Shown: positions 1 to 64,000 of the stretch, one piece after another
How positions within the stretch are numbered: position 1 is the first letter of the stretch
Layout: every line of letters begins with the position of its first letter
From: Antrodiella citrinella
Lineage: Eukaryota; Basidiomycota; Agaricomycetes; Polyporales; Steccherinaceae
Assembly: GCA_004802725.1 (NCBI GenBank)
Contig: SGPM01000028.1
Span: forward strand, 62,001-126,000
DNA: 64,000 nucleotides
Reading direction: 5' to 3'
The notes under the pieces: generated by a model
The model's database searches: none
What the model was told of the DNA's origin: nothing
The model's input: only the letters and a program-made list of their open reading frames with translations
Made by a program: the position numbers and the translations under genes

Positions 1-3000
1 TGGCCAGGCTGAATAAGCATCGCAATGTCGATGTATGTGCCATGGTTCACGTCTTTACCATTGTTTTCGCTCATGCAATATCCGTCCCTACTGTAGCTCG
101 CAGCAGCTACGCAGGCTGAGTTGCAAGCAACGCGTGACCGTCTGCGGGACGACTTATCTTCTCGCGCAGGCTCCAATCAAGCTACACCGTCCCCTACTCC
201 TGGTGCTCACGGTGCCAGATCCCGTACACGGGAACGCGGAGTCAGAGGTGTAGCTTTCACTCCTGCATTGTCGGTTCACCGCTATCCCCCCGCCGTGTGG
301 AATGAGGAGGACGAAGAAGACGAAGACGTCGAATGGGATGATGAGGGATATGAGGATGAGGATCCAGATTTGGCTGAGGAGCAAGAGCGGGAACGTGAGT
401 TAGCGCAAGGAGGACCACTGGCTGGAATGGAACCCGACGATGGCATGAGCTGGGAGGATGGAGCTGTCTTGGACGTACAAGCCAGGAAGCCGGCGGAAGC
501 ACCAGGTGCACCAGAGCAGGCAGCACAGAAGCAGCCTATGCAGATCGATACCTCACAGCAGCAGCAGGTATCTCCAGTCGGTCTGTCGCCTCAGAAAGAT
601 GCATCGCAGGCTGCTATGCAGAGGCAGGCCTATGCCGACCGCCTCACGATCATCCCAGACGCGTCCCCGCCCCCCACTGGCATTAAAACCATGGACCCGA
701 GTCAAGCTGCGGAAACACGCAAGATCTCGATCACACCTGCTGTTGCGCGCGAACCTCCGGCGGACACACCTGCTCAAGTGCAACAGCAGCAGCAACAGGG
801 ACAGGGACCGCTTTTGCCCAGTGCCATCCTCCAGCAACAGCAGGAAGAGCGCAAAAAGACGAGGGAAGAGATCGAGGCTCTGGAAGAAGCTTCGCGCAAA
901 AAGGTGGCGAAAGGCAAACCCGGAGAACAGGGCAAACCACCGGGAGGCGCTAAGTTGCGTAAGGAACGCATACCGGAACCAGTATCCTCGACAGACGACG
1001 AGAGCAATAAGAAGAAGAAAGGCGGTGTCTTCGGTGGTCTATTCGGCAGACGTAAAGACAAAGGCAAAGACAAGGGTTCGTCTATCTCAGAGAGCGGCAG
1101 TATCAACAGCACTGAGATCATTCTTGGTCGCGAGTCCGAGGAATCTGGAAGGTCCAACCAGCAAGTTGCTGTCTCAGCTGCAGAGATCTCCCCCGTCACA
1201 GCGAGCGCGAAGCAGCAGCAGCAGCTCCTGCAGCGGACAGAGCCTCCCAAGGGCGTCTTGCAATCCCCCCAGCGACCCGTGCAACAGGCTCAAAACCCGG
1301 AGACACCACCTCATTCGTCTCAGACACAGCTTTCCCAGCACGCATCGCAGTTGCGTCAGAGGGACCAACAGCAACAAGCGCTGTACCAGCAATACCTCAA
1401 CCGGTCGCCCTCGTCACCACCACAGACCCAGCCGTCATATGGATTGCAATCTGCATCTGCAGTCATGCCGGGAGGAAACTTTGTCTCGTCGCCAAGCTCC
1501 GTGTCAGCTGGATTGGGTGTCGCTACCTCTCGTCCTCGCCCAGGTTCTCTGGTTCTGTCTCCCCAGACGATGGAAGGCGTGGGTCTTCCCGACCTCAGCG
1601 TCGTCCGTGTATTCGCAGGTCACAACTTGCAGACTGAAGCTACGTTCAAGACTGTACTGCTCAATTCTGGCACGACTGCCTCGGATCTAGTTCGTCAAGC
1701 TATCCAACGCTTCCGTCTATCGGTCGGCGAGAATGACAAGGATTACTACTTGACGATCAAGCAGGTGGAGGGGTCCTCTGCGATGCTTCTGCCTCACGAA
1801 CACCCTCTGGTGGTCTTTGAGGGCCTTGTCGAGGCTGCTTTGGAACTACCCAAGGTCAAGCGCAGTAGTGTCGGCAGTATCAGCTCGGTCGCTTCCAATC
1901 TCTCTATGCATCCTGCTATCAAGAAGTTGTCCATGAACGACTTCACCGATGACTCCGCCGTGAAATTCTATCTAAACCGGAGGGGAGATGGTAGACGCGA
2001 TGCCGCAACAGACGAGGAGGGCGATGAGACATTGATGGCGGAAAGTACATTCGACGAGGACCCTGATACACCGAGGTCACCCGGATTCTTTGGCAACAAT
2101 GTCGCTCCCGACCGATTCAGCTCGCCTTCGTCTAAGTTTGCGCTGCAGCTTGTCATCCATCCCGAGGACCTTCCTGATGATATGGTCTTCGATCCGCTTA
2201 CTGAGGCCATTGTATTCAAAGGGACCCTACGAGATCGGACACCGAACGCCATCACGTCGCCTACTGGAGTTCCACAGCACCAGCGCAAGAAGATATTCGT
2301 TCTTCCCAAGAACATCACTGTCGCTGAGGTCACAGAGATGGGCTTGGATCGCTTTGGCATCCTTGACGGCGTTGTGGATGGAGGCGATGAGGTTGAGGAC
2401 AAACTTGCGAAGCGCAGAAGTTCTACTCGCGTACGCTATGGTTTGGCCGTTGATGTTAATGGCAAAGGTAAAGTGGTCTTTTTACCCTTGTCGCTGTATC
2501 CTCTGACATCGAACATGTAGAGCGAGAACTTCCGCCGTCCAGTAGGATCATCGATGCCTATCCACGTCCTCCTCAGTACCGCACCTTCGAACGTCGCACT
2601 GATAACAAACGTCGCTCAGTGGATTCTGCTTCGTTGCTGGGAAGCGCAGAGGACATTAATCCTGACGACCCCATCTTCATTCTCCGTCGGGCGGTCTCTT
2701 ACCGAACATCATCGCGCAGAATGTCCGCTCCCCTCGATGAGATCGCGTTGCAAAGGGCGCAACGTGAATCCATGAGTAGCTCCAGTACGGCATCGGATTC
2801 CACCGCAGGCCCGGACACTGGCAAGCAACGACAACTATCTAAGCAAGAGGTCATCGCCGCGCAGAGAGCCGCCTCGCGTGCAAACCAGCGTGCTATCTTG
2901 TCAGCTCAGGCGAACTCAGCTCGAGGTTTAGATGTTATACTGCCTGGTAACGCTATGATTCGCAGCTCTCGGTACGATGTCGACGACAGGATGCGGTACT

Positions 3001-3848
3001 CGTACGTGGAGCCCGACGGCGAGACATACGATATCAGTGACATCGTCGAGTCTGAATGGAGGGGTGAAGCTGGCCCTCATCGTGAACGTGCCGATGCAGC
3101 GAGAGATGACTTGCTGCACGGTGTTCTCAGTCGTGGCAAGGACGGCTTGGGTGCTCGGCTGGATCGGGTACTCAGCAAGGTCCGCCATGAGAAGTCGGCT
3201 GGACGTGCTCACGCGCAGGTCTCGTCTGAACAGAGCGAGTCGTTGCGAACAAGGTCGCCGTCGTTGTACTCTACAGCCGAGGGCGGTACCGATACACACG
3301 GCTCTCGGTCTGCGACTCCGAACGCGCATACTCTCAATGCCCGGTCTCCTACACCAACTGCTGCAGGTCAACGAGTTCTGAGCCCCGTAAACCGGTCCAA
3401 GCCAGAGGTCGAGCCCAGAAGACGAGCGTCACATGACCGCAATCAGTCAATATCCTCGCTTGGATCTGATGCCTCGGGATACATGAGTGTAGGTTCGCCT
3501 CCAAACTCGTCACGACTACAGAAAGAAACCACTCCCAAGCCTGTATACATACCGAACGACGATTTCGGATTTGATAAGATGATGGCTGTAATCGAGTTGC
3601 GCGGGAAGTTGGCAGAAAGGATACATCTGCCGACACTGGATCCTGCTGACGAGTTGCTCTTTGGTAGAGAGTTGAACATGCAGATGATGCATCCAAGGAT
3701 CAGAGAGGTGTACAGTGGCGCGCTGAAGGATTTAGAAGAGATGGACAAAGTACGTCCTATCTCCAGTCTGACTGGCTCACTTAGTCTGATCATTTTGATT
3801 TTGCAGGGACTCGACGAACTACTAGAGCTGGTTGCTCACACATTCTGA
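1..3848 (+). CDS. Ras-association (RA) domain protein, 5'-truncated by the window edge
   Basis: The reading frame enters from the left edge. Visible exons are about 1-32, 115-2467, 2521-3749 and 3807-3848, with GT...AG introns. The middle of the protein (about nt 1590-1990) reads as an RA ubiquitin-like fold: it opens with DLSVVRVFAGH, has the HPLVVFEGLVEAAL strand-turn, and closes with AVKFYLNRR, typical of Ras/Rap-binding domains. Upstream is an acidic stretch, then Q-rich and Lys-rich low-complexity sequence. Downstream is a Ser/Arg-rich linker, and the last ~100 residues form a conserved-looking helical block (GFDKMMAVIELRGKL through GLDELLELVAHTF). I infer a cytosolic adaptor of small-GTPase or polarity signalling. 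I could not match it to a named family, and the N-terminus, which may carry further domains, lies outside the window. Confidence 0.72.
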
Positions 3849-4569
3849 CAAAGCTTCACGACCCTCTGATACTTTTATTTTCATAGTTCGTCCTGGTTTG
3901 GTTTTATATCTATTGTCACCCTTCGTCGTCTGTCGTTCTTGTCATACGCTTGTTTTTCTTTAGCCTATCTGCGGCCCAAGCTGCCTGCTACGTGTCGTAC
4001 GGAATAACTTATCGTAATGATTGTGGTAATGATTATTCTTTTTATGGCCTGTATATGTCTTCAGACTTTTGCGAAGCGACTAGTATACAGTGTATTGTGT
4101 ACAGACCGATGAGAGCTCAAGACTTGCCACAGCATCATGGTCCGGGTATTGCCGGTGAAGTTAGGTGACTATTTGCGTGCGATGGAACAACACATAAGTA
4201 TGTACGTGCTCTATATTCAAGGGACGTAAGCTGTAAACAAGTGCCAGAAAAACAGAAAGAACGCGAATAAATGTATATGTACAAGCTGGATCATTAGTTA
4301 CTGTGCAATCCGGGTATCCAGGACAATACTTATAATATGTATGTTGCAGTACAAGTACGAAGAGAACTCCATTGCGAATAGCTGCAAGCCATTAGAGATG
4401 ACCGAAAGAATCAGTTTTGGGCCAGGGTATGTCGTCTCAATCTCCTCTCGTAAGACAACGTCACGTTCCTGCGTGCATCACCTTCTATCCCACACCCAAC
4501 ACAGCTTCAAGCCTTCGAAAACAACCCAACACCAACACCCACACCCAACACCTACAAGTATGGCAACAA
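3849..4569. other. Convergent 3' intergenic region
   Basis: This spacer lies between the tail-to-tail ends of the RA-domain gene and Ric8. It is AT-rich in its first half and contains only short, compositionally random ORFs. I see no RNA gene, repeat array or transposon end. It presumably holds the two 3' UTRs. Confidence 0.6.
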
Positions 4570-6767
4570 CTAACCCAACTTTCCCTCCGCAATGGCCTTC
4601 CTCATAGGGTTCTGATTGGGAGGAAGGGCACCACTGCGTTCCAGACGATCGAAGAGGACGAACAGTTTCTCGGCTTCGGCTTCCTTTTCCTCTTCGGTCA
4701 TTTCAATGGATGGCTTCTCGGTCTTGACAGTACCGGTGATGGGGTCGATCTCTGCACCAGACGGGGTGATATGAGGCGCGGCCGAAGCCGATCCAGCAGG
4801 TGGTGCGCTCAGAATGCCTTTGTTGAATAGGAAACCTGCGACGTTGCCGTAACCGACGTATGACATGAGTACATTCGCTGCAAGCAGAAAGGTAGATGAG
4901 CAACAGTCAGTCAAGACAGATATTATTCAACCGTTACCATCTGAATCGCACACGGCATACAACATCTCTCCCGTCGCGTCTTTCAGCCGAGGATGATGCA
5001 CGCAGAACAGTAAACGAATGCATCGTCCCAAAAAATCAGGTCGGGTCTCCAAAGGGCTTGTGCGGTCCAAGTCTTCCGGTAGAATCCACGCCCTCATCCG
5101 CTTGCGGCTTGCCTCGCCAGAATTGCACAGCTTGGTGATGAGGAGCACCAGCGGGCACATAATATCATCCAGTGCACTGTCGGTCTCGGTCTTGCATAGC
5201 TCTCGTACACTGAGATCATCAGCTTCGATGTCACCAGGCATGTAGTGCGAGAGGGTGACATCAAGCAAGTCGTATGCTCGAAGGAGGGTGTCCTGCGGAT
5301 TTGTCGGTGACGGTGATCGACGGCTAACCGCAAACTTTGACAACGCCCGATCGAATGCACCCATCTTGGCATCCTTGTGAGGCGGTGATGTGTTTTGCGT
5401 GCTTCCTTGCTGCAGTTCATTACCGGTGGAACGAGGTGAGCTTGCAGGAGACGACGTTTTCGAGGAAGCTGAACCATGTGGAGAGGCAGGGTTACTCAAG
5501 ACCGGGAACCACACAGATTTGAGAGAAGACGTGACTGGAACGGTGATGAGGGCATGAATAACGTGTGTGAGGGGGACAGCGAGAGGTGCAGGGAAAGTTG
5601 GGGGAAGAGTATTGAGAAGCCTGAGAAGAGGTGGAAGCATTCTATGAAGAGATCCCGTTCAGTATGAGTCTGGACAAGAAGAGTGGTATTTGAACATACC
5701 CGTCTAGCTTGTCACTCCAGCAGTCACCCATGACTTTATCTGCCGCATCTCCCTCCTTTGACTCCTTCGATTTTCCCTTGCCCTTATCTTCCTTTTCTGA
5801 CTCCGGGACGTCAACAATCTAATAGCAGAGACTTTAAGTACCATCCCTTCGATCCAGCGTCCCTCGACTTACCTTGGGATAATGAAGCAAGAGGTTGAAT
5901 GCAAACTTCAGTAAGTCTGTCATAGCCTCGCGTGAGAGCTTTTCGCCGCTCAGGATGCTGGTCGTTAGACTATCAAGCCTTGCTCCGATTATTTCCACAG
6001 TAGTGAGACTTTGTCCCGGATATTTGTTTTCCACAAGAGACACGATAAAGTCCGACGCGAAAGTCATGGAAACGGACGCAAGAAACAGGATCCGTGAGGC
6101 AAGAAATATTCTCTCCGGATTGGTTGTGCGCTAGGAATAAAATCCGCTCAGTGAGGCTACAGTGTTAGTCAACTAGAGCTCTTACTTCGAGTAGGGACAC
6201 CATAGCTTGTCCACCCCCAACGGCCTTGCTCACAAACACAATGCGAGCTTCCTCCACGAGTAGCATGCAATTCGCCACGCATCGCAGCGCCTCGCTAGAG
6301 GCTACGGTATCTGAGTCCAGAACTTTCGAAATAGCAAGGAGAGTAGCGAGATTTGCTTCTCTCCCGATGACCTTAGAACCAGATGGCATCTTTCCCAGTG
6401 ATTTGACTGCAAGTAGAGCTTGGGCAGCATCTGTGAAGGCGAGTGACACGCATTTGTAACCATGATCAGCTAGTGTGGGACGACATGGACGCACCTTCGT
6501 TCGTCAGTCTACCAGCTTCTACACCATTCTCACTCTTGATCACACGATCCACATCGTCGATGATTGTCTGGACGAGCTCCTCTCGGTGCCGGTCGGTGAA
6601 GCTAAAAGGTGAGGCTAACACAGAAGGGGGTCAAAGTTAGGCAACGAGCGCGCAAGAAATAACTATCGAGAGTATGTACCGTTTATTATATTTGCAAGAG
6701 CATCACAGACTTGCGATCGAGTTGAGGAGGTAGAGAGCGAATTGTAGGTGGATACCAGAAGGGACAT
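4570..6767 (-). CDS. ric8: Ric8/synembryn, G-alpha chaperone and guanine nucleotide exchange factor
   Basis: The translation follows the Ric8 family end to end: an armadillo-type helical body, then the diagnostic C-terminus. There, FLGRCIRLLFCVHHPRLKDA is followed by MLYAVCDSD, YVGYGNVAGFLFN, the DPITG motif and the acidic MTEEEKEAEAEKLFVLFDRL helix. The start at 6767 opens MSLLVSTYNSL. Introns are short: the donor of exon 1 is at 6679, and acceptors precede FTDRHREELVQ and DAAQALLAVKS. Ric8 proteins fold nascent heterotrimeric G-alpha subunits and promote GDP release. In fungi they support growth, pheromone/nutrient signalling and virulence-related development. The gene is convergent with the RA-domain gene. 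Exon borders in the 5650-6170 part are approximate. Confidence 0.9.
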
Positions 6768-7737
6768 TAGAGCAGAAGGTCGTCGTGAAACAAGGCTTAG
6801 GCGAGATTAGCGGCGTGTCGAAGATAAGTTTTGCAAACGGGTGTGGGTGTGTATGAGAGGTCGTGAAGGCACAGAGAAGAGCAGGGCGTATACACTGGGT
6901 ACCAGCTCACGGACCAGTCCCTGGCACAGGTGAGGGGGATGTGTACGGAAGCCTTCTGTCTGAATTGCAGAACAGCGGGCCCAGGATACGATTGAGATGA
7001 GAGTCCGAAATGTGCGTAAAGTCGAAGAACAAGGAGATAGACGCTGCTGTGCCGAGATCCGCCCTCACTTCCTCATCCAAAATTGACAAGTTCTCGGAGA
7101 CAGGTAAGTAGATACAATCATTCTCAATCATGTAACCAGCGCGCATCATGCAACCACTAAAACCATCACCCTGGATGGCCGTTGTATTTGGCGGACTGAT
7201 AGCATCGTCATTGCATAAGGTACAGTGCTACACTTCCAAGGAACGTGAGATCCACAGAGACCGTAGACGACAAGATGCACCTGCGTGACGGCTCAGGTAG
7301 CTCAACACGAAGATAACGGGTTCCACTATCAGCTGAAGAGGGTTTGAACAAGCCGGAGCGCTGGTCTGTTGAGAGGAACATCGCCGACGGACACTACAGT
7401 TGGGGATGCACCGCCGTCGTTTCCGTGCCCGCCACAACCTCATCAGCGTTGTCAGGAATACACACGTCTTCACCCCAAGACCCGACAGCCAGTGGTCACG
7501 GTAACCATTCTCGAATATGTGCCGCTAAGTACGCGCACCCTGAGACGGTGAGGTCAATGCGTGAATCAGGTAAGGAGAGAATCATGAACGGATTGGAAGC
7601 GACTTACATGGTAATGTTGAGTAATAATAGCCCAGTCACGAGGCTTGTACCCTGCAGATGGTTGCTGTTGAACCAAAAGCCATCAGTCATCCAAGATACA
7701 AGACAGTCATGCGAGTCTCACTTTTGACCTATCTACA
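6768..7737. other. Unresolved spacer with a possible minus-strand exon
   Basis: About 1 kb lies between the Ric8 start and the Med10 stop, both on the minus strand. A minus-strand open stretch at about 7198-6907 reads as an ordinary-looking protein (it contains MMRAGYMIENDCIYLPVSEN and DLGTAASISLFFDF). A second short open stretch at about 7490-7400 contains DVCIPDNADEVVAGTETTAV. I could not connect them into one model with good splice sites or a start codon. This may be a small lineage-specific or decayed gene, or non-coding sequence. Confidence 0.3.
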
Positions 7738-8396
7738 TCACGGTACGAAGGATTGCTGTGCCGCTCCATTGAGACCATCTTCAGAAGTGGTCGCTGGTGC
7801 AGAATGTTGAACTTCGGGAGCAGTCCCATTCAGATAGCTCTCCAGTTCAGGAAAATACTGAACGAGGGCTTCATCGAAGTAAGAGCGATACGCCTGGAGG
7901 GATAAAGTCACCACATATGCAAGAAGATATTCCGAGAAAACATACGCTGATGGCTTGAATCTTTCCGTTCATAAATTGATTCTCGGTAGCTGCCCTCTCC
8001 AGTCTATCTCGGGTCAACGTCCCAGGGTTTCGAGAGTTGTCAATCTCTGCCAACACCTGCATCGGAACCATAGTCGTGATTTGCTGCGATAGATTGTCGA
8101 TGTTGGCCAGATGATTAATGACATTGTTTCTGAGAGGGGAGTATGAGCAGTGAGGTTTGGCGAGCCGGTGCAGTGAACACGTACACCCTGAGTCCAACCT
8201 GCTTCCCTCCTCCTGGTTTGTCCTTCTCCTTCGTCAAATCGTTGACAACGGTGGTGCCCAGATTGTAGACAGCATTCGCGAGACCCATGAGCTCCAGCTC
8301 CAGGTCTCCCTGGGGGCTCTCAGGAGCAGGAGATTCGGACGCGCGGGGAGATGACGGGTCATCCCTAGAAGTTGATTGCTGCTGCTGAGCCGCCAT
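7738..8396 (-). CDS. med10: Mediator complex subunit 10 (Med10/Nut2)
   Basis: Three exons encode a small protein. It starts MAAQQQQSTSRDDP, has a Ser/Pro-rich N-terminus, then LELELMGLANAVYNLGTTVV and, after an intron (GTACGT donor near 8180), the Med10 core VNNVINHLANIDNLSQQI. The intermediate helix VLAEIDNSRNPGTLTRDRLE is characteristic. The third exon ends with SYRSYFDEALVQYFPELE and a short tail. Med10 is an essential part of the Mediator middle module, which links activators to RNA polymerase II. An in-frame ATG at 8432 would add 12 residues; I chose 8396 because the low-complexity MAAQQQQ start is typical. The gene is divergent from the Kgd4-like gene. Confidence 0.9.
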
Positions 8397-8621
8397 CTTC
8401 ACAGTAAGAGCACTGTTGGTGGTCGAGGGCACGATATCTCGAATGCAGCGATGATGGCAAGGTCGAAGGTTGAGAACATGAACAACGCCGACGCGCTTGA
8501 AACGCGTCTAAAGTGACACATATCACGTGAAGCATTCTACTGTGGCCTCGGACTAGCACGGACTTCGACTCAACTTCAGACCTCTTACTTCAGTACCTTC
8601 AACTTTTCATTTGTTTTCACG
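8397..8621. promoter_or_regulatory. Divergent promoter region, Med10 / Kgd4
   Basis: A 225-bp head-to-head spacer separates two start codons and must hold both promoters. A TCACGTGA E-box-like palindrome occurs within it (about 8523-8530), a common basic-helix-loop-helix binding core. No clear TATA box is visible. Confidence 0.5.
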
Positions 8622-9054
8622 ATGCTTCCAACACTAGTGCGCCGTTCTGCGACCGCACGCAAGCCTCTGATTCACTTCATTGGCAAGCGGCAATGGCCCG
8701 CACGTACGTGCTTCTGCATCGTTGTCACAGACGTCTGCTAACGTCTACTTAAGATACCGATGCACCCCACCCTCATCCGTACGCACCTGCGGAGATAAAG
8801 CAGGCGTTTGGTGAATTCACTTCCAAATCTGCATCATCAGCTGCCCCGTCCCAGTCGGCACCATCCAGCTCCAAAAGCGGTTCTGGCGTACAAGCGTACG
8901 AGGAGTTTTGGTACGCACCGGAGAGACTGTGGCGGCACACCATCGACGAAGTGGAGATTGATGCAATCCTCGTGAGTTCTACTCTCGTTTACTTTCTGCA
9001 TGGTGCTGATACGTTTGTGCTCAGAGCGGTGGTGCTACTGCTGCAAAGTCATAA
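8622..9054 (+). CDS. kgd4: Mitochondrial Kgd4/Ymr31 (MRPS36) family protein
   Basis: Three exons encode about 107 residues. The N-terminus is basic and presequence-like (MLPTLVRRSATARK) and runs straight into the family motif PLIHFIGKRQWP, then TDAPHPHPYAPAEIKQAFGEF. A Ser/Ala-rich linker follows, then the conserved end EFWYAPERLWRHTIDEVEID and SGGAT. Introns sit after WPAH and before SGGAT. Family members were first listed as mitoribosomal protein YMR-31/MRPS36 but act as an adaptor that attaches the E3 subunit to the 2-oxoglutarate dehydrogenase complex in the matrix. Length matches the family. The first ATG after the divergent spacer is used as start. Confidence 0.85.
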
Positions 9055-9307
9055 CCTAGATGTGCTTCGTTATACGTATAGTAATAGCGAGATTTGATCT
9101 CTCTAGAATGGCGACTCGCGACTTGTCTATTGGCCATATATCTTGGTATGCCTTATCAGACGATACTCGCTGAGAACCGTCGTTCATGCGGGTGCAGCTC
9201 GGCTGACCGAACATATTTGTGCTCTGGTTCCGGCCAAGCTAACGGGTCACTAGTGATCACAGTCAAGAATATATAGCTGAACACTGTCACTCTTATGCAG
9301 TACAAGA

Positions 9308-10306
9308 CTACTGATCCTTCTTCTGCCTATACTCAGCCAACATCTTCCCGTCTAGACGTACCGGCGACTGAATACTCGCAAGGGCCTGAATACCTACCAT
9401 GACGATGGGAAGAAGGACAAAGAATGCGAGGAACAGAGAAAGGATAAGGCCGGGAGAAAGGATCTGGTACCGCTTCAGGATACCTCCAGTAGCGGCGACC
9501 TTGCTTGGTGAAGGAGCGTCTTGTCTGGACATTAAGTTTGCCACCGGGGTATGAGTCGACTGTTGCCAGTCGGAATAGATGACAAGGTGATTGGGGAATG
9601 CGGATGTGAGGCCTTCAAGTTCGTCGGCTAGTTGTTGGCCTAAACGGAGAGTGTATAATGGATGGTTTGCTTCGTGCAAGAAATGACATGGACGTACCAG
9701 TCACTGCCATTTGTGACTTCCTACTGCTCGAGATCTCCAAAGCGGGTACCTGCACATTCACAACAAACTTTCCTCCAGATATCTCCTCCTGGTGCAAAGA
9801 CTTCGCCTCCGCGAGAGAAACCATGCGAGCGACACAACGCTGCGAAATATCGTTGACAATGTAGTCACGGGAGTTGTCGGCGGAGAGCTCTACAAATGGC
9901 AGCTGCACCGACGAAGGAGCTGAACTGAGCATCCTGGTGAAGCTTGATGCTGGGGAGAGTGTACGGAGATCCGAAACATGGAGCTAAATGGGAAGATTTA
10001 TTGAGAGCACAGCGGAGGTAGACAAGCGTATAGACGTACTCCAGGCTGGTTCACCAGAATCACAGCATCAAATTTGCAGGCATCATCACTGAAGACCCAA
10101 CGATTGAAAAAGTCGTCCACTTGCGCGCATGTTGAATGTGTAGGCAACAATTCAGTGCTGCGCCATAGAATGAGTTCGGATGCATGACCTTTGGTCTGGT
10201 AAGGCACATACCTCAATGACGACCATGCGACTAAAGGAGAGGTTGGAGACGCAAAGGCAGCATGAATAAGTGATGCAGCAATCAGCCCTTGTCGAAAGCT
10301 GATCAT
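9308..10306 (-). CDS. big1: BIG1/Voa1/ATP6AP1-like ER membrane protein (V-ATPase assembly, cell-wall glucan)
   Basis: The protein starts with a signal peptide (MISFRQGLIAASLIHAAFAS), followed by a lumenal domain containing WSSLRYVPY, FNRWVFSDDACKFDAVIL and NQPG. Near the C-terminus is a single transmembrane segment in the context KRYQILSPGLILSLFLAFF...GIQALASIQ, ending in a short basic tail with KKDQ. That C-terminal layout is the shared signature of BIG1, Voa1 and the metazoan V-ATPase accessory subunit S1. Yeast Big1 is needed for beta-1,6-glucan synthesis and Voa1 for Vo assembly in the ER. At least three exons are visible, with introns near 10000 and 9650-9690. The start codon lies only 29 nt from the edge of the transposon-like element. 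Confidence 0.82.
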
Positions 10307-10335
10307 GGTGAATGTCGTACAACGATACGAGACTA

Positions 10336-10382
10336 GTCTGGTGGAAGACGCGCCCCCTAGTAGGCATAGCTTTTTTAGTCAC
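10336..10382 (+). repeat. Left terminal inverted repeat
   Basis: It starts GTCTGGTGGAAGACGCGCCC and continues through CTAGTAGGCATA to AGTCAC. Its reverse complement is found at 11694-11740 with a few substitutions and two single-base gaps. The dinucleotide just outside is TA. Confidence 0.85.
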
Positions 10383-10501
10383 GTGTATGAACCAAACATC
10401 GTGTATGCGCGTAAACAAAGACAACGCGTTGTTGCTAGCGCTCATCATTCTCAGGCTGTACCCGCGCGAACGAGCCGAATGTTTCTCTATACCTTTTGTC
10501 C

Positions 10502-10806
10502 ATGCCTGAGGCCATCGGTGGTGCGGCTGCGCCGTTCATATTCAGCTCGACCGATGGCCTCAAACATGTCAAGTCACTCCTTTCCAAACACCTTCCTTAT
10601 GAACCGCATGACTATCAACTCGAGGGGGTCTGCCACTCCTTAGACCGCACAGACCTCCTTGCTCTTCTTCCTACTGGTGCGGGGAAGACAGCCTACTTCT
10701 CTATGTACATGCTCGCGCTTGTCGAGCTCAGCAAGAACCCACCTCCAAGTGACATCCCGCTCAACATACCAGAGGATCCAGCAATGGTTGTAGTGTATCC
10801 AACACA
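10502..10806 (+). pseudogene. RecQ-like DEAD/DEAH helicase, N-terminal fragment
   Basis: From the ATG at 10502 (MPEAIGGAAAPFIF) the frame gives the entry to a superfamily-2 helicase core: HDYQLEGVCHSL (Q-motif region), LLALLPTGAGKTAYF (motif I, Walker A, GAGKT) and MVVVYPT (motif Ia region). After VVYPTQ, similarity to a helicase ends abruptly near 10806; motifs II-VI are absent. The first domain resembles the RecQ-related helicases that are present in many copies in Agaricomycetes. The frame stays open to 10894, but the last ~28 codons read the antisense of the neighbouring gene fragment and are not helicase. Confidence 0.72.
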
Positions 10807-10807
10807 A

Positions 10808-11575
10808 GGTCATGGGAGCCCGATGTTGCAGTATGGATGTAGTCGTACTGACGGTAGAGGACCCAATGTCTGCCCAATCAACGTGGAGACGTGAACCAGG
10901 TCGTGTCGAGAACAGCATTGACCCTTGCAAGCTGTTTCGGGGATCCACCACTTGGCGCATCTCACGTACCATATTTGTTTGCACTAGCTGTACAGCAAAC
11001 GTGGTCAAAGCGGGACGAGCTTGTTTTATTGCATTTACAGGCTTTGTCGTAGAATACATATCTGCTGCCTCATCGGAATTGCGTTTCGCCCGACCATCAT
11101 GATACGGGTGATGTGCGATGAGAGACAAATGAATGGCAAGCGGATATTTGCACTGTCCGCTGAGATAGTGCCACAGAACGCGACGGTGTTTTGAGGAGTA
11201 TGGGATGGGCTGGATGGAATCGTCTTTGTGGTGCAGGAAGTGATAGAGAAACTCGCTGAACGTCCAGCCGAGTATTTCGAGTAGAAGCAGAACCTCTTCA
11301 ACTTTCTGGAGGTCCATGAGTTTCGCTGCAGGTCTGGTTGGTTTGGACGGACTCGAAAGCGCAGAGCGTGGACTGGGTGCAGAGCTAGTTGACAGAGAGG
11401 CGGAAAACATTGGTAGTACATCCGAAACACCAAACTCATGAAGTTGCGCGGCAGTACTACTGCTCGGAGTGGAGGGGTGCCCAGAAATGTTTGAGTGAGG
11501 TGTAACACGGAATGTGGGTTTGACAGTGGATTTGGGCATTTTTGGAGCAATCCATTTGAGTGGTTTGTCCGCCAT
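10808..11575 (-). pseudogene. DUF6589-like protein, N-terminal fragment
   Basis: The ATG at 11575 opens MADKPLKWIAPK. A Ser/Pro-rich linker is followed by KVEEVLLLLEILGWTFSEFL, then HRRVLWHYLSGQ, and the fragment ends with WADIGSSTVSTTTSIL. The opening helix pair and the spacing resemble the N-terminus of a large Agaricomycete family annotated as DUF6589. I recognise this from general pattern only, so the family name is tentative. After RAPMT (about 10808) the frame remains open to 10640, but that part is the antisense of the helicase fragment. The bulk of the expected protein is missing. Confidence 0.55.
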
Positions 11576-11693
11576 CGCTGAGGGACGGTGAAGGTTGTGT
11601 GTCCACGGTCGGTCTGAGTTCACGATCGCATAAATGCTGACCAATTTCACCTTATATAGAAGTCTTCTTCAAAAGGAAATTCTTCCAAACCAG

Positions 11694-11740
11694 GCGACTC
11701 AAAAGTTATGCCTACTAGAGGGGCGCGTCTTTCCGCAGAC
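11694..11740 (-). repeat. Right terminal inverted repeat
   Basis: Read on the minus strand it starts GTCTGCGGAAAGACGCGCCC and continues with CTAGTAGGCATA and GAGTCGC, pairing with 10336-10382. The bases just outside are TATA, supplying the second TA of the presumed target duplication. Confidence 0.85.
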
Positions 11741-11959
11741 TATATACATAATTTTATCGATTGTCATAAAAGTTGTTATAGTTTGCCACGGAGACTAATA
11801 CGAGACAATGAGTCTCAAGGTTGCTGCATTGATCACATATATTTCAGAAATTGGTAACCTTACCAGCAGTCTTGGAAAATAAATAAATAATGTAATATCA
11901 CTGAGGATCAGCCTGCCAATGATGCACTTCACTCTGACCCGCAATTCCTGACCACGAAC

Positions 11960-12446
11960 ATGTCTCAAGCACAAGCCTCCATTCCCTCGCAGCCTCGTGC
12001 AAAACAACTGAGAGCATGCTTGTTATGCTCCATCATCCAAACTCCCGCTGATTTCAGGAAACACGGCTGCCCGAACTGCGAAGAGCTTATGCAGGTGCGC
12101 CACATGCATATTCCTTTCCTTTCTCCATGCTGACTGTGTCATATACGTGCTTCTAGATGAAGGGATATCCTGATCGAATTGGAGCATGTACGACGACGTA
12201 CTTCGATGGCATCATTGCTGTTATAGATCCAGAGACGAGTTGGGTAGCGAGATGGCAAAGAACCTGTGAGCAGTCCTTCATCCGCAATCATCAGTCACAG
12301 TATGACTGACCTCTCTTCGTGTAGCAAAATACGTGCGTGGAATGTACGCTGCCCGTGTTAAGGGCCGCATTCCGGAGGACGTGGAGGCCGAGCTTGAGAG
12401 TAGAGGAATCAAGTACAGACCTCGAGACCAGACTGATATGGATTGA
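11960..12446 (+). CDS. spt4: Transcription elongation factor SPT4
   Basis: The exons are 11960-12094, 12157-12265 and 12325-12446, giving about 121 residues, the usual Spt4 length. The four-Cys zinc site is visible as ACLLCSIIQT and GCPNCEEL. The NGN-binding half contains TYFDGIIAVIDPETSWVARW and KYVRGMYAARVKG, both diagnostic. Spt4 pairs with Spt5 as DSIF, the processivity factor riding on RNA polymerases I and II. The gene is 219 bp beyond the right end of the inserted element. Confidence 0.95.
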
Positions 12447-12712
12447 GTCTATCGGTGTTCGAGCGGTCACTCGTAGGTCCTCGCAGGTTCATTCACCAAC
12501 GAGCCCTTTCGACCCATTTCGACCCATGTATAGATATGGAGAGACCGATATTATGGACGCGTACTGTACAATATAATATGGATGTAGAAAACAAACAAAA
12601 CAGTGTGATAGTACATGCGTGCAGAGAGTCGACTGTGAGTATAAGTATGGTACACAGACAGTGAGAGCAGGTTGAACACGACAGAGCATGATAGGATTAC
12701 AGGAGCGTTAAG

Positions 12713-15700
12713 TTACAGATCCAATAAACCATCCGGTTCGTCTAAGGTCGTAAGCATCACCTCCAACGCAGCGAAGTGCAAAGGAAGGTTGTTTGAGCCA
12801 CGCGTAGCCCATCTGGCTTGAGCAAGTACTTTCAGCTCCTGAAAGCTCTTTGCCACATTTCGTGAAGTCTCTGCATCCGTGAGTGTTGATGTGGAATTAT
12901 GAGACCGAGAGAAATATAGGAAGTGGAGATGAAGCATGGAGATGCAGGTGTGGTCTGTTTGCGAGGGAATGTGCACGAGTGTTTGGGTTGCCAGCGGTAA
13001 CACACCGAGTTCGTCCATGGAAGGACTTTCTTTGGAGTCAACAGAAGAAAGCTGATCCACTGCAATGCCGGGATAGATCCTCATAGGTATCGGAGTGGTC
13101 CGGCTTGAAAGTAAGGCAAGCGTAGTAGATGATACGTCCATGGCGAGATTTCCTGTAGCTTTGAATCCTCGAGTCGCAGAAGACGACAAAGCTTCCGTGT
13201 CACTTGGTTTGACGAAAAAGTACCACGGGTTGTCCTGGTCGACAGAGAGAAGGGAAACTTGCATGGGAGGTGTAGTTTCCCCGCGCACAAGGACTTCCAA
13301 GTGGGAACTCCAAGCTGAAAAGAATACAAATTGACATTCTGAAAGGCGTAAAGTCGATGTCGGGACGTACCGTCCATCTCATGGGCAGTCATGACACCAC
13401 GTTTGGCTATGACGACGTGCCATTCGACATTGGCCTTGGTCGCCATCGACATCGCGAAGTCCCAAACACTGTTCACAGTGAATGAATCGACTGTATCGTC
13501 CTCTGGCATCAGCCATGCCCTCAAATCGTGGACCTCACCCCGATGATCAACGCATGTGGTGAGAAGCCATTTTCCCTGGCGAGTGACCTGGTATCCTACA
13601 TGGAGCATAGAGTACCGATCGACTACGTCAAGGATCTCCACGGCTTCTGCCTTGACGAACTTGACTTCAGGATGAAGCGGCTTGGCAAGCGTGAAGGCAG
13701 GGAATTGAAGATACATGCGAGTATCTTCAACAGAAGGGGGATACCGGCAAGACACGTGTCGGTCAACGGGGCACAATATCCGGTCGTATACTGAGTCGAC
13801 GAACGCTTCGAGAGACGCGCCTTCTAAGCTGGAAGGAGCGGAGGCGGCAAGGAGTCGCTCCGGGACGAACTGAAACAAGATGGGCGAGGTAGCTTGACGG
13901 TTCTTGCTAATACGCTTGATAGCGGACAACACTTGTCGAAGGATTGGAGATGTCATGCGTAAGATATGATCGGGAGTGACAATGTAAACCACAATGCTAG
14001 ATGAGGATCTTTCTGTTATTCCCGTTGCAAAAGTCGCTATACAAGACATAATGCGTTGATAAAAAAAGAATTAAGAGCATCTCTGAGCACTGCTTACATA
14101 GCGTCTTGCGGATAGATTCGAACCGTGTTGGGAAAATACCATCTTGTGTACAACCAGGTGCTCGGCCGGCATCATGTTTGCCATAGCGCTTTGTCTATCA
14201 AAATGAAATAAGTAGAAAGAAAAGCAAACGACGATCAGCGCAACATACTGTATATACGGCGGACAGTCTACCCAGAAGTTCTCCAACCTCACGCTCCTCT
14301 TGCAGATGTGTCTGGTCGAATACAATGAAAGCAGTGATATCTTTGGGTCCGTTTCGAGGCGATAAGCCCAACTTTTCCCAGAAGCGTAAAGCGGTTGGTA
14401 AAATGTTCATGATCTCTCCAGCTTTACCGATCGTCAACAAAGGGCAATCCACAGCTCGCAGTGCACTTCCGTCGGAAGCTGAAAGAACGTTAGCTATACC
14501 ACTTTCGACTGCATGGCAACACTCACAAGGTTGGAGCAACGTGTCAAGATCAACGGGACACGAGGACGACTCTACTCCGTTCAGCAAGCTCGCTGTGTAC
14601 TTCAGATCGGCTGGCCAGATATCACTGGGGCACTGCCTGGTGTTGCTTGCCGCTGCGCTAGCTCGCCACGCATCCGCCCAAACGGGATTCTCCACAGCTT
14701 CCCTTAGCAGGATCTGACTAGCAGCCTCCAACGACTTTGTCTTTTCGGACGAGGATCCTAGGATAGCAGCCGGAGAAATGGGAGTAGGGGCGGATATTGC
14801 GGCCGGGGTAGTGGTTGTGTTGTGTGCAGCAGTGCCTGAGGTATCGAGAGCGACAGTATACGGTTGCAGGAACTGATAATGGAAATAGGTTTGCAGGAGA
14901 GTAGGGCCTAACGGGAGATATGAAGGAGGCGGTGTGGCGGGCTTGGGATCAGGTGATAAAGGGTCTTGTTCATCGACAATCCAGCATTCTTCGTTGTCGG
15001 AATCGGAAGCGTCTTCTACGAGCGGTAGGTCGGCTTGTATCCATTCGTCGTGATCTCTGAATCGACCAGGAGACACGTTCGGAACCCGTCCACCTTGTGC
15101 GGAGAGTTTACGCTTGACACCTACCAGTCTTTGCGTCATGCCAACTCGAGGATCCGTAGCTGAAGAGTAAGAGGACTTCCACTTGGCGGAAGGGAGTGTT
15201 ATGGACAAGTTGAGACTTGTGCGACTGCCTTTGTAATCGGTATCGTCTTCACTAGGAGGACTCGGAAGGGCAAACTTTCCCAGGACATACTTGCCGTCGG
15301 AAATTCTATGGGTGGTGTTGAAAGGTATTGGGTCAAATGCGTTGGGGTATCTTGATATGGGATGGGATGAAGGGATGTTAGTAATGCGTTGCTCGATGAT
15401 TTGTACGGTTGTGTGGATTCGTTCAGACAGGTGCTTTGGTGTATGAATGGGTTCTGGTTGAGGCGTAAGACTTTCGGTGCCATGGAAGACAGCCCAAGGA
15501 GAGGGCTGTGATTGGGCAGATGGTGGTCCGACACCAGAGGGTAAGCCTTCCTCAAGCGGCGATCGTACAAGGGCAGTCAATGAGGGACCGATGATCGCCG
15601 CGGGGCTGAAGGCTGCAGCGAGAAAGCCGTCAGGAACGGTAGGCATTACTGCTGCGAGCTCACTACTGCTAGCAAGAGTGGGACCGTTGAAGAAATCGAA

Positions 15701-17820
15701 GTCGTCCTCTGTGAAAACACCGAAGCTCTCACCCATCCCTAAGTCGTCTCCGTCGTCCATGTTGAGACTGAAGTTCATGCCGTAGTCGGAACTCTGGGGT
15801 AAAAAGTCACCGGTGGATTGCGTCCAGCTGGAGTCAAAAATGGGGAACGAGTCAAGACCGGGGCCGGCACTTGTTGAAGCTATGGGTGGGACATCGATAG
15901 CTTCAAGTTTCACTTCTGGAGATGTCGGTGAAAAATCTGCCGTGTCGTCCTGCATAGAGGTGTCCGGGTTTGAGTCTTCGTCTGAGAACAACCCGCCAGA
16001 GCGAGTGATATCGGGCGAATGTGAAACCACCTCCGGAGATGCCACTGTGCTCTCCAAAATTGCAGAAGCTTGCTGGGGAGATGATGCGGGTACAGCAGCG
16101 GGCGTCGTCACGAGTCCGACGGTGGGAATTGTCCCGCTGTTGTGTCTCTCGCGCCGTATACGCTCGCGTTCTTTCTCCCTCTCACGGGCGACAGTACCCA
16201 CGAAACGGCTGACGTCAGACGTCACCGTTCCAATATCCCGTGGTGCGTGTTGCAAAGTGAGTGAACGAAAAGCCTGCAATGTATGAAACGACGGCGAACG
16301 GCGCAGTCCTGGATGCGGCCATCGAGGGTCTGATGTGAAACGTTCCGCCCGATGTGGTGAAGATGGGCGAGAAGACGCAGGATTTGGGGATGTACGTTGT
16401 GAGAGACTCGACCCGATGCCTTGTTCCGGAGGAGGATCTGTTGCAGACAGCAATGCCAATGGAGTATGGACCTCTGTCGGAGGAGGAGAAGCCTGCAGAT
16501 GAGCTGGCAGAGTAGGAATATTATCCAGTATGGATTGCGCGTGCTTAGACGACGCTCCTGGGATGAAGCCTACACATAGACTGGCTGGCCACACCAAAAT
16601 GATCCCCTTCTCATCCTCCGGTTTATTCTGTACCTGGACCCATGCGATAACATAGGATGGGTCAGCTCCTCGAGTAGACCCATGTTGTGACCATCTACTT
16701 TTCCAGTCCCCGGCACCAAGACCCAGTAATGCTTCGCTGAACCGTAAGGTTAAACCGGATGCAGGGCCAGTATATGCGCTGAGAAAATACGCCGGTACGC
16801 TGTTAGGCAAAAGCACTATCGGTGTTCCGGCTGTCATCGGCAGAGAGGGCACCAACGGATGGTAATGGGATAGCCTAAGCCAAGGCTGTACAACAAACCT
16901 CGCAGAAGAGGGGGACACCTGGGACAGGTGTACTGTCAGTTCACAGTAGGTGAGAGGGTGGTCATGAGAGTAACGGTCCCAGCCAGACCTCCATTCGCTC
17001 TGAGATGGTACAGTTCCAAACAGCATCCCATTTCTGAACCGAACTGCGGATATCCTAGGAGAAGCTTTGCGTGGGGATTCCGTGGCGAGATGTATCAGAC
17101 GCTCGCGTACGCTGTCCAAAAACTGTATGAACGGGCGTCGCAGAGAACGTCGGGGAAGGAGGCGGGCAGAGCTGGTTGTCTGCACCGGGCCCACGGTAGA
17201 CATGCAGACAAAACACGGTTCGAACTGAGTTGAACAGAGCTCGGAGCACGGATAGAGGCCGGCAGGAGTGAAGGAAGACACTCCAGAGCCTATAAAAAGA
17301 GAGCACCGTGTAATAGCACCTCATTGAGCATGAAAGTAGTATTTCCACATCACCGAATGGAACACGTACCTGTGAGGCCTACAAATGACAGCAGAGAGAG
17401 AGTACGTCGTGACGCTGTTGCCCTGTCCACCGAACCGATCGCGAAAACGTACAGCGCGATTGTTCCACCGGAGATATGCAAGCTGGGTAACAAGGAATCC
17501 AGCAGAGAGCGTGCATCATTCTGCTGTACGAGCCTCTTCCGTGCCTGTTCGATGAGACTGAGCCAGTCGGGAAACTTGGCAGAGTGCGCAGGCTCCCAAA
17601 CTGCATACGAGATAAGCGGATTTTCGGGAAGAGGTATGATAGAAGCAAGCAATGAGGATTCCAGCGAGAACCGAGGCGAGAAACGGGAGAGGGAGGATAG
17701 ACCGGTACTGTCTGCGGCGGCAGATGGGTGTTTGGACGTCATGTCCTTGGCCACGGCGGATTGACTAGGTACAGCTGCTGGAAAGAAGACCATCAGCTTT
17801 GAGTGAATGGAATCCAACAT
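12713..17820 (-). CDS. med13: Mediator complex subunit 13 (Med13/SRB9/SSN2)
   Basis: A large multi-exon gene. The N-terminal Med13 domain is read from exon 1 (ISYAVWEPAHSAKFPDWL, LLPSLHISGGTIALYVFAIG) into exon 2 (FTPAGLYPCSELC). A long Ser/Pro-rich acidic centre follows, then the PIWI-like C-terminal half: VVYIVTPDHILR, WLLTTCVDHRGEVHDLRAWL, WHVVIAKRGVM and the closing SNNLPLHFAALEVMLTTLD. Med13 links the Cdk8 kinase module to core Mediator and mainly represses transcription. Introns include about 13311-13371, one between the exons at 14049 and 14198, one of 48 nt near 14475-14522 that would not break the frame if retained, and one at about 17285-17372. The true start is uncertain: an upstream intron could place it further 5' near 17860-17900. 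Confidence 0.88.
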
Positions 17821-18281
17821 GAGAATGTGGTGCTCACTACAAAAGGGCGTTGCATCGGTGCATTGAGATGAATTGTGATGTTAAAGGATGAGTGAGAAGA
17901 GAGACCAGCGGGCAAGTCCGTCCCGGAGTGTAATCGAGTAATAAACAAATGTAGTCGAGTAACAAGACGTTTGTAGTGAGATAACAAACAAATGTTAACA
18001 GGGCTACAACGGACGCCACACGTGTCCTGCGAAAGCGTTTGCGACTGTCTTGACTCTAAGTCCTTCGCCCTCCCATCGCAAAGCGAGTCTCCTCTCCGCT
18101 CCTCCTCATCGTCCTCCTCGACGTCGCCGACCATACCGACATATCCACCGCCTCACCACTCGACAACGCGCGTATACCCTTCGTCTTACCGACCTCCTGA
18201 TACTCGCCCCCGTGCCCATTCGCTACCTCTCTTGCACATCACATTTCCCTTTGTTACTCACCTTTTGCTCCCGTACTCAAA
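17821..18281. promoter_or_regulatory. Divergent promoter region, Med13 / DUF2433 gene
   Basis: A 461-bp head-to-head spacer. The part next to the DUF2433 gene is a long C/T-rich tract (about 18060-18280), a usual leader feature in these fungi. The left part may still contain the Med13 first exon. No transposon end or RNA gene is seen. Confidence 0.4.
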
Positions 18282-20637
18282 ATGCAGTCGATTTCCAGAC
18301 CCACATCCACGTCGACGCGTCCTGCCGCCTCACCCAATCCGCGTCCGCAGCACCCACTGAACAATCAGACAAAGGTCTTCGATACCGCTCATGGTCGACT
18401 CCTTTGCATCGCTGATATTCGCGGACGTCTTTCCGCTCTAAACGACCTTGCGAGGGAGGCGAATGCATCTGCTATCATTCATACTGGAGATTTCGGCTTC
18501 TTTGGTGCGTCCGTCCTTGATCTTGCTCTGCAGCAAGCTTAATAAACCAACAATGCTATTACAGAGACGTCCAGTCTCGACCGAATCAATGATAGGACGT
18601 TGCGGCATTTGACCATGTACTCTCCTCTTATTCCAGCCGCTCAACGCACACATCTGCTTTCACCAGAGAACACCACATCTACCATCCGTTCTACCGTCAC
18701 CATTTCACTTCTCTCCGAGTTCCCTCTTCTGTTGTCGGGCCAAATCAAGCTCCAAATTCCTGTCTATACCGTGTGGGGAGCATGCGAAGATGTCACCGTT
18801 CTGGAGAAGTTTCGCGCAGGGACCTACGATATCGAGAATCTGCACGTGCTGGACGAAGCCACTACCCGTTGTCTGGACCTAGGCGGTGTCAAACTTCGTT
18901 TACTTGGTCTCGGTGGCGCACTCGTGCCTCACAAGATGTTTGACAACGGCGACGGTGTTGCCACCATCGCCGGAGGGCAGGGCACCATGTGGACAACTGC
19001 GCTTCAGATGGGAGAACTTGTGGACACTGCGCAGCGCGTCTTTGACCCTACTGAGACACGCCTACTCGTCACCCATGCAAGTCCTGGACGGGAGGGCATT
19101 ATGGCTCAGCTTGCTTTAGTTCTGAAAGCAGACTTGACCATCTCCGCTGGGCTTCACTTCCGCTATGCATCATCATACAATGAGTTCAGCGTCCAGGGCG
19201 ACTTCGATGGATTCCGTCACAAGCTGATGGTGGGTAAGGAAGGATTCGACAAAGTCTGGGAGAGTGTCAAGAACCAAGTTGATGCTGTCATCGACGAACA
19301 TCAACGGGTTCTTCTTGACAAGGCCCTTTCAGTCCTTGATCGTCTTCCTCCTGCCATGAACCAACCTATTCCGAACGGGCATCTTCCCGCCGAAGAACCG
19401 GCATGGAAGAACTGCTGGAACTGGAATCTTTGTGATGCCGCCTATGGATCATTGGTGCTTGACATCAAGGATGGCAGAGTCAGTGCAGAGTTGAAGAGCC
19501 AAGGTGAGCACCGTCCATGAAATTGCTGTTAATTGACCCAATTTACCATATATTGCAAGGCTTCAACTACGCGTACCGTCGGACCGCCAGCCCATCCACA
19601 ATCGCACCAACGCCGAACTCCACTTCTTCCGCACTTCCTGCAGGCCGGAACTCTGAGACTCCTGGTCTTTCTACGAGAGGATCCGGTACGCCTGTCACTA
19701 ATGACCGACCGCTCCCCCCACACCTTAGCAACAACAAGTCTACCCCATCCACCCCACCACTGCCTAGCTCAACTCCCGAGACGCCAAAGGACACAAAACC
19801 CAATGGATCATTCTCTTCAGCGGAGAAGGCTGAGAAAGAGCGTGCAAAGAGGGAGCGTAAAAAGGAAAGAAAACAGCAGGAGAAGGCCGAGCGCGAGGCT
19901 GCTACAAAGGGTGGTGCCAGCGGACAGACGTCTCCTGTGGTTGGTGAGCGGGAAGAGGGCGCATCCCAGCCTTCCGCAGCTGTTCCACAGTCTGGCAAGG
20001 CGACGCCGGAGATTTCTGTGCCAGCTCCCGGTGATGCGAGGCATCTGGAGGATGGTCTTGCTTCACCAGACACAGAGAGCACTGGTGCGAGGACGCCGAC
20101 GAGTAGACGTACACAGCGCAACCCATGGACGATCTTCATGCGTCTGAATGTGTCTGCGAACGAGCAAGAGATCCGGGACTTCTTCGGAGAGTCGAAGAGT
20201 AGCGTGAGTGTTCCAGTCCGCTGTTGCTACACTCCGTACTGACGTGCAGACTGCAGATCACAAAAGTATCATACCCGATGAACTTCGCTGGCAAAGCTCA
20301 GAAAATGGCTTACATTGAATTTGGCGATGAAGAGGGCATGAAAGCTGGTCTCGAGAAGCATGCTGAAGTATGTGCATATTCTGTTCTACACTCTTGTTGA
20401 TACTAATGGCACCCCTTTCCGCAGCTGCTGAAGGGCACCGTCCCTGAAGTTAAGCAGGCCACGGACAAGGAGTCTCGGAATGCTGAAGGTAGCGTTTTCC
20501 GTGGAGCAGGGAGAGGACGTGGACGGGGTGGATTCGCAGCACGAGGATTCGCTGCCGCAGGTCTAACTCGCCAAAGGCCAAACGGCGACTCCCCTGGACC
20601 GGCGGAAAGCCCCAAACCAGCTGCGTCGGAGAGCTGA
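18282..20637 (+). CDS. DUF2433-family metallophosphoesterase with C-terminal RRM-like segment
   Basis: Exon 1 gives a Ser/Pro-rich start and the first phosphoesterase block ([27 protein letters not shown]). After a ~60-nt intron come [44 protein letters not shown] and [12 protein letters not shown], which match the calcineurin-like fold of the fungal DUF2433 family (metal-binding D, GD, and H residues are visible). A later exon adds a Lys/Glu/Arg-rich charged linker ([20 protein letters not shown]), then an RRM-like unit ([22 protein letters not shown] ... [12 protein letters not shown] ... [10 protein letters not shown]) and a Gly/Arg-rich tail. This suggests an RNA-associated protein with a phosphoesterase domain; substrate and activity are unknown. 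Confidence 0.8.
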
Positions 20638-21088
20638 GCAGTTTGACGTTGTGATCTCTTATGAGTGTGTGTTGTTTTCGCCATCCTTTTCTGGTGTCTT
20701 TATGTCGTACTTTCATGTGCAGTCCAGCAGAACCGTCGGAGTGGTCTGCACGGATCTTTCGCTTCGTTCGAATCTATGCGTTACATAGTTCTAATGCCTA
20801 TTTCAAGACAGTATGTTGGTCCCTGTTCAAGGATGTGGATTCGATGAATCGAGTATCGAATAGGACCACTGCTGGTTACGAGTACTGTTTAGTGTAGAGT
20901 CGTATTAGGTTGCGAAGCTTTGTTTATGCCCCCGCGTCGTTGCATGTGATTTCACCCGCCTTTGTTGGTTCCGCCCGTCATACGGTCATCACAAAGTCCT
21001 TCTACTAGTTCTAGCGGACAAGCAAGCGACCTCTCTATTTCCCGTTTCTCTTGGTTTGAACGAAAAAACACTATCTGCTCACATTACG
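20638..21088. other. Intergenic region between two co-oriented genes
   Basis: It carries the 3' UTR of the DUF2433 gene and the promoter of the acyl-CoA dehydrogenase. It is T-rich in its right half. I see no conserved ORF, tRNA or repeat. Confidence 0.5.
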
Positions 21089-22741
21089 ATGTTGCGCACT
21101 GCAGTCACACCTGCTCTGAGGGCCTCTCGAGCCCTGCGTTTCCGAGCAGCACTCAGGTGTGCATGACGCCCCCGACGTAATGATTCACCTACTCACAAAT
21201 ACTCAACAGTGCTCATACCCGGAGCATGTCATCTACTCAGCCTGCTCTAAGGTCATTAGATGCATTCACCGACGAAGAGCAAATGCTCCGGGAAACGGTG
21301 GTGCGTTTCGCGGAGGAAGTGGTTGCGCCGAAGGTCAGAGATATGGACGAGAACGAATCTATGGACCCAGAAGTCATTCAAGGGCTATTTGATACCGGGG
21401 TGAGTACAGCTTAGATCCCTTTACGCTGGCATTCTGATTGACGTGTCTGAAATAGCTTATGGGTATTGAAACTAGCGAGGAACTTGGCGGCGCAGGGTTC
21501 GGATTCACGTCTGCAATCATCGCCATTGAAGAATTGGCCAAGGTTGACCCTTCGGTGTCTGTGATGTGTGACGTGCACAACACGCTTGTGAACACAGTCA
21601 TTCGGAAGTATGGTACCCAAGCGCAGCAGGAGAAGTATCTTCCAAGGCTTGCAGGATCGGAGGTAGGTGTCATTAAAAGAGCCGGAGAGGATTGACTTTA
21701 AATTTGGATTTGGATTTTCAGCTAGGGTCATTCTGCCTGTCCGAGCCTGCCTCGGGATCAGACGCGTTTTGCACTGCAAACTAGGGCAAAGAAGGACGGC
21801 AATTCTTGGGTCCTAAATGGCTCGAAGATGTGGATCACGAACTCATATGAAGCTAATGTCTTCCTCATTTTCGCCAATGTACGTGTCATTCTCCCTTCTA
21901 CCATTTTTATACTGAGGGGTAGCGCATATCAGATTGACCCGTCTAAAGGATACAAGGGCATCACTTGTTTCATTGCTGAAAAGGACATGGGTGTCCAGAT
22001 CGCGAAGAAAGAGCAAAAGCTTGGTATCCGCGCGTCCTCGACGTGTACGCTGAACTTCGACGACTTGAAAATCCCAGAGGAGAACGTTATTGGTGAAATT
22101 GGCAAGGGATACAAGGTATATAAATTTTGTGTCAAGCATCGTTTTCGTGCTGAGCGTGTGATTGCTCGCAGATCGCTATTGAGATTTTGAATGAAGGTAT
22201 GCAGCATGCTTGGTTCGCAGTCTGGGCAGAATACTTATTGTGCTCGTTATTGCATTTCTCCAGGCCGTATAGGTATTGCAGCGCAAATGTTAGGACTTGC
22301 CCAGGGCGCGTTTAATAAGGCAGTACCTTACACCTACCAACGCAGCCAGTTTGGTCAACCCATCGGCACGTTCCAGGGTATGGCATTCCAGATTGCCCAA
22401 GCGGCCATCGACATCGAGTCTGCCAGGCTGTTGACGTACAATGCGGCGAGGAGAAAGGAGGAAGGTCTGGACTTCACGAAGGAGGCGGCGATGGCGAAGT
22501 ATTGGGCGAGTGTGGTCGCGCAGAAGGTTAGCGGTTCGGCGATTGAATGGGCCGGTGGTGTTGGCTTCACGAGAGAGACTGGCATTGAGAAGTTCTGGAG
22601 AGATTCAAAGATTGTACGTCAATTTTTCTCTCGCAAATATTTCTCCCGTCTCACGAGAAAACACAGGGAGCCATTTATGAGGGCACATCCAACATACAGT
22701 TGCAAACAATTGCCAAGTTCATCCAGAAGCAACATTCATAA
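21089..22741 (+). CDS. Mitochondrial short/branched-chain acyl-CoA dehydrogenase, with an apparent frameshift
   Basis: The N-terminus is a basic presequence ([20 protein letters not shown]). Family blocks follow in order: [81 protein letters not shown] and [17 protein letters not shown]. This order and the YEGT catalytic-glutamate region match ACADSB/short-chain enzymes of beta-oxidation and isoleucine/valine breakdown in the matrix. One defect is visible: after GSDAF the frame must slip by one base in the T run at 21767-21770 to continue as [11 protein letters not shown]. As written, translation stops at 21782-21784. Either the gene is broken or the assembly has one T too many. Confidence 0.85.
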
Positions 22742-22804
22742 TGCATTAGTAGAGTAGTGGTTTAGCTAGCGATTATGTTGAACGTGAAGACTGCTCATAC
22801 AAAA

Positions 22805-24145
22805 CTATCGCGCATCTTGTAATACTATCAGTATCCCTTCGTATACTGCCCAGCCAATTGCTGAGCTGAGGACTTTGCGAGACATTCGGAGGAGGGTGCC
22901 GTCAAAGAATCCTCGGAGACCACGTTGCTGCGAAAACGACGAGTCAGCATATCGTGAGCTATAGCTACTGTCGTCACCGACATTTTGGATAGTCAATATC
23001 GTCTGCAAGACTCCAGTGTAACGCGCCTCAGTCCGAACTTGCATCTTGGTCTACCAACGAAAATGTCAGTTTGAAACAAACACGTTCTCCAGCCGTTTCT
23101 TACCTTTACTACATCGAAGGGGTGGGTCAGCAATACCGCAACTGCGCCAGCAGAGGCTGCTGAGAGGCTATGGACGGTTGAGGACATGACAGTACTATCC
23201 GGCCTGATCAAACGACCTATGCTGACGTCTGGGACCCGGCGAAGTGACAGACAAAAAGACGCACGTACCCATATCGTGCTTGATGCGCTCATAAAAGACG
23301 ACAAACAGCCCGGCGTACGGCGCGTCACGGAGCGCAGATGGCAGGGCACCACGTAGATACTGGGACGGCCCACCACGAATGAGTGGAACGAAAGCTTGCC
23401 AGAGGCTCTCATAGGCGTACAAGCTACTCTGGGAAACATGAGTTTGGCTGGCAACCATGGCAGAACAACATTCACCTCATAACGAGCTTTGAGGACTGTG
23501 AATGGGTTCAATATCACGCCCACGGCCACACGCGTCGTCGCGCCTGCAAGCAGGTTCCCTTGAAAGGATAGTTTCGGCAACGTAGAACCGTGTTTATTTG
23601 GGGCTTTGTCTGCTGTGAAGGTGGAGGCAAAGTACGGAGATGTTGCCATCACCGTACGAACATAGTTCAGACCTGTGAAGTACACCGCGACGCCTGGTAC
23701 ATTCCTGAGAGACATCAGTTGACTTATTCAATGGGTACTTAAATAATGACATGTACCGTAGGACGGTGGCTGTTGTCCCTCGCCACAGACCAAAGGGTCC
23801 ATTCGTGCGCAGTATCCCTGCAGCGATCTTGAATGGTTTTCTAGCACTTAATACAAGAGACGTCAGAATGCAGAGCAGCGATACAACGGCCGGGCTGAAC
23901 GCACTCGGGGTTTATACCGCCGTCTCCTTGTTGTACACGCGTCTTGAGCAAGTCGACTGCGTAGAAATCATGTCAACCATCTTCCGCTCTCCCAAAAACG
24001 CGTATGCTTTACATGGCTGGAGACATACACTGGACGCGAATCCAGACACAGCACCTGGAGTACGAACGAGTCCAACGTCAATGGGCGCTTCACAAGGAGA
24101 CTGAAATTGCATACCTGAAATAAGGTGCTGTGTTGCATTGCTCAT
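22805..24145 (-). CDS. hem25: Mitochondrial glycine carrier Hem25/SLC25A38
   Basis: Three mitochondrial-carrier repeats are read through short introns. The signature motifs are PFDLLKTRVQQGDG, NPFTVLKARYE and HPFDVVKMQVR. The family-specific GLWRGTTATVLRNVPGVAVYFTG matches Hem25/SLC25A38, which brings glycine into the matrix for 5-aminolevulinate synthesis and so supports haem production. The start at 24145 (MSNATQHLIS) is followed by an intron and then GAVSGFASSVCLQP. Further landmarks are SQYLRGALPSALRDAPYAGL and GFFDGTLLRMSRKVLSSAIG. It is convergent with the acyl-CoA dehydrogenase and divergent from eIF5B. Confidence 0.9.
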
Positions 24146-24413
24146 AAATGAAGCAGACCGGGTCCTAAGCGAAGATACGATGGCAGTCCAGCGAGTTTGA
24201 GTACAAGTTTGAGTGAAGGTGTTCCGAGGAGTTTGGGACTCGAAAGGGATGTCGTAGTCGTGTCGCTCGTGCGTATAATGTGATGACTAATGCTCATTAC
24301 AATAAATCTTGCTGGTCGTTCATCTCGCTTGATCTCGCTTGTCTCGTTCGCCAGGCATTGCTCGGTTTTCTTTGATACTTATCTGTTTGTCTTCAGACAA
24401 GTTGCTAGCAGCC
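24146..24413. promoter_or_regulatory. Divergent promoter region, Hem25 / eIF5B
   Basis: A 268-bp head-to-head spacer. A direct repeat TCTCGCTTGATCTCGCTTGTCTCG-type run (about 24324-24351) and T-rich leader sequence precede the eIF5B start. No obvious TATA box. Confidence 0.45.
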
Positions 24414-27400
24414 ATGCCTCCCAAAAACAAAGGCAAGAAGAGCAAAAAGCAGGACGATGACGATTACTGGTACGCACTCGCTACTTATGTCTGAGATGCA
24501 TCTCACTCCGATGCAGGGAGCAGGCTGGTACATCAGTCCTCGACAATAATGTGCAGAGCGGCTCTGCAACTCCTTTGGATGGAGACGGTCCTCCCACTGT
24601 CGATGCCGAGGACGAAGATTTTGGTGGACTCATGGTGCGCAAGGCCATTCTTTATCAAATATAGCCCATCTGCTGAGCATCACACCAGTCTGCTATCAAA
24701 GCTTCCAAAAGCAAGAACAAGAAGAAGGGGAACGGCCATGCGAACGGTGGCGATCAAGTCCCTGCTGAGAAGAAGGACACTGAAGATGCGGTCGTCGCTC
24801 AAGATGCTCAAGGTGCTGAAGGAGACGCTGGTAACAATACCAGCCCTATTGCTCAACATATTACTCAATTCGATACTCTCATAACAGATGATGCGTCAAA
24901 TAAGAATGACGACGATGATGATGGTCCTAAAGTATTATCGAAGAAGGAGAAGGAAAGATTAAAGAAGGAGCGCGAGAAGGTCAGCCTACTATTTTCACCT
25001 CTTCGACATCTAGCTAAAATGCTACAATTTAGGCGAGGAAGAAGGCACAGGCCACTGCAAAGAAATTGCAAGGAGGTGGTGATGTTGAACAGGAGCCTGC
25101 GGGTACGAGCGCACCTGCAAAGACCGCTGCCCCGGTTGACGAGGAGCAAGGTGAAGGAGACGAGGAGGGCGGTGCGAAGACCGACAAGAAGAAGAAGAAG
25201 AAGAAGGGAAAGACAGCCGACGATGCAACACCAGCTCCTGCTGCTGCTCCCAGTGGCGGGAAGAAGAAAGCGGCTGCAGGTATCAGTGCCCTGAAAGCCA
25301 TGATGGAGGAAAAACGTCGACTGGAAGAAGAGGCGAAGCGGCTGGAGGAGGAAGAACAGCGGAGGATTCAGGAAGAAGAGGCGAGGGCTGAGGAGGAAGC
25401 TCGCAAGAAAGAGGAAGAGAAGCAGAGAAGGAAAGAAAAGGAAAAGGTGCGTGGAACAAATTCGCAGTATGCTTAGGCTGACCTTTTTTGATCAGGCCAA
25501 GCGTGAGCTTGCGAAGAAGGAGGGCCGACTCTTGACGAAGAAGCAGAAGGAGGAGTTACGAGCGGCAGAATTGCGAAAGCAAGCCCTACTTGCGTCAGGT
25601 GTTCAGATCGAGGGACTACAGCAGCCCTCTGGAGATCAGCCTGCGCGTAAAGTCGTGTACGGTGGTCGCAAGAAGAAGCCTGCCGTTGGACGTCCCGATA
25701 GCAAGCCGCCGACCAGGGAGCAGTCACCGATTCCTCTAGAGCCACAACCATCGGCAACTGCACAGAATGATATACAAGCAAGTGCTGAAGAACCAGCTGA
25801 TGTGAAGGATGAGTGGGACGTCAGTAGTGGTGATGAGGCTCCTGCTACACCTACGGTCAAGGTCAAGGACTCTTGGGACGAAGAGAGCGCGGACGAGTCG
25901 GAGTTATCACCACCACACCAGCGTGAGTCTTCATGTTGTCGTAGCCCACATCCTTATATTCAATCTCTTCCAGCTGCATCAAGTGACAAGAAACAAAAGC
26001 AAGTCGATGCCAAAACGTCTCAAGCGTCTGTCCCTGCCACCAAACCGAGTAAGAAAGAGGATGATGAGTCTGACGAGTCCGAGTCGGAGGATGAGGACAG
26101 TGACTCGGACAGTAACTCGGACTCAGACTCAGAGGCTGAAGCCATGAGCAGTGCGCAGCGTGCATTGGCGAAGAAGAAAGCCGAAGCAGCAGAACGACGT
26201 GCACAAGCTCATGAGGCTGCCCTGGCAGCTCGTAACAAGGACGACTTGCGAAGTCCTATTTGCTGTATATTGGGACATGTCGATACTGGCAAAACTAAAC
26301 TTCTGGACAAGGTAAGGAAATAGCTGGGCAATGGGAACAATATTGACCCTGCTTTAGATTCGTCAGACAAACGTCCAGGAAGGTGAAGCCGGAGGAATCA
26401 CGCAGCAGATTGGTGCGACTTACTTCCCAGTTGACGCCATCAAGACCAAGACTGCTGTACTGAACAAGGTTGGCATATCCTAATCATTCTGCTACACATG
26501 TGATTTCATGCCTTGTTATAGGATGGCTCCCAAGAATATAAGATACCTGGTCTTCTCGTTATCGACACGCCCGGACACGAATCGTTCACTAATCTGCGTA
26601 CCCGAGGAAGTTCTCTTTGCAACATTGCTGTCCTTGTTGTTGATATTATGGTAAGACCATATAGTATCCCGTGGTTCTCTGGCTGACCAAGATTTCAGCA
26701 CGGCTTAGAACCACAGACTTTAGAGTCTTTGCGTCTGCTACGCGATCGCAAGACGCCTTTCATAGTTGCACTAAACAAGGTTCGTCGGTTATACCTGGAT
26801 GATCCAGCGTGTATCTGACCACCCAACAGATCGACCGAATGTACGGATGGCAGGCTTTCCCGGATAACGACTTCCGAGACTCCCTCGCCAAGCAGTCCCG
26901 TGCGGTTCAGCGCGAATTTGAGGATCGAACCCAAAAGACAATACTAGCCTTCGCAGAACAAGGATTGAACGCTGTTTTGTACTACGATAACAAGAGTTTC
27001 GCCCGTAACGTCTCCTTGGTTCCAACATCCGCTATCACTGGCGAGGGTATCCCAGACATGATCATGCTTCTGGTGAACCTCACACAACAGCGTATGAGCG
27101 ATCGGTTGATGTACCTGTCGGAACTCGAGTGTACTGTGCTCGAAGTCAAAGTCATCGAGGGACTTGGCACAACGATCGATGTGGTACTGTCTAACGGGAT
27201 CCTACACGAGGGCGACAGGATCGTGGTATGCGGTCTGAATGGACCAATTGTAACCTCAATCCGAGCGTTGCTAACACCGCAGCCTCTACGAGAGTTGCGT
27301 ATCAAGGTACGACACAACATGCATAACTCTTCGCTGGGTCTAATTCTATTGTTATAGTCTGCATACGTCCATCACTCAGAGGTCAAGGCGGCACTTGGAG

Positions 27401-28551
27401 TCAAGATTCTAGCCCCGGATCTTGAAAAGGCCATTGCTGGTTCACGCTTGATGGTGGTTGGTCCCGACGACGACGAAGACGAGCTCATGGACGAAATCAT
27501 GTCGGATCTTACCACGCTTATGAATGCCATCGACAAGTCTGGTAGAGGTGTTTGTGTACAGGCCAGCACCCTTGGATCCTTAGAGGCGCTGTTAGAATTC
27601 CTAAAAGTCAGCAAAATCCCTGTCTCAGGTATCAATATCGGCCCCGTTCATCAGAAGGACATCAAACGAGCTGCCACGATGTTGGAGAAGGCCAAGGAAC
27701 TCGCGTGCATTCTCTGTTTCGACGTGCCTGTCGACAAGGAAGCAGAGCGTTTGGCGGAGGAGATGGGCATTCGACTCTTCAAAGGTAACGAGCCCGTCTC
27801 TGTGCTCGACGTGTACTGATGATTATGTGCAGCGGATATCATCTATCATCTCTTCGATGCATTCACTGCATATAATGCCGAGATCACTGAGGCGAAACGC
27901 AGAGATGCGGCACCTCAAGCTGTCTGGCCTTGCCGTCTCAAGATCATCGCTGCATTCGCCAAACGAGACCCCATCATTCTCGGTGTTGACATTCTCGACG
28001 GAACGCTTCGCGTTGGCACGCCGCTTTGTGTCATCAAGGTGGACCCGGAGACTCAAAAGAAGGAAATTATTGAACTAGGGAAAATGTAAGTAGAGCGAGT
28101 CCAGCTACATGCTTATACTCATTTTTCATGGCAGTACGTCACTGGAGATCAATCACAAGACGCAAGAGGTAGAACATTATGACTCACAAATGTTCTCTGA
28201 ACGGTGACAAACTCTCTTACAGATAGTCAAGAAATCGCAAGGTGGAGGCGGAGTCGCCGTGAAGATTGAACATGCTGTATACCAGTCAGCTAAGATGTTT
28301 GGGCGTCATTTCGACGATAAGGATGAGATCTACAGTCGCATAACACGTCAAAGTATTGACGTCCTGAAGGTACGTCGATTGCGTAGGGATTTAGTACATT
28401 ATACTCATCGTTTGTAGACCTCGTTCAAGGAAGATGTGAGCACTGAGGAGTGGCTTTTGATCAAGGCATTGAAACCGGTACGTCGGGTTCCTCACGTTTC
28501 TCCAGATATATCTAACGAGGCCATGTTGTGCAGCGGCTGAATATCCAGTGA
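24414..28551 (+). CDS. fun12: Translation initiation factor eIF5B
   Basis: The start is [20 protein letters not shown] long charged Lys/Glu-rich N-terminal region (about 25000-26220) is typical of eukaryotic eIF5B. The GTPase domain carries [15 protein letters not shown] (G1), [12 protein letters not shown] (G2/switch I), DTPGHESF (G3), ALNKIDRMYGW (G4) and [13 protein letters not shown] (G5). Domains II-IV follow: [55 protein letters not shown] and the C-terminal helix with LIKALKPRLNIQ. It joins ribosomal subunits at the end of initiation in the cytosol. At least a dozen short introns, all GT-AG as far as I can see. Confidence 0.95.
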
Positions 28552-29390
28552 GCATAGTAGGTGGTTTTTGAAGTTGTAGCGAGTTGTGTTGTTGTATAAT
28601 CAGACTATTTCCAATTGTATCGTTGAACGTTGAATATTGCACAAGAGGACCTGTGCACAGTGTGCAGTCATTGTCAGCTGCACTTATAGGTGCTGCTGAC
28701 GTAAACACCGCATCTGGCCACGGAGAAATTAGTTCGACATGAGTCGGACTGTATCCTCCATCTGATCTTCGCGTCGCGGCAACAAATCGTGCACGAATTC
28801 GTGTTCGGGGAAAAAGTCGGATGTAATTCACATGGGTGGTAATTTTTTTACATGACCCTCAGCCGACGGTGGTAAATAAGTGTAAGCGCCACTTGGTCAT
28901 GAGCAGGCGTCCAGGAAACTCTGAGCACATGATGTGGACTCGATGAGCTCTTGAGGGTGTGTGCCAAGTGTGTGCTATATATGTCTCCTCTCGTAAAGCT
29001 GATATTGTAGAAAGTCGAGATCAGTCACTCGGAACATTGACCTGTATATGTTTTACAGACAGTCTTCGGCGGATGCCGGTCCAGGTTACTTCAGCGTCGT
29101 GTAAGTATCGTGAAAGCTTTGCGGACTCTTTACACTTTGATACATTCATGCTCACGCATATACATGCTTATGGGCTTGTCATTAGTGTAAAGACCGATGT
29201 AATATAATGTTATACAGCCTCCCAGCGAGGTGTTTGCAAAATGAGCGCCTGACCGGCGCCTAAGGTAAAAATCGTTAAAAAAACAAGCTTTTTTACCTTC
29301 CTCTAGCTCGGACTTACTTACAGACTGTAATTTACACCCCCGGGACTTTCTCCCCGAACACTAGCACGAATCGTCTCTGAAGCGGTCGCA
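28552..29390. other. 839-bp intergenic region upstream of RPC1
   Basis: It lies between two co-oriented genes and is unusually long for this window. It holds random-looking ORFs on both strands, none with recognisable domains. It includes an AT-rich inverted repeat at 29262-29299 and a microsatellite-free centre. I find no tRNA, snRNA or transposon end by eye. Confidence 0.45.
29262..29299. repeat. Short inverted repeat upstream of RPC1
   Basis: AAGGTAAAA at 29262-29270 pairs with TTTTACCTT at 29291-29299 around an A-rich loop. It could form a hairpin about 90-130 nt upstream of the RPC1 start codon. Function unknown; chance is possible in AT-rich DNA. Confidence 0.5.
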
Positions 29391-34657
<5,267 letters not shown>

Positions 34658-35016
34658 TGCTACTCAAAGACTGTATGAATATTTGAATAATGTATAATCG
34701 TAATTTTCAAACATAGACATGCTTGAAGATATATACTCGTCGAAGGTCGAGAAGCTGACCTCAATTTGTCCTTCAAGCTCCAAGGTTCACGGTGCCGTTG
34801 ACGGTGCCCCTTGAAGTTGCACACTGACTCGTGACTACTAGTCACTAGCGCAAGTGTGCAACGGGCGTCTACGGCTGCACTGGGCGCCACCTAGTATGGT
34901 CAATGCAAGGGTCAACGCGAACTATACTACTGCCATCCACTCAAGAGTCAAGACAACTTCCTGCGATCCTTCTTCCCTCAAACACGACATACTGGTTATC
35001 TCTCTATTGAGAGGTC
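34658..35016. promoter_or_regulatory. Intergenic region and presumed promoter of the kinesin-3 gene
   Basis: The spacer holds the RPC1 3' end and the kinesin promoter. Its main feature is a nested palindrome at 34817-34861. Just upstream, CGGTGCCGTTGACGGTGCC (about 34789-34807) is a near-direct repeat of GGTGCC units. Confidence 0.4.
34817..34861. repeat. Nested palindrome upstream of kinesin-3
   Basis: Outer arms TTGCACAC (34817-34824) and GTGTGCAA (34854-34861) enclose a nearly co-centred inner palindrome GTGACTA-C-TAGTCAC (34831-34845). It can fold as a cruciform or bind a dimeric factor. It lies about 156-200 nt before the start codon. Confidence 0.7.
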
Positions 35017-38000
35017 ATGGCCGATCATGGAGAGGGGAACATCAAGGTCGTGGTCCGTTGTCGCCCTCTCAATTCTCGTGGTGCGTACCGCTATCGACGT
35101 TATTTCTGTACAAAATCGTTCCTCAAACGCGTTTTCCGATGAATTTCAGAGATTGCCAGAGGTGCAAGGAATCTTGTTCGAATGGAGGGCAACCAGACCA
35201 TCCTTGACCCGCCAGAGCCGGGTTCCTCAGGTGCTCAGGCTGCCGCAGGGCGCGCAACAGAACGCAAACCCATGAATTTCACGTTTGACAAAAGCTACTG
35301 GTCGGCTGGCCCTAGGGATGAACCGAACTATTGCTCTCAGGAAACATTATATGATGATTTGGGGAAAGAGCTCTTGGACCATGGATTCGCGGGTTTCAAT
35401 GCTTGTATTCTAGCATGTACGTTCATTCAACCTATACCCGACCCAGTTGTGATTTAACTCATGATCATTGCAGATGGGCAAACAGGTGAGTAATTTCTAC
35501 GCGTGCGCAAGCGGTCTCTCATTGAAGTGGTAGGGTCTGGCAAGTCTTACAGGTGAGCCTATCGTTCTGTCTTGCATCGTGTTCTAGCTACTGATAAATC
35601 TTCTAGTATGATGGGATGTGAGTTGGACCTACTTCATGAACTCCGGGTTATTAGCTGATCTCTTTCGCTTGAAAACCATAGACGGTGCCGACAAAGGTAT
35701 CATCCCACTGACGTGCTCCGAACTGTTCATACGGGTTGCAGACAAGAGTGCGGCGGACCCAAATGTTACTTTTACCGTGGAAGTGTCTTATATCGAGGTA
35801 CGTTCCTCCTACTCTATCAAGTCTCAACTTGAATGTATATATCGACCGTTCCTGCAGATCTATAACGAGAAGGTTCGAGATTTGCTGAACCCGAAGAACA
35901 CTGGCAATCTGAGAGTTCGTGAGCATCCCAGCTTGGGGCCATACGTCGAGGATCTTTCTAAGCTGGTGGTAAGAAGTTACGACGAAATGATGACTCTGAT
36001 GGACGAGGGGAACAAAGCCAGAACGGTTGCAGCTACGAACATGAACGAAACGTGAGCGACGAAACTTATTGTCTATCTTCGTACTTAAATTGGACTCCAG
36101 GTCCTCTCGATCACATGCTGTTTTCACTCTCCTTCTTACTATGATACGCCACGACGTTGACACTAACTTGGATACTGAAAAGGTCTCCCGTATCAGGTCC
36201 GTTCGTCAAAGTTTTCCAGCTTACTTTGTCACTGAAATGCTGCAGCTTGGTGGATCTGGCTGGTTCTGAACGTGCAAATTCGACAGGAGCAACAGGGCAA
36301 CGGTTGAAGGAGGGAGCGAACATCAATAAGTCGCTCACTACTCTTGGGAAAGTTATTTCGGCATTAGCAGCTGCTAGTCAATCAGAAGGCAAGAAAGGGA
36401 AGAAGGGAAAGGCAGACGATTTCGTCCCATATCGTGATTCTGTAAGTTTAATGTTCGCATTTACTGGTAACTGAACTCACCCAAAATGCAGGTTTTGACT
36501 TGGCTGTTGAAAGACAGTCTTGGTGGCAACTCGAAGACTGCCATGATAGCCGCCATCTCTCCCGCTGACGTTCAGTATGAAGAGACATTGAGCACTCTGC
36601 GTTATGCTGATCAAGCTAAGAAGATCAAGAACAAAGCCATCATCAACGAGGATCCGAACGCTAAACTTGTACGAGAACTAAAGGAAGAACTAGAAATGCT
36701 GAGAGGTATCTGTTCATTTCATCGGTGGCGTCTTGCGGTCATTCAATACGTTCTGTGCAGCTCGCGTTTCAGGTGGTACCTCGGAGTCCGTTTTCGATCC
36801 AAGCATACCAGCTGCCCAACAGAAAGTCACTTATCAAGCGAAGGATGGAACGATCAAGACTGTTACCAAGGCAGAGCTGCAGGAACAGCTGGAAGTTAGC
36901 GAGAAGATCATGCAAGGACTGAATGAAACCTGGGAAGAAAAGATGCAGAGGACACAAGATGTTCAGCGGGAGCGTGAAAAGGCGTTGGAAGAACTGGGAA
37001 TATCTGTCGAGAAGAATAATGTTGGAGTGCACACTCCGAAACGGGTATGTTGTTGCTTATCATCTTTTCTCCGTCACAAACGATTTGAACAGCTATGGTT
37101 TAGATGCCACATTTAGTCAATCTGGTGCGCATGCATATCGTTTTTCTCACTCTGATGTAACTAAAGGAGAGTCCAATTCAGAACGAAGGTATGTCGATTC
37201 TGTTGTAAACGTGGATATCTTCGTGTAACCGTACCCCACAGACCCCCTCATGAGCGAGTGTTTGATCTATCAACTGAAACCTGGCCATTCTATGGTACAG
37301 CCTTCCTATCTGAGACCTGAATATCATTGTCTGACAATCAGCTGGTGACAGATCGGGCGATTGGATAGCGAGAAGCCCGCTGCAATACGTTTGAGTGGCG
37401 AGAGCATCTTAGAGGAGCATTGCTATTTCGATAACAATGAGGGCAAAGTGACGTTGCATGCGCTTCCCGAAGCTGTCACGGTGAGTCGCAACCCCATGTA
37501 CATGCTATATATTGCTCACTGTTCTCCAGTTCCTCAACGGCAGACAGATTACACCCGGTCAAGTGCGTGCACGTTTTAGCTTCGTTGTCCTGTACTGACT
37601 GCTTCTGAAGGCGTACAAACTACGATCGGGATTCCGCATCATTCTTGGTACGAGCTTGTCAATACATGAATACTGCGGATTAACATTAATACGACTGCTA
37701 AAGGTGAACATCATGTCTTCCGCTTCAACAATCCAGAAGAAGTTAGGAAACAACGTGATCGCGCGATGGCAAAGTCCAGCCTAAGTATCAGCAAGTCGGC
37801 TGCTGATATAATAGCGGAAGCCGAGGATGGAACGCGCCCTTCTTCGCCAACCTCTTCTGTTGAGATGGCAGACGTTGACTGGAATTTTGCCAAACGTGAG
37901 GCTGCATTTGCTCGCCTTGGTCTCGACCCAGCATTGGATCAGCTTCCTGACGAGGATCTCAACAAGCTCTTTGAGAAGATCACTCGGGTAAAGACGCTGC

Positions 38001-40996
38001 GGGATCACAACTCAAAGTCTCGTCCGGAGAGCAGTCTCAGTCAAGCAGATGACGTCTGGAGCGAGAGCGGACGTCCTATTCCCAGCGATGGTGTCACGGA
38101 TGACACTAGTGTGGATGCCAGTCATAGCAGTCCAGATATGGTGGGCTCGCTGAAGGACGTTCAATCTCAGCTGGAGTCGCAAAGAGCAGAGTTTGAACAA
38201 CGTCTACAGGCGGTCTCCGAAACTGAGGCTGAAGATTTGAAGGCCGAGAAAGCACAGATGGAACATCAGCTGAAGCTCGTTCGGACCCACATCAAACGCT
38301 TACTGGATGCTCGGGCTAGAGGGGATGGTGACGATGATGTCGAGCAATTCGAGCCGCAGATTTATAGTGCCAGGCACCTCAGGCTGATTCGAAAGGTGCT
38401 CGACCGATGGAGAGCCCGGCGGTCATTCTCAATGGCGGAGATAGTGCTGGCAAATGCCGTCATGCTGAAAGAGGCCAATATTATTAGGTACGCAAACGTT
38501 GTTCACTCGTTGTACATGTGTACCAACGCTAGTCCACAGCAATGAACTCAAGAAGGATGCTACATACAACTTCACGATTGCGTCTGGAGGGACGTTGGCG
38601 TCTCCGAGGTCCGCCCTCGAAACACTGCTCGCTCTGGATCAGTTTGGGGACGTAGTTGACCCAGTTCTATCTTCCGCTTCTCAGCCTTCGGTGGCCATCA
38701 AGGTCATCGACCGACGCCATTGCGCTATTTATCTTTGGTCCCAGGACAGATTGCAGCAGAAGTTACAAAAGATGCGCAACCTGACTGCCTTCATCGACCG
38801 CCCGACATACGCACAGCATTTCTCAGAAGACGAGCCGTTCTATGACACCCCTGCGCCAGAATATTCCTTCATTGGCAACTCATTGGTCTCACTCGCACCT
38901 TTATCCCGCCAATTATCATCCGCCGCCACTGCACCTATATTTTGTCGGTACACATCGGAAGCCATAGGATCTTGTAGGATTGAGCTCAAGTTAACCAAAA
39001 TAGTCCTGTCCCCCAAGCACGCAGGTGGTTCCGCAACATCGACAAGACCATCATCTCCCATTCCTGGCTCGGTTCCACCGGGAAGCAAACTGGTGTTCTT
39101 CGTCATCGTTGATTCTGTGAAAGGTCTATCACACCACGACTTTTCGACGATTCATATGCAGATGCGCTTGTCGTCGCTCATGGGCCAATCATCGACGGAG
39201 GAGGTCTATCCGTCGACCGTTGTTGATTTGGATTCTGCATCTCTGTCGGACGTCAAGTTCAGGCGCAGCTTTTCCTTGGTCGTGACCGCTAAAGTCCTCG
39301 CCTACCTTCGCCAGGGTTATGCACCGGTTGAGTTCTACGCTCGCCTTCGCCCCACGTACCTCGAACGGATGGAACGATGGGATGAGATGCGCGACCAAAG
39401 ACATATTCGCGTGTCCCCATCGCCGCGTGCTACCCCATCTCCGTCTATGCGTCGGTCAGAGAACGAGTTTGTGACTGAACAACTGCATGACGTGGTGGCG
39501 TGGTTACAGATATGCGAATTGTCGCATGATGGAAACTACACTCCAGTACCAGTCGTATCGCGGAGCCACTTGGATCCTGGCTGCTTCTCGCTGCATCAAG
39601 GATTACAGCGTCGAATCATCCTATCACTGACGTGCAATTCCGGTCGGCAGCTCCCTTGGACTGAGTTGACTCGCATTCGCGTGGGTAACATCCGCCTACT
39701 TGACGACAAAGGACGCATGCACGAGGCGGTATCGAAAGCCTCAGTGACTTTGCCGCTGCTTCAGGACCAGCCTATAGTATACAAGGCAGATGGCACGGGC
39801 AACTTGACAGCACAAGCAGTGTGGGACTCCAGTGTGCATGACTGTACTCTTCTCAACAGAGTCACGGCTCCACATCAGCGTGTATTCGTTCAGGTGGACT
39901 TCACGGTGGCGGTGGAAATTTGTGCGGACCCCGTACAATTCAGCATGGACGCCGCACTCACGATTGGAACACGCGATGCTCGGTCACCTTCACGTATCCT
40001 TGCTTTCATGGGATCGACGAAAGTTCTCCCGAAGATGTCTGCTGTGTTTAATGTCCGCCTCACGCCTCCGTTGACTCGCTCTCCGAAAGATCTATGGCGG
40101 ATCGATACCGCGGAAAAGTACGTGCGCGGAGAAGAGACATTGGGATCTTGGAGGCCACGCGGAATCTCCGTCGTAGAGGACTATACGAAGTTGGTTGAGA
40201 TGGAGCGGCGCGCGGCAGATGTACAAGCTACACGGGTAGTCTTGACAGCTTCGACTGTAAACAACAGGCCTGCTCAAGCAGATGCCAATGTCTGGGGCTC
40301 AGAGGAGCTGTTGAAGAAGGCGCTCAACTTATGGCAGAAACGTTTCGGTCATAACGGCGAGGTATTGTCAATCTCTAATCAGGAAAGACACAATATTCAT
40401 TCACGCACGATTAGATCACACTTAGCCAAGACCCAACGGACTCCGACGATGCCACGTCTGAAAGCAACTCTCAGTCTCTGGAGTCACTGAAGTTGATATC
40501 TCAGGCGCATGTGGTTCCGAGAAGGCATGTCTCACGAGCACATCTGTCACTGACATAACATAACATACTTTGCTTTTAGCCATGGTTCCACTAAGCGAGG
40601 ACACCTGTGGATTTTGACTGATGCCAACGAGAATATTTGGGAGAAGAGATGGTTCGTGTTACGAAGGTATGATATATCCTACCTCGGTGCGAATGCTCGC
40701 TTATGATTTGTGACAGACCGTATCTCCATATGTACGCGCATTCCGACGAGGTGGAAGAGCTTGCCATCATCAACCTGAACGGGGTGAATTTAGAAAGACA
40801 AGAGCATATGGAACAACTGCTAGGGGTACGCATCATTCCATGCTGTAATCAACGAAGAATGACTAAGGAACGGCATATACAGAAACGCTTCACATTCACT
40901 CTATTCACATCATCTAATTCATACGCATTGTCGGCGACGAGCCAGAAGGAACTGCAAGCTTGGATTAGCAAGCTAGATCCGACGAGGATGAACTGA
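35017..40996 (+). CDS. Kinesin-3 (Unc104/KIF1 family) motor
   Basis: The motor domain starts at [20 protein letters not shown]. It contains the P-loop YGQTGSGKSYSMMG, switch [14 protein letters not shown], switch [17 protein letters not shown] and the neck region [16 protein letters not shown] coiled coil follows, then an FHA domain ([15 protein letters not shown] ... [16 protein letters not shown]), another coiled coil, the KIF1/Unc104-specific central domain, and a C-terminal PH domain ([25 protein letters not shown] to ELQAWISKL). This order is the complete kinesin-3 vesicle/endosome transporter, moving toward microtubule plus ends; the PH domain binds membrane phosphoinositides. The P-loop is split over three very short exons (35474-35485, 35534-35552, 35607-35617). 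Confidence 0.94.
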
Positions 40997-41225
40997 GAGC
41001 CGTCTCGTCCGTCAATTACCATGGAACTGCCTAATTACTGTATACCCTGCTGATGACACCAATTTACCCAACTGACCCATAGAATTTGTACCGTAGACAT
41101 ATGACATTCAGAGACTTTAGGAGGTTATGCTTTCACGATCTTCGCGGAATAGGATATGAATTAAACGTTAAATCGTCGTGCGCAAGTGAATCTTTATGCT
41201 ACAAAATCCGTGACGGAGGTATATA
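40997..41225. other. Convergent 3' spacer, kinesin-3 / IMP3
   Basis: AT-rich 229-bp tail-to-tail spacer with no ORF or repeat of note. Confidence 0.5.
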
Positions 41226-42041
41226 TTACAGGAGATCGAAATCATCCAACTGAGGAAAATGTTTAGCAGAGAGGATCTTTCAAGAGTAAGGGCCAACACA
41301 CCTCATCATTATACTGCATGACCACCCTCTTCAGCTTGGAGGTGTCTACCCATGTCACGAAGTCTTCCATATGTCTGCGCATCTCAGTCGTCTTGTTGTC
41401 TCCTGATTCATGAAGAGTCATACCTTGAGACCAAGTAGGCGGGGTCAGTAATGGTATCAGGGCCCACCCTGATATGGCCTTGTTCTATGAACTTCACCGC
41501 CTATGCCCAAAGGAAAATTTGAGTGAGCGTGAAACAAGAACAGGAAACGTATGCCGCACAGCACTGATTGTTTGTGTCATCTTGGACGCGCAAAGAATAA
41601 CAGCGAGCCGCCTGCGACAAAAGGCAGCTACGGTGAGGGCATTTTCTACATCACTGAGCTTTGCAGTGGTGTTCAGAAGGCCGAGGTCGTAGAGCTTGGC
41701 TAACGTTTGACGCTCCATGCGAGCACGGAAGGGATCCTGAGCGGGAAGGAGTGCTATACGTTGTGCAAAGGAGCGTAGCGACCCGCATAATTTATTGTAC
41801 CTGGCCAAAATGGTTTGGGGCTGATGAGCGGCGACCACAAACACTGACGTACTTGTGATATTCCTCGCGGTCTTCGAGGTGGTAGCGGCGGATGACTCTG
41901 ATTTCCCGGACGTTTGTATCTTGCTTCCACTAGTGAAGAGTGAGGAAGTGTGAATGACTGAGAGACAAGACAAGAACGCACGTTGAGGAAGTCAACTTTC
42001 TTCAAGAGCTTCTGCTCATGATGCTTGAATTGGCGGACCAT
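41226..42041 (-). CDS. imp3: U3 snoRNP protein IMP3
   Basis: The start [20 protein letters not shown] is the conserved IMP3 opening. After an intron it continues [20 protein letters not shown], then [20 protein letters not shown] and DPFRARM. The S4-type RNA-binding segment is [20 protein letters not shown] followed by [12 protein letters not shown] and, beyond another intron, [24 protein letters not shown]. It ends YNDE-LDDFDLL over a small last exon. IMP3 belongs to the small-subunit processome and helps U3 snoRNA pair with pre-18S rRNA in the nucleolus. Length matches the family (~180 residues). Confidence 0.93.
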
Positions 42042-42500
42042 GGTATGCTGGTTCCTAGCGATTATTTGAGCAGCTGAGTCTGTCCATAAGCGGCACTTGC
42101 TTACTATACTGTAAACGGTATACTGTTACTTTTGGAATGAGCTCTGGTCGCTCGTTTTTATGGTGCGGGTGTGCCGATCGTACTCTGTACTCCGATCGAG
42201 AACTTCGGAAAGAGACGCCGTGACAGCCTGTGTGTGACTGTGACCCGTGACACATCCTGCAGACGACTCGAACGGCGTCCTCGTCCTCGTCCTCGCTGTC
42301 CGCCCCGGCGTGCTCGTCGTCGTCGTTGCCGATACCCATTCACCTCTCAACATCACCGGTACCCTCGTTTTGCTCTTGTCTTGAGCCTTTTGGTCTCGCT
42401 TCCCAGTGCTCGTCTCCTGCATGCGACAACGCGCCGCCATCTCCCGCCGTTCGCCAAGATCTCGCCCATAGTTGTGCTTACCCTTCCCGCCATCTCCCAA
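42042..42500. promoter_or_regulatory. Divergent promoter region, IMP3 / Ldb-type regulator
   Basis: 459-bp head-to-head spacer. A CGTCCTCGTCCTCGTCCTCG run (about 42275-42296) and a pyrimidine-rich leader precede the regulator gene. The frame of that gene stays open upstream to about 42171, but no ATG occurs before 42501. Confidence 0.5.
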
Positions 42501-45500
42501 ATGAACAGTCGCCCCGACATCTTTCGCCACAACTCAATGAATCATCTTTCGCAGGGCAACATTCTTACCATGAACACCCCCCATCTCTTCCCTCAGCAGC
42601 AGCAGCAGCAACAGCCGTCTCAGCTCGGTCAGCAGCAGCAGCAACCTGCGCCCCCGCCTCACATGGGCCTGCTCCAGCCTGGGCCCGCCTCAAATCCCTC
42701 TCTCGGGCTGCTACCTACCGGTCAGCCCTCAGGAGCAAGTAATCAGGCGGCCGTCTACCAACTTCAAATGCAGCAGGCCAATCATCAACGCAGGCAACAA
42801 CAAATGCACCAGGCTATGTCTGCCCAAGCCATGGGTGGTCAGAACGCGTCAGGTCCCCAACACGTCAATGGCATAAGCCACAACCAACTGCAAAATATGT
42901 CATTTCCTAATGGCATGATGGCGCAACCCTCTATACGACGCGTTCCTTCGCAGCCGTTAGGTCAATCCGCAGGCTCCCATATGGCTGGTATGCATCCAAA
43001 CCAACCTGTCGTTGGTGGTATGGCACCAATGGGTGGCATGTCCATGAATCCTCAAACTGGACTTGCTTCACAGCAGCTCCGCCATGCTCAGCCGCAACAA
43101 ATGCGAATACAGCAACAACCGCCACTTCCGATGCAGGGTCCATCTCACATGTCCCCAGACTTTCTCAACAGACAGACCCACCTACAAGGGAATGTCGGAA
43201 TGCAGTCGAACATGGCGCGAACAGCACCTCAGGCGCAGCAAGTGCTAGGAGGTCTCTCGCAAACTTCTGCAATTTCCCATCCTGGTATCATGCAACCGTC
43301 GATGCAAACTCCCTCCTTTCCGAACTCTATATCCATGTCTCACTCCCAGCCACCGCCTCAGATGGGCTCCTCGCCTCGTGCTCCGAATGCTCAAGGCAAT
43401 ATTCCCTCGAATCTGTCCCCCGCCCATACGGGAGCACCGTCTCACCCAGCTGTGAACCGCACGAGAATGACACCGGACAATGGGATGTTCTTTCAGAATG
43501 CACAAATGCCCCACTCCATACCCCACAACCCTTCACGACTGCCGTCAGGGAATGGCCAGTTTCATTACGTGCCGTCATCTACACCTCCGGGACAGCTCAA
43601 CGATCTTTCGCACTCAATGAGTGCTGGTTCTCCGAGTAATCCTGGTCCAGCGAACAGGATGCTTATGGCTACACCGGCCCAAGCGTTGGAGCAAATGAGT
43701 CAAAGCGGCCCAGACCATTTCCCTTTTACACATCCTATCTCGGCGCCGCCACGACCTCCTTCTCAACATGCAACCAATTCCCACTTTCCTATGCCACATT
43801 CGCAATCACAGCAGCATCCGCAACGGACACAAACGCCTGGACAATCCCATCAATCGTCCCCACAACCGACGAGTTCGTTACTTCACATGGGTCAACGTCC
43901 GCAATCCCAACCTCAGGTAGCGCAGTCACAGTCACCACAAGCAGGTCCAACTCGCACTCCCCACACAGCGCAAGCTTCACTGCCCGGTGGTTCTGGCAAC
44001 GCAGGTCCAGGATCTCGCTCGACAACCCTTTCAGGCCACACGCCATCGGGGACATCTCCCTCTTCCATGCAGACGCCTCCTACACCTACTCAGTCTGCAC
44101 AGGTTCCCAATCGACCGCTCACCGGCGTTCCAGCACCAACCGCGGCCGCTGCTACTCCACCCAGCGCTTCGCAGACATCAGACAACTCCTTGCTTCAAAC
44201 TGTTGTTCAAGCTGGACCTTCGATCGCCCCACAGCGAATGCTGGGTAACATGTACGTGCGACTGCTCGCGCTGTGATTCTTCTCCTCATTATGAATCCCT
44301 AGGACGTACCCAGTCGGTTTTGGACAGGGACTGACGCGACTACTGCAGTTTAGCGGAGTGTTGGCTAGTGATACACCGAATGTCAGTCGGTCACAAGTCT
44401 TGTTGCTGTCGGACCATTCATATCTTCGTGTTACCAGAAACTGCAACTGTCGTATTGGGACTCTTTAATCAAGGAGTACTTCACCCCGAAGGCTAGTCTC
44501 AAATTCACACTGTGGAAGGACAATCAAAGAAATGAGGCAAAACCATTTGGTGAGTCAAATAATCACATAGCAGTGCTGTATACTTACCATACTTCAGAGA
44601 TCGGCGTTCCGATCTTACCCCGCTTTTTCCTCGTTACCAGTCAATCTGGTGTCAAATCCATGAATTTGAGTCTGGACGGTGCGCGAGAGCGCATTGTGAG
44701 CCATGGACATGCTGTTGTGGAATGCGTCCACGCCGTTTGGACATATCGGTACACGAACGGTTACACTGTCACCTTACGGGGACCGATGACTGCTCACATT
44801 TTTGTCCTACCAAACCACACCTCGACTGGTCAGGCCCCACACCAGCATGTCTCATACACCCTCAAGTTCGACCAGCTGCAATTTGACGCCAACTACCACG
44901 ACAAGCTGATCGCTATGGAGGCAATCAGCGGCAGTCGTACCACGGAGTCTCCGAGACTGAAAGCACCTTCCACTCCTGTGATGAATGGTATTCGACGGCC
45001 AGAAGATGAAGATCGACGTTTCGAAGAGCCTCGTCTCGTTATCGAGAAGGCGGTGATACCTGCTGAACCTGTGAATGCGTTTGGAATCCCCCAGGCTACA
45101 ATGCGATGTTTGGAGGTGTGTTCAGCCATGTTTGATCACAGGCCCATGTTAACGAGATTCCTAGCTGGCAGAAAGTGTAGCTCAAATGTCTCCGCTGATT
45201 CAGTTCTCAACTGAGAACAAGCTTGGTCCTCTCGGTAGATTGCATTCTTTTTTAAACTCAAAGCTTGATAGCTGACGTATGTCTAGACGCATTGACGCAG
45301 TATGCAAGAAAGTTGCGTGATATTCAAGGTCCTGGGATAAACGGTGCTCCGGGTGCACATGGCTTCAGTCCGTCGAGTAGTAGCGCATTCGAGAATGGCG
45401 GCACCGGCGTACCAGCAACGCCTCCCGTGACGCTCTACCCTGGTACGCCCATGTCGTCTGGTTCTCAAACGCTGTCCAGCGCCAACATCCCGACACCCAG

Positions 45501-45777
45501 TGGACCATCTGCCAGCGACACCGTTTCGAAGCAAAACAAGGCTTCGTCTTCTATGCCTCAACCCCCTGCGACGCCGACTGCTGGACCGGCGAACGCCTCC
45601 ACTCCTGTCTCTGCGCCGACGCCGACTGCTGTGACAACGACGCCATCGTTGACCCATAGCACTCTAAAGCGTAAAGCTCAGGGTCAAGCAGGAGAAGGAT
45701 CAGCGTCGGCAAATACCACGCCTGAAGTGCCTCCTCCAAAACGAGTCAACCGAAAGCGCGGGCGGACAGGTGGTTGA
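42501..45777 (+). CDS. LIM-domain-binding (Ldb/SEUSS/PtaB-like) transcriptional co-regulator
   Basis: The long first exon is rich in Gln, Pro, Met and Ser with several glutamine runs. After short introns the LIM-binding domain appears: YPVGFGQGLTRLLQFSGVLA, YWDSLIKEYFTPKASLKFTL, HAVVECVHAVWTYRYTNGYT and HVSYTLKFDQLQFDANYHD, then GIPQATMRCLELAESV. The C-terminus is Ser/Thr/Pro-rich and ends in the basic PPKRVNRKRGRTGG. This order matches Pfam LIM_bind proteins: animal Ldb1, plant SEUSS, Aspergillus PtaB, yeast Mfg1. In fungi they pair with Flo8/SomA-type LUFS proteins to control adhesion and morphogenesis. The start at 42501 is the first ATG in the frame. Confidence 0.85.
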
Positions 45778-46076
45778 TCTCTATCTATTATTTGTGTCTC
45801 GTGCTGTCATGTTCTTATTGTTTGTTTGCTCTGGATCTGCATTGTTGATTAGTTGTTACTCTACCTAGCATAGCATAGATTGTATATTATTCTTGTCGTA
45901 CTGCATTGCAATCACAACCATTGGCTCGGCGGAATTTTGACGGAAGCTGATATTTAAGCTCTCCACATTTAATAATGATTAGACTTAGAATGCCTTGCAC
46001 ACGTGACTAATGCTAATAGATACGATTACTAAGCACCTATTGCGGCGTGAATAATCCGGTAAACGTAATAATTGCG
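45778..46076. other. Convergent 3' spacer
   Basis: A 299-bp AT-rich spacer between the Ldb-type gene and the PNUTS-like gene. No ORF, repeat or RNA gene is evident. Confidence 0.5.
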
Positions 46077-49000
46077 TCAAAGTATTGGGTCATGACTAAA
46101 GCTGCATTCATCACCATACTTGCACCTGAATGACAGTTGTATTAGTTTATCAGTCTCAATGTTGTCACAAAATTTGGGGCTCGCCTTCCTGCTGCAAAGT
46201 AAGTGCATGGTTTTGGTTTAATCTGTCTAAAGCCGTTTCCTCGTCCCCGACCACGACCACGACCACGACCGCGCCCTCGCTCTGCAAACCATCCGTCTTC
46301 CCCAGACCACCGACGCTCTCGTGCTCCTTCGGGCTCATAATCCGAATAACCGCCGTTCGTCCACGCCTGTTCGGCGCCTGGCATCGCAGGACGGGTTATC
46401 AAAGGTGCCGGAGGTTGTTGTAGCGCAGCTTGGGCACGTTGCATCATTTGCTGTATCTGCTCCGGAGCAGCCGCAATCTGCGATAATCCAGGCATGGAGG
46501 ACAGTGTTGATAGATCGATATTGAACGGTTGTGACGGTGCTGCAAAGGCGTCGCTCATCGCAACGTCACCTGATAGCTGGTTAACAAGCTCTGCAACCGA
46601 CACTGGCGCAGCGGAGTCGTATTCAGATGTCGCAACCGGTACTTCGCCGTTCCAGAACACAGCGTCGGCGTCAGGACCCGTCAACATCTTCCGAACATCC
46701 CGGTCTACCTCCTCGTCAGAGAGCACGTTGCCCGGTTCAGCAGGACTGTCAGGTATATGAGCTGCGGACATGTAGAGAGCCACCAGTGCTGTCTGCTCCC
46801 GTTCCTCCTGCGTGCTCTTCTCTTGACTATCCTTGCCTTTCTCGGTCGGGTCAAGCGTAGAAGCTTCCATCGCTGCCACACTGATCAGATTACGAAGAAG
46901 AAGAGTGAGAGAACAGACGCACGTTGAGGTTCAAACCAATCGACTTGTTCCTCAAATGGAGGAGAGTGTAAGGCAGCACCTTCTCCACGGTCGAGGTCGC
47001 GAATGGTATGGGATACTTGAGAACCCTATATACCAACATGAGACATGAGGCCGCCACGGAAGTGAGGGGGACCTTACCTCTGCAGGATCGTCGTCATAGA
47101 CGGTACGCTCGATGAGCTTTATCATCAGCAGCTGTCCTTCTGGTGCCCAAGATACGGACTTGCCCTTGCCTTTCTTGATAGGCCGAGAGGGACCCGCCTG
47201 TGGTGTGAACGCCGATGCAGATGTGGTAGCAGGAGGGGTCATTGGGGCGGGAGACGCGCTTTTGACCTTTGGTGTCATGTACATGAGCGTTTCCTTGAAC
47301 ACGTCGACGGAGGAGGGCTGCGCCGTGTTAACTTCAGCCTCTTTCTGCAATACGGGTCGGGGCGCTTTCTTGAAGCTTGGGATCTTTGGTTTGGGCTTCG
47401 GCGTAGAAAAGAACGATGAGTCGGATTTGGCGTCCTTGACCTCCTTGACCTCCTTGACCTCTTTGGCTACGGGTTTCTCTTTCTTGACCGGTTTCAAGGA
47501 GGAGGAGGTACCTGCAGCAATACGCTTAGGCGCAGGACCTGCCTTCGCCGCAGACACATCTGGTCTTCGTTTCTTGCCGACAACATCTAGGGTTTGGCAA
47601 TCGAGTCAGAGGCTTTTCTCGACGACTTAGATTGCAACATACCCTCTGCTGACTCGGTCTCCTGTGCCTTGGTGGAATTCTTACTGTTCACCATCATCCT
47701 CCATTTACGTTCCAGATTCGAGGCCATATCCTTGATAGCTGCATTCGACGAGTAACAAGACAATAAGTTAGATACATCTACTTTGTGTCTCTGTGTATGC
47801 GCGAAACAATGAAATGCGTGGCCCTCAAACAAGTTGTATTCCAAATGACACATGTTCTCACGAATCTCGGGCACATGACACAAGGACCGAATCCACTCAC
47901 CAGAAGTGGACGCCTCTTTCCCGAGCTTCACCACGATTTTACCAAGCTTACTCTTTAGTAGAATATCCACGGAAACTGGTAGACGATCAAGCATCTGTAA
48001 AAAAATGAGCACAGATTGAGGTAAGCTCTGAACGCTCGCGAACCTGAAGTAGAGGCATCAAGGTCTCCAGTAACTGTGGATCGTCCTTCCCGAGACAGGC
48101 TCGTAGCCATTCCTGGGTAATTTCCATCGCCAGAGGATTCTCCAGCCATGCTCGAAAATAATGATTGCCGGCGTTATCGCGAATCTTCGAGACGATCTCC
48201 AGACGAACCTGCGGGTCGACGTCTTGCAAACCGTAGTCGCTGACCAGCTCCGTTAGATGTGCAACAGCTCCAGCTCCAGAGAAGGAAGTTGGCTGCAAGT
48301 ACGGTCCAAGTTCGACGAGTAATCGCTCCCTGCGTTGCTCTGCAGTAGGTGGCGGGGATGCTGCAAAGCCTGCAGTGGGAATGGAGAACGGTGGTGGGGA
48401 GTGCGCCACGGAGGAAGACGTAGATGCACTTGGTTCGGAGTGTAGGACAAAAGGCGAGAGGGTACCTTGCATGGGGGGCGGTGCTGACGGGACTTGAGAG
48501 AGGATTGTCCGATTCTGTCGGTAGCCTTGATACTGAGCGGGAGTGGTATGAACAAAAGAAGGATTGATCGTCTGCAGCGGCTGGTTGTAGAACTGCATGT
48601 GTTGACCCTGCGCCGAGAGGTAGTTGCCGTTCGAGAACTGAGACATTCTGCTAGGCTGGCCATTGACGGTAGTGAGAGCGGGGCTGCAAGCGGTTAGTGG
48701 CACGAACTGACAGAGGATGCACTGCAGATCAGACGTACTCGATGACCATTTGTGACGAACTGCTAGCGCCTTGCGACGACCCCGTACTAGTTGCTCCATT
48801 CAACGACGAATAATTTGAAAGAGGAAGTTGTGATTGGGATCCTGGCCACGCAGACTGGGGAGTGTAAGAGACAGGGTTGTAGGTGGTAGGCGGTGGTGTC
48901 CAGAAGTTGTGGGACTGCTGGTTGTATTGGAAGAACGATGTGGCCTGTGGTGTGATGGAGGATGAAGAGGGGGTCGATGCTGATTATATGTTTATCATGA

Positions 49001-49217
49001 GCTGGAGGACGGCACGAGGACTGGACTGTTGTGGTTGCTTACCGGACAGATCACCAGCAAGCGGGAACTCGGAAACTTCCAACACAGATTGTCCCACGGC
49101 GGTGCTGGCGGATGCGGACGAGGAGGACGTCTTCCAGTGGACGTTCACTGCGGACGCGACTGGATCCTGACCGTCTGGCGTCGGTGACGGCAACCAGGAC
49201 GTATACAGCGAGTCCAT
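46077..49217 (-). CDS. PNUTS-like PP1 regulatory protein (TFIIS N-domain, RVxF-type motif, CCCH zinc finger)
   Basis: The start at 49217 reads MDSLYTSWLPSPTPDGQD, followed by a Ser/Gln/Pro-rich region. The TFIIS N-terminal (TND/LW) domain runs from AVAHLTELVSDYGLQDVDPQ through YFRAWLENPLAMEITQEWLR to LDRLPVSVDILLKSKLGKIV. A Lys/Glu repeat (KEVKEVKEVK) and GKSVSWAP follow; KSVSW fits the RVxF-type PP1-docking consensus. The C-terminus has an RG repeat and, across a GC-AG intron (46126-46184), a complete CCCH finger CTYFAAGRCKYGDECSFSH. This domain order is that of PNUTS/PPP1R10 and fission yeast Ppn1, which target PP1 to the Pol II termination machinery. Nuclear location is inferred. If the GC intron is not spliced the protein ends differently, without the zinc finger. 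Confidence 0.82.
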
Positions 49218-49669
49218 GTGTACTCTTTTTCGTATTCGCGCTGTCTCAGGCGGTTACGGCAGACACTCTACTAGGTGTTTTATTTCTCTGCGAGAGAACG
49301 AAACGAACGGGTGTAGTCGCGCGAACGACGGCTATTACGACGACGACGCGTACGTCGACAACGACAACGACTGCTTCCACGGACGAGAAGGCGCGTTCTT
49401 TGCGAGTTATCCGAGAGTCAAAGTCAGGTCACAGGTGGTGGTCAGAGGCAAAGCCATTCCTCGCGCCTTTTCGCTCTCCGACGCCGAATAAGTACCTATC
49501 GCGTAATTTAACCTGAAATTGTATTTAATGTGAGCGGCCACGTCGAGTCAGAGACTTTGTTCGCTGTACAGGCTGTACTTACCACCATCAGTATCAGCTT
49601 ACAACCTCCTTACTTACTCCAACTTCTTACCTTCCTACCCCTGCACGTTTACTTATTACTTATTCCTTA
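49218..49669. promoter_or_regulatory. Divergent promoter region, PNUTS-like / HMG-box gene
   Basis: 452-bp head-to-head spacer. A CGACGACGCGTACGTCGACAACG purine/pyrimidine-alternating stretch (about 49340-49366) is the only feature of note. The pyrimidine-rich leader before 49670 is probably 5' UTR. Confidence 0.45.
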
Positions 49670-50594
49670 ATGGCCAATCTTCCCGAAGGCCTTGCGCAGT
49701 TCGAATACCAGAAAATGCAGGTTCGTTCTCCTCTTCCATCTCCCAAATGTTCATCTTCCTCATGTCTCTTCGCAGCTCATCGGCAGCCTCGGCGCCGTCG
49801 CTGATACCATGCGCAACTGTGCCACCATAGCAGAACAGTTTGCGAACCTCGTCTCTCAGGTCCCCTACAACCCCATGCTCTCCAACGGCCACTTCCCTAT
49901 GGCCCCTCCCCCTCACCCAATCCCCACTCCAACCCGGGGGAACGCAAAACGCAAGCCAGTGAAGATGTCGAAGGCCGCAAAGCAAAGAAAGTAAAGAAAC
50001 CAAAGGATCCCAATGCTCCCAAGCGCCCCGCATCGTCGTATCTGCTGTTCCAGAATGAGGTTCGACAGGAGCTCAAAGCAAAAAACCCCACGCTCCCTAA
50101 CAACGAGTTGCTCGGTCTCATAGCAAAGATGTGGAAAGACATGCCCAAGAGTGAGCGCGATGTCAGTGTCTCTTCCCTCTTTGTCGTAGGGACGCATGCT
50201 CATCAGCCAACAGGAATACGAGACTCGTCAACGAGCGGCCAAAGACCAATGGGTTGCTGACAAAACTGCCTACAAGGCCAGTTTGGTTCCGGAGGGTGAA
50301 GTTAGCGAGGTACTACTACCTGCCGCTGCGGTAGATCCAGCCGTCGTATGTCCCCTGCCTTACTTGTCTCTGCCCTATCTAAAGTCTTAGACCTAGGTGC
50401 TGGCTGAAAAGTCAAACGCAGCCGCACTGGCAGCATTCGAGACCTCAGTCGAGTCGTCAGACGAAGAGGACGAGTCTTCAGCATCGTCTCGGAGCTCGGC
50501 GGAACCAGGTATCCATTCGAAAAAAGTACACGGTTCGACTGCGTCGTCTTCCAAGAACCGCGTTTCCGGCAATGGGTCAGTAGTCATATCATAG
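49670..50594 (+). CDS. HMG-box chromatin protein, with an apparent frameshift
   Basis: Exon 1 is MANLPEGLAQFEYQKMQ. Exon 2 gives the helix LIGSLGAVADTMRNCATIAE and then, in a different frame, a basic stretch and one HMG box: KPKDPNAPKRPASSYLLFQN, KNPTLPNNELLGLIAKMWKD and, across an intron, KSERDEYETRQRAAKDQWVA. The C-terminus is acidic and Ser-rich (SSDEEDESSASS). The box is of the non-sequence-specific NHP6/HMGB type, which bends DNA. To join the two parts the frame must shift by one base between about 49920 and 49957, perhaps in the G run at 49936-49940; without this a stop follows at 49992-49994. An alternative is an unusual intron, which would remove the basic linker. Confidence 0.75.
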
Positions 50595-51061
50595 CATGCG
50601 GGTGTCACTATCTGGACTGTCGAACTAGGTCCAGCTGGCCTGCTGCTCAGCTCGCAGGGTACGATTTCATTCTGCGTAATTTGGTTTTATTGTACGAGCG
50701 GCGTCCAAGGTCTTCTTCCAGGCCTCTGGTCGCGTAATATAATCTTGCTTCTTGTTGGTACGAGGTGCGGTGCACTGATACATTCCGTGAAGGGATGAGC
50801 AGCAACTCCGAGTATGTTGCGCAATATTTGCCGATGCCGTGTGGATAAACCGAAGAGCATCGGATTGTACGATGCATACTTATACATCCAGTATTTTTCT
50901 CCGGCCCTGCTCCGTCCGCGATGCTGTCAGCAGGAATATCATTGTTCAGATCCTGCAATTGTACCGCCCTGTCGCTTGACGACCATTTTCATTCTCCTCT
51001 GTCCTCCTGCCGTATATAAACGACCTTCGCGGCTTGTCCCCGTCCTTCCTCTCAAACAACC
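50595..51061. other. Intergenic region between HMG-box and WW-domain genes
   Basis: 467 bp between two co-oriented genes. Apart from the TATA-like box at 51013-51020, I see no gene, repeat or RNA feature. Confidence 0.45.
51013..51020 (+). promoter_or_regulatory. TATA-like box of the WW-domain gene
   Basis: TATATAAA lies 42-49 nt upstream of the ATG at 51062, followed by a C/T-rich tract that would be the start-site region. This spacing implies a very short 5' UTR. Confidence 0.5.
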
Positions 51062-52003
51062 ATGTCCTCCCAACCCCCTCTTTTTGACGCCAACGGCAGA
51101 CCTGTCAATCCTGACAGGAGAGAGCTTCCTTACGGATGGATCGAACAGTACGATAAGAAGTAAGCAGTCGTGCTGTGACTCTATATGACACGGAAAGCAT
51201 GCATGCTGATCACAAACTATCTCGCTCGCTCAGTTATAACACCTGGTATCTATCCTTCATGATATTCTATTCTCCAGTGTTCTGACCCATGCCGAAGGTA
51301 CTACGTGGATACTCGTGAGTCGCCTCCCAGGACCAGCTGGGAACACCCGGTAGGCCCCGCCTCCTTCGCACCGCCTCCCTTCGCACCGCCGCCGCCGCCG
51401 CCGCCGCCTCAGAGCCGTGGCTACCCATACTCGCAAGGACCGTATGCCCAGCAGGGCCCGCCGCAAGGCGGTTGGGGTTATCAAGGACCGCCACCAGGGT
51501 ACGGGCAGGGGAATTGGGGCCCGCCTCAGGGACAGTCCTGGGGGGCACCGCAAGGCTCATATGGATACCAGCAAGGACCGCCACAAGGTGCCACTCTTGA
51601 GAAAGTACTGCCAATGCCGAACGCTCACTAAAATCATATCCCACAGGATACCCCGCCGGCCCTCCGGCTCAGCAAGTAGTGATCATAAATGAGGATGACC
51701 GTGACCGTGACAGATATGATGGATACGACAATGGATACCGCCACCATGGAGGAGGAGGAGGAGGATTGGGCTTGGGTTTGGCTGCAGGTACGTCGCGTTA
51801 CTCAGGTGGAGTGGTCAAAACCACTAACGCAGGCTCAGGTGGTGCTGGTCTGCTTGGAGGTGTCCTCTTGGGTGAAGCTCTGGAGAACAACAACAACAAT
51901 AGCTTTGACCAGGGTTTCATTGACGGTGTGTATTATTATCATGATGATTGGGCCAACTGCGTGCTGACAAGCGATTGCAGGAGAGATGATGGGCATGTTC
52001 TGA
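51062..52003 (+). CDS. WW-domain protein with Gly/Pro/Gln-rich repeats
   Basis: The N-terminus is MSSQPPLFDANGRPVNPDRR. The single WW domain is split by an intron at DKK/YYVDT: ELPYGWIEQYDKK, YYVDTRE and RTSWEHP supply the two tryptophans, the YY pair and the last proline. A polyproline run and repeats of the type QGPPQG(G)W/Y follow, then a charged RDRDRYDGYDNGY region and a glycine-zipper-like end GAGGAGLLGGVLLGEALENN. The last exon is GEMMGMF. WW domains bind PPxY or PPLP motifs, so this is probably an adaptor; no partner is indicated by the context. Introns of 50-60 nt; the final one ends at 51980. Confidence 0.82.
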
Positions 52004-52242
52004 TACCTACAACATCTAGATATGATACCTGACTGTTGTTTGAGTCCATACGTTTCCATGTGTTTAGTCATGTAGTGTGACTGTGGCGGGCTGCGCGTCG
52101 GGGGTGTCCGGGGTCCGTGTCACGGTCGTGTATTAATTAGGCAGACGCGTCGAGTTGAACGCGTCTCCGAGTCTTTTGTTCTCGAAGTCCATCGTGTCGC
52201 CGTTGCGCCCGTTCTGTGACACAAGTTCGTTGTCTCTGAGTG

Positions 52243-55200
52243 ATGCCACCGACGCCCTCGACAGCGATGCAAACCAGACGGAGTGCCCGGTATGCGCCAG
52301 CAACCCCCTTTTCCGCCGCCACTCCTACCTCTGCATCGTCTTCAGCGGTGAGCGCAAATGCCTCCACAAATCCTACAACGCCCGAATACGTCCCTTCCGA
52401 CAATGAAGCTGCACCAACCATCAAACTTCGTATTCCTCAGCTGAAGGCAGGGTCGAAACGTACATTCTCCGAAGTCAACGACCAACCACCGCCGTCCAAG
52501 CGCAGACAGGGACGATCGAGCAGTGTCTACGTGGACATCGCAGTCATAACGAATCCCAGCAAAAAGGCAAGATTCAAACGCGTTCAACCTACTGCGTGCA
52601 TGAAACACAAGCTGAACTCGACTTTGAATCAGGCAACGCGTCCTGCGAGTGATAACGAGGACGAAGGCATCATTGAAAGCGACGACGCTCTCGAATACGA
52701 CGAGAATGCGACTCCTGAAGAATCCGGTGATGATGGTTCAGATTATCAAATGTCGGATGCAGAATCTCTTGTCGTGGAGAGCATAAGGGACGACGGGGAT
52801 GTCATGTCGAAATCACTCAGTCCTCTCAGCGACATAGACGAAGACGACGTCATGCTGGACGCCGCGATACAGAATTCACTGAATATCGCTGCCAATACCA
52901 ATACCAAGGCCGGTCCTTCAGATATTCGCAAGGATTCTCGATCTACCAGAGCCAGACAGATTGCTGCAGTTGTGGAACGGCGTCTCAAGCAGCAAGCAGA
53001 AGAAATCGAAGAGTTCCAGGAAGACGACGGAGATTCGAGTGATGACGAAGCTCTATCCGGCGCGAACGGTAAGAAGAAGCAGGCGAAGGGCAAACGCATT
53101 GTAGTGACCAAATCGAAAGCGTCGAAAGGATCCAAGCACGGAGATCTCGGCATCAGAACCTTGGCAGACATCAGGAAAGAGAGGGCGGAGAAACGCAAGC
53201 TTGCACGGCAGAATAAAGAAGAGGAGGCTGGTCTGAGCAAAAAACTCGGACGCCGTTTGACATACGTTGGTTCTCCTGGGCTCTCTGATTAACATATGCA
53301 CTGATTCACTCGTTGTACAGGCCGAGAAATCTACGCTTGCGCTCCATAAACATCATACTGAATTGGTTGACGTATGGGGTGACTTGGAGAGGACTATACC
53401 TATCCCGATACCCCAGAAAGCAGTTCCGCCCTCGAGTCTGAAAGCAGTACTACTGCCCTTCCAGCTAGAGAGCTTACACTGGATAAAGGAGCAGGAGAAA
53501 GGTATCTGGAGCGGCGGATTATTAGCTGTACGTATGTTCATCTTTATCGCGTCTTCCGTTATTGATTTCACGTTCTAGGATGAAATGGGGTAAGCAATAT
53601 GTCTCGTGCCAATGTTTTCACCGCTTATGTTTCGCTAGAATGGGGAAGACGATACAAATGCTGGCCCTCCTTTGTTCGGACGGTGGAGCAAAACCTAATC
53701 TTGTTGTCGCGTTCGTACACTCACATGATTCCTCCCGTTCGGCTCTGACGTATTGTCTTTTACAGACCAACTGTTGCAGTCATGCAGTGGCGAAATGAGA
53801 TCGAAATACATACCACAGGCTTGACTGCTAAGGTCTGGCATGGTGCCGCGCGTGAAACGGATGCAAAGGAACTGCAAAAGTTCGACGTGGTAGGTGCTCT
53901 GTACTTGCGCTTCAAGTCACCACACAATGCTCAAGTTTATTTCCAGGTTATCACCACATATGCTGTCCTGGAGAGTTGTTTCCGCAAGCAGCAGAGCGGG
54001 TTTAAGAGGAAAGGGAAGATCGTGAAGGAGAAGTCGCTTGTGCACCACATTGAATGGAATCGGATTATTGTCAGTATCTTCACCACGATTGGCTTTACAT
54101 TCGATCTCAGACCTTACTCTACAGTTGGACGAGGCCCATAACATCAAGGAGAGGTCTACGAATACCACTAAAGCGGCTTTCGAGCTCAAGGCTAAATACA
54201 GATGGTGCCTATCGGGAACTCCCCTCCAGAACCGTGTAGGAGAGTTGTACAGCATGATTCGTTTCCTTGGTGGTGACCCCTTCTCATACTACTTTTGTAC
54301 GTGCTCCAATGCCGGAGGGACGATTTTACTAAGATACCATGTAGGCAAGCAATGTGACTGCAAGTCGTTACATTGGAAGTTCAGTGACAAAAGATCTTGT
54401 GACGGTGAGTGTGTCTTCTGATTACTCGTTCTCTATCTGCTGATACTTTCCTCTTGTCAGATTGTGGACACAGTCCTATGAAACACGTAAGCGTACAATC
54501 ACCGATCCTCGCGTACTCGACGCTAAGTCTTCTTCCTTTGTAGACGTGCTTCTGGAACAACGAGATCCTCACTCCAATTCAGAAGAATGGAATGTCAGGC
54601 CCAGGCGGTGTAGCGTTCAAGAAATTGAGGATTCTTCTCGACAGAATGATGCTGCGTCGAACGAAGGTAGCATCCACCTGTGATGAATTCGTACAGATTA
54701 CTGAAGTGCTTCTTATCAGGTACAACGTGCCGATGACCTTGGTCTGCCCCCTAGAACCGTCGTCATTCGGCGTGATTACTTCAGCCCCGAGGAAAAGGAG
54801 CTGTATCAGTCGCTCTTCTCCGATGCCAAACGGCAGTTCACCACCTTCGTGGATTCCGGTACCATTCTGAATAGTTCGTTCAAGTCGGTTCCGCCTTGCT
54901 CGAATATCATTTTAACAACTTTCATAGATTATTCGAACATCTTCAGTCTGTTGACCAGAATGCGGCAGATGGCGTGCCATCCTGATCTAGTTCTGCGAAG
55001 CAAGACAAACGCTGCCACATTCCTTCCAGAAAACTTAGGAGAAGCGACGCTCTGTCGTCTCTGCAACGATATAGCTGAAGACGCGATCCAGGCTAGGTGT
55101 CGACATATTTTTGACAGAGAGTGCATCAGGCAATACCTTGACAGCTCTATGGAGGAAAACGTGCGTGTCAGTTCTCGCTCCTCTTTTGTATGTCCTTTTG

Positions 55201-56260
55201 ACTCGCAAAATGCCGTAGCCTGCCTGTCCTGTCTGCCATGTACCCATGACTATAGATCTCGAAGCCCCGGCCTTAGATTTGGAAGAAAATACGAAAACGC
55301 GCCAAGGCATTCTCGGTCGATTAGACCTAGAGAAGTGGCGATCATCGTCGAAGATAGAAGCCCTTATAGAAGAACTGACAAACTTGAAAGCGCATGATGC
55401 TACGACGAAGAGCATTGTGTTTAGCCAGTTTGTGAATTTCCTGGATCTGATTGCATTCAGGTTGCAGAAAGCTGGTTTCAATGTACATGGTCCTTCATTC
55501 GCTCCCATGGAAGGGCTTCTCACGTTTCATTGTAGGTTTGTCGACTTGAGGGCACCATGAGTCCACAAGCTCGTGATGCAACGATCAAGCACTTCAGTAC
55601 GTCGCCGAACCTCAATGTTCGAGAATGAAATCTCTCATAACACGCTCTCATTCAGTGAACAATGTTCATGTCACAGTTTTCCTCGTCAGTCTGAAAGCAG
55701 GAGGCGTGGCCCTCAATTTGACAGAAGCCTCCCGTGTCTACTTGATGGATAGTTGGTGGAATCCTGCCGTAAGTAGCGTCCTGCTTACCTAGTCCCACTT
55801 ACTGATTCTGTCGCGCTTCAGGTTGAATATCGTATGTTGATGTCGTGCTCATCCTTATCCGGAACTGACGACGTGTGCAGAGGCAATGGATCGAATTCAC
55901 AGATTGGGTCAGCATCGCCCTGTGCAAGCCATCAAGCTGATCGTAGAGGATAGCATCGAGAGCCGCATTATCCAGCTGCAGGAGAAGAAATCTGCCATGG
56001 TCGATGCGACGCTTTCTACTGACGACTCGGTGTGTCTGTTCGCTGATTCTGCTTCCTGTGTGTCCTCGACTAAACACACGTCGCTGTTTAGGCCATGGGC
56101 AGACTGACCACAGAAGACGTAAGTTCAACTTGTCTGACGCCAAACACCATACTGATTATTCATCATGCACACACCACAGCTAGGATTCTTATTCCGAGTG
56201 AGTTTTGGTTGCGGCTCTCGGTTCACCAGCTATTGACGAGATCTTGCACCACAGCTTTAA
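52243..56260 (+). CDS. rad16: RAD16-type SNF2 ATPase with inserted RING finger
   Basis: The acidic, Ser-rich N-terminus (about 350 residues) is followed by the SNF2 helicase core: [31 protein letters not shown] (Walker A), [21 protein letters not shown] (DEAH box) and [20 protein letters not shown]3HC4 RING sits between the two lobes, as in Rad16: [20 protein letters not shown] followed by CPVCHVPM. The second lobe has [33 protein letters not shown] and [15 protein letters not shown]. It ends LTTEDLGFLFRL over three small exons. Rad16 acts with Rad7 in global-genome nucleotide excision repair; the RING gives it ubiquitin-ligase features. The ATG at 52243 is preceded by a GTG in frame. Confidence 0.93.
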
Positions 56261-56597
56261 ACAAGGAGATACCTCCACAATAATGACGGTGATGATCTAG
56301 ACGGCCTTGCTTCCTCTTTATACGAATTTTATATCGCTTTTGCATACTTGCTTGGGCTCAGACGGCCACACCCTATATTTATGCACAGTCTTGTCTCGTA
56401 CATAAGTAATGCGCCATAATTGCAAGGGCTCTGAACATACGGATTTGACATGTCATTGGGTGACGGCCAAGTGTGACCCGGAAGCCGAACCCGTGCTTCC
56501 ACTTCCACCCGACCCCTATAAGGATGACTTCACTCAGGCCTGCTGCCTAACATCACTACGTCCAGGACTTCACCTTCTTCTGAGTTCAAGCACAATC
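56261..56597. other. Intergenic region before the cytochrome b5 fusion gene
   Basis: 337 bp between co-oriented genes: the RAD16 3' UTR and the presumed promoter of the next gene. No RNA gene or repeat is visible. Confidence 0.45.
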
Positions 56598-58754
56598 ATG
56601 AAGACGTTCGCTGTTGAAGAAGTTGCTCAGGTGAGAAAGGACCCTCGCGTCTCATCAGACCAGCATTGAACGTACACACACATTGAGTTCAGCACAACAA
56701 ACCCGGAGACTTGGTGAGGCTCTCGGTTTAAGAGCACTACGTTCGCATGTCGCTTCATGTTTAATTGTAGTGGATCATCATAGATGCCAATGTCTACGAT
56801 ATCTCCAAGTTCGCCCAACTACACCCAGGGGGCGTAGGTGTGCTTACCACAAAGTCCATAGGTGCGCAGGGCTTTGTTCGCGGCCTGGCAAAGATGAAAC
56901 TGAAATGCATTTGGTCAGCTGGTCAGGACGCGACACAAGTGTTCTATGGTTTACATCGTCAGGAGGTCATACTTCGCCCACAGTACGCTCGGCTCCAGAT
57001 TGGTCGTGTGCAAGGCCAGGAACCTACCATCCTCGCTTCGCCGACAGACTTGTCTGCTGTCCCATACGCAGAACCGACATGGCTTTCTGCAGGATATTAC
57101 AGCCCTTATTACACAGAGAGCCATAGGAGATTCCAGAGGGAGGTTAGGAAATTCTTTATGGATATTGTATATCCCGACGCAGTGAAATGCGAGGATAGTG
57201 GAAAGCGGATCTCGCAGGAGGTTGTTGACAAGATCTGGTGCGTAACACATTCGTGGAGTCATCAGATGTTGAAGGACCCCTTCGTTCAGCGAAACCAACA
57301 TTCTAGCTATGCGGCTGGGCAAAGGCAAGCATCTCGAAGGACGTACTCTCATGGGTGGCATGGTCAAGCCGGAGGAATTTGATCACTTCCACGAAGTGAG
57401 TACTGCTAGTCTCGCATTGTAGCATCCGCCATAACATTACTTTCTAGCTCATCATTAACTTTGAACTCGGTCGTCTTGGAACACGAGCCTACGTTGACGG
57501 TATCCTTGCCGGAACTGTCATTGGTCTCCCTCCTGTCCTCAATTTTGGTTCCCCTGAGATCCAGAATAAGGTGGTACCGGAGGTCCTGTCAGGCAAAAAG
57601 TTCATTTGTCTGGCGATCACTGAGGCATTTGCTGGGAGCGATGTTGGCGGGCTGCAGACGACAGCCGAGAGGGATGGAGAGTTTTGGGTGATCAACGGGA
57701 CGAAGAAGTGGGTCCGTTTTGCGATTTTGTGTTCAGAAGCATAACCCATGATTACAGGTGGATCACTAATGGCATCTTCGCAGACTATTTCACTGTCGCG
57801 TGCCGTACCGAGGTACGCCTACTCATCGTACTACATCCTACCTATAATGATTGTTCACCACATTGGCTAGAACGGTTACACCGTGGTGCTTGTGCCTCGT
57901 TCAGACTCGGTCGAGACTAAATCTATCAAGACTGCCTACTCGTCCACCGCTGGTACCGCGTATATCACCTTTGACTCCGTCCGCGTACCTGTGTCGCACA
58001 CCCTAGGGAAAGTGGGCTACGGCATGCAAGTGATTCTAAGTAATTTCAATCACGAGAGGTGGATGATCGTCTGTACGGCTCTGAGTGCGCAAAGGAGGAT
58101 TGTGGAGGAGTGCTTGAAGTACGTGAATTCCTGACATTGAGTTTTCCTTTTCTGAATCAAATGATAGATGGACGAACCAACGCGTCGCCTTTGGAAAGCC
58201 CCTCAACGCACAAGCTGTTATACGCTCCAAACTCGCCAACATGATAGCACGAGTGGAAGCGGGGCAGAATTGGCTCGAGACAATCACACACCAGATGAAT
58301 AATGTGAGTTCATACCACTTCCGCTGACGCATAATTGACACTCTTTTGTGACAGATGTCCTACAGCGAGCAATCCGACAAGCTTGCAGGGGCAATTGGCT
58401 TGCTCAAACAGTATGTAGTCCACTTGTTATTCACCCTCAGTCAAATGGAACCTCACGCGGTATACAGATTCATCACTCGCACAGGCCGCGAAACCGCTGA
58501 AGACGCAACGCAGATCTTCGGTGGACGTGGTATCACGGCAACTGGAATGGGCAAACTCGTTGAAAACGTATGTAGTCAGTCTCCTGTTCCGACTACATGC
58601 TGCATGATGTGAACATATCTACTCACCATAATATATCTTGCAGTTCCACCGCACGTCGCCGTACGACGCCATCCTCGGGGGTGCGGAAGATGTGATGGGT
58701 GATTTAGGTGTTCGACAAGCCATTAGGAGAATGCCCCCAAACTCTCGCTTGTGA
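56598..58754 (+). CDS. Cytochrome b5-acyl-CoA dehydrogenase fusion
   Basis: A cytochrome b5 haem-binding domain is assembled over small exons: MKTFAVEEVAQ, HNKPGDLW, IIIDANVYDISKFAQLHPGG (first axial His in HPGG) and GQDATQVFYGLHR (second axial His). An acyl-CoA dehydrogenase follows: KFFMDIVYPDA, YVDGILAGTVIGLPPVLNFG, LAITEAFAGSDVGGLQTTAE, WITNGIFADYFTVACRTE, RVAFGKPLNAQAVIRSKLA and ATQIFGGRGITATGMGKL. The fusion is known in fungi; the b5 domain probably passes electrons to or from the flavin, in place of a separate carrier. There is no mitochondrial presequence, so a peroxisomal or cytosolic site is possible; the C-terminus is NSRL. The extreme end SRL is a canonical-like PTS1, arguing for peroxisomes. 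Confidence 0.88.
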
Positions 58755-59014
58755 ATATTGTCTAACATTCCACGGGAGTCCACCGTCGTGAGACAAGTAC
58801 GAGTTCCGTCTGGGTATCATGATTATCATAGCCACGAAAACAGCTCTATCTGAATGGTATGTGCAAGGATTAGGGTGAATGGATGTTTTGTATCGATGGA
58901 ACCGCCCCGGATGGAGCATGCCACCGAAGATATGCAAAAGCACAGGGCAATATGAAGTGTGAAAGTGAACTTCGAGCACTACAGTACGAGCCGAATAGTA
59001 TAACGGTCCGTCAA

Positions 59015-60675
59015 TTATTTAGGTATGCTACTAGGCTGATCCAGCCCTCGCACAACGATCGCGCCGGTCATCAACGACGAGAATCCAAGCATGCAAGCGC
59101 TGGCAGTAAGAACCATGTAGCGTGCAGAGGAGACTCCCGTAAGGAGAGAAACAACCACGAATATGTTCAGCGGAACACGGAATAACGACGACAACTGCGT
59201 AAAACCAAGTTAGAGACGCAGAAGACAGTAAGAGCGGTAAGACTTACAGTTGCTCGGTGTTCATTGGAAATAAGAGTGCCACGGAGCATGCCCTGCACAG
59301 GATAGTACATCCCAACATAAGCCTCGAAGGCGCAGAACGCCCAAAAGCGAACATGTTCGTCATTGTGCACGATGGTGATCGCGAATGTCAGCGCGCTGAC
59401 TGCACATACTAGCGAACTCAATTTCGCGTGCAAGACAAGTGGCTCATCGCGTGTACTGGGACCGGAAGTGGCTGAGGACGATGCAGATGAGGCGGCGAAG
59501 AAAGAGATAATGGTGGTGTAGAGGAGTGAGCCGAGCATCATGGAGATCATGAAGCAGGAGAATATGTAGCCGAGTGGAAGGTTTGAAGAGGAAGAACTTT
59601 CTTGGAGCGAGGGTACCCAAAGGAATACGAAGAGGTACATGGAACCCTCAAAGCATGTCTGGGTCAAACCAAGCACCAAAAGTTTTGGATCTGTCAAATA
59701 TCTGCTCAACTTTGACTTGCCATTTTAGCACAGATGAATTTCGTACCGTTGTAAACGATTCTCCAGGCTTGTCCGAGGCGTTTGAGTTGAAGAACGTCGG
59801 ATCCTGCTTTTGCCATGTTATCCTGAGCACCATAATTCTCCGACCATGTACCCCGGATCACCATCCACGCCAAACACAGCAGCAAACCACTGGCGACGAA
59901 CGGCGATGCAAACGACCCGGTGAACTCAACGAGCTGGTTACTGAATATGCCAGCGCCGGATGCAACGAAGCCATTGACAAGCGTCGCGCGACCGAGAACA
60001 GTGGATAGGTCCGATTGAGAGAAGCCAAGCGCGTTGGAGGATGAGACGAGCCATGATTCGAAGGCAGAGTAAAGGATGGATGTGGAGATTCCGCCCAGGA
60101 GACGACCGAAGAGAAGGACGGGGAGCCACGGGACCATGATACAGAGACATGCAGACGCGTAAGTAACGCAGAACACCAAGCAAAGCCTCTTTCGACCGCT
60201 ATATCATTCTAGTAAGCAACTGAAACATGATGACAGACAGATAAAGGTGCAAGACAAGTGCGTTCGAATGGGGAAACGTCTTGTTGAATGGACTTACTGC
60301 TGATCTGCCCATGCACCCACCAATGGTGCGGTAAGACCTGCGGAGATGAATCCGGTCACGAACAGCAAGGCTACTAAACGCTCCGGGAACGCGTATTGCT
60401 CTCTGTAGAGCGAGTAAACGTATGGGCCTTGCAACCAATCAGCACCTGAAGTACATAATGTTAGCTAAGAATAGGTGGAGGACAACACAGCCGGACTCAC
60501 CCATGACAATCGCATAGACGACCAGGTACTGTCGCGTGAGCCTCCATACCGCCTGCCCCGCCGCGGATGAGATGCTCTCTCGTGGACTACGCGCATTGGA
60601 GAGCCTGTTGTCGATCAGAAGCCATGCAGCACACACGAAGACGAGGATGACGAGCTGCAACTCGTAGAACTCCAT
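59015..60675 (-). CDS. MFSD5/molybdate-anion-type major facilitator transporter
   Basis: The start MEFYELQLVILVFVCAAWLL is the first membrane segment. Next come DWLQGPYVYSLYREQYAFPE, ISAGLTAPLVGAWADQHGRK (MFS signature loop D-x-x-G-R-K) and LFGRLLGGISTSILYSAFES. After the central intron come FEGSMYLFVFLWVPSLQE and AYVGMYYPVQGMLRG. This set of motifs (WLQGPYVY, FEGSMY) matches the MFSD5/MOT2 family, proposed molybdate uptake carriers. About twelve membrane segments can be counted. It ends MLGFSSLMTGAIVVRG plus a short tail, with stop at 59015. It shares a 215-bp divergent promoter with ARL2. Confidence 0.85.
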
Positions 60676-60890
60676 GGTGAGTCGGTGGACGGCCGAAATG
60701 GGATCCGACGTTGGATGAGCAACGGGACAAGTGAGAAAGTGAAAGAGAGCGAGATGAGTACTGAGTGCAGCAGCTGCCAGCAGTCGGGTTTAAAAGTAAT
60801 TTAAAAGAGATTGGACCCACCACAGCCGCGCGCAAGCTTTAGCCAATCACTAAGTCTTGGCGCGTTCTTTCTCTTCCTCCTCCTTGACAC
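60676..60890. promoter_or_regulatory. Divergent promoter region, MFSD5-type transporter / ARL2
   Basis: A 215-bp head-to-head spacer. A TTTAAAAGTAATTTAAAAG direct repeat (about 60789-60808) is the most AT-rich part and may serve one or both genes. Confidence 0.5.
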
Positions 60891-61705
60891 ATGGGACTCT
60901 TCACAATAATCCGCAAAAACAGACAGAAAGAACGCGAGATGAGGCTGCTCTTCTTGTGCGTAATCGTCCATGACATTGGATTGTCCACCAACCCTCTTCC
61001 AGAGGGCTCGATAATGCAGGCAAGACGACTATTCTCAAACGACTGAACGACGAAGACATCACAGGCATCAGTCCTACCCTTGGCTTCAACATCAAGACGT
61101 TCGCGCATGGCAGGTACGTCCCATGGTGACAGTTTTATGCTCCATCGGCGTTCAGAATCGTTAGATACACCCTGAATATCTGTGAGTGGACGTTCCCCCT
61201 GCAGTCTTGTCCCACAACCAAGTGTGCGGGTAGGGGATATTGGAGGGCAACAGACTCTTCGTCCATATTGGCGAAATTACTTCGAGCAAACCGATGCGAT
61301 TATATGGGTCGTTGACGCGGGTGATCGGCTGAGAATGCAAGATTGCAAGCGGGAGCTGCATGGCCTTCTCTCCGAAGATGTACGTTTTACCAGTCCTTTC
61401 CTTTGCGGCGCTACGCTTCTCATTCCACATTTCAGAGGCTAGCTGGCGCCTCATTACTCGTGTTCGCTAACAAGCAAGACATTGCGAATTCTATGACTGG
61501 CGCGGAAATATCGAAAGTAAGTTGAGACTCTCAAATTGGGTATTAATACGCTTTTCAATGCACACAGGCACTTGATCTACTCAACATCCGTAGTCACGAT
61601 TGGAAAATCCAGCCATGCAGTGCAGTGACGGGAGAGTCCATCTTAGATGGCATTGACTGGACAGTGCACAATGTGGCTAACAGATTGTACGGTACTGTAG
61701 TGTAA
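60891..61705 (+). CDS. arl2: ADP-ribosylation-factor-like GTPase ARL2
   Basis: The N-terminus [20 protein letters not shown] is typical of ARL2 and gives a glycine at position 2. G motifs: [14 protein letters not shown] (P-loop), [12 protein letters not shown] (switch I), [20 protein letters not shown] (switch II) and ANKQDIANS (NKxD). It ends [20 protein letters not shown] and a short tail. Length is about 184 residues, as expected. ARL2 works with tubulin cofactors C, D and E in alpha/beta-tubulin assembly, and in some lineages in mitochondria. Five or so introns; the P-loop is split by an intron ending TTCCAG at about 61000. Confidence 0.94.
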
Positions 61706-62332
61706 TCGAGTAATGTGTACAAGAGGCACCTCGCTGTGCTCCGCCCTCTTGCAATTGGATGTTTGGAATACTTACCTACCAATTGCAGATGAGATGATTT
61801 GGTGACAGGTAAAGCCTCGCTCGCCTCCATTGATGAGTACGACCTTTCGCTAGACTTGCAAACTCCTTCTCTGCACCTCTACACACAAGAGGGGGGCGAA
61901 ATAAAGTTGCGAGACACTGTCCTCGAAAGTTGAAGCCCAGTGAAAAGTCCGGTGATTCTCGGAGAATCGTGAGGCAGAAAAAAGAGCAAGGTCGATAAAC
62001 GTCTAGGTAAATCTATCCATCAGTGTTTTCGTCTTTCGAATCGGGTTTCTCCGGGAATTGCTGCGACACCAAATGAAGTTGTTCTGTAGTCTTCATTGTA
62101 TCACAGTTCTGTACGCCTTGTTATAAATTCAATTGCTGCACTCAGAAGAATCATGGTGATTCACATAGAACGATGAATATTGATAAATGATGACAGGTTT
62201 TTATTGCACAGAACGCTACAGAACTCTACAGAACAGACTCCGCCGCCCGCGGCACCCCTTCTCCACTGACACCGAACCGCACCAATCCGCTGGTGGATGT
62301 CGCTGGACGAAGCCCAATGTGAGGGGTTTCTG
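61706..62332. other. Convergent spacer, ARL2 / unknown gene
   Basis: About 630 bp of tail-to-tail spacer. It has three spaced CTACAGAAC-like units at about 62207-62233 and otherwise nothing recognisable. If the last exon of the unknown gene is read in another frame, that gene would end at 62226 instead. Confidence 0.4.
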
Positions 62333-64000
62333 CTAGGAAGACTTGTGTACTCGTGGCGTGCGAGATGTTGTTTGTGTTGTGCGAGTAGACTTCTTCTGTA
62401 GAGTCGGACATGTCAGTAGATTACGCACAACGAAGACTTCAAGTTTGCTTACCAACTCTTCGGACTCCTTAACAAACGGCTGCACAATTCAGTCATCAGT
62501 GTTTCGTTGCGGTTGGGGAGCCGACTAACTACTACACACCTTACGTTCTTCTTTACCCAGGCTGTCCCAATAAGCGGCATAGGCACCTTTGAGGCCACCT
62601 GGATTCGCCAAAACCCATTTCTTCATGCAGAGATTGCTATGAAACAACGGCGTTGAGATAGACAACAATGACCGTGCCAAATCAGAGCTTACCGGGGAGA
62701 CTTTGTTTCGTTTGGTACGGCCAGTGTCCCCCCAGAAGAAGCCACGCCAGGTGTACGCGACGATGACTGGGACACAGCAGTCACCGGGGCAGCTTCAGTT
62801 CTTGGGGGCAAGTTGGATTCCTCGGTGGTCGCTACTATTGGTGTCGTAGATACGGGCGCATCTTCTCCCAAGTTGCCTGACTGGGACGGACCGGAATTTG
62901 TGAGTTGATCTGCGGTGGCACCAACTGCCAGATTGGGTACTGGTGCGCTGGAATCACTTGGAGGCCCGTTGCCTGCGGCAGGACCAATCACAGGTTCAGC
63001 ACCGGTCACAGGTTCAGTACCAGTTGCGTCTTCAGCACCCGTTGCAGGTTCCGGGGTAGGGAGTTCACCATACAAATCGTCCTCGTCGTCCTCGTTGTCG
63101 CTAGTAGTAAGTGACATTGTAAGGCTGTGGACGATCAATCAGCACATCCAGAAACATCGTAGATGATTGTAGTACGTACAGAGGATTTCCAACAGCCTAG
63201 TACAAGTGAAGTCAAGACAGCATTAGCGGCGAAGAAATCTCAATGGAAGATTACATACCGGCACTCGCTGCAATCTCTTGGCTGATGGTGCGTGTAGGTC
63301 CTGTGCGCCCGTAGTAGCCTCGTCATCTTCATTGCCTCCTGGAGTGATCTGCCCATTGTCGTCATCACCGTGAGACAGTAAGGTGCGTGCACGTTTCTTT
63401 GATGTCTTGAGGCTGCCAGTGTGAGTTCGAGCGTACCACTTAGAGTACGTGACACCCGCAATGCCCTCCGCTTTCCAGTCGTCGTCGCAGTAACGAAGCT
63501 GGGGGTACTTCACGCGCATTTCGCGGCAGAACTGCTCGTGAGCTACGTGACTTGCATCCGACCACCGTGCGGTTGCAAGGCCTAGACTGTCCAAAGTGGC
63601 GAAGATGCTGCGCGAGAATGCTCGCATTAGCGACGCTGTTATACCGTCGACAGCCGTCCCGTTGATGTCTTCTATGTACAGCATCATCACGTTCTCGTTA
63701 TCTCTGGCAAGTTTCGTACCTCCTCGGGTTGGACCTGTAATAGGGTTATCAGCGGAGCCCGGAATCTTGTTCTTACTCTTCCTTTCCGCGTCCCAGTCAG
63801 ATCGCTTGTAATATGTAACAAGCGGACAGCTTTCCTTGGGAATGAGATTGGCCTCAGAGCCACCACGAAGAGGACCCAGCATGGCCAGCATGGCCGATCC
63901 ACTGGCACCGTCGTGGAATTCAGGGCGCATTTCCAAGTTACTGACAATGGCATTGAGCGCGTTTCTGAACACGCGTGAGAGCAGCATTTAGATAAGTGAT
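62333..64000 (-). CDS. Lineage-specific protein of unknown function, incomplete at the right edge
   Basis: Several exons connect by GT-AG introns. The N-terminal part contains FHDGASGSAMLAMLGPLRGG, MMLYIEDINGTAVDGITASL, CREMRVKYPQLRYCDDDWK and GVTYSKWYARTHTG, followed by a basic segment SLKTSKKRART. After two introns comes MSLTTSDNEDDEDDLYGELP and a long Pro/Thr/Ser/Val-rich stretch with PVTGAEPVIGPAAG-like repeats. Next is NLCMKKWVLANPGGLKGAYA with YWDSLGKEERKPFVKESEEL, and a basic last exon KKSTRTTQTTSRTPRVHKSS. An ATG at 63985-63987 has a stop directly upstream, but a splice acceptor (TTCAG) near 63967 could instead link to an exon outside the window. I do not recognise the family; it resembles expanded Agaricomycete-only proteins. 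The acidic centre and basic ends suggest a nuclear location, by inference only. Confidence 0.6.

Follow-up and report, generated by a model that had tools for sequence, protein, structure and literature searches.

The reason why certain DNA transposons encode a helicase is, to our knowledge, an open question. The founding description of one such group, AcademH, is reportedly that of Kojima 2020 (Mob DNA 11:15). Target duplications are 9 bp long in MULE/Mutator elements and consist of TTAA in Kolobok elements. In the passages of the sources that concern them, AcademH elements are described as encoding a helicase and producing a 9- or 10-bp target duplication (PMC10045372) and as occurring at low copy number in Basidiomycota (PMC10799480); in PMC8290104 the name AcademH appears in the reference list alone. 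A RecQ helicase is ascribed to KolobokH, reported only from fungi, in passages of a further paper, where KolobokP is credited with solo terminal units that have 3-5 bp duplications; these solos are long direct repeats with inverted ends of their own, measuring 473 and 664 bp in the two families treated (PMC9587614). Parts of a TET/JBP survey put the duplication at 8 bp for Zisupton and at 2-3 bp for Plavaka (PMC12730594), and passages on excision of the P element give a 17-nt stagger, called atypically long and equal at both ends, with target sites 8 bp apart (PMC7776569).

Here we analysed a stretch of 64,000 nt of Antrodiella citrinella (C201:62001-126000, hereafter the window) together with the genome from which it comes (30.0 Mb, 602 contigs). 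Very probably, the feature in the window is an AcademH-like cut-and-paste transposon that has lost internal parts and its autonomy, with the anatomy described below. What is new here is the end architecture, with an outer segment of 50-60 bp on one side only. In the passages on AcademH in the searched literature, drawn from papers other than the founding one, we found no mention of a one-sided outer segment or of such segments standing alone (solos).

Boundaries, contents and setting of the window element

The inverted arms lie where the preliminary description had placed them (Table 1), aligning with a single 1-base gap and a score of 57, against a best score of 28 among 20000 random pairs of 52-base segments from the window. 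That description had also taken 10336 and 11740 as the outermost bases and the TA next to GTCTG as the target duplication. The TA does stand beside GTCTG on both sides, but the target duplication is one of 9 bp lying outside TAGTCT at both tips, and the true outermost bases are 10334 and 11797, with a further 55 bp on the right belonging to the mobile unit. In a genome search with the element, the match at C190 ran beyond the reported right end into the flank. This flank terminates in GGAGACTA, which is TAGTCTCC read on the opposite strand, and is followed by nine bases, ATACGAGAC, that are the same as the nine before the left TAGTCT. Because ATACGAGAC adjoins both TAGTCT tips, we delimit the element by the two copies of this perfect duplication. 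The outer segment on the right measures 55 bp, or 57 bp if the TA that it has in common with the inner repeat is counted. With a target duplication of 9 bp, the TA-duplicating families are excluded, an element of the Tc1/mariner type being ruled out by the position of that duplication outside TAGTCT.

Table 1. Features of the element in the window (positions are those of the window)
Feature	Position	Strand	Remarks
Left target site duplication copy, ATACGAGAC	10325..10333	.	Identical to 11798-11806
Whole element, TAGTCTGG...GGAGACTA, 1464 bp	10334..11797	.	Flanking 9-bp duplication; end plan as in the 6577-bp C127 element
Helicase-side terminal inverted repeat, TAGTCTGGTGGAAGACGCGCCCC...	10334..10374	+	Matches 11701-11742, reverse-complemented, at 88% over 42 positions
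RecQ-like/DEAD helicase fragment, N-terminal part with LLPTGAGKT	10502..10807	+	Pfam DEAD 20.1 bits (cut-off 26); relatives
DUF6589-family N-terminal fragment, without catalytic part	10802..11575	-	Profile match; limits approximate
Inner inverted repeat, DUF6589 side, TAGTCTGCGGAAAGACGCGCCCC... on the minus strand	11701..11742	-	Pairs with 10334-10374
Outer segment, DUF6589 side, TAGTCTCCGTGGC...TGTATA on the minus strand	11743..11797	-	Recurs alone elsewhere in the genome, in part with 9-bp duplications
Right target site duplication copy, ATACGAGAC	11798..11806	.	Identical to 10325-10333

The identity proposed earlier for the cargo, a RecQ-like helicase and a DUF6589-like protein, was upheld, but both genes are present only as fragments. 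The helicase fragment is an N-terminal piece of the DEAD domain that scores under the Pfam cut-off (Table 1), and it has four relatives in the same genome, 33-42% identical. The minus-strand ORF, for which the first ATG (11575) of the open frame at 10640-11668 was used, has no Pfam match; its residues 108-289 match a DUF6589 profile of 931 positions, built from 35 DUF6589 proteins, at an E value of 2.5e-21, and because this match covers only positions 11-199 of the profile, the ORF corresponds to the N-terminal part of DUF6589 without the catalytic part. The cargo is a remnant of the element's own mobility genes. The original reading of the feature as a DNA transposon that has inverted ends, lacks a complete transposase and is non-autonomous was likewise upheld. 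If the window copy is mobile at all, it would be moved by proteins from its relatives. Around the start of the helicase fragment there is also an imperfect inverted repeat (10501-10568; 24 nt, 83%, 20-nt loop).

On one side of the element is the SPT4 gene (ATG at 11960), the identity of which was confirmed by the Spt4 zinc finger in Pfam, and on the other a divergent gene (ATG at 10306), which had been called BIG1 and has no Pfam match of note. By simple arithmetic, removal of the element and one target copy would bring the start codons of these genes to a distance of about 180 bp. The insertion is situated about 27 bp from the putative BIG1 ATG, within the short interval between the divergent start codons, and it may split a promoter common to SPT4 and the putative BIG1.

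Larger relatives and affinity of the element

The DUF6589 profile gave 17 matches in the same genome, and relatives of the window DUF6589 fragment were found at C241 and C127. The C127 element (C127:37345-43921, 6577 bp) is flanked by a perfect 9-bp duplication, CTCTCAATG, and its DUF6589 and RecQ-like helicase genes are convergent, each reading inward from opposite ends; in Pfam its minus-strand ORFs scored 54.7 bits for Helicase_C and 19.8 bits, below the cut-off, for DEAD. This element starts and finishes with TAGTCT, and its main inverted repeat on the DUF6589 side is found 50-60 bp inside, behind an outer segment. At C461, seen without its DUF6589-side end, the DUF6589 and helicase matches are likewise convergent. 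The DUF6589 regions of both C127 and C461 contain in-frame stops, which may represent introns or damage. Beyond the helicase gene of C461, at C461:8548-8567, we also observed a match to the C127 inner repeat with 2 mismatches, where the control gave 1 match as well.

One end plan is common to three sequence types: on the helicase side, which has no outer segment, TAGTCT is both the tip and the start of the inverted repeat, and the GTCTGC of the inner repeat on the DUF6589 side is preceded by an outer segment (50 bp in C127, 57 in the window, 60 in C241 and C68). As assembled, C68 has both ends and two 9-bp flanks that differ, of which GGCTGCCAT, on the helicase side, recurs at the C137 end and ACCCGTTCA, on the DUF6589 side, at the C44 end, each perfect over 9 bp across contigs. 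We read these as apparently the ends of two type-3 elements split across contigs, a pairing that rests on the flank match itself; among the type-3 ends, no partner flank was found for the C241 end. The stretch C68:125411-127151, in which ends of two type-3 elements are joined, reflects either misassembly across repeats or a genuine exchange between elements. A genome pattern search located the type-3 inner repeat at eight ends (seven exact, one with one mismatch), four of which (C68 right, C137, C241, C573) adjoin the outer segment and four of which (C68 left, C44, C12, C532) have none in the match list; three more matches with 2 mismatches, at the level of the control (4), were left uncounted.

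The preliminary description had held the element to be of no known kind. That opinion was not borne out, since C127 has the same two convergent genes and a 9-bp duplication, and a helicase combined with a duplication of 9 or 10 bp fits the description of AcademH. A helicase of superfamily 2 is present in the C127 relative, the window having the N-terminal fragment only, and the 9-bp duplication is perfect at the window element and at C127, and for the two type-3 end pairs only across contigs. The likeness to AcademH is one of description, in helicase and duplication length. MULE/Mutator elements share the 9-bp duplication, but Pfam detected, at the sequence level, no MULE transposase domain in the DUF6589 proteins examined; more broadly, at this level no MULE, KDZ or Plavaka transposase domain was found in seven sequences (two homologues, the C30 ORF, and the C127 and C461 exons), where, apart from three weak and unrelated matches, Pfam reported nothing but DUF6589 and helicase domains. 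As far as the passages in question describe them, KolobokH resembles our element in its RecQ helicase and its fungal occurrence, and KolobokP in its solo terminal units with duplications, the latter differing from the present case of a segment on one side only, of 42-64 bp, with a 9-bp duplication. Judged by duplication length, membership of Kolobok (KolobokH) was rejected, the duplication here being 9 bp and not of the short Kolobok type, and so was membership of the P elements, with target sites 8 bp apart against 9 bp here.

The predicted fold of DUF6589 is RNase H-like, or DDE/RNase H-like in general terms, and the P transposase is among its best structural matches; Foldseek returned 109 matches to the model at E <= 10 and none at E <= 0.001, and the profile gave 0 matches at E <= 1 against PDB sequences. 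From this model we infer that DUF6589 may be a DDE transposase, by which the element would move in a cut-and-paste manner. If true, a function would be assigned to a domain whose name is absent across a literature corpus of 5.39 million papers; 33 of the 35 homologues listed are named, and among the names shown all begin with 'hypothetical protein'. A search of viral contigs for DUF6589 relatives yielded 47 pattern-matching stretches, none of them confirmed.

Solo outer segments in the genome

A 21-base pattern from the right tip was found at 13 places including the window (up to 3 mismatches), and a 13-base pattern at 21 places exactly, the control giving 0 for each. The search with the whole element gave one DNA match, C190, besides the window and its two arms. 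Whether the ends occur only here, a point raised in the preliminary description, has a divided answer: within the limits of the genome search, no further copy of the type-1 inner repeat was found besides 11 bp at C190, whereas the right tip, at up to 3 mismatches, has 12 other places.

The outer segment is also found alone, in three sequence types. Solos of type 3 were foreseen after types 1 and 2, and the corresponding search gave 25 places (up to 3 mismatches; control 0). Eight of 23 further places, all exact matches, were read, with 15 left out, at least one of which (C573) adjoins the inner repeat. Seven of these eight are solos, three of the seven with a perfect 9-bp duplication; the eighth, C137, carries the inner repeat and therefore belongs to a longer element. 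From the 34 outer segments collected, five with the inner repeat in place (the window on C201, C127, C241, C68 and C137b) were set aside, and C190 was kept among the remaining 29 solos despite its approximately 11 bp of inner repeat. The 9-bp duplication was perfect at 10/29 solos, present with at most one mismatch at 14/29 (7/12 in type 1, 4/10 in type 2 and 3/7 in type 3) and absent at that level at 15/29; when each left flank was set against the right side of every other place, 0 of 812 wrong pairings matched. The solos measure 42, 43, 47-48, 54, 57-58 or 64 bp, the lengths of 48 and 64 being due to extra internal bases, and their right ends read TTACTA, TATATA or TTAGTA. Unshortened solos of each of the three types run as far as the TA, 0-3 nt before the position of the inner GTCTGC, and TA ends 13 of the 14 solos with a duplication as well as three shortened ones.

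Proposed excision model and its alternatives

The solos may be scars left at excision by strand cuts staggered over a very long distance, a tentative reading to which we give slightly less than even chances. Cleavage of the strand destined for joining to the target would take place at the outer TAGTCT tip. Its partner strand would be cleaved at the TA that borders the inner repeat on the outside, a site some 45-58 nt more internal at the DUF6589 end but only about 2 nt more internal at the helicase end. Once the element's own helicase had separated these strands, the outer segment would remain at the donor site as well as in the departing element, and each departure would leave target, outer segment, TA and target, as the solos look. 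We lean towards this reading because unshortened solos of every type stop at the TA just outside the inner GTCTGC, because the three shortened solos still end in TA, because resident elements and solo sites alike contain the outer segment, a fact that a flush cut fails to explain, and because the element encodes a helicase, as would be needed for a duplex of about 50 bp between the two nicks. The P element, in the passages cited above, provides a precedent for a long staggered excision cut, and differs from the present case, where the two ends would have unequal staggers (about 45-58 nt and about 2 nt), with a 9-bp duplication and an element-encoded helicase.

Alternatively, each solo could be a tiny (42-64 bp) non-autonomous transposon in its own right, which the DUF6589 transposase would mobilize in trans via the outer TAGTCTCC tip and a degenerate TA end. 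In agreement with this, more solos than two-ended elements were found, 9-bp duplications flank a part of the solos, and unshortened solos of one type share an end point. We consider this origin unlikely, in that the right ends are not inverted copies of the left tip, the lengths vary, though in part through the extra internal bases, and such a size would give a transposase scant room for binding. Aborted or one-ended insertions, with the outer tip joined to the target and the remainder lost or never copied, would go along with the fixed left tip, the partly variable right end and the duplications; random abortion should scatter the lengths, however, and the common stop at TA in unshortened solos of all types, like the TA at nearly every solo with a duplication, makes this origin improbable. 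Hardly credible is a nested insertion, in which the terminal TATATA of an earlier 57-bp mini-element, itself flanked by a 9-bp duplication, received a TA-duplicating element (10336-11740), the latter being the element of the preliminary description and the former its host: removing GTCTG...CAGAC and one TA does restore a solo-like segment with an intact 9-bp duplication, but each of the three outer-segment types stands outside its own matching inner repeat, on the DUF6589 side and at a similar distance (50, 57, 60 bp), and GTCTGC has no directly preceding TA in types 2 and 3. The nested TA-duplicating element was dropped on the grounds that the C127 outer segment lies inside its 9-bp duplication and that type 3 repeats the plan.

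Returning to the staggered-cut reading, its fuller form joins an asymmetric excision stagger of about 45-58 nt, strand separation by the RecQ-like helicase, a scar of 42-64 bp per departure that records past insertion sites, and DUF6589, an unnamed domain across mushroom-forming fungi, as the transposase; we regard the whole as possible, at chances well below even. If true, the one-sided outer segment left at the donor site would give the helicase a job, testable by a simple excision assay, and annotators would gain a short tag marking old insertion sites.

Two particular places deserve mention. At C190:34077-34145, a type-1 outer segment is followed by about 11 bp of inner repeat and then by unrelated sequence, with no 9-bp duplication, perhaps as the result of imprecise excision. 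Additionally, the type-2 outer segments at C272:27432 and C336:8902 have a 14-base left flank in common save for one base, and they may be copies of one insertion within a larger duplication.
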